Positions 1 to 42,724 of a DNA stretch of 42,724 nucleotides are shown one piece after another; the first letter of the stretch is position 1; every line of letters starts with the position of its first letter. The stretch is from a virus. The notes beneath the pieces were generated by a model. It did no database searches. It saw only the letters and a program-made list of their open reading frames with translations, and was not told where the DNA came from. Location: the IMG/VR virus record IMGVR_UViG_3300030117_000741, positions 1 through 42,724 of that record. The stretch is one strand, 5' to 3'. The translations under genes and the position numbers were made by a program.

Positions 1-3000
1 TATACAGATTATGAAATAGGTAGAGGTGCAGATGAATTTGTAGAAGAAGCATATAAAATTGGCGGTTTTAAACCACCCTCAGAAATGACGGCTGCTGAAA
101 AAAATGGCGATGATATGCGGTCAGCATTAATGTTAAATATTTATTTGGCATTTGCAATGAGAGGTGCTGGAAATTTAGTTGCACCAGCAATCCCAGGACT
201 ATCAAGCATCATGCAAGGATTAGACCCTACAAAAGCAAAAACTCTTATGGGTGCATTAGGAAGGCTTGGTGCTATTAATGCTATTGATGAAGTGCCTAGT
301 ACATATTTTGATGACAACAGAAATAATTTAGGTACAAAACCTGGCATGAGTATGACAGAAGCATCGCAAGCTGCTTTTCCTTATAACTTATCTATCTCAA
401 GTGCTTTTGCAGGCTTATTAAATGCAAAACAATTAAAAGGATTATTTTCTAATGTTCAAAGAGCAAAGACAGCAGAAAGTTTAACTAATGTTAGAAGAAT
501 ATTTCGTAGTCAGCAAAAAGCTGACGGCATAATTACAGAGGATGCTGGCGGTAAAGTCGCTTTTACCAAAACTGTAGATCCAGACGGAACAAACGCACAA
601 AAGGTAACACCACAAACACCAGAGTCAGACTCAGTACAGGAAGCTTTAGAAAATTTAGACGATACACAAATAGCAGAAGTAGCCCAGGCTGAAAATAATA
701 TTCCTGAAATTATAGAAGAAATTTCAAAAAGAGCTGGTGAAGGAGATCAGCAATTATTAAAATACAGCGATGTATCAGCACCTACAAATAGCCTTGCAAT
801 AACTGACATCAATACTCGTATAAATCAAGTACCTACTGATAACCTATTGTCTCTTGCTAATCCTAAAAATGGCACAGAATTATCAGATGCAATAACAGAA
901 GCTACTGGTAAAGAATTTGAGCAATTTACAAGACAAGATGTAGTAAATGGCATTAAAAAATTAGAAGGCGAAGGTAAAACATTAATGCCTAATAGATTAA
1001 TGGGCATGCCATATTTAAATGTAGATCAAATTCAATTAGATCCAGTTAGATTTCAATATAAAGGTGGTGTAGATGCTCAAGGAGTACAAAAAGGTCAATC
1101 ATTAGAAGGTGTAGAAAAATGGAATAATGATTTAGAAGGAGTAGTCCAAGTATGGGAAGATCCAAAAGACGGACTTACTTATGTTGTTAATGGGCACAAC
1201 AGATTAGCTAAAGCTAAAGAGCTTGGCATACCATCAGTAAAGGTTGAATTTTTAGATTCTCCAGATGCTATTGGTGCTAGACAGCAAGGTGCATTAACTA
1301 ATATTGCTCAAGGTGGTGGTACTCCATTTGATGCTGCCAATTTTTTAAAGGAATCAGGCATATCAAGTCCAGAACAATTAACAGATATAGGTGTTCCATT
1401 AAAGTCTGGCTTAGGAGCAAAAGGTTTAGCTTTAAGTAAATTACCTCCTAATATTTACCAGGATGTATTAGACGGCAAAATATCACAAAACAGAGGACTA
1501 TTACTTGGCGGTAGTGGTCTTGATGAAACTGGTATGCAAACTGCATATAAGGTTTTACAGAAAAAAGACGTTACTGACGCAACTTTTTCCGAAGTATTGC
1601 AACAAGCTAAAAATGCACCTACAGCAGAAGGTGGTCAGGTTGATTTGTTTGGTAATACAGAGATGTTAAATCTAATGATTGAAAAGGGTCAATTAGCTGC
1701 ATCAATAAAAAGAAATTTAGTCCAGGATCGTAATTTATTCAGTAGAGCTGGTAGAGGTGCAGATAGATTAGAAGCTGCTGGTAGCAAGATTGATAGATTT
1801 GAAGCTGCAAATCAAAAGAATTTTGCTGATACTGCTATAGCTCAATTTGATGCAGAGAAATATGCTGATACGAATATTAGTAAATTACTTAATGAAGGAG
1901 CACAACAGATAAGTGAAGGAGCAAAAGTTGGTGTAGTTACAAGAAGAATACAGCCAAAGATCGTAAACGAAATAATAGATAGTCCACTCTTACCAACTAA
2001 GACACCTGAGATACAAACTGAGCTACCAACATCTACAGAATTGCCTGCAGGTCGAATTATAAATGAAGATCAAATAGCAAAGAAAACTTTTGTTGATAAA
2101 GATGGAAAAGTAAAAATGAAAGGTACATTTGTTGATGAACTTGGTTATGTGCAAACACCAAAACCAGAAGACACAATAGTTCCAAGAAGAGTAATGATTA
2201 ACAATATTATTAAAAAAGCAGCTCAGAATGGTGAAGTAAGACCACCAACTACACCTTTAATAAATACACCTAAAGCAACTAACGTAAACTCTACAAAAGT
2301 TATAAATAATCTTAGAGATGGCAAGATAGATGGCGATTCAATACGATTAATGGCTGATGAATTAAGGCTTGCTGAGGAACATAAGACATTAGATGAGGCA
2401 ATAAAGGCAGATCGTATTGCACAAAAAAGAGTTGAAATGGGTTGGGACAATATGACTTACGAGCAGAAGAAACAAAGAGATTTTTATAAAGACATGGAAA
2501 TGCATAATCGTAAATTCGAATTTGATATGATTACAGATCCAATTAGAAAATTAAAAAAGCAAGTTCCTACCTTGTCTGTAGATCAGTTAAAAGCTAAAAA
2601 GCTAGAACTAGAACAAGGTGGTTTTCCTTTAACAGAAAGAATAAAAAACAATATTGCTAAAAAACGTACACAATTTCCATACGTTGAGACTAAGCAAAAA
2701 GCAACTAAAATGAGGATGGATTTAGTGTCAGATGCAAATATAGAAAAACTATATAAAGATGGTGAGGAAATAGGTGATCAATTATTTGAAGCTGAACTTA
2801 AAAAAATCGAAGATTTAGAAGGTGCTGCATCTAGCTCTATAGATACAAGATTAGTTAGCCAGGCAGAATACGAGTTAGTAGTAAATGAGTTAAACAAGAA
2901 AACAGCAAAAACAACAGGATTTACATTACCAAACGAATTTGCAAGGATGAAACCTCGTTATGGGTTAGGTGAAATTGATTTTGAAAATGACCTAGATAGG

Positions 3001-4293
3001 GTTGCATACATTATTAGAAGTAAAGCCAAAAAATCTAAAAGAGAAGATGACATCGTTGCATTATTAAAACAACAAGGTGTTGATCCTGATAAGGCAAGAA
3101 TACATGGAAGTAAAGTACATCAATTTGTCAAAGACTATGTAAAAGCAGAAACTGGTAGTGCTGCTGCAAGTAATGCTGCTGGCATGCTTATAAAAGTACC
3201 TGACCAGGGATTTTTTGAAGCACCAAGAATGAGCTTTAGTCCAATGGTGGATTTTACTGGTGGAAGTTATGACGAAGCATTAGTAAGAAGGCAGCTCCAG
3301 GTAGCAAAAGAACGAATGAATATTGGTTATGCTGACCGATTAGCAGAATGGGGTCAACGAATTACTGGTTCTGTCGAAGAAATATTTGAACAAAGTCAAG
3401 GATTAGCATTAGAAGCTAGTAAGGCTATGAAAGAAGCATCAATAATTGCTGGTATAGATCCAAGCAGAGTTAGGTACTTAGAAACAATAAATATGAACAG
3501 AATGTTTGGTAGAGATGAAAATATTAAATCTACAGCAAAATGGAGACCTGACCTTGCTACATTTATGGCTCGTAATCCTGATGATCCATTAAGTGCAGTG
3601 GCGGAGGGTCAACCCACAGCCGTTTTTGTTCCTCGTGGTTCAGAGCATGCTTCTCGGAACTCAATATTTCTGGCTCTGTATCCAGGTATAGAGAAGCGTT
3701 ACGGAGGACTTGTTTCAGGCGTTGCAGAAAACGGAAGAGCTTTTCGGGTTGACGCATATCACGAAGCATTTCACTCAGTACAAGGCTGGTTAGATGAAAT
3801 AGGTAACACTAAATTAACTGAAGCATTAAATACTCCTGAAGCATTAGAGGAGATGTCTTCCATTATTAAACGATCTAGGGGTAATTTTCAACCTGGAATG
3901 GAAGCAAAAGAAATACAAGCTGAAGCTTTCGGTCATTGGTTAAACAATAAAAAGATCAAGCTAGAAAATGGAGGATTAAAGGCTGTATTTGAAAGAATGA
4001 AAAAATATCTATATGAATTTGGTAAAAAGTTAAGATTTATTCTTGGTAAAGATCCAACATATGTTGATGTCTTTGAATTAGCAGCAAGTGGTGAACTATC
4101 AAGAAAGGCATTAATAAATAAATTAACGCCTGAACAGCTAGACGGATTAATAACAAGAATGGATGCTGATACAAACCGAAGCATCCCCGAACTAACTAAT
4201 CGCATAAATGAATATTTAATCGCTAAAAAGATTGAATATGACAACATGCTTGCTGGTTGGGATTCAGCAGTAGCAAAAGGAGGTTGCGTCTAA
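1..4293 (+). CDS. Giant internal virion protein, C-terminal part (polyvalent-protein-like, ParB-like and zincin motifs); truncated by the window edge
   Basis: The frame is open from base 1 and its first ATG (85) is not a convincing start, so this is the C-terminal ~1430 residues of a larger protein. Near residue 397 (counting from base 1) a ParB-like motif NGHNR lies in a context (predicted strand, YVVNGHNRLAKAKELG, then a conserved hydrophobic strand) typical of ParB/DdrB-like domains. At residue 1254 there is a zincin motif HEAFH (HExxH), followed about 55 residues later by EIQAEAFGHW, which could give the third metal ligand. ParB-like plus zincin modules are known from phage 'polyvalent' proteins packaged and injected with DNA. 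The gene sits where T7 has gp16, so ejection into the host is inferred. A GC-rich island (about 3596-3760) lies just before the zincin motif. The missing N-terminus is probably the gene that begins at 42382. Whether either domain is active is unknown. Confidence 0.8.
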   Translation, partial: YTDYEIGRGADEFVEEAYKIGGFKPPSEMTAAEKNGDDMRSALMLNIYLAFAMRGAGNLVAPAIPGLSSIMQGLDPTKAKTLMGALGRLGAINAIDEVPSTYFDDNRNNLGTKPGMSMTEASQAAFPYNLSISSAFAGLLNAKQLKGLFSNVQRAKTAESLTNVRRIFRSQQKADGIITEDAGGKVAFTKTVDPDGTNAQKVTPQTPESDSVQEALENLDDTQIAEVAQAENNIPEIIEEISKRAGEGDQQLLKYSDVSAPTNSLAITDINTRINQVPTDNLLSLANPKNGTELSDAITEATGKEFEQFTRQDVVNGIKKLEGEGKTLMPNRLMGMPYLNVDQIQLDPVRFQYKGGVDAQGVQKGQSLEGVEKWNNDLEGVVQVWEDPKDGLTYVVNGHNRLAKAKELGIPSVKVEFLDSPDAIGARQQGALTNIAQGGGTPFDAANFLKESGISSPEQLTDIGVPLKSGLGAKGLALSKLPPNIYQDVLDGKISQNRGLLLGGSGLDETGMQTAYKVLQKKDVTDATFSEVLQQAKNAPTAEGGQVDLFGNTEMLNLMIEKGQLAASIKRNLVQDRNLFSRAGRGADRLEAAGSKIDRFEAANQKNFADTAIAQFDAEKYADTNISKLLNEGAQQISEGAKVGVVTRRIQPKIVNEIIDSPLLPTKTPEIQTELPTSTELPAGRIINEDQIAKKTFVDKDGKVKMKGTFVDELGYVQTPKPEDTIVPRRVMINNIIKKAAQNGEVRPPTTPLINTPKATNVNSTKVINNLRDGKIDGDSIRLMADELRLAEEHKTLDEAIKADRIAQKRVEMGWDNMTYEQKKQRDFYKDMEMHNRKFEFDMITDPIRKLKKQVPTLSVDQLKAKKLELEQGGFPLTERIKNNIAKKRTQFPYVETKQKATKMRMDLVSDANIEKLYKDGEEIGDQLFEAELKKIEDLEGAASSSIDTRLVSQAEYELVVNELNKKTAKTTGFTLPNEFARMKPRYGLGEIDFENDLDRVAYIIRSKAKKSKREDDIVALLKQQGVDPDKARIHGSKVHQFVKDYVKAETGSAAASNAAGMLIKVPDQGFFEAPRMSFSPMVDFTGGSYDEALVRRQLQVAKERMNIGYADRLAEWGQRITGSVEEIFEQSQGLALEASKAMKEASIIAGIDPSRVRYLETINMNRMFGRDENIKSTAKWRPDLATFMARNPDDPLSAVAEGQPTAVFVPRGSEHASRNSIFLALYPGIEKRYGGLVSGVAENGRAFRVDAYHEAFHSVQGWLDEIGNTKLTEALNTPEALEEMSSIIKRSRGNFQPGMEAKEIQAEAFGHWLNNKKIKLENGGLKAVFERMKKYLYEFGKKLRFILGKDPTYVDVFELAASGELSRKALINKLTPEQLDGLITRMDADTNRSIPELTNRINEYLIAKKIEYDNMLAGWDSAVAKGGCV
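4278..4283 (+). promoter_or_regulatory. Strong ribosome binding site AGGAGG
   Basis: AGGAGG stands 9 nt before the ATG at 4293, inside the last codons of the upstream gene. It fixes the start of the next gene at this ATG (TAATG overlap with the preceding stop) rather than at the in-frame TTG at 4257. Confidence 0.8.
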
Positions 4294-7200
4294 TGTCTAA
4301 ATGTGATGATTTATTTGAACAACGTCAATCATTAATCAGAAAAAAAGCTGAGATTGACGAACAAATTGCAAAGATGAAGACAATACAAATGTCTAATCAA
4401 ATACCAGGTGACGATACATTCCTGGATGCAATGACTAGAACTGCTAAATACTTAGAAGAACTAGAAGCACAAAAAAGCATAAAAAAGGCAATTGAAGCAG
4501 AGAAGAAACCAGGTGTAAGTATTCCTAAAAATCAACCTACTAATTTTGTAAAAGAATTAAGAGATAGACCAGATGAAGTTGTAGCTAATTGGGCTAATTA
4601 TTCCCAGGCATTACTTAGAGCTGGCAAAGAAACATTAGATGGAAGGTTTGCATTTCTCGATGTTGACCCTTTAAAAAGTGCTCAAATGTTATCTGATGCT
4701 TATGACGGCAAACTTAATGTTAATGAAGCATTAGATGCAATAAATAAATTAACGGAAGGAGAAAAAACTTTTGTAGAAGATTTAGTTAGAGCTAGATGGT
4801 TTCACGATACAGGCAAAGAAGCATACATAAAATCTGTTGACGATATAGATATATTTATGGAGAAAAACCCTAATGCAGAAGTACCTCCAGAATTATTAGG
4901 CAAAGCATTTAACACCTACAAAGTAGCTTTAATGAGTGAAGCTACATACGATTTTTATAGAAACCAATGGTCAAAAGCTGGTAAAGCACAGCAAGGAAGG
5001 TTGTTTACAGATCAATTAGAAGTAGTAGATGACGCTTCTTCTGTAATACCTGACGATATTAAATCTGCTGAATCTTATGTTGATTCTTTAGGTATTGTTG
5101 GTAGAAAAATAAGTGACACCACAGAAGAAGAATCTATTGCCAGGGTAATTACTGCTGCCTCTGAAAATATAACAAGGCCAAAAGAAGCAATGGATCAATT
5201 AAACCTGGAGCTAAACAATATAAGAATCCAGGGAACAGACGTAAGAAAAAGGTATGACCCTAAAAGATTAAAAGATGCCAGGTTTAGACATACAAACTTA
5301 TTAGCAAAAGATTCTCAGTTATTTAATTTAAGAACTATGGGTCTTGCTTTTAGTTCTAACGTAGCTATGGCAATACGAGGGCCATATCATACTTTATATA
5401 AAAATGCTTTATACAAACCTTACGGTACTAAGTTATCTGGCAGTTTTATGGATGCCTGGCAAGCAAACTGGAAAGGTTATGCTGCTGCATATAAGGCTGT
5501 AAGAGAGTCAGGAAAAGAATTATTTATGGATGCCTGGAAGGGTGACAAAATGTTTTATTCCAGCAATGTAGAAACATACGGTAAGTTTTACGAACCAATA
5601 GAAAAACGAATTGCTGATTTAGAAGATGCAATGAACGTAGAAGGTAACTGGAAAAGTTATTTAAATCCAGAAAAATATAGAAGAGAATTACATGCAGCTA
5701 CACGTTTATGGTTGTATAGAAAAACAAAACATCCAGCAGCACTTAGACCAGGCTTTTCAGCATTAGCAGCTTTAGATGCACCATTTGGCTATGGTTATCA
5801 TATTTATAAATTAAGAACTGATCTTGAATTTAAAGCTAGAAGAGATGGAGTGCAGCTTGGATTGTTTGATGAAGAGTCTATAAATAAATGGATTAACGAT
5901 CAGTTTGCAGAACAGTTTTATAAGTTAGACCCAAGCGAAGCACAAATAAAAGCATATAGACAAGAGCAAAACATTCCACCTGGAATAATGGATGATCGAG
6001 CTGTTGCTGATGAAATAATAAAAACTAGAGTTGCCAATACATACGGTGGGCCTGTTAATTTAGATGACCTTAGTAGAGGTGCATCTGAATTTTCACAAGA
6101 TATGCGATTTCAAAGTCCTCCAGGCGAAGGTAATTTTTTAGGTAAAAAGTTTTATGAAATTGTTAATGGAGCTAGGCAGACATCTCCGCTATTTGACATA
6201 TTTGCTGCTCCATACCTTGTTGCTCCAATGAAAGGTGTTTCTTTAGATTTAAAACATCTTGGCTTTTCGTCTATAAATGATTGGATAGGTCACGCTACTG
6301 GCAATAGAAGATTAAATCCAGAACAGATAGCTAGTGCAAAAGCCGATGCAATTATAGCCATGCACATTTGGAGTATAGCTCTTATCGCAAAAGCAAATGA
6401 TCAAATAATAGGTAACGGCCCAGCTAACCCACAGGAGAGAGCTGTATGGAAAACAAATTTACAACAAAAAGGCCAAAAACCTAACAGTATGTTTGGCGTA
6501 CCTTTGATTGGTGGTCTGCCACTTATCAATACTATGTTTCTTATAAGCGACATAATAGATGGCGGTCAAAAAGCTGTAAGAAGTGATTACGATAAAAAGA
6601 CAATAGCTGGTGCAATTTTTGATACATTGGTTGGCAATGTAAGAAGAAATACAGCACTAGGCACTATTTCGCAAATAATGGAACTTGCTTATGGTGATCA
6701 ATATGGCAAAAGAAGGCCAATGGATTTATTTGGCTATGTAGGTGGTAGTCAGATACCAGGTATAGGAATTATAAGAAGTACAGAAAGAGCAACAAATTCG
6801 AAAAAATCTAATTTATTTAGAGATGCAGAACCAACTAAAAAAGATGAAGAATTGTACGATATTGGTATTTTGCAAAATGCAGAAAGAATATTAAAAAATG
6901 CTGCTACTGGTGTAACTGGTCTTACTGGCGTAGCTGGCGGTGCATATAAAGATAAAGATTGGTTAGGGTCTGACATTAAGCTTCCATTTGGTATGGAACT
7001 TGTTCATTATTTAGAGCATAGATTTTTCCCACACTTACATCCTAATGACAAGGTATATGCAGAATTGCAAATGCTAGAGCTGCTAGATCCTCCTAATCCA
7101 TTACTTAGAAAAAGATTAATGGATGTACCTATGTCTGATGATTTACAAAAAGAATTTAACGACACTTATGGTTCTATTGCTCCAGGAGTAGGTGATGTTC

Positions 7201-7715
7201 CTAATTTAGGGCCAGTAGCAAGAGCAGAACTAGGAGGTTCTAATAAATCTATAAGAGTAAGTTTGCCAGTATTTGTAAATTTAAAAGATTTAGGAATTAG
7301 ATTAAAAGAACAAAAAGAATTAGTAGATATAAAAATAAATCCATTAATTGAAAAGCATGTGTTTGACGAAAAAGGTAAAGGCAGAACATTTATAGATGCT
7401 GCCAGGTCATTAATAAATGATCCTATATATGACAATATGCAATCAGATCCAACAACTTCTGCTGATTTAAATGTTTCAGACAAAACCAATCAAGACAGAA
7501 AAAGGATGCCTGCATATCTGATGATGTCTCAGTTAAAAAAATATTATGAATTGATCACAACTGATGCTATTGGGAGAAGCGATTCGCCTGCTGCAATTGA
7601 GTGGCAAGAACGTAATGACATTAAAGAAATTGAATTAAGAGACCAGGCATTACAAGAAGCAAAATCAACAGTTAATAATTTATCTCGTCAAAACCCTGTT
7701 ATTAATTTAGAATAA
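4293..7715 (+). CDS. Second giant internal virion protein (1140 aa), LPD38-like
   Basis: Large, mostly helical, hydrophilic protein starting with a short coiled coil (residues 1-75). No catalytic motif is recognised. The block around residues 595-655 (SEFSQDMRFQSPPG followed by FAAPYLVAPMKG) resembles the C-terminal LPD38-type domain seen in large phage polyvalent and internal virion proteins; this is a by-eye resemblance. It overlaps the stop of the upstream giant protein by one base (TAATG) with a strong AGGAGG, so the two are translationally coupled. The tail fibre follows 34 nt downstream. T7 has a single gp16 (1318 aa) here. Two giant proteins in tandem suggest either a split gp16 or an extra ejection protein. 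Role in the inner core or DNA ejection is inferred from position. Confidence 0.75.
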   Translation: MSKCDDLFEQRQSLIRKKAEIDEQIAKMKTIQMSNQIPGDDTFLDAMTRTAKYLEELEAQKSIKKAIEAEKKPGVSIPKNQPTNFVKELRDRPDEVVANWANYSQALLRAGKETLDGRFAFLDVDPLKSAQMLSDAYDGKLNVNEALDAINKLTEGEKTFVEDLVRARWFHDTGKEAYIKSVDDIDIFMEKNPNAEVPPELLGKAFNTYKVALMSEATYDFYRNQWSKAGKAQQGRLFTDQLEVVDDASSVIPDDIKSAESYVDSLGIVGRKISDTTEEESIARVITAASENITRPKEAMDQLNLELNNIRIQGTDVRKRYDPKRLKDARFRHTNLLAKDSQLFNLRTMGLAFSSNVAMAIRGPYHTLYKNALYKPYGTKLSGSFMDAWQANWKGYAAAYKAVRESGKELFMDAWKGDKMFYSSNVETYGKFYEPIEKRIADLEDAMNVEGNWKSYLNPEKYRRELHAATRLWLYRKTKHPAALRPGFSALAALDAPFGYGYHIYKLRTDLEFKARRDGVQLGLFDEESINKWINDQFAEQFYKLDPSEAQIKAYRQEQNIPPGIMDDRAVADEIIKTRVANTYGGPVNLDDLSRGASEFSQDMRFQSPPGEGNFLGKKFYEIVNGARQTSPLFDIFAAPYLVAPMKGVSLDLKHLGFSSINDWIGHATGNRRLNPEQIASAKADAIIAMHIWSIALIAKANDQIIGNGPANPQERAVWKTNLQQKGQKPNSMFGVPLIGGLPLINTMFLISDIIDGGQKAVRSDYDKKTIAGAIFDTLVGNVRRNTALGTISQIMELAYGDQYGKRRPMDLFGYVGGSQIPGIGIIRSTERATNSKKSNLFRDAEPTKKDEELYDIGILQNAERILKNAATGVTGLTGVAGGAYKDKDWLGSDIKLPFGMELVHYLEHRFFPHLHPNDKVYAELQMLELLDPPNPLLRKRLMDVPMSDDLQKEFNDTYGSIAPGVGDVPNLGPVARAELGGSNKSIRVSLPVFVNLKDLGIRLKEQKELVDIKINPLIEKHVFDEKGKGRTFIDAARSLINDPIYDNMQSDPTTSADLNVSDKTNQDRKRMPAYLMMSQLKKYYELITTDAIGRSDSPAAIEWQERNDIKEIELRDQALQEAKSTVNNLSRQNPVINLE

Positions 7716-7749
7716 TGTTACAGTAACGTAGAACTCTACCTTTAAGTAG

Positions 7750-10700
7750 ATGCCATTATCATATAAAACTTTTACAGGAAATAGTGGTAGCCCACAGAGT
7801 ACCTTTACGCTGGATTTTCCTTATATTCTTAAGGATCATGTAAAGCTATATTATGGACGCAATATATTAAATAACACTCAAACATCTACATTAGTAAATG
7901 GTACAGACTATAACTTCACTAGCGATAATACAGTTCAATTAATTGGTTCTACTCTTAATTCAGGTACAACTGTTGGAGATCCACATAACTTAGCTAATGG
8001 TGTTGAATTAACTATTGAAAGAGATACTCCTGATAGTACACAAATTGTTGAGTTTCAAGATGGATCTAACTTAATTGGAGATAACCTTAATAATGCAAAT
8101 TTACAGAATTTATTTGTAGTCCAGGAGCAGCAAGATAAAAATGATTTATCTGCTACTAAAGCACAAGCCGCTGAAACTGCATCAAATACAGCTACTGCCA
8201 ATGTTGCAACCTTAACATCCACACAGTTTAAAGCTGATGGTTCAACATTAATGACAGGTAATATAAATGTTAATAGTAATAAAGTTATAAATGTTTCTGA
8301 TCCGACCAATGCACAAGATGCAGTAACAAAAAATTATCTTGAAAGAACTGGAAGTATTACTTCAACACAAATAGCAAACGGAACTATTGTTGATGACGAT
8401 ATAAATGCAAGTGCAAATATAGACGGATCTAAAATTGCTAACGATTCCATATCTATGGATAAGTTAGATTCTGGAACTTTGCCTGCTGATGTAAAAGTTG
8501 GTACTGGCAGCATTATTGATGGAACTATTTTAGATACTGATATAAATTCAGCGACAGCTATTCAGGGATCAAAATTACAAGCTGCTACTGGCACTAATGC
8601 TGGTTCAATGTCAGCCGCTGATAAGGCAAAATTAGATGGAATAGAAGCTGGAGCTAAAGATGATTTAACTCCTGGAGAAGTTAGACAAAAGGTACAAGAC
8701 GCATCTGACTCTAATGTTTTTACTGATGATGACCATACAAAATTAAATAACGCAGTAACTTTAACTGACAACCAGACTTTAACTAACAAGACTTTGACAA
8801 GTCCTGTCATTAACCAAATGTCAGGTACTGCTATTAAGACTTCTGGTGTATCTACAAGCGATTTAGAAGTTTATTCTGCTAAACGAGCTGGTGAAATATT
8901 TTATCAAAAAGACACTTTATCAGAAATAATTTCTACTGAGAACTGGAGTGCTAGTGATGACAAGGTAGCTACTACTGCTGCAATAGATGCCAGGATAACT
9001 GACCTGGTAGATGATGTTGGTGGTTTTGTACCAATAGCAAATGAATTAAGCTTTCCAAATTCTAATCCAGACTTAAATGATGGTGCTGGTACGTTAGTTA
9101 GCATAAAAGCATTATCTACAAATAGGACAGCTAACTCATCTGGTGAATTAGCAATTGCAAATGGCACATTAAATAACTCAACTGTTTTTATAACAGGTTT
9201 AGGTTCTAACGAAACATTGCCACAAGGTTTTGGTCTTATTGTAGAAAGTAGTGCTGGTGCAGTTAACAACACATATACATTTCATAGGCTTACACCAAAG
9301 GCAACAGAGGTAACAACAGTTGCAAGCAAATCTACTGAAATAAGTACAGTTCACACCAATATAACTGCTGTTAATTCTGTCTTTAATAATTTAACTGCTA
9401 TAAATGCTGTAAATAATAATTCAACAAACATTAATGCTGTTAATAGCAATTCAACAAACATCAATGCTGTTGCTGGAAACGAAACTAATATTAATGCAGT
9501 TAAAAATAACGCAACCAATATTAATGCAGTAGTTAGTAATGCTAATAATATTAATGATGTAGCTAATAACGAGACAAATATAAACGCTGTTAAAAATAAC
9601 GAGACAAATATAAACGCTGTTAATAGTAATTCTACAAATATTAATACTGTTGCTTCTTCAAATAATAATATTAACCAGGTAGCGACAAATATAAATAATG
9701 TAAGTACTGTTGCCAATGCAATTTCTAATGTAAATAATGTTGGTAACTCAATTAATAACCTAAATAATGTTCATAGCAGTTTATCCAACGTAAATAATGT
9801 CAGCAATAACATAGCAAGCGTAAATACTGTAGCTTCTAATTTAGGAACTGTTAATGATTTTGCTGCACGTTATCGTTCTGGTGCAAGCAACCCTACAACT
9901 AGCTTAGATACAGGAGACATATTCTTTAATACAACATCTAAAGAACTAAAGGTATATAACGGAACTGCTTGGCAGAATGGCGTCACAGCAACAGGTAACT
10001 TAGCAAGTTTAGGAAATAATACATTTACTGCTGATCAGGTTATTCATGGTATTACTGTTGGTAAAGGTGCTAGTTCTGTCGCTAATAATACTGCTCTTGG
10101 AGTTTCTGCTTTAGCTGCAAATACTTCTGGTAATGACAACCTTGCAGTAGGTAGTCTTGCATTAGAAGATAATACGTCTGGTGGTCATAACATAGCTTTA
10201 GGTAGAAAAGCACTTAAAACAAATACGACTCAATCAAATAACGTAGCGATAGGAAGCCATGCTTTAAATGTGGCAACTGCATCAAATAACACAGCTATTG
10301 GACATCTAGCCTTAACAGCAAACACAACTGGATCACCTAACACGGCAGTTGGAAATTTGGCATTAACAGATAATACAACAGGCAATAGAAACGTCGGAAT
10401 TGGTCACGATGCCTTACGCAAAAATATAACTGGAAATAATAATACTGCTGTTGGTGGTCAAGCAATGTATTACAACACCAGTGGTGGTAATAATGCTGCT
10501 TTTGGTTATTTTGCATTAGGACAGAACACAACTGGAATACAAAACACGGCTCTTGGTTTTGGGGCTTTAGATGCAAACACTACGGCATCAAACAATACTG
10601 CCGTTGGAAATATGGCATTATCTACAAACACAACTGGATTTCAAAACGTAGCTGTGGGAGCAAATGCTCTTGATGCTAATACTACTGGCGGAAATTGCAC

Positions 10701-13700
10701 AGCAGTTGGTATGAATTGTTTATCGTCTAATACCACAGCTAATAACAATACTGCCGTTGGATATAATTCATTAAATGCAAATACTACAGCATCAGATAAT
10801 ACAGCAGTTGGAAGAAATGCTTTACACGCAAACACAACTGGAACACAGAATGTTGCTCTAGGTTCGCAATCTCTACCTAACAATACTACTGGAGCTCAAA
10901 ATACTGCTTTAGGCTATGGAACTTTAAATGCAAATACTACAGCAGATAACAATACAGCCGTTGGTAATAGTAGTTTATTATTAAATCAAACTGGGGCTAA
11001 CAATACTGCTGTTGGTGGTGAAGCATTAAAGGCTAATACAGCAAGTGATAATACTGCGATAGGTTATAGAACATTGTTTGTAAATACAAGTGGATATAGT
11101 AATACTGGTGTTGGTAAATCTGCTTTATATGCAAACACAACTGGACAACAAAATACTGCAACTGGCTATAACTCTTTAAGTTCAAATACTAATGGATATC
11201 ACAATACTGGATTAGGTTCTTCAGCTTTAGGCTCAAACACAACTGGTCATGATAACACCGCTATTGGTAAGAGTGCTTTAATTAACAACGTAACAGGTGC
11301 TTATAACACCGCTGTAGGTAGATCAGCATTACATTCATCTGGTAGTTCTAGTAATAATATTGCTCTTGGCTATTTTGCTTTATATGTAAACACAACTGGG
11401 GGTCAAAACGTAGCCGTAGGAAACTACACATTAGACTCAAATACAAGTGGAGAATATAATACAGCGGTAGGCTACCAGGCTCTAACTTCTAACACAACTG
11501 CTGCTAATAACACTGGTATTGGTAGGCAAGCTTTAAAAAATAACACAACTGGTTTCGCTAATACTGCCGTTGGTGGTTACAGTTGTGAGGAAAACACAGA
11601 GGGATATTATTTAACTGCCGTTGGTTACCAGGCATTAGAAAACAATACAACTGGTAATTCAAATACTGCTGTTGGTAGAAGGGCTTTAATGTCTAATACC
11701 GAAGCAAATAATAATACAGCAGTTGGTAGTCAAGCTTTAGATCAAAACACAACTGGAGGATCTTGTACGGCTATAGGGGCTCAAGCTTTAGATGCGAATA
11801 TAAGTGGATATTCTAATACGGCTGTAGGTGTTGGTTCTTTGTCTGCTAATACTACAGCAAGTGATAACGTAGCAGTTGGTGTAAATAGTTTAGGTCAAAA
11901 TACAATAGGAGCATCAAACACAGCAGTTGGAAAAAATGCTTTGTACGGAAACACTACTGCATCTAACAACACAGCAATGGGAGATGATGCCCTACTACGA
12001 AACACAACTGGATCAGCAAACGTAGCTGTTGGAACTTTTGCTTTAGATGCTAATACTACTGGTGGTTCAAATGTTGCTATTGGACACAACTCTTTAACTA
12101 CTGCAACAGATGCACCTGGAAATGTTGGTGTAGGTCGTGGAACTTTATACAGTACTACTTCTGGGGGATATAATGTTGGTATTGGTCTTTATGCTCTTTA
12201 CGACAATACAACTGGTGCATCTAACATTGGTATAGGTCAAAATGTTTTAGAGAATAATACAAGTGGTGATGATAACGTAGCAATAGGTAAAAAAGCTTTA
12301 TATAATAACACCACCGCAGATAATAATATTGCCATCGGTGAACAAGCTTTAGAAGCTAATACTACTGGTACAGCAAATATAGCACTAGGTTATAAAGCAT
12401 CAGCATCTAAAACACTAGGCAACTACATGGTTGCTATTGGATATGAAGCTTTATCTACTATTACAAATGCTAGTGAAACTGTAGCTATTGGCTATCAAGC
12501 CATGAAAAATTCTACCAATGGTGGAAGCGTAGCTATTGGCGCACAATCTTTATACAATCAAACAAGTGGTTATTGGAACACAGCAGTTGGAGTCAGGGCA
12601 TTATATTCAGTTACCACGAATACGCACAATTCAGCATTTGGCTACCACGCTTTATATAATAATACTGCTAGTTTTAATGATGCTTTTGGCTGGAAAGTTT
12701 TACATACCGCTACTACTGGTTATTGCAATGCTGTCTTTGGTCAAGGTTCTGCACAAAATCTTACTACTGGATTTGAAAACACAATATTAGGTAATAACGC
12801 TGGTACAGCAATAACTACTCACTCAAGAAACGTAGCTATTGGTAGAGAATGTTTACAGCGTTTTAAAGCAAGTAATAATGTTGCCATTGGCCGCCAAGCT
12901 ATGCGAGGTGTTGCCGATCAAAGTACTGGCAGTAATAACGTAATGATTGGTCATCTGTCTGGTCTAGTGCTTACAACTGGGGAAGGAAATGTAGCAGTTG
13001 GAGCAGAAACTTTGAGTGCTAATACCACAGCTTCTAACAATACTGCTGTTGGTCGTTATGCTTTAACAAATACAACTACAGGAGACCTTAATACGGCTAT
13101 TGGTTATAACTGTATGGCTGCCAACCAAACTTCTGATCGAAATGTAGCAATAGGCGGTTATGCTTTATCTTCTTACAATACTACAGGTGATGCTTATGTA
13201 ACTGCTATTGGTTATGGTGCTGCTAGTAACTCAACTACTGCTGGTCAGTTTGTTGCCATAGGTGGTTCTTGTTTAGGTTCTCAAACTACTGCCAACTACA
13301 ACGTAGGAATGGGTTACAACTGCCTGGCTGGTACATCAACAGGTGGTGCTAACACAGCTATTGGTAGGTCAGCTATGTACTCTAACCAAACAGGGTCACA
13401 TAATACCGCAGTTGGATATAACACGTTAGTTAATAACACCGCTAGTCTTAATACTGCTGTAGGTAGCCAGGCATTGCAAGTAAACACAAGTGGAACAAAC
13501 AATACCGCAGTAGGTGCTTACTCTCTAGACGCTAATACAGCAGGAAGTGAAAATGCTGCATGTGGAGATAATGCTTTACCGATACTTACAACAGGAAGTA
13601 AAAATACAGCGGTGGGTCGTTATGCTGGCGATGGTGTAACAACTGGATCAAACAATACTTTAATTGGTTATGGTTCTGCCGCTGCCTCAAGTTCAGCAAG

Positions 13701-14076
13701 TAACGCTATTACACTTGGAGATAGCAATGTTACAACTCTTAGATGTAATACACAAACTATATCTTCCTTATCAGATGCAAGAGATAAAACAAATGTAATT
13801 GACTTACCAGAAGGCTTGAATTTTATAACTAAACTAAGACCTGTCAAATTTGAATGGGCTACCAGGCATGGTTCTGTAAAAGATGGATCGTTTGAACATG
13901 GTTTTATCGCCCAGGACTTACAAGTAGCGCAAAAAGAAAATGATGCAAATTATTTAAATATGGTTATGGATGAAAACCCTGACAAGTTAGAAGCAAGTTA
14001 TGGAAAATTAGTACCTATTTTAGTAAAAGCTATACAAGAATTATCAGAAAAAGTTGTTGCCCTGGAAACAGGGTGA
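7750..14076 (+). CDS. Tail fibre / receptor-binding protein, 2108 aa, with self-cleaving S74 chaperone
   Basis: Residues 1-~130 resemble the T7 gp17 N-terminal virion-attachment domain (opening MPLSYKTFTGNSGSPQ, ending in a coiled coil near 120-160). Residues ~168-198 carry the common fibre motif MTGNINVNSNKVINVSDPTN. Residues ~531-701 are a stalk of 10-residue repeats of the type NINAVNSNST. Residues 780-1984 are about 71 tandem 17-residue repeats of the type NTAVGxxALxxNTTGxx, as in YadA-type beta-roll heads. Residues ~2005-2108 form a Peptidase_S74 intramolecular chaperone: Ser2008 starts the SDARDK motif where such domains self-cleave after trimerisation, and a coiled coil ends the protein. 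T7 gp17 is 553 aa, so this fibre is nearly four times longer. The start has only a weak AAG-type ribosome binding site. Function is host recognition. Confidence 0.93.
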   Translation: MPLSYKTFTGNSGSPQSTFTLDFPYILKDHVKLYYGRNILNNTQTSTLVNGTDYNFTSDNTVQLIGSTLNSGTTVGDPHNLANGVELTIERDTPDSTQIVEFQDGSNLIGDNLNNANLQNLFVVQEQQDKNDLSATKAQAAETASNTATANVATLTSTQFKADGSTLMTGNINVNSNKVINVSDPTNAQDAVTKNYLERTGSITSTQIANGTIVDDDINASANIDGSKIANDSISMDKLDSGTLPADVKVGTGSIIDGTILDTDINSATAIQGSKLQAATGTNAGSMSAADKAKLDGIEAGAKDDLTPGEVRQKVQDASDSNVFTDDDHTKLNNAVTLTDNQTLTNKTLTSPVINQMSGTAIKTSGVSTSDLEVYSAKRAGEIFYQKDTLSEIISTENWSASDDKVATTAAIDARITDLVDDVGGFVPIANELSFPNSNPDLNDGAGTLVSIKALSTNRTANSSGELAIANGTLNNSTVFITGLGSNETLPQGFGLIVESSAGAVNNTYTFHRLTPKATEVTTVASKSTEISTVHTNITAVNSVFNNLTAINAVNNNSTNINAVNSNSTNINAVAGNETNINAVKNNATNINAVVSNANNINDVANNETNINAVKNNETNINAVNSNSTNINTVASSNNNINQVATNINNVSTVANAISNVNNVGNSINNLNNVHSSLSNVNNVSNNIASVNTVASNLGTVNDFAARYRSGASNPTTSLDTGDIFFNTTSKELKVYNGTAWQNGVTATGNLASLGNNTFTADQVIHGITVGKGASSVANNTALGVSALAANTSGNDNLAVGSLALEDNTSGGHNIALGRKALKTNTTQSNNVAIGSHALNVATASNNTAIGHLALTANTTGSPNTAVGNLALTDNTTGNRNVGIGHDALRKNITGNNNTAVGGQAMYYNTSGGNNAAFGYFALGQNTTGIQNTALGFGALDANTTASNNTAVGNMALSTNTTGFQNVAVGANALDANTTGGNCTAVGMNCLSSNTTANNNTAVGYNSLNANTTASDNTAVGRNALHANTTGTQNVALGSQSLPNNTTGAQNTALGYGTLNANTTADNNTAVGNSSLLLNQTGANNTAVGGEALKANTASDNTAIGYRTLFVNTSGYSNTGVGKSALYANTTGQQNTATGYNSLSSNTNGYHNTGLGSSALGSNTTGHDNTAIGKSALINNVTGAYNTAVGRSALHSSGSSSNNIALGYFALYVNTTGGQNVAVGNYTLDSNTSGEYNTAVGYQALTSNTTAANNTGIGRQALKNNTTGFANTAVGGYSCEENTEGYYLTAVGYQALENNTTGNSNTAVGRRALMSNTEANNNTAVGSQALDQNTTGGSCTAIGAQALDANISGYSNTAVGVGSLSANTTASDNVAVGVNSLGQNTIGASNTAVGKNALYGNTTASNNTAMGDDALLRNTTGSANVAVGTFALDANTTGGSNVAIGHNSLTTATDAPGNVGVGRGTLYSTTSGGYNVGIGLYALYDNTTGASNIGIGQNVLENNTSGDDNVAIGKKALYNNTTADNNIAIGEQALEANTTGTANIALGYKASASKTLGNYMVAIGYEALSTITNASETVAIGYQAMKNSTNGGSVAIGAQSLYNQTSGYWNTAVGVRALYSVTTNTHNSAFGYHALYNNTASFNDAFGWKVLHTATTGYCNAVFGQGSAQNLTTGFENTILGNNAGTAITTHSRNVAIGRECLQRFKASNNVAIGRQAMRGVADQSTGSNNVMIGHLSGLVLTTGEGNVAVGAETLSANTTASNNTAVGRYALTNTTTGDLNTAIGYNCMAANQTSDRNVAIGGYALSSYNTTGDAYVTAIGYGAASNSTTAGQFVAIGGSCLGSQTTANYNVGMGYNCLAGTSTGGANTAIGRSAMYSNQTGSHNTAVGYNTLVNNTASLNTAVGSQALQVNTSGTNNTAVGAYSLDANTAGSENAACGDNALPILTTGSKNTAVGRYAGDGVTTGSNNTLIGYGSAAASSSASNAITLGDSNVTTLRCNTQTISSLSDARDKTNVIDLPEGLNFITKLRPVKFEWATRHGSVKDGSFEHGFIAQDLQVAQKENDANYLNMVMDENPDKLEASYGKLVPILVKAIQELSEKVVALETG
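9340..9850 (+). repeat. In-frame decad (30-bp) repeat stalk in the tail fibre
   Basis: About 14-16 imperfect units of ten residues (NINAVNSNST, NINAVAGNET, NINAVKNNAT and so on), with Ile/Val at fixed positions and Asn/Ser/Thr between. The pattern indicates a trimeric fibrous stalk. Units drift toward the 3' end (NVNNVGNSIN, NLNNVHSSLS). Confidence 0.85.
10087..13701 (+). repeat. About 71 tandem 51-bp coding repeats (17-residue NTAVG repeats)
   Basis: Reading the translation I count about 71 consecutive units of the form N-T/V-A-V/I/L-G-x-x-A-L-x-x-N-T-T-G-x-x. Most are exactly 17 residues; a few are 16, 18, 19 or 20. The G at position 5 and the small or aliphatic residues at 3, 4, 8 and 9 are nearly invariant, as in YadA/Hia-type beta-roll heads. 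Nucleotide identity between units is moderate, so expansion is not very recent, although pieces such as ACTAATACT recur. Antisense open frames here are by-products of the repeat. Confidence 0.92.
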
Positions 14077-14109
14077 TAACGAGCAAACCACAAAATACAG
14101 GAGGTTAAT

Positions 14110-14358
14110 GTGGAAGAAAAAACAGCCGAAGAAGTAGCACAAATTTTTAAAGCTGCTGGCGATAGCGTTACGCTAATTAATGGTACACAACCAGAGTGGG
14201 AAACTGCTGACGAATGGAAAGATACCATTAAACGTAACGTAGAGCATCTTGAAATTATCAAGGCTTATAAAAAGGTAGATGAAACAACATCTATTTGGAC
14301 GTCTGAAGACTTCACCGCTATTGACAAAGCTATTGTTGATGGCAAAAAACTTTATTAA
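14110..14358 (+). CDS. Conserved-looking small hypothetical protein (82 aa), GTG start
   Basis: I do not recognise a functional family. The protein is acidic and helical, with Trp residues near 30, 36 and 63 (PEWETADEW, SIWTSEDF). The start is GTG at 14110, placed 5 nt after AGGAGG (14099-14104). An ATG at 14108 in another frame yields only nine codons, so GTG is preferred. It follows the tail fibre by about 30 nt and is probably co-transcribed with it. A role in late assembly is only a guess from position. Confidence 0.75.
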   Translation: MEEKTAEEVAQIFKAAGDSVTLINGTQPEWETADEWKDTIKRNVEHLEIIKAYKKVDETTSIWTSEDFTAIDKAIVDGKKLY

Positions 14359-14376
14359 TTATTTTTTTAAAAAACC

Positions 14377-14556
14377 ATGACCCAATTTACTATTGAATCA
14401 CTTCAACAAAGACTACAGCAACTTGCTTTAGAAAGAGACCAGCTTGGTATTTCTTTCAATCAACTTACTGGTGCAATGCTTGAAATTGAAAAGCAAATTG
14501 AACAAATGAAGAAAGACGAAAATCCTGAAGAAGTAAAAGAAGTTGAAAGTGTTTAA
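14377..14556 (+). CDS. Small coiled-coil protein (59 aa)
   Basis: Begins MTQFTIESLQQRLQQLALER and is predicted to be a helical coiled coil with heptad-like Leu/Ile spacing and an acidic tail. No family recognised. There is no strong ribosome binding site before the ATG. The stop overlaps the next start (TAATG at 14554-14558), indicating translational coupling with the membrane protein downstream. Confidence 0.65.
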   Translation: MTQFTIESLQQRLQQLALERDQLGISFNQLTGAMLEIEKQIEQMKKDENPEEVKEVESV

Positions 14557-15053
14557 TGGAAATATATCTGCCTGATTTACCATCAACAGATTTTATCCTT
14601 AAACCACCTACGACAATATTTTATCCACCTTTAGCGGAAGTTCCATATCTAGATCCCCTTCTTCTCCCAAGCCTGGAACAGGTAGAGTCGGGTTTGGGAG
14701 ATCAGGGATCTTCTTCTGGAGAAGAAAAAGCATCTTCAGAGGAGGAAGTGTCACCACTAACAAAAGAAATAATACCGACAAACCTGCCAGAAAATAAAGA
14801 ACTTTACACAAGTGTAGATGATGCAGCTACGTTTAATTTACCTTTTTTTGGGGAGATGCCAATACCTTCTCCAGAGGTAATTGCATCGAGTGTAATAGCA
14901 TCCAGCGTAAGTGCTACTGCTGCTGTTGCAGGATCAATAGTTCTTCAATCTGTAATCACACAATTAAAAAAGATATTAACGAAAATATTTAAAAAAGTTC
15001 TTAAAAAAGAAGTAGCAAATGTTAAAGAAAAAATGTTAGATCAAAAAAAATAG
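14556..15053 (+). CDS. Proline/acid-rich protein with C-terminal membrane segment (165 aa)
   Basis: The N-terminal ~70 residues are rich in Pro, Leu, Ser and Glu and look disordered. A hydrophobic, Ala/Ser/Val-rich segment at about residues 108-135 (VIASSVIASSVSATAAVAGS) should cross or bury in a membrane. It is followed by a strongly basic helix (LKKILTKIFKKVLKK). It is coupled to the preceding coiled-coil gene (TAATG). Topology fits a membrane-associated late protein; a holin or virion role is possible but not demonstrated. Confidence 0.7.
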   Translation: MEIYLPDLPSTDFILKPPTTIFYPPLAEVPYLDPLLLPSLEQVESGLGDQGSSSGEEKASSEEEVSPLTKEIIPTNLPENKELYTSVDDAATFNLPFFGEMPIPSPEVIASSVIASSVSATAAVAGSIVLQSVITQLKKILTKIFKKVLKKEVANVKEKMLDQKK

Positions 15054-15128
15054 TTTAAAATTTAAAAAGCTTACAACTTTTACAACGTGCTGATAAAACA
15101 GCCACCGCTCTGTATTAGTCAATGTAGG

Positions 15129-15668
15129 CTATTTTTTTGTCTTAAAAAGATCAGAGTTCTGACGAACGTAAGTCCTAATGTTTATTACATCAGAGCAAAG
15201 TCCAGCGTATTTAGATTTAGGATTAATCATATAGCCAGAGGCATGAAGTTGTGAACACTTTAAAACTCTCACTAATTGCTTATCATGCTCTTGCTTGTCT
15301 AATTCTTCTTTGGCTAAGTCTAACTTTACTTTTGCTAACTCCTCGCACGTTTTATTATTAGTACCTAAAGGAACCATAAAAGATAATTGCATACCCCAAC
15401 CTTCATTTATACTGTATGTCTCTTCACCCTGGGCATCATTGCCTGTATAAAAAGGTGTAAATGCCATTGTTGGTTGGCTACATACTAAATTTCCAAACTG
15501 CAACTTACCTGTCATTCCATTATTAACATTCATATTTTGGTTGATAATACTAGAATTACCAACTGCATTAGGTTGTGCTACTACATCAGTACCGCCTTCT
15601 GCTTTGACAGGATTACTGACTAAATACAGACAAGCTAGTAATAACGCTTGTGGTCGTAATCGTATCAT
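15129..15668 (-). CDS. Secreted/periplasmic protein with signal peptide (179 aa)
   Basis: The N-terminus MIRLRPQALLLACLYLVSNP has a short positive region and a hydrophobic core, with a likely signal peptidase I site after VKA (residue 24). An LLAC tetrapeptide resembles a lipobox, but the hydrophobic core before it is too short. The centre (TMAFTPFYTGNDAQ...WGMQLSFMVPLG) looks like beta structure; the C-terminal half is a charged helix. Four Cys could form disulphides. It is last in a three-gene minus-strand cassette and overlaps the upstream gene by 56 nt. No family recognised; an envelope or lysis-related role is inferred from export and position. Confidence 0.75.
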   Translation of the reverse strand: MIRLRPQALLLACLYLVSNPVKAEGGTDVVAQPNAVGNSSIINQNMNVNNGMTGKLQFGNLVCSQPTMAFTPFYTGNDAQGEETYSINEGWGMQLSFMVPLGTNNKTCEELAKVKLDLAKEELDKQEHDKQLVRVLKCSQLHASGYMINPKSKYAGLCSDVINIRTYVRQNSDLFKTKK

Positions 15669-15972
15669 TCTGTGTGATTTGTTCTGTTAATGCTCCAGCA
15701 GCCCTTGTAGTGACTTGAAGCGACCAATCTGCTGAAGCATCAGCAACAGTAAATACAGCATCACCACCAGCAATACCAGCAGAAGCAGCTACAGAAATGT
15801 TAGATGCTTCCCAAGAATTTAAAGCCGATCCATATTTTTCTGTGACAATAGATCGAGTTATAGTTTGAGTAGTATTCTCAGTTCTGTTGCTAGAACCAGT
15901 AGTCCAGGTGGGTAAAGGATTAGCAAAACAAGGTGCTGTAATAAACAGACTTAGCAATAAAAATTTCTTCAT
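15613..15972 (-). CDS. Secreted small protein with signal peptide (119 aa)
   Basis: Starts MKKFLLLSLFITAPCFANP, a classic signal peptide with probable cleavage after CFA. The mature part is Ser/Thr/Ala-rich and predicted beta. No family recognised. Its ATG overlaps the stop of the upstream two-helix membrane protein (ATGA at 15969-15972), and its 3' end overlaps the next exported protein by 56 nt. The tight packing of two exported proteins recalls spanin-type nesting, but there is no clear lipobox or membrane anchor, so I do not call spanins. Confidence 0.72.
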   Translation of the reverse strand: MKKFLLLSLFITAPCFANPLPTWTTGSSNRTENTTQTITRSIVTEKYGSALNSWEASNISVAASAGIAGGDAVFTVADASADWSLQVTTRAAGALTEQITQNDTITTTSVITSLSVFSQ

Positions 15973-16229
15973 TTGATACCTACATTAGTGTCTTTATTAT
16001 CCACTATTTTTGGAGTATTATTGTTCTTTTTCTTACCAACTTGCAAACCGAAACTGGCAAGACTTCCCGAAAAAATCGAAGCGATAAAAGTTGGATCAAA
16101 GTCCACAATCTTTTTTCCACTAGGGGGTTCATAATAGCTTGCTGTTAACATTCCAGCAGACCAAACTAATACCGCAATTTTGACAATCGTTTCGACACGA
16201 TTACCTTCTTTTTCTTCTTGATCTTCCAT
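15969..16229 (-). CDS. Small two-helix membrane protein, holin candidate (86 aa)
   Basis: An acidic N-terminus is followed by a hydrophobic segment at about residues 13-33 (IVKIAVLVWSAGMLTASYY), a polar turn, a second segment at about 46-63 (FIASIFSGSLASFGL) and a basic tail. Size and topology match class II-type phage holins; sequence alone cannot prove this. It is first in the cassette with the two exported proteins. No Shine-Dalgarno precedes the ATG; instead a TTACA-N4-TGTAA dyad lies 8 nt upstream. No endolysin is recognisable anywhere in the window. Confidence 0.65.
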   Translation of the reverse strand: MEDQEEKEGNRVETIVKIAVLVWSAGMLTASYYEPPSGKKIVDFDPTFIASIFSGSLASFGLQVGKKKNNNTPKIVDNKDTNVGIK

Positions 16230-16236
16230 AGTTGTT

Positions 16237-16250
16237 TTACATATGTGTAA
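16237..16250. promoter_or_regulatory. Dyad TTACA-TATG-TGTAA between divergent genes
   Basis: A perfect inverted repeat of TTACA with a 4-bp spacer lies in the divergent gap between the holin candidate (-) and the 51-residue gene (+). It is the most symmetrical member of a seven-site family in this window and could control both directions. Confidence 0.7.
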
Positions 16251-16282
16251 TCGTTACTCTATAGGTATATCTAATAAACATT

Positions 16283-16438
16283 ATGCTTGCAATCCTACGC
16301 CCAATTCTCTTTTCTTTTATCAAATCAAAAGCGATAAAAATTTTAGTGCTAGATATTTTAAAAGCACTCGTAAAGCAAAGTTCAAATAAAATTGATGACC
16401 AGCTTGTTGCAATTATTGAAGAAAAACTACTGGTTTAA
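16283..16438 (+). CDS. Small helical protein (51 aa), convergent with exonuclease
   Basis: MLAILRPILFSFIKSKAIK opens an amphipathic, all-helical protein ending in an acidic, aliphatic helix. It is the only plus-strand gene within the minus-strand block. It is transcribed away from the dyad at 16237 and its 3' end overlaps the exonuclease 3' end by 4 nt. No good ribosome binding site is seen. A small protein of this style is familiar to me from cyanophage genomes but has no known function. Confidence 0.6.
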   Translation: MLAILRPILFSFIKSKAIKILVLDILKALVKQSSNKIDDQLVAIIEEKLLV

Positions 16439-17202
16439 AAAGCATCCCAAACCATATCAAAAGTAGGTGGTTGCCAATAAACAACATCACCGCCTATATA
16501 TTCATCTTTTCTTAGTATCCTGGCTAATTTTCCTGTATTCCATGGATCAGGTACATTGCCTGGATCTTTCTTTTCAGCCTTGTCATATTCTCTTTTAACT
16601 ATTTTCCATAAATCATATGTGCTTTGAGCATTAAGCCATTCTTCTGATCTAAATAATTTATTTTGGTCTCCTATACCAGGGCAACCAAAAAAATTGTCAG
16701 CTCTATCTCCTACTAATATCTGCTTATAAAAGTGCATATCTGCTTCTCTTTCAGTAATCCGTATTATTTCTTCGTCATGTAAATGTAGTCCAGGAATAGT
16801 TTTTAAATCTTTGTCACCGCTAACAATCACATCACCTTTTTTTGTAGATATGCCAATTGCATCATCTGCTTCTAAGTTTTTATATCTGACGATGGGCCAC
16901 GTTTCAGAAATCCATTCTCGTAACTTGGCATACCCAGCGGGTCTCCTATACTTCCTTCTGTTTGATTTGTAGGTGGGCGAGAGATTATAGCGGAAGTTCG
17001 TGCTTGAACCCAGGGCCATGACCATTTCGTAGTCAGGTAAGATTTTTGCGAGCCTTTGTATCTCGGCATCGACTCCGAATTTTGCATCATTAATTTGACA
17101 GTAATAAGACCAAATGCCGTCATCTAATTCGTACTCGTACTCATTGGCACAAGCATGACGGTAAGTAAAAAGTTCAACGTCTATGTAAGCTTTGTTTTTC
17201 AT
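16435..17202 (-). CDS. T7 gp6-like 5'-3' exonuclease (255 aa)
   Basis: FEN/5'-3' exonuclease family. Acidic metal-binding clusters are visible: D113-D114 in LEADDAIGI, D130 and D132 in SGDKDLKTI, and D166 and D169 in GDRADNFFG, followed by the helix-hairpin-helix-like CPGIG. The basic arch is at about residues 75-95 (YKSNRRKYRRPAGYAKL). It should degrade DNA ends, remove primers and support recombination. The start at 17202 overlaps the helicase stop as ATGA, so an upstream in-frame ATG at 17217 is rejected. In T7-like phages a DNA polymerase gene normally lies between helicase and exonuclease; here there is none. The central part (about 16885-17110) is richer in GC (48% in two lines counted) than its flanks. 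Confidence 0.9.
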   Translation of the reverse strand: MKNKAYIDVELFTYRHACANEYEYELDDGIWSYYCQINDAKFGVDAEIQRLAKILPDYEMVMALGSSTNFRYNLSPTYKSNRRKYRRPAGYAKLREWISETWPIVRYKNLEADDAIGISTKKGDVIVSGDKDLKTIPGLHLHDEEIIRITEREADMHFYKQILVGDRADNFFGCPGIGDQNKLFRSEEWLNAQSTYDLWKIVKREYDKAEKKDPGNVPDPWNTGKLARILRKDEYIGGDVVYWQPPTFDMVWDAF

Positions 17203-18461
17203 GCTGGTTCTATCCATTTTTGATCAAGAAATTGGTTATCCTCGTGAAACTCAAACGAGCCAGCGTAACCACATCTGCCTAACATTCGATTTTTTAGACA
17301 GTAACTATGTGTAAGATTTGTACCCCTGGATCTACCCAATGCCCATATAGTGTCAGCAAGTTGGACTACGGAGTGTGATCCGCGTATGTCATGTAATTCA
17401 GGGATGCCGCCATCTTCCATATTTTTTACCTGGGAAGATGATCTATTGAGATGAGAAATAGCAAATACTGTGCATTTAGTAGCAGCAATAAAACTTCGAA
17501 TTTTTGTAATTAAAGAATCTAAATGCCTGGTATCTAGTGCTAATCCAGAACCAATAATTGTTAAATGATCAAGATAGATATGTTTGCAGCCAAGAGACCT
17601 AACCATGTAATTCATTCTTTGAAGAATTATGTTTTCGTCTAATGAGCCAAAGTGATCAAACAGCTCTAGCATGCCGCCTTTGGTTACAAACTTATCTGCT
17701 GTAGCAATGTCTTCTATTTGTTGATCTGTAAAGCCAGCATAATTTTGCCTGGCATGTAATTGAAGACCAGCAGCCATGCCGACAAACCTAAAAATAGCTT
17801 CTTCTGCTGTTTCTTCTAAGCCAATCCAACCGCATTTAACACCTCGCTCCATATCATGCAGAGCCAATGCCCTGGCAAATGTAGTCTTGCCAATTCCTGA
17901 GCCTGCTATTAAAACTATTAGCTGGTTGTCATAAAAAGGAGTCATACGATTCCATGCACCAAAACCACAATCAGTTGCAGTTCTGTTAGGAGGTTTTATT
18001 GTGATGCCTGCATATGCACTTGCAGATTTAATTCCATCAGGACGTAGTTCTTTAGCGGCAAAAATAGCTTCTTTTACAGCCATACTGCCTAGCTCAACTA
18101 ACGTGTCGTTTGCATCTTTTAAAGGAAAGACAACACGCCTGACTTGCCCTGGCTGAAATAATTCAACTATTGCATTGGCCGCTTCTTCACCTGGTTCATC
18201 CATATCAGTAGCAATGTAAATAGTTTTAAAAGGATTAAAATAATCCAAATGTTTTTTTACAAAATTTGCTGCTGATTGAGCACCATTTGGAACTGAGACA
18301 CCAATCACTTTTCCGTTTGTTGAATATGTGATTGAGGGAGCATCGAACTCTCCTTCGCATATAGCGACTCCATCATGGTGCTTAGGATTTGCGAGATGTG
18401 AACCAAACCCTGCGACTTCTTTCGGTTTTCCTGTCCAACTGATTCTGTCATTTTTATTCAT
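17199..18461 (-). CDS. TOPRIM-helicase: T7 gp4-like replicative helicase lacking the zinc-finger part (420 aa)
   Basis: Residues ~30-110 hold a TOPRIM primase core: CEGEFDA with the catalytic Glu, and IATDMDEPGEEA with the DxD. The RecA-like helicase follows: Walker A GSGIGKTT with K192, then LEETAEEAIFRF, the Walker B-like IYLDHLTIIGSG, the ISHLNRSSS sensor, and DIRGSHSVVQLADTIWALGR, all aligning by eye with T7 gp4. The protein begins where T7 gp4 would be mid-RNA-polymerase-domain, so the zinc finger and the first part of that domain are in the separate upstream gene. The ATG overlaps that gene's stop by 8 nt (ATGAATAA), in the +1 frame. It unwinds DNA at the fork and, with the upstream protein, should prime. 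Confidence 0.92.
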   Translation of the reverse strand: MNKNDRISWTGKPKEVAGFGSHLANPKHHDGVAICEGEFDAPSITYSTNGKVIGVSVPNGAQSAANFVKKHLDYFNPFKTIYIATDMDEPGEEAANAIVELFQPGQVRRVVFPLKDANDTLVELGSMAVKEAIFAAKELRPDGIKSASAYAGITIKPPNRTATDCGFGAWNRMTPFYDNQLIVLIAGSGIGKTTFARALALHDMERGVKCGWIGLEETAEEAIFRFVGMAAGLQLHARQNYAGFTDQQIEDIATADKFVTKGGMLELFDHFGSLDENIILQRMNYMVRSLGCKHIYLDHLTIIGSGLALDTRHLDSLITKIRSFIAATKCTVFAISHLNRSSSQVKNMEDGGIPELHDIRGSHSVVQLADTIWALGRSRGTNLTHSYCLKNRMLGRCGYAGSFEFHEDNQFLDQKWIEPA

Positions 18462-18774
18462 TAGTAAGAACTCTTATTTTTTGAGCTATTGGTTTACCTG
18501 ATTTGTCTCGATATTGGAAGACAACACCTGTCTCAGTTTTCAAAATTCCGTATTGATCTAATACTTTGCGTGGGATTCCTCTGTAAGTATCTTCATCCCA
18601 GGTCTTAAATACTGGCACTCTTACTGGCGGAATATACGTCTGTCTGGTGGTTTCTGTTTTTTCTTTGAACAACGTGTTGCATGCAAAGCAGAATTTGTGA
18701 TCTGTATAGACCGCCCGACCATCACTACTGCCACACTCGCAAGGCTCATGACGAATAAATTTAGATTCACTCAT
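18454..18774 (-). CDS. Separate primase zinc-finger protein (N-terminal third of a T7 gp4-like primase, 106 aa)
   Basis: Residues 12-32 carry the primase zinc ribbon, but as C12-x-C14 rather than CxxC, then C29-x2-C32 (PCECGSSDGR...KFCFACN), matching T7 gp4 CGSSDG. Residues ~57-106 match the start of the RNA polymerase domain (DTYRGIPRKVLDQYGI, YRDKSGKPIAQKIR). The reading frame then stops, and the rest of the primase-helicase continues in the next gene. The zinc domain selects primase recognition sites. Its ATG overlaps the NrdR-like gene by 8 nt (ATGAGTGA), the same overlap style as to the helicase, which argues for designed coupling rather than a sequencing error. Confidence 0.88.
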   Translation of the reverse strand: MSESKFIRHEPCECGSSDGRAVYTDHKFCFACNTLFKEKTETTRQTYIPPVRVPVFKTWDEDTYRGIPRKVLDQYGILKTETGVVFQYRDKSGKPIAQKIRVLTNE

Positions 18775-18997
18775 CTACCCCCACCGCATGTTTCATTTCA
18801 GATAAAGCTTTCATAAGAGTTGCAGTTTTAGATATTTTCTGTGCAAGAGTTTTTATGTCTGCACATTCGTAGGTTGTAAATTTTGTTTTGCAGTTAGCAC
18901 AAACCCTTCTCCTAATGACGTAAGGAATATTTCCTTCTGTCCTAGTGTCTGTGCGGTAAATTTCAGTTCTAATAAAGTCGCAATGTGGGCAATTCAT
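18767..18997 (-). CDS. NrdR-like zinc-ribbon protein without ATP-cone (76 aa)
   Basis: C3-x2-C6 and C33-x2-C36 form a zinc ribbon. The signature VIRRRVCANCKTKFTTYE matches the N-terminal DNA-binding ribbon of NrdR, the repressor of ribonucleotide reductase genes. The NrdR ATP-cone is absent; a 30-residue helix replaces it. NrdR ribbons bind NrdR boxes in nrd promoters. A phage mini-version might compete with host NrdR to raise dNTP supply, or simply act within replication. It lies between RusA and the primase in the replication operon. No Shine-Dalgarno is obvious. Confidence 0.8.
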   Translation of the reverse strand: MNCPHCDFIRTEIYRTDTRTEGNIPYVIRRRVCANCKTKFTTYECADIKTLAQKISKTATLMKALSEMKHAVGVDE

Positions 18998-19006
18998 TTT
19001 TTTTAG

Positions 19007-19381
19007 TTAATAAGAGACTCGAAACCAAACGTGTGCTTTTTCAGCTTTTGGTTCATGCTTCCAATAGCAATGGACTTCACTAATAACTTTTACGTTGTCA
19101 TCAATAAAAAGTCTTTCTTCATCTTTAGTGCTAGTCAGGGCATCAAATAATCCACCAAGCAGATTATCAATGTCACCTCTGGCAGCAGTATGAAAAACAA
19201 CTTCAAATTTTTCGCAATAATCTAGTGGTTCTTTTGTCCAATACTCTGAAGCCATACTCCATAAGTCCTTTTTCCATTGCATATATGCTTTGTCCATATA
19301 TGGCCTGGATTGACCCATAAATGAACGTGGCCTGGCTTTGGATCTGGGCCTAATGTGCAAATTAAAATCAACGTACTTCAT
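19007..19381 (-). CDS. RusA-like Holliday junction resolvase / endonuclease (124 aa)
   Basis: The RusA family pattern is visible: KARPRSFMG at the N-terminus, the acidic core GDIDNLLGGLFDAL with D70, D72 and D80, and LFIDDNVKVISEV with D94-D95, where RusA binds Mg2+. It would resolve branched replication and recombination intermediates and takes the place of T7 gp3 endonuclease I. The start at 19381 (MKYVDFNLHI) overlaps the SSB stop by 14 nt; longer in-frame starts within SSB are rejected because they lack family similarity. Confidence 0.87.
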   Translation of the reverse strand: MKYVDFNLHIRPRSKARPRSFMGQSRPYMDKAYMQWKKDLWSMASEYWTKEPLDYCEKFEVVFHTAARGDIDNLLGGLFDALTSTKDEERLFIDDNVKVISEVHCYWKHEPKAEKAHVWFRVSY

Positions 19382-19940
19382 TGAATACAGACTTATTTTC
19401 TTCTGCTTCTTCGTTGACAAAGCCTCCTTGCACTTTTTCAAAAACAGGGTCAGCAGTTCTTTCATAAGCGACATGGGATACAACTTGTGCTTGTCTTGGT
19501 TGATATGCAAGTCCAACTCCTGTTGGGCCTTTCCAGGGATATAGTTCATAAGCAATTATCATTTTTGATCCATTGCCAATAAGGAAGTCATGATTCCATA
19601 AGTTGTTATGGCTATCTACAACCATTGGACCTGATGTAAAACCACCATCACGTTTCCTGGTAAATCTTTTTAATTTAAATGTCCATAAAGTTGATTTGCC
19701 GTCATCACTTTCTTTGCTTGGTAAAGAATTGGCAGATATTTTTGCATTTATTCCATGCTGTTTTGAAAATTCGTCTTCTTGTTTTAATAACCATTCCTGA
19801 TGCTGCTTATTATTAGGATCAAAAACAGCTTCTACACTCCATACAGGTGGTTTGTTAGGTTCAAATCTGTTAGCTTCAGGCTCCCCCAGGAGCTTGCACC
19901 ATTGCACTTCGACTAATGGTGTCTGTAATAATGTGTTCAT
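19368..19940 (-). CDS. Single-stranded DNA-binding protein, T7 gp2.5-like (190 aa)
   Basis: Mostly beta, consistent with an OB fold (EVQWCKLLGEPEA, WTFKLKRFTRK, NDFLIGNGSKM-like strands). It ends in an acidic tail (FVNEEAEENKSVF), the usual partner-binding feature of phage SSBs. It is first in the replication operon after RNA polymerase. No Shine-Dalgarno is evident; instead a 5-bp hairpin (19947-19960) ends 6 nt before the ATG, and a TTACA-N4-TGTAA-type dyad lies about 40 nt upstream. Assignment rests on fold-like pattern, tail and gene order. Confidence 0.8.
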   Translation of the reverse strand: MNTLLQTPLVEVQWCKLLGEPEANRFEPNKPPVWSVEAVFDPNNKQHQEWLLKQEDEFSKQHGINAKISANSLPSKESDDGKSTLWTFKLKRFTRKRDGGFTSGPMVVDSHNNLWNHDFLIGNGSKMIIAYELYPWKGPTGVGLAYQPRQAQVVSHVAYERTADPVFEKVQGGFVNEEAEENKSVFNEVR

Positions 19941-19946
19941 AAATTT

Positions 19947-19960
19947 AAGCGTTATCGCTT
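19947..19960 (-). promoter_or_regulatory. Hairpin AAGCG-ATAA-CGCTT just before the SSB start
   Basis: A perfect 5-bp stem with a 4-nt loop ends 6 nt before the SSB ATG, where a ribosome binding site would be. It could occlude the start and allow autogenous translational control, as known for T4 gp32; here that is only inference. Confidence 0.4.
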
Positions 19961-19979
19961 ACATACTATATGTTGAGTA

Positions 19980-19993
19980 CTACATATATGTAA
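19980..19993. promoter_or_regulatory. Dyad CTACA-TATA-TGTAA upstream of SSB
   Basis: One mismatch from TTACA-N4-TGTAA. It lies in the 80-bp gap between the RNA polymerase stop and SSB, about 40 nt from the SSB ATG. A looser partner (ACATACTATATGT) follows at 19961-19973. Confidence 0.6.
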
Positions 19994-20020
19994 ATATTAA
20001 TAAAACGCTATATTTGGAAA

Positions 20021-22435
20021 TCAAGAAAAAAGATATGGGTTGCTTCCAATTACATTTTCATCCAATGTATTTACCCAGGGCGGCTCTGGTAAATTAATAC
20101 CTGAATTGACGCACATTTCAATCCATGCCTGCTTTAATAGGTCATTTTTATACATGCTATTCATTGTTTTATGCAATGTCTTATGGAGCTCACCTGCTGT
20201 CATCGCTTGAGTAGCAAAGCAATCATGATTAGTAAGTACTGGTATGGCTTGGTCTTCACAAGTGTTGAGTAGCGATACCAAATATGCACTATCAAGTGAA
20301 TGTGCAAAATTAGCTCCAATACTTTTATTAGCTTGTGTTGCAGATAATGGTGCGTTTATTGGTTGATCTTGCAAATTAACATTTAATCTTTTACCAAATA
20401 AAAAGGTTCTTACAGTTCTTGTTGTAGGTTCTCTGTCTGCTACTTTCATGGGCCATCCAGAAGGTGATGTCCATTCCAATGGTTTTCCTTTTGATAATGT
20501 AATTCTGCAAACTTTCATCAACCATTTTTTTACCTCCATACAAGTGTGTATTTCTTTCTTTAATTCTGCCCATATATGCTTTGCTAAATACTTAGACGGC
20601 ATTGCAACCCTTAAGGCAAATTCATCCAGGGGAACATAATTTAAATGCTCATCCAAAGCTTCTACTAAAGAATCACAAAGACTCATAAAAGATCCACCAT
20701 ATGGACTAGCTAAAATTGGCCCTTTTGTTAATTTTCTATCTATTCCCCTACCTAACCATAATTCAGCTAATGCTTTTTCTTTCTCATCTCCTAATTGCAA
20801 GTCCTGGGAAAGTCTATATGTAACTTGTTCTGCTACTTTTGTATATAAATCTTGTGGTTCGTCACCATATAAATTACATAATCTTCCTACATTTTTATCC
20901 CTTACGAGGGCGGAGAGTATTCCGCAACCTGACGTAGTTTGATCAAATCGTACTGGAACATCGCATTTCCTAAATTTTATTGCTTGTTCTACACCCCTGC
21001 AAAGTTGTAAGAATTGCCAGGGGTCGTCTGCATCCCGCCACAGGTCTAGATTTTTTAAAGGATCTTGTGCTGTAGCTTTTATTTTTTCAATGTTACGATT
21101 TCCCCACATAAGCCTTTCTTTCCAGGTTTTTTTAGACAAACCATAATGACCAGCCGCTGCCTTTAATAGCCATTCAATACCAGTATCATCTACAGCCATT
21201 TTTGAATTAAAGTGCAAAATTGCTTTTTCAGTATCTGGCCCCATTGTTGTTACATACTTATTTCCTGTATATAGCCTTCCTCGATGATCAGCATGGTAGC
21301 TCTGCCATATAGTTCTGCCGCTTAATTCTTCTGCCATTTGCAAACTTCTTTCGATTCTTACTCTCCTGGGCCTATTTTGCTCCCTATCTCTATGTGCCAT
21401 TGCAGCTAGTCTATTTCTAAGTTTCAAATCTTCCTTTGTTGGGTTGTTACCTAATCTTTCAGGTAAATCCATAGGTGCTCTGGAGCATGGAAACAAACCA
21501 TCTATGCCGTTTTCCCAGGCTACACGTTGCAGATCAACCATTTCAGCATCAACTCTTAATGGTGTTTCTTGTAAATAATTAACTGCTGTTAAAACCTTTA
21601 AAAGATTTGCTGTTTTGTAATGAGTTATGGCAGTTGTATGTTTTTCTTCATGGTCTTGGATTGGTACTCTTACTAAACATTCCTGGTTATCAATCATCCC
21701 TCCTCCATACAAACCATTCCAGGGATTTGGAGGGCAAACCATTGCCGTATAAACACCTTTATATGCAGCAGCAGGGCACTCTCTTATTAATTCTTCTGCT
21801 TCTTTTGTTGGTATTACAAATCTAGGTGTGGTCTTTCCTATCCTTCTTTTAATGACCCTGACAATACCAGTTGCAGGCACAATATGATCCAATAAAAAAC
21901 GCCCTACATGCAGGCGTGTAACGTCATTCCAAAATGGTATTGGGCAGCCTAGTTTTCTCATAATATCTCTAGTAGCAATTCTTTTTCTTCCTATCCCTTG
22001 TCTTATTAAATGTCTAAATTCAACAGAGCTTTTTTTGTTTAACCTTATTAAACGCTGTTCATCTTCAATTGCTTTACCTAAATTTTGACAGAACGTAGCT
22101 ATCCTAGCCTTTCTGCTTAGTTGGTCTAAAGTCGCAACCAGGGCAACTGCTGCAATGTGATGTGTTCCATCGAAGTTATCAAAAAATGGTATTGCAGCTC
22201 CATTAACTCTTGCTTTATCAGGATTAAGAACAAAATCTTCAAAAGTTCTATCTAATTCATCAGCTAAAGATTCTAAAGAATAGGTATATAACTGCTGCCC
22301 ATAAAGCAATGCAGATTCTTTTCCATAGTCTTTTAACTTGCGTTGTGACGCTGCATGAGATTGTTTTGATCTCAATTCTGCCTTTTTTTGTCTTGCAACT
22401 TGTTCAGCTTTTAGGTCTTTAAGCTGGTTGCACAT
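20021..22435 (-). CDS. T7-like single-subunit RNA polymerase (804 aa)
   Basis: All catalytic elements of the T7 gp1 family are present: YHADHRGRLYTG, motif A with D498 (VRFDQTTSGCG), motif B RKLTKGPILASPYGG with K571 and Y579 (the same 8-residue spacing as T7 K631/Y639), and motif C NHDCFAT with D738. It should transcribe the phage middle and late genes from phage promoters. T7 RNAP is 883 aa. I choose the ATG at 22435; an in-frame TTG at 22498 would add 21 unconvincing residues. It lies downstream of integrase, as in other T7-like cyanophages with int-RNAP order. Which motif is its promoter is unresolved (see the AACCACGACC and TTACA-N4-TGTAA entries). Confidence 0.95.
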   Translation of the reverse strand: MCNQLKDLKAEQVARQKKAELRSKQSHAASQRKLKDYGKESALLYGQQLYTYSLESLADELDRTFEDFVLNPDKARVNGAAIPFFDNFDGTHHIAAVALVATLDQLSRKARIATFCQNLGKAIEDEQRLIRLNKKSSVEFRHLIRQGIGRKRIATRDIMRKLGCPIPFWNDVTRLHVGRFLLDHIVPATGIVRVIKRRIGKTTPRFVIPTKEAEELIRECPAAAYKGVYTAMVCPPNPWNGLYGGGMIDNQECLVRVPIQDHEEKHTTAITHYKTANLLKVLTAVNYLQETPLRVDAEMVDLQRVAWENGIDGLFPCSRAPMDLPERLGNNPTKEDLKLRNRLAAMAHRDREQNRPRRVRIERSLQMAEELSGRTIWQSYHADHRGRLYTGNKYVTTMGPDTEKAILHFNSKMAVDDTGIEWLLKAAAGHYGLSKKTWKERLMWGNRNIEKIKATAQDPLKNLDLWRDADDPWQFLQLCRGVEQAIKFRKCDVPVRFDQTTSGCGILSALVRDKNVGRLCNLYGDEPQDLYTKVAEQVTYRLSQDLQLGDEKEKALAELWLGRGIDRKLTKGPILASPYGGSFMSLCDSLVEALDEHLNYVPLDEFALRVAMPSKYLAKHIWAELKKEIHTCMEVKKWLMKVCRITLSKGKPLEWTSPSGWPMKVADREPTTRTVRTFLFGKRLNVNLQDQPINAPLSATQANKSIGANFAHSLDSAYLVSLLNTCEDQAIPVLTNHDCFATQAMTAGELHKTLHKTMNSMYKNDLLKQAWIEMCVNSGINLPEPPWVNTLDENVIGSNPYLFS

Positions 22436-22445
22436 TTTTTGCAAC

Positions 22446-22672
22446 TTGCAACTTATGTGTCTCCCCCATATTGTGAGACATACGGAAGTGTAATGCAAGT
22501 AAAGACTCTAGTTACTAAGCCACTTTTATTTACTCTACACCCTTGTAGTCTTTATGGTATCACATTTGCAATGTGGTCAAGATTCACTCCTAGACTAGGC
22601 ATTTCGTTATGGTTGCGTGTTGGTTGCATCGTCAATCTGCAACTTATTATGATCTAACATTAGACCACATTG
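22446..22672. other. Candidate attP / integrase-binding region
   Basis: The short RNAP-integrase gap and its edges are unusually repeat-rich. TGCAACTTAT occurs twice in the same direction (22447-22456, 22638-22647). CAATGTGGTC (22569-22578) and GACCACATTG (22663-22672) form a 10-bp inverted repeat, extendable to 13 with one mismatch. TAAAGACT (22500-22507) and AGTCTTTA (22547-22554) form an inner inverted repeat. Arrays of short arm-type repeats next to an integrase 3' end are typical of attP sites. No tRNA-like core could be recognised, so the crossover sequence is not assigned. Confidence 0.4.
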
Positions 22673-23671
22673 TAAGTTATTCATTCTTTCGGCAACAGTT
22701 GTTAATTGTGTTATATCAACGTGAGCATATCGTTGAACTGCCTGCAAAGATTTCCAACCACCCCATTGCATCACCTGGACTAAACTTACTCCTTGAGCTG
22801 TTAATCGTGTTGCACATGTATGCCTGGTGCAATGCGTAGTTAATTCATTATCCAGGCTTAAACCAAGCACTCCCTTAGCCATATCAAATTGATGTGTCCA
22901 GGCTTTATATTTCATACCCCAAATTCTTTGAGTGCTAATTGTAGGCATGTATGGTGCTACAGCGTTTAAAGCAGCTTCTGTTAAAGGTACTGTTCTTGCA
23001 TTATGGTTTTTTGTTTTTGGATAAATAACTCTTTTCTTATATATATCTACTTCTCTTCCCATCATCCGTTCTGCTTCTGAAAACCTACAGCCTTGTTCAA
23101 TTAAAAAGACAAACATATGAGCTAATTTTGGTTTATGTATGGCATAAAAATAATTAACAAATGCCGTTTCTTCTTCTTTGCTAAATACTCTTTCTTTCGT
23201 GTTATCTAATGGCAAACCTTTAGGGAAATTTGGCAATTCTTTTATATATCCCATTTCATGACTATCAACAATCATGCAACGTAACGTACTTGCCTTCCAA
23301 TTTATAGTTCCAGGTTTATTTCCTAAGCTAAAAAAATGCTCTCGCATGCTATGTATATCTTTTGCTTTAATCCATTGCACAGGATGATGAGCACCAAAAA
23401 ATTTAATGACCTGCATGCCATAATTCATTGCATTAGGGCCGCATGACTTGTGTTTCCATCTAAGGTTATAACTTAAATCAAACGCCTGGGATAGCGTGTA
23501 CATATCGCCTGATCTTCTTCTTGCAGGCTGCAAAGTATCAGCATTTTTATATGCTTCGGCCTGTTTTTGAATAACTAATTCCTTAGTAGCTGCTTTTAAT
23601 TGGATTCTTCTGCCATTAATTTTAAAGTCAGCAATCCAACCCTTCTTATGAGGATTTTTTCTAATAGACAT
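22607..23671 (-). CDS. int: Tyrosine recombinase / phage integrase (354 aa)
   Basis: Catalytic residues of the family can be traced: R196 (GCRFSEAERM), Lys in PKTKNHNART, H280 and R283 in HCTRHTCATRL, the Trp-containing GGWKS in place of LGH, and nucleophile Y315 in VQRYAHVDI. The N-terminus (KKGWIADFKINGRRIQLKA) looks like an arm-binding AP2-type domain; the middle is a SAM-like core-binding domain. It would integrate the genome by site-specific recombination. AACCACGACC lies 7 nt before the ATG in place of a ribosome binding site. Integrase genes occur in several marine T7-like podoviruses, though stable lysogeny is rarely shown. Confidence 0.93.
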   Translation of the reverse strand: MSIRKNPHKKGWIADFKINGRRIQLKAATKELVIQKQAEAYKNADTLQPARRRSGDMYTLSQAFDLSYNLRWKHKSCGPNAMNYGMQVIKFFGAHHPVQWIKAKDIHSMREHFFSLGNKPGTINWKASTLRCMIVDSHEMGYIKELPNFPKGLPLDNTKERVFSKEEETAFVNYFYAIHKPKLAHMFVFLIEQGCRFSEAERMMGREVDIYKKRVIYPKTKNHNARTVPLTEAALNAVAPYMPTISTQRIWGMKYKAWTHQFDMAKGVLGLSLDNELTTHCTRHTCATRLTAQGVSLVQVMQWGGWKSLQAVQRYAHVDITQLTTVAERMNNLQCGLMLDHNKLQIDDATNTQP

Positions 23672-23678
23672 GTTTTTT

Positions 23679-23688
23679 GGTCGTGGTT
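23679..23688 (-). promoter_or_regulatory. AACCACGACC element before integrase
   Basis: An exact 10-bp copy on the minus strand, 7 nt before the integrase ATG. It is one of five copies within 23.6-28.3 kb. No Shine-Dalgarno lies between it and the start. Confidence 0.6.
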
Positions 23689-23696
23689 GTTGGGGT

Positions 23697-24017
23697 TTAA
23701 GTGATGTTTTTTAGGTTCTGATGTATTGATTTACCTTTTTTGGTAAGTCTTACTCTATACCTTCTTCCTTCTTGTGGGTCTATAAATATCTCAACAAGTC
23801 CTAAACTATTACCCCTATGCCTGGCATTTTCACTTAACGCATTTGATATACGACTTACAGCAGCATTAGATAAGTTAAATCTTTCTTCTATTTCCCTGTA
23901 AGTACAGGATTCTTGCTTTGCAATAAACAAAAATACCTGGGTGTGATGTAATGGCAGAACTCCTGGGTCTAAAGCACCTAAAATATCCAGAGCCGCCTCC
24001 AGTTGACGTAAATCCAT
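23697..24017 (-). CDS. MarR-like winged-helix regulator (106 aa)
   Basis: The winged-helix pattern is clear: VFLFIAKQESCTYREIEERF (helix and turn), LSNAAVSRISNAL (recognition helix), then a wing (LVEIFIDPQEGRRYRVRLTKKG). This is the MarR/DUF24-like arrangement. It lies directly upstream of integrase in the minus-strand order, a place suited to a repressor of the lytic programme. A TTACA-N4-TGTAA-type dyad lies upstream (24228-24241), raising the possibility of autoregulation. No Shine-Dalgarno is visible at the ATG. The direction of its regulation is unknown. Confidence 0.78.
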   Translation of the reverse strand: MDLRQLEAALDILGALDPGVLPLHHTQVFLFIAKQESCTYREIEERFNLSNAAVSRISNALSENARHRGNSLGLVEIFIDPQEGRRYRVRLTKKGKSIHQNLKNIT

Positions 24018-24175
24018 GAAAAATCAGATGGTGTAGGTCTTGTTTCTTTAACTAAAGAAAACGATAGCCCTTTTCTACGTTTTGTGCGAGTTCTAAATAT
24101 TGAGAAATGTAACCCATAACTGCCGTTAGGGATAAGAATAGAAGTTATTAAGGTGGCATCATGGTGTAATTTCAT
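23978..24175 (-). CDS. Possible small protein overlapping the MarR-like gene (65 aa)
   Basis: An open frame beginning MKLHHDATLITSILIPNGSY with a plausible beta/basic composition. It covers the otherwise empty stretch before the MarR-like gene and overlaps it by 40 nt. It has no convincing ribosome binding site and no recognised family, so it may be either a real leader gene or chance. Confidence 0.35.
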   Translation of the reverse strand: MKLHHDATLITSILIPNGSYGLHFSIFRTRTKRRKGLSFSLVKETRPTPSDFSWIYVNWRRLWIF

Positions 24176-24227
24176 TAAACTATATTCTTTATAACATAAA
24201 GTTATAACAGAGATTTGGAACTATATC

Positions 24228-24241
24228 TTACACATGTGCAA
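24228..24241. promoter_or_regulatory. Dyad TTACA-CATG-TGCAA upstream of the MarR-like region
   Basis: One mismatch from TTACA-N4-TGTAA, in the 152-bp gap between the two MarR-like units. It would be the natural autoregulatory site if one of these proteins binds this family of dyads. Confidence 0.65.
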
Positions 24242-24327
24242 ATATTACAGATATATTAAGCTGTCGGTATAATTGCCTACTCAAAACCCCTTAAATATTT
24301 ACATATAAAGATTTTTTATATGTGAAG

Positions 24328-24681
24328 TTATAATTCATCACTTGTGATGAGTTCCAGCAATTGTATGCCTAATCTAGACAGTTCTAAATGTTTTGCTCTT
24401 TGAGTGCCCTTTTTACGCTTCAATATACCTATCACAGGCTGAACCATTTCTCCTTTTCTGTTTAATTTGGGTATAAATGGATAGATTGCCTTGTTTACTG
24501 AGGCTGCATCTGCTCCTGTTTTTTGTGCTAATTGTGCTATTGTTTGTGACTCCTGGGCGACATATAAAAAGCACTCGACAGACAGAAGGCCAATTCTGCT
24601 GTCGGTGCTATTTTGTCGGAGCATAGTCAACAATCTTGCGAAGGTTCTGTATTGCTCTTTAATCATTAACGATGTTGCCAT
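24328..24681 (-). CDS. Second MarR-like winged-helix protein (117 aa)
   Basis: Residues ~33-75 form a helix-turn-helix of MarR type (SVECFLYVAQESQTIAQLAQ, then ADAASVNKAIYPFIPKL as recognition helix). A basic wing follows (IGILKRKKGTQRAKHLELS) and a C-terminal helix. GGAG lies about 10 nt before the ATG at 24681, and its start overlaps the zinc-ribbon gene by 16 nt. It is the second such regulator within 1 kb and shares architecture with the downstream one but little identity by eye. Target unknown. Confidence 0.72.
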   Translation of the reverse strand: MATSLMIKEQYRTFARLLTMLRQNSTDSRIGLLSVECFLYVAQESQTIAQLAQKTGADAASVNKAIYPFIPKLNRKGEMVQPVIGILKRKKGTQRAKHLELSRLGIQLLELITSDEL

Positions 24682-25013
24682 ACAGTATTTTCTCCATAAT
24701 GAAGTCTATGAAACGGAACATAACATTTTATATCTGGGTTAACAAAAGCAACTCTTTTTGAAAGTTTTTTTGCTCCACATCTAATAGTCCATTGTTCCTT
24801 TTTAGTGGTGCGTCCACATTGTTCGCACTTTTTTTCCTTCCAGGAAAGCTTATAAACTCTATGTTGATGACGGCAATAAACACAATAAACATCACTTCCA
24901 TGCCTATATGCTTTTTGATATTTTTTTATTTTTGTTCTGTAAATAATATCTACATGAACAATCTCATTAGAGTAGTCATCAATAAAAAAATCAATGTTGG
25001 TTCGTCTGGTCAT
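24666..25013 (-). CDS. Zinc-ribbon early protein (115 aa)
   Basis: C44-x2-C47 and C63-x2-C66 form a zinc ribbon (YCVYCRHQH ... KCEQCGRTT) within a basic protein. The N-terminus (NIDFFIDDYSNEIVHVDIIY) is predicted beta. No family recognised; the ribbon suggests binding of DNA, RNA or a host transcription component. It overlaps a two-helix membrane gene upstream by 23 nt and a MarR-like gene downstream by 16 nt. Confidence 0.7.
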   Translation of the reverse strand: MTRRTNIDFFIDDYSNEIVHVDIIYRTKIKKYQKAYRHGSDVYCVYCRHQHRVYKLSWKEKKCEQCGRTTKKEQWTIRCGAKKLSKRVAFVNPDIKCYVPFHRLHYGENTVWQHR

Positions 25014-25146
25014 TTTTAAAAATTGAATAAATAATTATTGATCCAACTACTAATACAAATACAGGTTCGGCAAATCCGACCAATAAATATATTAAAGCTG
25101 GTAAAGAAATAGAGCCGCCTACAAATATGAGGGCAGCTCCTAGCAT
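24991..25146 (-). CDS. Small two-helix membrane protein (51 aa)
   Basis: Two hydrophobic segments (LGAALIFVGGSISLPALIYL and VFVLVVGSIIIYSIF) with a short FAEP turn. A GGAGGAGG ribosome binding site sits about 20 nt before the ATG, so initiation at an upstream ATT (25155 region) cannot be excluded. It overlaps the next gene. Function unknown; small early membrane proteins of phages often alter the host envelope or exclude other phages. Confidence 0.6.
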   Translation of the reverse strand: MLGAALIFVGGSISLPALIYLLVGFAEPVFVLVVGSIIIYSIFKNDQTNQH

Positions 25147-25157
25147 TTTTTTCTTAA

Positions 25158-25283
25158 TTAGTTTTCCTCCTCCTTTTGTTGTTTGGTTAAGCCAAGATCT
25201 TTAAACATTTGAAAAATCTTTTGATTTATCTCTTCTTGTTTTTCTTTAGGAAGAGATATGTAAGGTGTTTGATCTTGTTTCAT
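25158..25283 (-). CDS. Small acidic/lysine-rich early protein (41 aa)
   Basis: MKQDQTPYISLPKEKQEEIN opens a helical charged peptide. AGGAGA precedes the start and the ATG overlaps the upstream stop (ATGA at 25280-25283). No family recognised. Confidence 0.6.
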   Translation of the reverse strand: MKQDQTPYISLPKEKQEEINQKIFQMFKDLGLTKQQKEEEN

Positions 25284-25483
25284 TTTTTCTCCTGGACTTT
25301 CGGCTCGTAAACTTTTACGCTTTTAAGCTTGTCTTCTTCTGTACTGATGTACACTTTTTTGCCTTTTTTAGTTTCTTCACGAAACTTTTTATGTTCGGCG
25401 GCTACATCTTCAACAGAATTTAACTTGTTAATGTCAATTTCTTTGGTGTTGCCGTCCATGTCCATAAATGAAAAACTAGGCAT
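25280..25483 (-). CDS. Small early protein (67 aa)
   Basis: MPSFSFMDMDGNTKEIDINK begins a mixed beta/helix protein with a lysine-rich end. AAGGAGA lies 6-7 nt before the ATG, and the AACCACGACC element is 17 nt upstream. It heads a run of overlapping early genes down to the MarR-like regulator. No family recognised. Confidence 0.68.
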   Translation of the reverse strand: MPSFSFMDMDGNTKEIDINKLNSVEDVAAEHKKFREETKKGKKVYISTEEDKLKSVKVYEPKVQEKK

Positions 25484-25500
25484 GATTAAATCTCCTTTTG

Positions 25501-25510
25501 GGTCGTGGTT
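25501..25510 (-). promoter_or_regulatory. AACCACGACC element before the 67-aa gene
   Basis: An exact copy on the minus strand. It is directly preceded (minus sense) by the TGCTGG hairpin of the 20-bp repeat and followed by the ribosome binding site. Confidence 0.62.
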
Positions 25511-25511
25511 T

Positions 25512-25531
25512 AATGCTGGTGAGTCCAGCAG
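25512..25531. repeat. 20-bp direct repeat, copy 1, containing hairpin TGCTGG-N5-CCAGCA
   Basis: aatgctggtgagtccagcag is identical to 26352-26371. The 6-bp stem TGCTGG/CCAGCA encloses the loop TGAGT. In the minus sense it contains GGACTCACC, which shares GACTCAC with the T7 promoter core. Confidence 0.75.
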
Positions 25532-25553
25532 AGGAGGGATTTAACCCCCTCCT
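25532..25553 (-). terminator. Stem AGGAGGG/CCCTCCT at a gene end
   Basis: A perfect 7-bp GC-rich stem (25532-25538 with 25547-25553) spans the stop codon of the 73-residue gene. There is no U-run, so it may be a processing or pausing structure rather than an intrinsic terminator. It abuts the 20-bp repeat. Confidence 0.4.
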
Positions 25554-25762
25554 GGGCTGTCTTCATCATCGTCATTAGTCAAACAGACAAAGCCGCAGGC
25601 GTTGCCGTTGTAGTCCAATAACTTCAATGTAGTTTTTTCGAATTGGCTGCGCGGGTCGTAATATTCCATATCCGCCGCAATCTTTTTAAGTATGCGGGCC
25701 GCCTCCCCTGGACTATTGAAGGCGGCGTTATCTGTTTCAATTGAGATAAATATTTTACTCAT
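25541..25762 (-). CDS. Small mobile-element-type protein (73 aa)
   Basis: MSKIFISIETDNAAFNSPGEAARILKK (first strand and helix), then a beta segment TLKLLDYNGNACGF. This pattern is familiar from small hypothetical proteins of phages and plasmids, but I cannot name a function. Local GC is high (50% at 25681-25740). It overlaps the upstream gene by ATGA. Confidence 0.7.
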   Translation of the reverse strand: MSKIFISIETDNAAFNSPGEAARILKKIAADMEYYDPRSQFEKTTLKLLDYNGNACGFVCLTNDDDEDSPGGG

Positions 25763-25986
25763 TCAAAACACCTCTCAATGGCCCTGGCGGTGTCCATAAT
25801 TGCGTCATATTCTTGCAATTCTGTTATTAATCCGTCGAAATCTTCAGAAGGTGGCATAACTGACGAAACAGCGTCAAATATTTCTGAGCCGTATTCTTCC
25901 CGAAGGCCGTTTAAATATTCTGCCCTGGTGTTGTATCCTTCTTCCTGGTATCGGCTGATTAAGATGCCGCTTTCTTTGTCTCTCAT
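25759..25986 (-). CDS. Small helical mobile-element-type protein (75 aa)
   Basis: Acidic helical protein (EYGSEIFDAVSSVMPPSEDF, DGLITELQEYDAI), resembling small proteins of mobile elements that I have no functional name for. It is coupled by ATGA overlaps on both sides, indicating one cassette with its neighbours. Confidence 0.7.
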   Translation of the reverse strand: MRDKESGILISRYQEEGYNTRAEYLNGLREEYGSEIFDAVSSVMPPSEDFDGLITELQEYDAIMDTARAIERCFE

Positions 25987-26276
25987 TGGTTTACCTCCTC
26001 AACTTCTGCCCAACTATCCCAAGATCTTTTTAAATCGCTGGCTAGTTCGTGCAGGTTGCAATCTTCCAAAATTCCATATGCTATTTCATAAGCCTCGTCA
26101 CAATTCCATTTGATATGATTTGCGGCAAGTTTTGCAATCGCTTTAGATCTTGGGGCGGTTTGCGGGTCTATAAATGCAGTTAATTTAGTCTGCATTATTG
26201 CTCTTTTAAAAAGATTGTCAGACATTTCTCTATTGTGTTCCATGTCTTTAACTTTTTTAAGATAATCTTTGTGCAT
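25983..26276 (-). CDS. Early hypothetical protein (97 aa)
   Basis: Helical, with basic centre (TAPRSKAIAKLAANHIKWNC) and acidic, Trp-containing end (RSWDSWAEVEEVNQ). An AGGAG ribosome binding site directly follows AACCACGACC, 13 nt before the ATG at 26276. It starts the three-gene coupled cassette 26276-25541. No family recognised. Confidence 0.7.
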   Translation of the reverse strand: MHKDYLKKVKDMEHNREMSDNLFKRAIMQTKLTAFIDPQTAPRSKAIAKLAANHIKWNCDEAYEIAYGILEDCNLHELASDLKRSWDSWAEVEEVNQ

Positions 26277-26289
26277 GTGCTTTGCTCCT

Positions 26290-26299
26290 GGTCGTGGTT
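26290..26299 (-). promoter_or_regulatory. AACCACGACC element before the 97-aa gene
   Basis: An exact copy on the minus strand. The ribosome binding site AGGAG follows without a gap, so a transcript starting near this element would have a very short leader. Confidence 0.62.
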
Positions 26300-26351
26300 A
26301 AAAATAAGCCTGGCTGCTCTTAGTAGGATTTCCCCACATTGTCCAGGCTTA

Positions 26352-26371
26352 AATGCTGGTGAGTCCAGCAG
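26352..26371. repeat. 20-bp direct repeat, copy 2
   Basis: Identical to 25512-25531 and 840 bp away. It again lies between a GC-rich hairpin and an AACCACGACC element (here about 53 bp from the element instead of 1 bp). Confidence 0.75.
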
Positions 26372-26391
26372 GGAAAGCCCGAAGGCTTTCC
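26372..26391 (-). terminator. UUCG-capped hairpin GGAAAGCC-TTCG-GGCTTTCC
   Basis: A perfect 8-bp stem with a TTCG tetraloop in the minus sense, 9 nt after the stop of the 125-residue gene. It is an exceptionally stable structure without a U-run. It is likely a 3'-end stabiliser, processing site or terminator between early units. Confidence 0.6.
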
Positions 26392-26400
26392 AGGCTAGAG

Positions 26401-26778
26401 TCAAATTGCCCTGGCTTTCTCGTTTACTTCAGCTCTATTGCGTTTACATAGCATCTTGTAATGATTAATAAGTTGCATTGTTTCGCTGAAACTGTCGTTA
26501 CTTGTTGAAGGGTATCTTTCATACCTTCTACAAGGTGCTAGACCTTCGTAAGATTTGATTATTAAATGAGGTCTTTTCTTTTCGATAGCCTCAAAAGCAT
26601 ACATAAACAGGCTCGCATCTTGGTCTTCTTCTAAAAAGACTCTCTTATTGGTTGTTCCTGTTATGTATGAATAACCGCTTATATGTTGATCTAAGCCCAG
26701 GTATTGAAGCAGGTCATAATTTACTTCAATGTATCCATGACCGCCGTCCTGGTGGAATGTGAAAGTAGAGGCAATCAT
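26401..26778 (-). CDS. Mobile-element-type hypothetical protein (125 aa)
   Basis: Features FHQDGGHGYIEVNYDLLQYLG and ISGYSYITG, then FLEEDQDASLF, a pattern seen in small plasmid and phage proteins alongside DUF2958-type genes. Function unknown. Its ATG abuts the stop of the DUF2958 gene (TAAATG). GC is above the genome background. Confidence 0.72.
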   Translation of the reverse strand: MIASTFTFHQDGGHGYIEVNYDLLQYLGLDQHISGYSYITGTTNKRVFLEEDQDASLFMYAFEAIEKKRPHLIIKSYEGLAPCRRYERYPSTSNDSFSETMQLINHYKMLCKRNRAEVNEKARAI

Positions 26779-27144
26779 TTATGCATACCTCTTCTTAATG
26801 TTTTCAAGAGTGTCCTTAGTAAAGTACAAATCCCTCTCAACCATGTATTTAACAGTAAGTAATGAAGGTCTGTCGGTGTACTTCTTAAGAAGGTCTCTAA
26901 GTTCATCTATGTTGATGTAACCTAATTCGGCCATTTCAGGCATACCTGAAAGCCTAGACCAACCGAACGCTTCCGTCCCTTCCTCGTTTACTTCTGTCAA
27001 ATAGAAGTCTCCAATAGGCCCGAATAAATGGGCATGAACTGTTGCCTGGTCTCCCTTGCCGTCCTGTTCATATAGCCTGGGCATTTCCTGGACTAATTCA
27101 GGAGGCATAAGCTTAAAGCTTTCTGTAATTCCGATAGTTTCCAT
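26779..27144 (-). CDS. DUF2958 protein (121 aa)
   Basis: Recognised by LMPPELVQEMPRLYEQDGKG near the N-terminus, VHAHLFGPIGDFYLTEV, FGWSRLSG, MAELGYINIDELRDL, and VERDLYFTKDTLENI at the end, in the usual order of DUF2958. The family is widespread on plasmids and integrative elements; its function is not established. It is the first large gene of the minus-strand early region. AACCACGACC lies 20 nt upstream of the ATG. Confidence 0.82.
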   Translation of the reverse strand: METIGITESFKLMPPELVQEMPRLYEQDGKGDQATVHAHLFGPIGDFYLTEVNEEGTEAFGWSRLSGMPEMAELGYINIDELRDLLKKYTDRPSLLTVKYMVERDLYFTKDTLENIKKRYA

Positions 27145-27164
27145 TTGTTTTGATTTCTGGCGGG

Positions 27165-27174
27165 GGTCGTGGTT
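27165..27174 (-). promoter_or_regulatory. AACCACGACC element before the DUF2958 gene
   Basis: An exact copy on the minus strand, 20 nt before the ATG, without a strong ribosome binding site in between. Confidence 0.6.
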
Positions 27175-27290
27175 GGTGTGTGGCCGCCATTAGTTATATT
27201 CTGACTAACCCTGTAGAACTTTGCATTACTGCAAATAAGATATTAATAAAACTTTACATTAATTATCCTCTGCTATTCTTCGGCGGGTGC

Positions 27291-27392
27291 TTATCTTTGT
27301 TTATTGGTGGCCGTTGGCGTTCCTCCTGGACAATTTACCAGGCATCCAGCATTGAATGACATTATTAATGTGATCCAGGCTAACCATCCCAT
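27291..27392 (-). CDS. Possible 33-aa leader peptide
   Basis: Starts MGWLAWITLIMSFNAGCLVN after a very purine-rich GGGAGGGGAGGG. It has one short hydrophobic segment and a Cys-containing polar tail. It is the first possible gene after the sigma70-like promoter at 27427-27456. It is too short for certainty. Confidence 0.45.
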   Translation of the reverse strand: MGWLAWITLIMSFNAGCLVNCPGGTPTATNKQR

Positions 27393-27426
27393 GCCCTCCC
27401 CTCCCTTAGTTGCAAATCAAGTTGCA

Positions 27427-27456
27427 TTTATATAAAAAACCTTTTTTTATAGGCAA
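27427..27456 (-). promoter_or_regulatory. Sigma70-like early promoter, minus strand
   Basis: TTGCCT (27451-27456, minus sense) is separated by 18 bp of A/T tracts from TATAAA (27427-27432); TATATA with 16 bp is an alternative. It points into the minus-strand early genes, as expected for host RNA polymerase transcribing before the phage enzyme is made. Confidence 0.5.
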
Positions 27457-27695
27457 TTTATAGGGGGGCAATGGGGAAAAATAGCCGAATGACATTCGAT
27501 TTCACCCCTTAATCGTGAGACCCAAAATGGGTTTATTACGAAAGAGGCTTATCGAGGTAAGCTGAAAGGATATTAGGTTAGAGATTGTAGGTAAGGTAAA
27601 GGTTATTTGCGGTTAATTCTCTATAGATTCTTGCCGAAGGAATCTCCTTAACGTCTCTATCGTAGGCATATTCTGCTAATATGGCAAGTATTGTT

Positions 27696-27709
27696 TTACA
27701 CATATGTAG
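27696..27709. promoter_or_regulatory. Dyad TTACA-CATA-TGTAG before the 79-aa gene
   Basis: One mismatch from TTACA-N4-TGTAA. It ends 2 nt before the ATG at 27712; there is no Shine-Dalgarno, so the dyad occupies the initiation region. Confidence 0.68.
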
Positions 27710-27711
27710 AT

Positions 27712-27951
27712 ATGCCAAAAATTGATGCAATGGAAAAAGAGCTAGAGGAGTTCAGAAGAAATTTCGGAAAAGAAGAGAGAGACTTAACTCCGAGGGAAAG
27801 ATATAGTTATAAAAGAAGCATGAGAAGGATAAGAGAAAAGCATGGATTAACAGATGGGTTGAGGTGTAATAGGGAACAATTCAAGAAATATTTACAGAAA
27901 CGTAGAGAACAGGATGCAAAAGATCGTCCAGGGCGTTATTTTAGTAGATAA
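27712..27951 (+). CDS. Small basic charged protein (79 aa)
   Basis: MPKIDAMEKELEEFRRNFGK begins a highly charged, helical protein rich in Arg, Lys and Glu (RYSYKRSMRRIREKHG). I choose the ATG at 27712 over the in-frame TTG at 27691 because the latter would start inside the dyad. It is first in the plus-strand late arm. A nucleic-acid or packaging role is a guess. Confidence 0.68.
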   Translation: MPKIDAMEKELEEFRRNFGKEERDLTPRERYSYKRSMRRIREKHGLTDGLRCNREQFKKYLQKRREQDAKDRPGRYFSR

Positions 27952-27968
27952 GTACCTGTAACACTCCT

Positions 27969-28031
27969 ATGGCATACGGAAAACCAAAGAAAGTGAAACC
28001 TTTAAAGAAAGTAAAAGGAGGTAAGAAGTAA
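27969..28031 (+). CDS. Lysine-rich 20-aa peptide
   Basis: Encodes MAYGKPKKVKPLKKVKGGKK, almost half lysine. Its last codons contain AGGAGG, which serves the next gene, and its stop overlaps that start (TAATG). It may be a real micro-gene or a coupling leader. Confidence 0.45.
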   Translation: MAYGKPKKVKPLKKVKGGKK

Positions 28032-28180
28032 TGGCAAAGAGAGGACTTTATGCAAACATCCATGCAAAGAGGGAAAGAATAAAAGCTGGATCAGGAGAGA
28101 AGATGAGAAAGCCTGGAAGCAAGGGATCACCTACTGCTGCAAACTTTAAAAGAGCTGCAAAAACCGCTAAAAAGCGGTAA
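28031..28180 (+). CDS. Small conserved basic protein (49 aa)
   Basis: Starts MAKRGLYANIHAKRERIKAG and ends FKRAAKTAKKR; about one third Lys/Arg. A very similar small basic protein recurs in my memory of marine cyanophage and pelagiphage genomes near packaging genes. AGGAGG lies 8 nt upstream. It could be DNA-associated; function is unproven. Confidence 0.75.
   Translation: MAKRGLYANIHAKRERIKAGSGEKMRKPGSKGSPTAANFKRAAKTAKKR
28158..28178 (-). terminator. Intrinsic terminator for minus-strand transcription
   Basis: In the minus sense, ACCGCT-TTTT-AGCGGT is followed by TTTTG. The perfect 6-bp stem plus U-run faces transcripts coming from 28.2 kb and would stop them before the early genes. In the plus sense it lies within the last codons of the 49-residue gene and has no U-run. 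Confidence 0.55.
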
Positions 28181-28210
28181 TCTTAACATAACCCTTGTAG
28201 CTTGCTGCTT

Positions 28211-28220
28211 GGTCGTGGTC
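28211..28220 (-). promoter_or_regulatory. AACCACGACC-like element without an obvious gene
   Basis: GACCACGACC on the minus strand, a 9/10 match. No credible minus-strand gene follows; the minus terminator at 28158-28178 lies only about 35 bp downstream, so a very short RNA would result if it initiates transcription. Confidence 0.45.
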
Positions 28221-28223
28221 AGC

Positions 28224-28254
28224 GGGGGTTCGCAAGACCCCTTCTTGGGGTTTT
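28224..28254 (+). terminator. Two mutually exclusive hairpins (attenuator-like) before the terminase operon
   Basis: GGGGT (28225-28229) can pair with ACCCC (28237-28241), or AAGACCCC (28234-28241) can pair with GGGGTTTT (28247-28254). The second forms an 8-bp stem with one G.T pair whose 3' side is U-rich. Both use the same CCCC, so only one can form. Position before the 52-residue gene and terminase suggests a readthrough switch. Confidence 0.5.
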
Positions 28255-28273
28255 GTCGTATTTACTTAAAGCC

Positions 28274-28432
28274 ATGCCTTATTTAACAAACAACCAACGT
28301 CTTGATCTCGACTTAGTAGGATCATGTGTAGTTAAGGATACTACCCTTAAAGAGAAGAAACCTGCTACTTATTATGTACAGGATGCACCAGTAGTAGAAG
28401 AGAAGAAGAAAGAAGAAGAAAAGAGTGAATAA
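28274..28432 (+). CDS. Small acidic-tailed protein before terminase (52 aa)
   Basis: MPYLTNNQRLDLDLVGSCVV then a Glu/Lys tail. It is coupled to the terminase gene by TAATG. It is too small and unlike gp18 to call a small terminase. No family recognised. Confidence 0.6.
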   Translation: MPYLTNNQRLDLDLVGSCVVKDTTLKEKKPATYYVQDAPVVEEKKKEEEKSE

Positions 28433-30198
28433 TGATAGAACTTTGGGAACCATTACCTAAAGTTTTAAGAGACAGCTTTCCTAATTTCACTTGTTATTTA
28501 TTAAGGGAATTAGGATTAGCTGATACTCCTACTCGTCAACAGATAGCAGTTTGTGATTGGATGCAAAATGGGCCAGATAAAAGCCTTACTGTTGCATTTC
28601 GTGGATTAGGTAAATCAATTCTTGCGTCTTTCTATGCTTTATGGCGTTTAAGAGTAGATCCCAATGAAAAAATTCTTGTTGTCTCAGCTACTGCTGTAAA
28701 AGCTACTGACTTTTCTGCTTTTATGTTGAGATGTATTGGTGAAATAGATATTCTTAATTGTCTTATGCCTGGTAATACTGACAGGTTTAGTAATGTAGCG
28801 TTTGATGTTGCTCCTGGATCTAAAGAACAAAGTCCTTCTGTAAGATCAATGGGGATTATGGGGCAGACCACGGGTCAACGCTGTACTTGTGCAATATTAG
28901 ACGATGTAGAAACTTTAGCTAATGTCATAACACAACTAAAACAAGAAAGAGTTGCACATGCTGTAGAAGAAATTCAATCAATTATTAAACCTGATGAAGG
29001 TCAAATATTACCTCGTAAGATTTTATATCTAGGAACACCTCATACAGAAACATCAATTTATCTTCGTCTTGTGAGAGAAAGGAATTATTCTGCTCGTTAC
29101 TGGCCTGCCTTGTATCCGAAGGAGATGGATTGCTACGAGGGCAACCTCGATCCTACGATCCAACAAGAGGTCATCTCTAATCCCACTCTCGTGCAAGAGC
29201 CTACTGATCCAGAGCGTTTTGGTCATGAAGACATTCTCCAGAGAAAAGCTTCTATGACAAAAGCTTCTTTTGAATTGCAGTTCATGCTTAATACCAGACT
29301 AGCGAACCTAGATCGTTTTCCAATACGTCTTGGTGATTTAATGGTAATGGATATTGATGGTTCTGCTTTACCAGAAACTGTGGTTTGGTCTAATCAACCT
29401 GATTGCCGTTTACAGGATTTGGTTTGCGTTGGTATGGGTGCTGATCGTTTTTATCACAAACCGATATTTCAAAATGGTTGGGTTTCTAAAGATGAACAAT
29501 GGCGATGTGTGTTAGCAATTGATCCAGCAGGCCGAGGCCAAGATGAACTTGCTTGGGCTGTTGTCGCTGAATTAAATGGAAATATGTTCGTCCTGGAGTC
29601 AGGTGGTTCTACTCTTGGTTATGCAGATGAAGTTCTTAAATATTTGGCAGATGTTGCTAAAAAATGGGATGTAAATTATGTAATCGCTGAATCTAATATG
29701 GGTGATGGTATGTTTTCTGCTTTATTAAAACCACATTTACTAAGAACTCATCCTGTAACTATTGAAGAAGTTAGACATAACATTAGAAAAGAACATAGAT
29801 TATGTGATGTTTTAGGGCCGTTAATACAACAACATCGCCTGGTAGTTACAAGCAAAGTAATAAAAACTGATTACCGATTACATGATGATGACCCTGAACA
29901 TGGTTACTCCAGGAGTTTATTTTTTCAGGCTAGTCGTCTTACTGCTGAAAAAGGTTGTTTAAGTTTTGATGATAGGTTGGATGCTTTAGCTATAGCATGT
30001 GGATTTTTTGTCGAATCTGCTGCTCAAGATCAGATGCAGGCACAACAAGCCAGAACTGATCAATTGGCAGAAGCTGAAATGGAAGCCTGGTTAGATGAAA
30101 CTGCTGGTTCTATTGATTCAATTTGTATGGGATGGACTAAAAAACAAGTATCAGGTAAATCTTATGGCGGTGTTAAGAGGCTGAGGGTGGGATCTTAA
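28432..30198 (+). CDS. Terminase large subunit, T7 gp19-like (588 aa)
   Basis: ATPase motifs: Walker A FRGLGKS with K61 and Walker B AILDD with D157-D158. C-terminal RNase H-like nuclease: AIDPAGRG with D364, and SFDDRLDALA with D517. Length matches T7 gp19 (586). It pumps DNA into the prohead and cuts concatemers. An island at about 29098-29225 (YPKEMDCYEGNLDPTIQ) uses GC-rich codons (55% GC in the line at 29101) unlike the rest. Its 3' end overlaps the convergent TerS-like gene by 26 nt. Confidence 0.95.
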   Translation: MIELWEPLPKVLRDSFPNFTCYLLRELGLADTPTRQQIAVCDWMQNGPDKSLTVAFRGLGKSILASFYALWRLRVDPNEKILVVSATAVKATDFSAFMLRCIGEIDILNCLMPGNTDRFSNVAFDVAPGSKEQSPSVRSMGIMGQTTGQRCTCAILDDVETLANVITQLKQERVAHAVEEIQSIIKPDEGQILPRKILYLGTPHTETSIYLRLVRERNYSARYWPALYPKEMDCYEGNLDPTIQQEVISNPTLVQEPTDPERFGHEDILQRKASMTKASFELQFMLNTRLANLDRFPIRLGDLMVMDIDGSALPETVVWSNQPDCRLQDLVCVGMGADRFYHKPIFQNGWVSKDEQWRCVLAIDPAGRGQDELAWAVVAELNGNMFVLESGGSTLGYADEVLKYLADVAKKWDVNYVIAESNMGDGMFSALLKPHLLRTHPVTIEEVRHNIRKEHRLCDVLGPLIQQHRLVVTSKVIKTDYRLHDDDPEHGYSRSLFFQASRLTAEKGCLSFDDRLDALAIACGFFVESAAQDQMQAQQARTDQLAEAEMEAWLDETAGSIDSICMGWTKKQVSGKSYGGVKRLRVGS

Positions 30199-30412
30199 GA
30201 GGTATAACTTTATCAGCTAAATTTGAAAAATCTAACTTGTCTTTTAGTTTCTTTAATGTGCTGCCTTCTGCTGCGGTAGCGGTTACATTGTTTTGTTTTA
30301 AAAGCTGCATTGCTTCTTGTCTTGCCTTTCGATCTCCGTTTCTTAAATCATCTAGCACTTGTTCTGCTACTAACTCGTGCATTTCTGCGTAAGTTTCTGT
30401 TAAATCAGCCAT
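30173..30412 (-). CDS. Putative terminase small subunit, inverted relative to the large subunit (79 aa)
   Basis: MADLTETYAEMHELVAEQVL, DLRNGDRKARQEAMQLLKQN and KLDFSNLADKVIPL follow the pattern of small DNA-packaging proteins in T7-like marine podoviruses (T7 gp18 is 89 aa). Recognition is by eye. The ATG at 30412 is chosen because a TTACA-N4-TGTAA-type dyad ends just upstream; a longer frame to 30469 reads through that site. It is encoded convergently to terminase large with overlapping 3' ends, whereas T7 has both on one strand. Confidence 0.6.
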   Translation of the reverse strand: MADLTETYAEMHELVAEQVLDDLRNGDRKARQEAMQLLKQNNVTATAAEGSTLKKLKDKLDFSNLADKVIPLKIPPSAS

Positions 30413-30416
30413 AATT

Positions 30417-30430
30417 CTACATATGTGCAA
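30417..30430. promoter_or_regulatory. Dyad CTACA-TATG-TGCAA before TerS-like gene
   Basis: In the minus sense this reads TTGCA-CATA-TGTAG, one mismatch per half-site from the consensus. It ends 4 nt before the TerS-like ATG, with no Shine-Dalgarno. Confidence 0.6.
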
Positions 30431-30493
30431 TATATAATTTATATTATGCCAAAAGGTTACATAAATCATGTAAAAGGGGTAATCTATAGAGTA

Positions 30494-30507
30494 TTACACC
30501 TCTGTAA
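30494..30507. promoter_or_regulatory. Dyad TTACA-CCTC-TGTAA overlapping the first virion-operon start
   Basis: A perfect dyad whose last base is the A of the ATG at 30507. A wider-spaced relative, TTACAT-N5-ATGTAA, lies at 30457-30473, so the divergent gap 30413-30506 carries three related inverted repeats. Confidence 0.68.
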
Positions 30508-30698
30508 TGTCTTATTTACCTGATATTGACAAGAAACTTGTAGCTGCTTTAGCTGAAAAGTTTCCTGATAAATCACCTAGTCTTGACTTTAGTGATAAAG
30601 AGGTGTGGTTTAGAGCTGGTCAAGCATCTGTTGTTAGATACTTAGCAGCTCAACAAGAAACTCAAGAACAAGATCCTTTACGTTTGGAGGTTATCTGA
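30507..30698 (+). CDS. Small protein heading the virion operon (63 aa)
   Basis: MSYLPDIDKKLVAALAEKFP, then SLDFSDKEVWFRAGQASVVR; helical. Such a gene often precedes the portal module in marine T7-like phages. It is coupled to the next gene by TGATG. Function unknown. Confidence 0.72.
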   Translation: MSYLPDIDKKLVAALAEKFPDKSPSLDFSDKEVWFRAGQASVVRYLAAQQETQEQDPLRLEVI

Positions 30699-31096
30699 TG
30701 TGTTTTGGTGGTGGCAAAGCAGCCACAATTGTTCAGCCAGATTACAACGCTTATGACAAACAGTTTGAATTGCAAAAAGAAGCAATTCAAGCACAGATGA
30801 ATAATGAATCAAGGTTGATACAAAATCGACTTACTGCTTCATTACAGGAAAAACAAGATGTCTTACAAGCGTTGAACACACAAAAACAGATAACAGCTAA
30901 TAATGTTGATCGTCAGATACAACAATTAATGGCTTTAGCTGGGCCTCCTCCTCCAGAAAAAAGTGCAGAAGCACCAACAATTGGAGCTGATGCTAGAGGA
31001 ATGAAAGGGAAAGGTAAAAGTAGCCTGCGTATTCGTAGAAAAACAGCTACAAAACAAGGTTCTGGTTCTGGTTTAAACCTCACTTACAACACTTAG
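30698..31096 (+). CDS. T7 gp6.7/gp7.3-like virion protein, paralogue 1 (132 aa)
   Basis: N-terminus MCFGGGKAATIVQPD, like T7 gp6.7 (MCFSPKIKTP). The middle is a Gln-rich coiled coil, and the C-terminus SLRIRRK...GSGSGLNLTYNT echoes the T7 gp7.3 ending (KKSLSVARSSGGGINI). gp6.7 and gp7.3 are small virion proteins ejected early into the host envelope. This is the first of three tandem homologues before the portal. Confidence 0.7.
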   Translation: MCFGGGKAATIVQPDYNAYDKQFELQKEAIQAQMNNESRLIQNRLTASLQEKQDVLQALNTQKQITANNVDRQIQQLMALAGPPPPEKSAEAPTIGADARGMKGKGKSSLRIRRKTATKQGSGSGLNLTYNT

Positions 31097-31105
31097 GAGT
31101 TAATT

Positions 31106-31501
31106 ATGTGTTTTGGTAGTCCAAAAACCCCAAACATTGTCTATAAAGGGCCAAGCGAAGAAGAAATTGCAGCTAATCAGGCTTCTTTAGATTTGTTTAG
31201 GGAACAAATGCAAGAACAACAGGCAGCATTTCAAAGTCAATTACAAAGTCAAATTGAAGCTGCTAATGAGCAAACTGCTGCATTGCAAGAGCAATTAGGT
31301 AATGAACAAGCTGCCGCTGCTGCCGCAGCCGCTGCTCAACAAACATCTACTTACGCTACTACGACTCAACAAGCTGAGTTGCCAGATAATGCACAAACAA
31401 CAGCAGCAAGTGCTAAGAAGAAAAAACCAACAAAAACTTTAAAAATTAGCAAATCATTAATGGCCGCAAGTGAAGGTGCTGGCCTCAATATAGGAGTTTA
31501 A
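31106..31501 (+). CDS. T7 gp6.7/gp7.3-like virion protein, paralogue 2 (131 aa)
   Basis: MCFGSPKTPNIVYKGP, then a Gln/Ala coiled coil with an eight-alanine run, and a C-terminus KTLKISKSLMAASEGAGLNI that repeats the family ending. AGGAG precedes the start by about 6 nt. Same inferred role as paralogue 1. Confidence 0.7.
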   Translation: MCFGSPKTPNIVYKGPSEEEIAANQASLDLFREQMQEQQAAFQSQLQSQIEAANEQTAALQEQLGNEQAAAAAAAAAQQTSTYATTTQQAELPDNAQTTAASAKKKKPTKTLKISKSLMAASEGAGLNIGV

Positions 31502-31503
31502 TT

Positions 31504-31983
31504 ATGTGTGCTCCACCAGTAGTAGCAGTTACAGCCGCAGCCGCAGCAGCCGCCGCAAGACGAAGAGCAAAAAGAGCAGCAGAAAAAGCCGCAGCTCGTG
31601 CTCAAGCAGAAGCAGATAGAAAAGCTGCTGAGAAAAGAGCTGAATTAAAAAGATTAAAAATTAAAAGAGAAGCAACTGCCGCACAGCAAAAAGCTAATTT
31701 GCAAGCAATGCAAATAGAGCAAAATAAAGTTGTTGAAGGTCAAAAGTTAACAGCAACAACACTTAGAGCAGAGCAAGAAGAATTACTTGCAGGCATTAAA
31801 GCTAGAGGTACAGCAGTTACAAGTTCTTTAAAAATACTTGCTCAAGATCCACGAAGAGCACAAACAGCTCAAGTAACCAAAAAGAATCAGCCCAAGCGTG
31901 GAGCTAAAACTACAAAAGCTTCTTTAAAAATTGGTTCTGGTAGTCAATCTAAATCAGGTTCTGGAGCTAACATTTCTGTTTAA
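31504..31983 (+). CDS. T7 gp6.7/gp7.3-like virion protein, paralogue 3 (159 aa)
   Basis: MCAPPVVAVTAAAAAAAARR (Ala-rich, membrane-active looking), a long Ala/Lys/Glu coiled coil, and the family ending KASLKIGSGS...SGSGANISV. It begins 3 nt after paralogue 2 stops, with AGGAG upstream. The N-terminal Ala helix differs from the Cys-Phe-Gly start of the others, suggesting divergence after duplication. Confidence 0.68.
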   Translation: MCAPPVVAVTAAAAAAAARRRAKRAAEKAAARAQAEADRKAAEKRAELKRLKIKREATAAQQKANLQAMQIEQNKVVEGQKLTATTLRAEQEELLAGIKARGTAVTSSLKILAQDPRRAQTAQVTKKNQPKRGAKTTKASLKIGSGSQSKSGSGANISV

Positions 31984-31985
31984 TT

Positions 31986-33608
31986 ATGGCTTATTCAAAT
32001 TCTGTTGCTATGGCTGAAAAGTTCTATAGAACACATGAACAAGATAGAAATTATCACTTAGATCGGGCAAGAACTTGTGCTCGTCTAACCATGCCATATC
32101 TAATTCCAGAATCAGCAGAGCCTACATATAATTCTAAAGAAAATTATCCTGTTCCCTGGAACGGTATTGGCCCTAGAGGTGTTTTAAACCTTGCAAGCCG
32201 TATGTTGCTGGCATTATTGCCTCCGACACAACAAATGTTTAGGTTTTCTTTGGATGAAGGAGAGTTAGCAAAGCAAGGAGTAGGTGTAGAAGAAAAATCT
32301 GCAACAGAAGAAGCGTTAAGCAGAATAGAACGTATGGTTTTAAGAGAAATAGAAGCCAGTAATGATCGTGTTGTATTTCATGAAGCCTTATTGCATTTAA
32401 TTGTTAGTGGTAATGCAATGCTTTATGTAGCAAGTGAAGGATTGAGAGTATTTCATTTAAATAGATTTGTAATTACAAGAGATCCAATGGGCAATCCAAT
32501 GGAAGCTGTAATTTGCGAAGAATTAGCGATTGAAGTTTTACCTGATGCAATAAAAGCAATGTTATCGGAAGAAGATGAAGAGTTAAAAGGCACGATTGAA
32601 GCTGATAACCCTATGGCACAGCCAGATAATGAGAAGAAATGTCGTTTATATACTCATATTGAGTGGCGTGACGGCCAGGTTTACTGGCATCAAGAAGTAA
32701 AGAACAAAATTATTCCAGGAACAGAAGGTAAAGCACCAAAAAATAGATCGCCCTGGCTTCCATTACGTATGACTAGAGTAGATGGACAAGCATACGGAGT
32801 TTCTTATGTAGAAAGTGCAGCTTTAGCAGACTTACAAACAGTTGAAGCTTTATGCCAAGCAATTGCAGAAGGTGCATTAGCATCATCAAAAGTTTTATTT
32901 CTTACAAAACCTTCTGGAGTTACAAAAGCAGCAGATTTAGCAAGAGCTGCTAACGGATCTTTTGTTACTGGCGATCCTAATGACGTATTAGCTTTGCAAG
33001 TACAGAAAAGTCAGGATATGTCAGTTGCAATGCAGGCAAAACAGCAAATAGAAATGCGTTTGTCACAAGCTTTTATGCTTGCTGATATGAGAGATGCAGA
33101 AAGAGTTACAGCAGAAGAAGTTAGACTCCAGGCTTTACAGATAGAAAATTCTTTAGGATCTATTTATTCTATTTTAAGTACAGAATTTCAAATACCATAC
33201 GTTGCTCGTAAGCTAGATATTCTTACAAGAGAAGGCAAAGTACCTAAGTTACCATCTGATTTAGTACAGCCAGTAATAACAGTTGGTTTGTCTGCTGTTG
33301 GTAGAGGTAATGATTTAGAGCAATTAGTAAGGTTTGTTCAAACACTTGGGCAAACAATGGGCCCAGAATCACTAGCTACTTATGTCAAACCATCTGAATT
33401 AATTAAGCGATTAGCATATTCAATGGGTATTGACATAGTGGGGTTAGTTAAATCTGAACAAGAGTTGATGCAAGAGATGCAACAACAACAACAGTTGCAA
33501 CTTGCACAACAGGCTATGCAATCTGGCATGGCTGACCCACAAAAACTTGCAAATGCGGCACAAATGTCGCAAGAAATGCAAGATCCAACAGAAACACCTA
33601 CTGAATAA
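31986..33608 (+). CDS. Portal (head-tail connector) protein, gp8-like (540 aa)
   Basis: Start AEKFYRTHEQDRNYHLDRAR and YPVPWNGIGPRGVLNLASRM, then LLALLPPTQQMFRF, and the typical YVESAALADLQTVEALCQAI are diagnostic of T7-type portals. Length matches T7 gp8 (536). The Gln-rich tail (QEMQQQQQLQLAQQAM) is usual. It forms the dodecameric portal at the head vertex, docking terminase and then the tail. Confidence 0.95.
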   Translation: MAYSNSVAMAEKFYRTHEQDRNYHLDRARTCARLTMPYLIPESAEPTYNSKENYPVPWNGIGPRGVLNLASRMLLALLPPTQQMFRFSLDEGELAKQGVGVEEKSATEEALSRIERMVLREIEASNDRVVFHEALLHLIVSGNAMLYVASEGLRVFHLNRFVITRDPMGNPMEAVICEELAIEVLPDAIKAMLSEEDEELKGTIEADNPMAQPDNEKKCRLYTHIEWRDGQVYWHQEVKNKIIPGTEGKAPKNRSPWLPLRMTRVDGQAYGVSYVESAALADLQTVEALCQAIAEGALASSKVLFLTKPSGVTKAADLARAANGSFVTGDPNDVLALQVQKSQDMSVAMQAKQQIEMRLSQAFMLADMRDAERVTAEEVRLQALQIENSLGSIYSILSTEFQIPYVARKLDILTREGKVPKLPSDLVQPVITVGLSAVGRGNDLEQLVRFVQTLGQTMGPESLATYVKPSELIKRLAYSMGIDIVGLVKSEQELMQEMQQQQQLQLAQQAMQSGMADPQKLANAAQMSQEMQDPTETPTE

Positions 33609-33610
33609 CC

Positions 33611-34456
33611 ATGACCGACTCTGCAAACACACCTCAAATGTCAACACCTGAGCAATTAGAAGGTATCGTTGCTCCAGGACAAGAAAATATTCTTGAAGAA
33701 TTTGTTCAAGAACAAGAAAATGCACAAAAAAATGACAAAATCTTAGGTAAATTTAATACGCCAGAAGATTTAGCTAAGGCATATACAGAATTAGAGAAAA
33801 GAGTTGGGCAAAAAACAGAAAAAGAGCCTGCCGAACCATCATCCTACGAAGAAACAGACGAAACTTACACTACTGAAGCTGCTGCTGAATTATATGGCAA
33901 AGAATATGTTGATGCTTTAGCAGAAAAAGGGCTAGATATGGCTGATATTATGAAAAAAGCTGATAGTGGAGAAGATATAAGTGAAACATATGAAGCAATG
34001 GCTGAAGTATTTAATGTGCCAAAAGCTGTTGTAGAAAATTATGTTAATGCGGCACAGCAATCGCAAGCAGGTTCTGAAGGTCTTACCGCTGAAGACGGCA
34101 ATGAAGTAAGAAATGCTATTGGCGGTGATGAAGCATTTAAAGAAGTTACTGAATGGGCTGTAAAAAATTTAGACAAAGAAACATTGAATCAATACAACCA
34201 AATTGCTGATACGAATAAAGAAGCAACTACCTGGGCATTAAAGTATTTTCAATCTCAAATGAAGTCTCCTGGATCTGTTGTAGAGCCAAAACTCTACGGT
34301 GGTGGAAATGTACCAAGTGAAACTAAGTACGAAAGTAAGCAGCAAGTATTAGATGCAATGAACAAAACTAATTCTAAAGGGCAAAGATTATATGATGTTG
34401 ATGAAGCTTACAGAGATAAAGTTGCACAAATACTACTCAAATCTGATGTTTTCTAG
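33611..34456 (+). CDS. Scaffolding / capsid assembly protein, gp9-like (281 aa)
   Basis: Acidic and helical, with an N-terminal disordered part, KFNTPEDLAKAYTELEKRVG near residue 40, a central helical region and a C-terminal DVDEAYRDKVAQILLKSDVF, as in gp9-type scaffolds (T7 gp9 is 307 aa). It directs capsid assembly and leaves before maturation. It lies between portal and capsid as in T7. Confidence 0.9.
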   Translation: MTDSANTPQMSTPEQLEGIVAPGQENILEEFVQEQENAQKNDKILGKFNTPEDLAKAYTELEKRVGQKTEKEPAEPSSYEETDETYTTEAAAELYGKEYVDALAEKGLDMADIMKKADSGEDISETYEAMAEVFNVPKAVVENYVNAAQQSQAGSEGLTAEDGNEVRNAIGGDEAFKEVTEWAVKNLDKETLNQYNQIADTNKEATTWALKYFQSQMKSPGSVVEPKLYGGGNVPSETKYESKQQVLDAMNKTNSKGQRLYDVDEAYRDKVAQILLKSDVF

Positions 34457-34484
34457 TATATTTTAAGCAGTACGCATTTCAGGC

Positions 34485-34513
34485 AAAAGGCCCACTTAGG
34501 TGGATAACCTTTT
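34485..34513 (+). other. Long hairpin before the capsid gene
   Basis: The outer stem AAAAGG/CCTTTT (34485-34490 with 34508-34513) encloses an inner CCAC-TTAG-GTGG stem. It sits in the 112-bp scaffold-capsid gap. It may be an RNA processing or stability element, as T7 has near gene 10. No Shine-Dalgarno is seen at the capsid ATG. Confidence 0.5.
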
Positions 34514-34568
34514 ATGCAAATGAATTGGGCGAACTAAAAAGTTTTTTGTAAATTTATTTTTAATCCCA

Positions 34569-35594
34569 ATGGCTGTAACACTAAGTCGTCTGGGTCAGAT
34601 TAAGGGTTCTGCTGCCACTTGGCAAGCGGGTGCTACTGGTCTTGATACAGATAGAGCTTTGATGCTCAAACTCGGCTCTGCTGAGGTTCTAGATGCTTTT
34701 GAAAGAAATTGTGTTTTCAAAGGTAAAACTAGAGAAAGAAACATAAGAGGAGGCAAATCCGTGGCCTTCCCAATTACAGGTAAGCTACTTGCTTCTTACC
34801 ATCAACCTGGAACTGTCATTACTGGAAATGGTAATGATCCTTCCGATCTAAACGAACGTATCATTAATCTTGACGCATTAATGGTTGCAGACGTTGCGAT
34901 CCTAGAAGTTGATGAATTAATGTCGTATTTTGACGTAAGGCAAATTTATACAACCGAATTGGGAAGGGCTTTAGCCGTAGAATACGATAAGCGTGTTGCG
35001 AGAATGATTTTCGCTGCTGCTTCTAATTCTACTGAGCCTCTTAATAAGTCATCTAACAGCGGTAGAACTGGTCAAGGAATAACACTTGGCACAGATTACA
35101 CAGCTTCTGGAGCTACTCGCCAAGCTAAAGGTGATGCTTTGGTTAACGCTATCTTTGATGCTCGTGTTGGTTTTGAATCCAAAGACGTAAGCATTACAGA
35201 CATGTGTGCTGTATTTGGCCCAGAAGATTACTATTTAATCACTCAATCATCAAGAGCTATTAACGCTGACTTCGGTGGTAGTGGAACAATTGCTGATGGT
35301 CGTACTTTGCAAGTTGCTGGTATTCCTATCTTGATGTCTAATCACGTTACTCAAGCTAACTATTCACTTGTAGCTGGTGATCATAACGCTGATTATGCAC
35401 AGAACTTAAGCAAGTGTAAGGGTCTTATCTTTAACAAAGAAGCTGTAGGAGTTGTATCACTACTATCTCCACAATTACAAATGACAGGTGAAGAATTTAG
35501 AGTTCAACATCAAGCCGATTTAATGGTTGCTCGTCAAGCATTAGGCATGGGTGTTCTAAGAGCTGAATCTGCTTGTAAGGTTGTTATCCCATAA
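34569..35594 (+). CDS. Major capsid protein, gp10-like (341 aa)
   Basis: T7-type HK97-fold capsid: RALMLKLGSAEVLDAFERN, SVAFPITGKLLASYHQPGT, then LDALMVADVAILEVDELMSY, and the C-terminal AVGVVSLLSPQLQMTGEEFR. Length equals the T7 gp10A size (345). It is bounded by a hairpin upstream and an intrinsic terminator downstream, so it can be expressed to a high level separately from the tail genes. No frameshift minor form is evident. Confidence 0.96.
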   Translation: MAVTLSRLGQIKGSAATWQAGATGLDTDRALMLKLGSAEVLDAFERNCVFKGKTRERNIRGGKSVAFPITGKLLASYHQPGTVITGNGNDPSDLNERIINLDALMVADVAILEVDELMSYFDVRQIYTTELGRALAVEYDKRVARMIFAAASNSTEPLNKSSNSGRTGQGITLGTDYTASGATRQAKGDALVNAIFDARVGFESKDVSITDMCAVFGPEDYYLITQSSRAINADFGGSGTIADGRTLQVAGIPILMSNHVTQANYSLVAGDHNADYAQNLSKCKGLIFNKEAVGVVSLLSPQLQMTGEEFRVQHQADLMVARQALGMGVLRAESACKVVIP

Positions 35595-35648
35595 GTTTGC
35601 TTAATAAATAAAATAGATTTATTATTAAAGTGCAAACTTTGGTTATAA

Positions 35649-35676
35649 AAGAGTCATTTACTGGCTCTTTTTTTTT
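35649..35676 (+). terminator. Intrinsic terminator after the capsid gene
   Basis: AAGAGTC-ATTTACT-GGCTCTT (one T.G pair) followed by a run of Ts to 35676. It matches the T7 arrangement in which the late terminator follows gene 10. Confidence 0.88.
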
Positions 35677-35694
35677 ATTCTTGTAGAATATACT

Positions 35695-35708
35695 CAACAC
35701 ATGTGTAA
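35695..35708. promoter_or_regulatory. Dyad CAACA-CATG-TGTAA before the tail operon
   Basis: One mismatch from TTACA-N4-TGTAA, lying between the terminator and the ATG at 35715. With the terminator just upstream, a new transcript must start here or leak through, so this dyad sits where a promoter is needed. Confidence 0.7.
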
Positions 35709-35714
35709 ATAATT

Positions 35715-36377
35715 ATGGGGATTGCCAACCAATCAATTACACAAGGCCGCACTACGTTATTAGACGCTGTAAATATCCTATTGGAAAATATTGGAGAGCA
35801 ACCTATAAATAGTTTGGAAACTGAGCAGATACAAGATGCTCGTATTGCAGAAAGAACAATATTAGAATTTCACAAAGAAGGGCAGACAAAAGGTTGGAGT
35901 TGGAATACTGAATTTCAATATCCTTTTCAAAAAGATTCAACAACAAAAGAAGTTACAGTTCCAGCAAATATTTTGCAGTTTGCATTAGATCCTTATTTAT
36001 ATGCTGGGCGTTATCAATTGCGAGGTCAGAAAGTATATGACCTACAAGAAAGAAGATATACGATGGAAACCACAGTAAATGAAATTAAAGCTGATGTTGT
36101 GTGGTTATTATCTTGGGATACAGTTCCAGAAGCTTATAACAGATGGGTAACAATAAGAGCTGCAAGAGTATTTGCTGCTCGTGTTTTAGGGTCTGATGCT
36201 TTATTTAAATACACTACTCAAGACGAAGAAGACGCATTAGTAGTTTTAGAAAGAATGGAACAACAACAAGAAGTTCCTAACTTATTAACTGGCGGTAGAA
36301 ATTATCTACCATTTCCAACATATGATCCAGCAATGGGTCTTGCTACGAGAAGGATTGGTACTGCATATAGGTTATGA
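35715..36377 (+). CDS. Tail tubular protein A, gp11-like (220 aa)
   Basis: TLLDAVNILLENIGEQPINS at the N-terminus and WVTIRAARVFAARVLGSDAL are the standard gp11 blocks (T7 gp11 is 196 aa). It forms the adaptor ring under the portal. No Shine-Dalgarno; the dyad lies 6 nt before the ATG. Its stop overlaps the gp12-like start (ATGA). Confidence 0.92.
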   Translation: MGIANQSITQGRTTLLDAVNILLENIGEQPINSLETEQIQDARIAERTILEFHKEGQTKGWSWNTEFQYPFQKDSTTKEVTVPANILQFALDPYLYAGRYQLRGQKVYDLQERRYTMETTVNEIKADVVWLLSWDTVPEAYNRWVTIRAARVFAARVLGSDALFKYTTQDEEDALVVLERMEQQQEVPNLLTGGRNYLPFPTYDPAMGLATRRIGTAYRL

Positions 36378-38920
36378 GTTCTTTAACAAGTTATTCAATA
36401 CCAAATTTAGCTCAGGGTATCAGCCAACAACCTGATGCTCAAAGAGATCCTTCACAAGCTGAGATTCAAGTTAATGGAATGTCATCTATTGTTGAAGGTT
36501 TAAGGAAAAGAGATTGTAGCGAAACAATAGGTCTAGTTTCTAGTAGTAGTTTTGGTGATTGTTTTATTCATAGTATTTTGAGAGATAAGGTAGAAGAATA
36601 TTTAGCTGTAATAACCTCTTCAAATATTCAAGTTTACGATTTAGATGGTGCATCAAAGACAGTTACACCAGCAACAAACGCTTATCAATATTTAAGTACG
36701 ATTACAGACGCAAAAACACAATTAAGAGCAGTAACGATTGCTGACTATACATTCATAACAAATACTCTTACAAAACCAGAAATGGAAACTGCTACTGCAC
36801 CTGCTGTTGCAAGACCTAAAGCACATGAAGCGTTGATATGGGTAAGGGCTGCTACTTATGGTCAAACATATAAAGTTAGTATAAAACGAGCTGGTGATTC
36901 AACTGCAACTGAAGTTTCAGTAACAACCGCTGTTGCTCCTGTTGTTGCTAGTGGAAGTACAGTTACAGAAAATAGAATTAGTTCTGAAGATATAGCGACA
37001 AATATAATTGCTGGTTTTTCTGCTTTTTCAGATGTAACTTTCACAAGAAGTGGTGCTGTTATTCATGTCCAATCAGATAATGCCTTTAGTGTTTCTGTAT
37101 CTGACGCAAGATCAAATGCTGATATAACTGCAATATTTAATAAAGTTCAAGCCTTTACTGAACTACCAACAATAGCTCCTAATAATTATCAAATAACTAT
37201 AGAGGGTGATCCAACTAATAGTTTTGATGATTTTCATGTGTCTTTTATTCCTAAAAGCGGAGACTTTGGAGAAGGTACTTGGAGTGAAACTGTTAAACCT
37301 GGAGATAAATATAAAATTAATAAAAGTAAAATGCCACATTTATTAGTGGCTTTACCTGATGGAACTTTTCATTTTGGCCCAGCAGACGGCACTACTAAAT
37401 CAGGTACTTATAATGGTCAAGCTTGGGAAGTAAAGATTCCTAGTTGGGGAGAACGTATTGCAGGTGATACAGATACTGCTCCTGATCCTAGTTTTATTGG
37501 TAATCCTATAAATGATATTTTTATCTACAAAAATAGACTTGGGTTTCTTGCTGATGAGCATGTAATTTTATCCAGGGTAAGAGCATTATTTGATTTTTTT
37601 CCAGAAACAGTAACTACTGTTTTAGATAGTGACCCAATAGATGTTGTTGCAAGTAATAACAGAGTAAGTATTTTAAAGTATGCAATTCCTTACCAGGACG
37701 AGTTAATTTTATTTAGCTCTCAATATCAATTTAGATTTAATGCAGCAGAAACAATATTAACGCCAGCAACAGCACAGATTACGGTATTAACGCAGTTTGA
37801 AATAGATACAAACGTAAGGCCGCAGCTTGCAGGTGGTGGAATTATATTTTGCCAGGCTAATGGTGATTTTTCACAATTTAGAGAATTTAGTGTAAGGGGT
37901 GCTGGTACTGCTTTAACTGCTGATGCTCAAGATTTAACAGGGTATGTTTCGGCTTATGTTCCTAGTAGCGTTTTTAAAATAACTGTTAATGATACAAGTA
38001 ATGCTTTATTTGCCTTAAGTGGCAAAACAGGTTTCAAAGATAGGATTTATATTTACAAATACTTTTTAAGAAATTCAGGTGGTGGAGTAGAAAGAGCTCA
38101 ATCAAGTTGGAGTCATTGGACTTTTAGTGGAGCAGATGAAATATTGCAAGTGCTTTGTATAAGAGAAACTTTATTTTGTTTAATGAGGTATGGCACAAAA
38201 GTATTTTTAGAAAAAATACCAGTACAAGATAGAAGTCCAGAACCGCCCTCTGGCAGCCCTTATCCGTTATTGTTAGATAGAAGAGTTTCTACGACAACTG
38301 ATACACCCGCTGCTATGAGGGTAGCTTCTGGAACTTATAGCACTACCGCTAATACAACCACCTGGACTTTACCTTTTGCTGCTGCTGCTACAACACAAGC
38401 CTGGTCAGGATTCCATACGACATCAAATGGTGGTGTTTTATTATCTACTATTACTTCAGGTAATAGTGTCATTGCTTCAGGAGATTGGCGAAACGTACCA
38501 ATCTTTTTTGGCGAAAGATATGAGTTTAGGTATAGATTTACCAAATTTAAATTATATAAAGAGATAGGCGGAGGTAAAGCTGCTGCAAACGTAGAGAGAA
38601 CACAAGTAAGACATGCAAAACTTAGATACCATGAAACTGCATATTTCGATATTGAAGTAACTGCTGAAAGAAGAGATACTTCTGTTTATAAATTTGATGG
38701 AACAGTTCTTGGAAGTAGGTTGTCAAAAATAGGTACAGCTCTACCTAATGGATATGACCCTGACGATGACAGATATAAAGAAGGCGTATTTACTATTCCA
38801 ATAATGTCCAGGGGAGAAAGATGTGTTGTTGAAATAAAAAACGATACAGCACATCCATGCAAGTTTTCTACCTGTGAATGGGTTGCATTGATAACAGGTA
38901 AAGCGAGGTCACTACGATGA
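36374..38920 (+). CDS. Tail tubular protein B (nozzle), gp12-like (848 aa)
   Basis: Starts SIPNLAQGISQQPDAQRDPS and contains NDIFIYKNRLGFLADEHVIL and FSSQYQFRFNAAETILTPAT, hallmark gp12 segments. Somewhat longer than T7 gp12 (794). It builds the tail nozzle. Coupled on both sides by 4-nt overlaps. Confidence 0.94.
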   Translation: MSSLTSYSIPNLAQGISQQPDAQRDPSQAEIQVNGMSSIVEGLRKRDCSETIGLVSSSSFGDCFIHSILRDKVEEYLAVITSSNIQVYDLDGASKTVTPATNAYQYLSTITDAKTQLRAVTIADYTFITNTLTKPEMETATAPAVARPKAHEALIWVRAATYGQTYKVSIKRAGDSTATEVSVTTAVAPVVASGSTVTENRISSEDIATNIIAGFSAFSDVTFTRSGAVIHVQSDNAFSVSVSDARSNADITAIFNKVQAFTELPTIAPNNYQITIEGDPTNSFDDFHVSFIPKSGDFGEGTWSETVKPGDKYKINKSKMPHLLVALPDGTFHFGPADGTTKSGTYNGQAWEVKIPSWGERIAGDTDTAPDPSFIGNPINDIFIYKNRLGFLADEHVILSRVRALFDFFPETVTTVLDSDPIDVVASNNRVSILKYAIPYQDELILFSSQYQFRFNAAETILTPATAQITVLTQFEIDTNVRPQLAGGGIIFCQANGDFSQFREFSVRGAGTALTADAQDLTGYVSAYVPSSVFKITVNDTSNALFALSGKTGFKDRIYIYKYFLRNSGGGVERAQSSWSHWTFSGADEILQVLCIRETLFCLMRYGTKVFLEKIPVQDRSPEPPSGSPYPLLLDRRVSTTTDTPAAMRVASGTYSTTANTTTWTLPFAAAATTQAWSGFHTTSNGGVLLSTITSGNSVIASGDWRNVPIFFGERYEFRYRFTKFKLYKEIGGGKAAANVERTQVRHAKLRYHETAYFDIEVTAERRDTSVYKFDGTVLGSRLSKIGTALPNGYDPDDDRYKEGVFTIPIMSRGERCVVEIKNDTAHPCKFSTCEWVALITGKARSLR

Positions 38921-39363
38921 AATTAATTAAAGCTACACAAGAAATGGCAATTGATATTGGTCTAGGAATGAGGGAAGAAGACGAGTTGGAAGTACGTCTT
39001 AGCCATGACTTAGATCCAGTAACAGCAATGCTGGAAAGCTTTATAAATTCAGATATTTGCAGAGCAATTGAAGGAGATGACGGAACTCCTGTTGGTATGA
39101 CAGGTGTTACTAAACAAGCAATATGGATGCTAGGTACTGATGGCTTAACGTCATCTAAAAATCATAAAAAAACATTGTGCGTTGATGGTAAAAAATGGAT
39201 TGATTATTGCTTAAAAGAAGTTGGTAAACCTATAGGAAATTGGGTTTATGCAGAAAATAAAAAATCTATTAAATGGTTAAAATATCTCGGCTTTACAGTA
39301 AATGACCCAAGACCATATGGGCATAACAGAGCCTTGTTCTGTCAATTTTGGAGGTTTAATTAA
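38917..39363 (+). CDS. gp13-like GNAT-fold internal/assembly protein (148 aa)
   Basis: Size, position after gp12, and the ending NWVYAENKKSIKWLKYLGFTV (GNAT-like strand-helix, N..SI.WL..LGF) match T7 gp13 (138 aa), which assists virion assembly. Catalytic acetyl-CoA motifs are not obvious, so a structural use of the fold is likelier. Overlaps gp12-like and gp14-like genes by 4 nt and 1 nt. Confidence 0.75.
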   Translation: MKLIKATQEMAIDIGLGMREEDELEVRLSHDLDPVTAMLESFINSDICRAIEGDDGTPVGMTGVTKQAIWMLGTDGLTSSKNHKKTLCVDGKKWIDYCLKEVGKPIGNWVYAENKKSIKWLKYLGFTVNDPRPYGHNRALFCQFWRFN

Positions 39364-40139
39364 TGGGGCCAGTAGGTTTTGGTGTCGTTTCTGGAGGTCT
39401 TAACTTTTTAAGTGGGATAGCCAATTACCAGGCACAAAGACAAGATTACGTTAATAAATTAGCTTACAAGAAAGCATCTGATCAATTTGCTACTTGGTCT
39501 GCAAGACAACAAGCATCACAGGCAGATATAAATAATCAATATAAGTTTTGGGGTGAGAAAATAAATTATGGTCAAAATCTTGCATATACTAATTCCTTAC
39601 GAAATTACGAGCTAAGTAAAGCAATAGTTAGTGCAGAAGAAGTTGCTAGAGCCAGGTCATCTGCTGGTGCAGATTATTTAAGTACAAGTCAAGCTTTTGC
39701 TGAAGGATTTCAACAAGAAGCAATGGCTGATGCTGTTGCATTATTTCAATTTAAAGTTCAGGCTTTAAAAGCAAGAAGTTCTATAGCAGCGGGTAATACT
39801 GCTGGGCCATCTGTAGATCGTTTAATGAATGATTATGCAAGGCAAGTTGGAGATTTTACAACTTTAAAACGTATCAATGACGGATTTAAAGAGAGTCAGT
39901 ACACAAGGCAACAAGCTGGTGCTGTATCTCAATACTTAAATCAATACAATAGTCAGCAATTTTATCAACAGCAAGAATATCTTGATCCAATTCCTCCATT
40001 TGCTCCGTTACCTACTTTGATTGGCCCCGCTGGGCCGTCAATGGTTGGTGGTGGCCCAAGTGCTGGAGCTGGATTGCTTGGTGCTGTTGCTGGTGGCGTA
40101 TCTGCTGGCGTATCTACTTACGGAGCATTAAATGGCTAG
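39363..40139 (+). CDS. Internal virion protein, gp14-like (258 aa)
   Basis: A Gly-rich hydrophobic N-terminus (GPVGFGVVSGGLNFLSGIAN) is followed by a long helical Gln/Ala region, and the C-terminus is Gly/Ala/Pro-rich. This composition and position between gp13- and gp15-like genes fit T7 gp14, which is ejected to form the outer-membrane channel. Similarity in sequence is not directly demonstrable by eye. Confidence 0.78.
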   Translation: MGPVGFGVVSGGLNFLSGIANYQAQRQDYVNKLAYKKASDQFATWSARQQASQADINNQYKFWGEKINYGQNLAYTNSLRNYELSKAIVSAEEVARARSSAGADYLSTSQAFAEGFQQEAMADAVALFQFKVQALKARSSIAAGNTAGPSVDRLMNDYARQVGDFTTLKRINDGFKESQYTRQQAGAVSQYLNQYNSQQFYQQQEYLDPIPPFAPLPTLIGPAGPSMVGGGPSAGAGLLGAVAGGVSAGVSTYGALNG

Positions 40140-42378
40140 AGAATTACCAAAAAATCAATTAAGACCTACTGCTAAACCTGTAAATACATTTTTGTCTTAT
40201 AGGTCAGAACAACCTGTTGCACCTCCAAAGTTAGTAGAAATGCCGACACCAAAAGGCATAAATATAATTCAACGATCTAACGAGATGAGTGTTCAAGGCT
40301 ATAACAGCTTTAAACAATTATCTGATGCTTTAGCAAAAACAAGTCAAGCGGTAAGTCAAATAGGGCCAGTAGTTAAAAGTAATGAAGAACAAAAAGGTAG
40401 AAATGATGTCATAAAAGCTTTAACTCTTGCCAATAGGCAAGCAATTAATAATGCAGAAAATTATGCCGCTACTAATAGGCAGGTATCTAGGGAAGATGCA
40501 ATTGCTGGCATGATGATGGATGAAGTTAATCCCTGGAGGCAAAAATCAAGAGAAGATCAATTAAGTAGATTAGCTGCTGGTGAAGCTGGTATATATTTTG
40601 ATAGAGCATTTAATCAATATGCTTCAGAAATAATATCTTTAGATCCATTAAATCCAAGACTAGATCAAATTAAAGCAGAAGCGGTTACACAGTTAGCACA
40701 AGATTGGGGTGTTGACGAAACAAGTGCAAGTTTTATTGATTACACAACACCTGCTATAAACAAAGCATGGCAAGGTTTTAATGAAAAACATTTAAAAGGT
40801 TATACAAAATTTCAAAAGGAATTTCAAAAAACTTTAACAAAAGGTCAGTTATATCAAGCTTTAGTTAATTGGAAAAAAGATGAACTTACAGAAAATGATT
40901 TAGTAGCACAATTAGGGGTCATATTAAATGATCAAGTAAAAAAGTTAGGACTACCATTAGAGCCAACTGAATTTAAGAAAGAAGTACTTTTAGCATTAAG
41001 AGGACAACTAGAAGTAGAAGCTAACGATATAAATGGCAAGCATAGCCAAAGAGCTGCAAGTTTTTTAGGCATGTTAGATAGTGTGCCTGTTCATATAATT
41101 ACTGACAAAAAAGGTAGGCCAAAAGAATTAATTTCTGCTGGTGAGATGTTTGGCGTAGATTTTTTACTTGAACAAAACAAAATTGGTAATGCTGCTCATC
41201 AAATAAATAAAAGAAAAGAAGAAGCCGCAGAAAAAGACTTTGTATTGAAATGGGCTGAAACTATAGTTCCATTAGAAAAAGGAAGCGATGAGTACAACGC
41301 TGCTGTAAGTGAATTATTTGCGGATGAAAATTTACCTTTTGATAAAAAAATAAAATTATTTGCTGATATAGATGAGATGGATGAAGCTAGGGCAAAAACA
41401 ACTTTTAATACTGCACCTGTAGAAGAAATATTTTCTTTAAATCAAAGTAGGCATGGAGTTAAATTTGACGAAAATGCTGTAAGAAAAGAGCTTACAGAAG
41501 CATTAGCTGGCGTACCTCCAGAACTTGCAGAATATAAGTCACAAAAATGGAAAGAATTTGCAACTATGGCAAGGCAAAAAAGAACCGAAGCTAGTGGTGC
41601 ATACGAAACATCTATTATTAATAAAAAAATAAAAGAAGCTACGCAATTACAAGTAGAAACTTACTACAAAGATATAGGCCCTTTATATCAGGATGAAAAT
41701 TTAGATTTAAGTAAACTTGATACCAATGCTTACATGAGTAATTTAAAACCTAACAGGCAAGGAGGAGCTATGACTTATAGTCAAGCGTTAGAAGATAAAG
41801 TATATGCAGATTTAACTAGCGAAATAAACGAAAGAGGTAGTTTAGATCCAGCAGAGCAAACCAAAGTAATTGTTAATAGTATTACTGAATTTAATAAAGA
41901 CAAAGAAGCTGTTAAAAATATGTTTCCTTTGCCAGAAAAACAAATAAAAAAAGAAGATAAAGCAGTAGATGCACCTCCTACTTATAGGTTGTCTAGCTTA
42001 GATGTAGTACCTGATTCTAGGATAGAAAAAAGAGATTATAAAGAGTTTCCAATAATGTCTGCAAATGATACGCAAAAAGTATTAAAACTTGCATTGGATG
42101 GCGAAAAGATACCTATGCCAATGCGATCACTTGCAAATAAATACAATATCTCGCCATATCAGCTACTTGTTGATACTTTAGAGCATTATAAAGATGAGGA
42201 GTTCTACCCTAGTGAAGAAGACAAAAATTTTCTTCTTCAGAAAGGTAACAAGCTTATGGGTCTTAAAAATTCAGTAAAAGGCATGTCTCCTGGAGATGGT
42301 CAATTATCTGATGCAACAAATTACGTTGCTTATGTCTTGTCAGGAACAGCACCAAAACGTCTTATTTACAGAGGTTAA
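40132..42378 (+). CDS. Internal virion protein, gp15-like (748 aa)
   Basis: Long, helical, charged protein; length is essentially that of T7 gp15 (747). The segment VSREDAIAGMMMDEVNPWRQ and repeated helical coiled regions are consistent. It overlaps the gp14-like gene by 8 nt. gp15 forms the inner core and, after ejection, part of the trans-envelope channel. No enzymatic domain recognised. Confidence 0.82.
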   Translation: MARELPKNQLRPTAKPVNTFLSYRSEQPVAPPKLVEMPTPKGINIIQRSNEMSVQGYNSFKQLSDALAKTSQAVSQIGPVVKSNEEQKGRNDVIKALTLANRQAINNAENYAATNRQVSREDAIAGMMMDEVNPWRQKSREDQLSRLAAGEAGIYFDRAFNQYASEIISLDPLNPRLDQIKAEAVTQLAQDWGVDETSASFIDYTTPAINKAWQGFNEKHLKGYTKFQKEFQKTLTKGQLYQALVNWKKDELTENDLVAQLGVILNDQVKKLGLPLEPTEFKKEVLLALRGQLEVEANDINGKHSQRAASFLGMLDSVPVHIITDKKGRPKELISAGEMFGVDFLLEQNKIGNAAHQINKRKEEAAEKDFVLKWAETIVPLEKGSDEYNAAVSELFADENLPFDKKIKLFADIDEMDEARAKTTFNTAPVEEIFSLNQSRHGVKFDENAVRKELTEALAGVPPELAEYKSQKWKEFATMARQKRTEASGAYETSIINKKIKEATQLQVETYYKDIGPLYQDENLDLSKLDTNAYMSNLKPNRQGGAMTYSQALEDKVYADLTSEINERGSLDPAEQTKVIVNSITEFNKDKEAVKNMFPLPEKQIKKEDKAVDAPPTYRLSSLDVVPDSRIEKRDYKEFPIMSANDTQKVLKLALDGEKIPMPMRSLANKYNISPYQLLVDTLEHYKDEEFYPSEEDKNFLLQKGNKLMGLKNSVKGMSPGDGQLSDATNYVAYVLSGTAPKRLIYRG

Positions 42379-42381
42379 ATC

Positions 42382-42724
42382 ATGGAATTAAATCAAGAAC
42401 AGCAAGATAAAGAGTTAATTACACCTCCTGTAGAAGAAGAAGAAACTCTTGTAGCAGAAAAAGAAAAAGAAGAGGAAAAACCTAATTATCCCTGGTGGGA
42501 TTTTACCCAGGGCAAAGCTGCCACAGCTTACCAGGCATATGGTGATTATATAAACAAAGTATCTGAAGGTAATGTAACTGGCGGTGATAGGGGTAAATTA
42601 TTTGGATCTTTATTGCACCTGGGCTTTGACTTAGCATTACCTACGCATTTAGATAATACGGCAGCATTAGGAACTATAAAAGCTATTGGTAACGCTACGA
42701 AAGCTGTTACAGATATGAGAAAAG
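42382..42724 (+). CDS. Start of gp16-like internal virion protein, truncated by the window end
   Basis: MELNQEQQDKELITPPVEEE opens an acidic N-terminus, then YPWWDFTQGKAATAYQAYGD and an amphipathic/hydrophobic stretch (LLHLGFDLALPTHLDNTAAL) as in gp16-type proteins of marine podoviruses. The frame runs off the end. It starts 3 nt after gp15-like. Most probably its continuation is the partial gene at the beginning of the window. Confidence 0.75.
   Translation, partial: MELNQEQQDKELITPPVEEEETLVAEKEKEEEKPNYPWWDFTQGKAATAYQAYGDYINKVSEGNVTGGDRGKLFGSLLHLGFDLALPTHLDNTAALGTIKAIGNATKAVTDMRK

Follow-up and report, generated by a model that had tools for sequence, protein, structure and literature searches.

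Phage antisense RNAs known so far mostly act on one overlapping gene each, and c4 is a structured phage RNA that carries short antisense stretches. OOP of lambda, directed at cII, and Sar of P22, directed at ant, each have one phage mRNA as their target (PMC12197685), and the c4 antisense RNA corresponds to RF01695 (PMC2864571). Short asymmetric repeats of unknown function, called SAS/ESAS, lie beside the starts of non-structural genes in cluster K mycobacteriophages; SAS often has an inverted repeat just upstream, and the consensus of this inverted repeat differs between subclusters (PMC3203893, PMC12699233). T7/Syn5-type promoters (PMC3950665) are likewise short and repeated; they are alike within a phage and diverge from one phage to another.

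The repeated element AACCACGACC described here is, judging from comparisons of related genomes, quite probably the target site of a trans-acting antisense RNA that the phage encodes upstream of its terminase gene. Like OOP and Sar, this regulator would be a small phage-encoded RNA that base-pairs with phage mRNA and takes part in lysis/lysogeny control, and as with Sar the predicted pairing is located at or near translation starts. OOP and Sar serve a single gene each, whereas here one distant predicted RNA with a short seed would address two to nine early genes, including integrase. Like c4, the predicted RNA is structured, phage-encoded and equipped with short antisense sequence, but it has no Rfam match and differs in position, structure, phage group and its multi-gene target set.

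The window, the whole 42.7-kb stretch of viral DNA that was analysed, carries in its early region four exact copies of AACCACGACC and one of GACCACGACC, all on the minus strand and all where the original prediction had placed them. Putative target site 1 (23679–23688) lies 7 nt ahead of the start codon (23671) of a tyrosine integrase gene (22607–23671, minus strand), the conserved target gene. Site 2 (25501–25510) precedes a 67-aa early ORF (25280–25483) by 17 nt, site 3 (26290–26299) a 97-aa early ORF (25983–26276) by 13 nt, and site 4 (27165–27174) the first early ORF (26779–27144) by 20 nt, in agreement with the 7–20 nt claimed for integrase and early genes. Sequence comparison places site 4 in the loop of a stem, TGGCGG...CCGCCA (27158–27189, minus strand), in which lineage L002 shows a paired change to TGGCAG...CTGCCA. 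A degenerate sixth copy, AAACAAGACC (about 24036–24045, minus strand), is found upstream of a MarR-like regulator gene (23697–24017, minus strand) that appears to be targeted in some lineages (L038 and L062); its counterpart in L002–L004 is AAACACGACC, at the same place. The gene for the T7-like single-subunit RNA polymerase (20021–22498, minus strand) has no element in front of it.

When one mismatch is allowed the element has seven matches in the window, compared with a shuffle mean of 0.61 (maximum 3), and none of 100 shuffles reached seven. The two additional one-mismatch matches, at 14373 and 33607, correspond to AACC-ATG-ACC strings where late ORFs begin. Moreover, the 9-mer core ACCACGACC occurs exactly five times in the 42.7 kb, every time on the minus strand. 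These counts bear out the earlier view that the element is a genuine signal specific to the early region. Its unit is indeed about 10 nt long, with no conserved flank found, and it forms a signal class apart from the TTACA dyad.

A motif search in related genomes, as the original prediction had suggested, revealed that the element is conserved and that its sequence differs by lineage, with CCCACGACT, CACGACAAC, TCACCCGAC, CAACAACCACCACC, CCACCTACC and others among relatives that include Synechococcus phage S-SRP02. The integrase start has an element upstream in all 16 lineages scanned, and the early genes matched form a set of two to nine per genome (four exact in the window). Conservation is limited to approximately 9–14 nt, and the distance to the start codon ranges from 0 to 38 nt; the element directly abuts the start codon of MarR in L038, and does so also in L058 and L062, and it is 1–3 nt away in others. 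In GC-rich relatives the copies are unstructured C/A stretches. In most genomes scanned, every copy except one precedes an early-strand gene start (four of five copies in the window, five of six in L025, eight of nine in L153 and nine of ten in L159), and the odd copy is a reverse complement within a hairpin-plus-terminator RNA ahead of terminase.

In the window the odd copy is the fifth one (28211–28220), which is followed by no minus-strand gene and sits between two late (plus-strand) ORFs. The original prediction located it correctly and overlooked its probable role as the antisense partner, in a terminator-ended hairpin RNA, that co-varies with the other copies. Read on the late strand, this copy is the anti-element GGTCGTGGTC, the seed of the proposed antisense RNA, which lies in the 3′ arm and loop of a hairpin (H1, 28190–28230, plus strand) and is partly paired within it. 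An intrinsic terminator hairpin, GCAAGACCCCTTCTTGGGGTTTTGTC (28231–28258, plus strand), adjoins H1 on its 3′ side, and the predicted minimal RNA comprising the two hairpins (28190–28262, plus strand) has a minimum free energy of −30.7 kcal/mol (z = −3.5). A terminator of the same design but with different arms is present in L004, L006, L032 and L052. For S-SRP02 the corresponding late-strand RNA (9278–9370) is predicted to be about 75–110 nt long and to end at the terminator ahead of terminase. The gene for the terminase large subunit (28432–30198, plus strand) lies downstream of the RNA locus in every lineage examined, and the predicted targets in the window are about 1–4.5 kb away from this locus. 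Rfam searches covering the early region and the sequence near terminase in the window returned no family above its gathering score, c4 antisense RNA included, and those with the window and S-SRP02 leaders gave chance hits only.

Across 19 lineages, the terminase-leader copy matches the targets of its own genome with a trace of 203.8, compared with a permutation mean of 128.8 and maximum of 164.5 (p<1e-5), and matches between this orphan copy and the targets are far better within than between lineages (p<1e-5). Setting the site by structure only (24 nt 5′ of the terminator) gave 142 versus 97, with a maximum of 127 (p<1e-5). As in antisense sRNAs, the seed complements translation-initiation regions in several mRNAs, and pairing has been kept by compensatory change of RNA and targets. 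These comparisons establish the complementarity, its position and its concerted evolution. Some seed/target matches come cheaply because C/A-rich variants such as ACCACCACC are low in complexity, and most evidential weight is carried by variants with G or T (CACGAC, CACCCGAC, CACCTACC and CACCTATCC). In L025, L052, L058, L128, L140, L142 and others, a scan of the 600 nt preceding terminase did not pick up the orphan, owing to inserted genes or a site located further upstream; these copies were recovered by motif search or with a covariance model.

Both the hairpin and the terminator co-vary. The terminator is paired in all 19 sequences with six two-sided changes, and it keeps G-U pairs that are possible on the late strand only. 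For H1 in the S-SRP02 clade, 98.6–99% of cells are paired (49–65% in slid controls), two-sided changes occur at four pairs, and the covariation score was reached by none of 500 shuffles. Transitions facing the invariant seed in this clade preserve G-U/G-C pairing, again on the late strand only. Strand-specific RNA structure and a terminator are established by these data, so that at the predicted level the locus has a structured RNA of its own with an intrinsic terminator, as expected for an antisense sRNA. Covariation of the window-type H1 is not above shuffles (92 of 500; five distinct sequences), and minimum-energy z-scores for H1 alone are weak except in the S-SRP02 clade. The excess stability of the late strand was not counted as evidence, because it is partly an effect of composition (G/U-rich versus C/A-rich).

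A covariance model of the RNA yields a single strong match per genome, on the late strand at terminase. It uncovered out-of-sample loci in L128, L131, L140, L142 and L174, whose seeds have 9–13 nt matches before early genes of the same genome, mostly integrase. The S-SRP02 model did not reach the window-type RNA, and searching three whole MAG genomes for R1 produced no match.

The 86 target sites are accessible (mean unpaired 0.76) and are found at translation starts, with a median distance of 11.5 nt. Ranking all translation starts of the window against the seed with RNAduplex failed to separate the target genes from background, because long interrupted duplexes are allowed. A sigma-70 promoter scan gave fewer matches than in shuffles. 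In window-type phages the sequence CTTGTAG, located ahead of H1, was considered as a late promoter of the antisense RNA and was dropped because the motif is non-specific.

We propose that a small RNA, at minimum about 28190–28262 on the plus strand, carries a hairpin that would expose the complementary GGUCGUGGU, together with an intrinsic terminator, and pairs in trans with 9–16 nt beside early start codons. Integrase and small early ORFs are the predicted targets, joined in some relatives by MarR and SSB. Pairing would block ribosome entry or destabilise the mRNA after transcription of the late strand starts, and such silencing would close the early/lysogeny programme. We infer that the RNA is produced, is stable, pairs with its targets in vivo and has a repressive effect, with timing such that early genes are probably silenced at the onset of late transcription. 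The fact that sites and RNA have changed together in more than a dozen lineages suggests an RNA switch between the early/lysogenic and the late programme. With moderate confidence we extend this reading to a group of T7-like, integrase-carrying cyanophage-type viruses, in which one terminase-leader antisense RNA would silence the genes of the early and lysogeny programmes as one regulon, by way of a common seed site at their start codons. Joint re-coding of seed and sites would have happened repeatedly, with at least a dozen variants, leaving each phage with a private pairing code.

Pairing is symmetric and the anti-element adjoins the terminator preceding the terminase operon, so the same complementarity could work in the reverse direction, with early mRNAs acting on the late-strand leader through titration or changed termination before terminase, or it could activate early translation. 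We regard this as unlikely, since many targets with one partner is the usual layout for a trans-acting regulator RNA, and since the sites are located at start codons, where repression usually acts, rather than in coding or 3′ regions.

It is quite unlikely that the phage T7-like RNA polymerase uses the element as a compact promoter, with lineage variation reflecting promoter/polymerase co-evolution and the terminase-side copy serving as the first early-strand promoter. Every copy is in early-strand orientation, the variation is concerted, copies are often preceded by hairpins or terminators, and ACGAC is common to the element and the T7 promoter. Precedents are the phage promoter in the lysogeny region of LUZ100, a temperate T7-like phage (PMC10134795), and the Syn5 promoter, which is only 15 bp long (PMC3950665). 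However, no conserved 15–23 bp block with an initiation region was found, and late/structural genes have no copy upstream on their own strand in 12 of the 13 genomes checked. Elements that abut start codons leave no room for a leader, several lineages have elements at 0–3 nt, and the polymerase gene itself lacks a copy. The promoter reading would also leave unexplained why the orphan is part of a late-strand hairpin that covaries, contains G-U pairs and is directly followed by a terminator. Specificity-loop residues of five polymerases, compared by eye, were uninformative. The promoter core originally put forward thus fits poorly, given also the spacing of 0–38 nt and the unconserved flank, whereas the RNA leader element offered beside it stands.

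There is little chance that the element acts on ribosomes or host factors as a start-associated translation element, either SAS-like or an unstructured C/A-rich enhancer, with the terminase-side copy as a relic. Copies do lie near early-gene start codons, mostly unpaired, and are unstructured C/A stretches in GC-rich relatives. The element shares with SAS/ESAS the form of a short repeat closely upstream of non-structural gene starts, often accompanied by an inverted repeat. The SAS consensus GGGATAGGAGCCC includes a Shine-Dalgarno-like AGGAG, and the element variants do not resemble it. We found no description of an antisense partner for SAS, whereas the element has a putative one here. The variable spacing also argues against this explanation, as does uniformity within and difference between lineages whose hosts' ribosomes should be alike; nor would it lead one to expect the copy in the terminase leader, with its structure and its co-variation. 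That the element is a DNA operator bound by a phage regulator, for instance the MarR-like protein, is very improbable. Operators typically occur as short repeated sites, and the MarR-like gene is inside the cluster, but the element is non-palindromic, strand-biased relative to genes and 0–38 nt from start codons. The natural candidate for an operator is instead the palindromic TTACAC(A/G)TGTGTAA dyad, and G-U-preserving changes in the late-strand hairpin would go unexplained.

How T7-like phages control lysogeny is an open question (PMC10134795). If the elements are indeed targets of a terminase-leader antisense RNA, one phage RNA controls many of the phage's own early genes, integrase always included, and T7-like phages possess an RNA-level early-to-late and lysis-lysogeny switch. 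The cultured member S-SRP02, which grows on Synechococcus SR-C1, makes the proposal testable, and it would be worth looking for antisense partners of SAS and other start-associated repeats that lack an explanation. The many re-codings of seed and targets would form a natural series for studying how the code of an RNA regulon changes, and whether related phages in a co-infection turn off one another's early genes might depend on their lineage-specific seeds.

The window is the 42.7-kb genome of a T7-like podovirus that encodes a single-subunit RNA polymerase, a tyrosine integrase, a MarR-like regulator and a terminase, with early and lysogeny genes on one strand and terminase and structural genes on the opposite strand. 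Its nearest annotated records include the uncultured Mediterranean phages S37-C6 and S31-C1 (60% and 52% identity in RNA polymerase, respectively) and Synechococcus phage S-SRP02 (35%), whose published description contains none of the words motif, promoter or terminator in its text (PMC8790148). The original prediction of five AACCACGACC copies, confined to the early region and mostly just before start codons, is correct: four are exact, one reads GACCACGACC, and all are on the minus strand. Matches with at most one mismatch number seven versus 0.61 expected, and the 9-mer ACCACGACC occurs five times in the window, always on the minus strand. The exact copies precede the start codons of three small early ORFs by 20, 13 and 17 nt and that of integrase by 7 nt. 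No minus-strand gene follows the fifth, orphan copy (28211-28220).

In close relatives (86-93% in RNA polymerase), the element is retained at these same genes. More distant relatives, examined by repeat search, carry another sequence in the same place that is uniform within each genome (ACCACGACCA, CCCACGACCA, CCCACGACTTGGA, CCACGACAAC, TCACCCGACA, CAACAACCACCACC, CACCAACCACC and others), and the element at the orthologous integrase start is its own genome's variant. An element that changes in concert like this needs a partner that is encoded by the phage and co-evolves with it. Among 16 lineages scanned, the targets (start-associated copies) include integrase in all 16 plus several small early genes, and SSB or MarR in some. 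Because the C/A-rich variants have low complexity, the strongest support comes from those that contain G or T.

Read on the late strand, the orphan is an anti-element (GGTCGTGGTC, 28211-28220, +) inside a hairpin, H1 (28190-28230, +), with an intrinsic terminator directly 3′ of it (28231-28258, +). For the RNA with both hairpins, the folding energy is −30.7 kcal/mol (z = −3.5). The same layout is found upstream of terminase in the lineages examined, where H1 carries a seed, the reverse complement of the lineage's own variant, followed by a strong terminator. Subtracting start-associated copies from all copies leaves exactly one in 9 of 13 genomes scanned, the exceptions being S-SRP02, whose orphan is itself followed by an antisense ORF, and three genomes with one further copy. 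A search upstream of H1 for a promoter of the proposed antisense RNA found none. In S-SRP02-type phages a third hairpin lies upstream of H1 (L026 ~9350-9372 (-), L066, L120, L159 and others) with a recurrent GGUGGU loop, as in CCCAG-GUGGUG-CUGGG and GGG-GUGGUU-CCC; this loop, complementary to the ACCAC part common to the targets of these phages, is perhaps a second seed.

Across 19 lineages, the trace of orphans against their own targets was 203.8; permutations averaged 128.8 and peaked at 164.5 (p<1e-5). Since some orphans had been located through their match, the test was repeated on 13 leaders with the site set by structure to the 24 nt that precede the terminator stem, giving 142 versus 97 (maximum 127, p<1e-5), with own targets ranked first in 10 of the 13. 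Trained on seven RNAs of the S-SRP02 clade, a covariance model gave a single strong late-strand match, at terminase, in each of many genomes beyond the training set. In L128, L131, L140, L142 and L174, whose orphans were previously not known, the seed matches 9-13 nt in front of the phage's own early genes, integrase in most. Thermodynamic ranking of targets against the seed was uninformative in the window.

Several features point to RNA-RNA pairing. Pairing of the terminator holds in 19 of 19 sequences. Six changes are two-sided, and several G-U pairs are conserved, each of which the opposite strand would turn into an A-C mismatch. Opposite the invariant seed of the S-SRP02 clade, the 5′ arm of H1 changes by transitions only, preserving late-strand G-C, A-U or G-U pairing; 98.6-99% of H1 cells are paired, with four two-sided changes and a covariation score reached by none of 500 shuffles (slid controls, 49-65%). 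Window-type H1 behaves similarly, but its distinct sequences are too few for significance. Most of the target sequence is unpaired (mean 0.76, 86 sites), and targets lie a median of 11.5 nt from the start codon (range 0-38). At the first early gene the target forms part of a loop closed by a stem, the two arms of which vary in step (TGGCGG/CCGCCA in the window, TGGCAG/CTGCCA in L002, CAGGGCTG/CAGCCCTG in S37-C6). Separately, a recurrent hairpin pair, UUCG-type and then YUCW-loop (such as GCUGG-ACUCA-CCAGC), lies between early genes directly before the element (window 25511-25545 and 26340-26400 (-); L052, L037, L081), its loops kept and its stems variable.

Location, spacing, flanks and orphan structure argue against the alternative that the element is a promoter for the phage RNA polymerase. 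Late genes on their own strand are never preceded by it in 12 of 13 genomes, nor does it precede the RNA polymerase gene. It can abut the ATG (MarR in L038 and L062, integrase in L058) and has no conserved initiation region. In Syn5, the closest cyanophage to have been studied, the promoter is a block of 15 bp that ends at +1 (PMC3950665). A promoter would also not account for the hairpin and terminator that surround the orphan.

Other signals were observed. TTACAC(A/G)TGTGTAA-like palindromes (16237-16250, 19980-19993, 24228-24241, 27696-27709, 30417-30430, 35695-35708), mostly near starts or between divergent genes, are plausibly operators of the MarR-like protein; before SSB, window-type phages have this dyad and relatives L037-L039 an antisense target instead. 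Adjoining the dyad at 30484 (+) and ~16262 (-) is CTATAGAGTA (e.g. AATCTATAGAGTATTACAC, ACCTATAGAGTAACGATTACAC), possibly the true phage RNA polymerase promoter. In S37-C6 (10180-10213 and 39105-39134, +), CTACGAGCCTGTAGTGGTC is repeated before two late genes, one encoding tail tubular protein A; this late-gene signal differs from the early element. A stretch of ~500 nt (27190-27690), lying between the early transcription unit and the late one, lacks convincing ORFs and contains blocks conserved in L004, L006 and L007, such as TAATGTAAAGTTTTATTAATATCTTATTTGCAGTAATGCAAAGT.

Phage antisense RNAs include the c4 family (PMC2864571) and OOP, Sar and others that act on single genes (PMC12197685), whereas the RNA proposed here would reach many early genes of its own phage by way of a seed site that recurs at them. 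We found no description of such an arrangement, or of this leader RNA, in the open-access literature, and no match in Rfam. For the targets, the most similar described elements are the SAS/ESAS of cluster K mycobacteriophages, which have no known function (PMC3203893).

The analysis shows complementarity, position, co-variation and strand-specific structure for the RNA and its targets; we infer expression of the antisense RNA, pairing in vivo, repression and its timing. Transcription of the terminase leader on the late strand would give an RNA that ends in the terminator, and the seed of this RNA would pair with 9-16 nt at early mRNA starts, most likely blocking translation or triggering decay. 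Early and lysogeny functions would thereby be shut as late expression begins.
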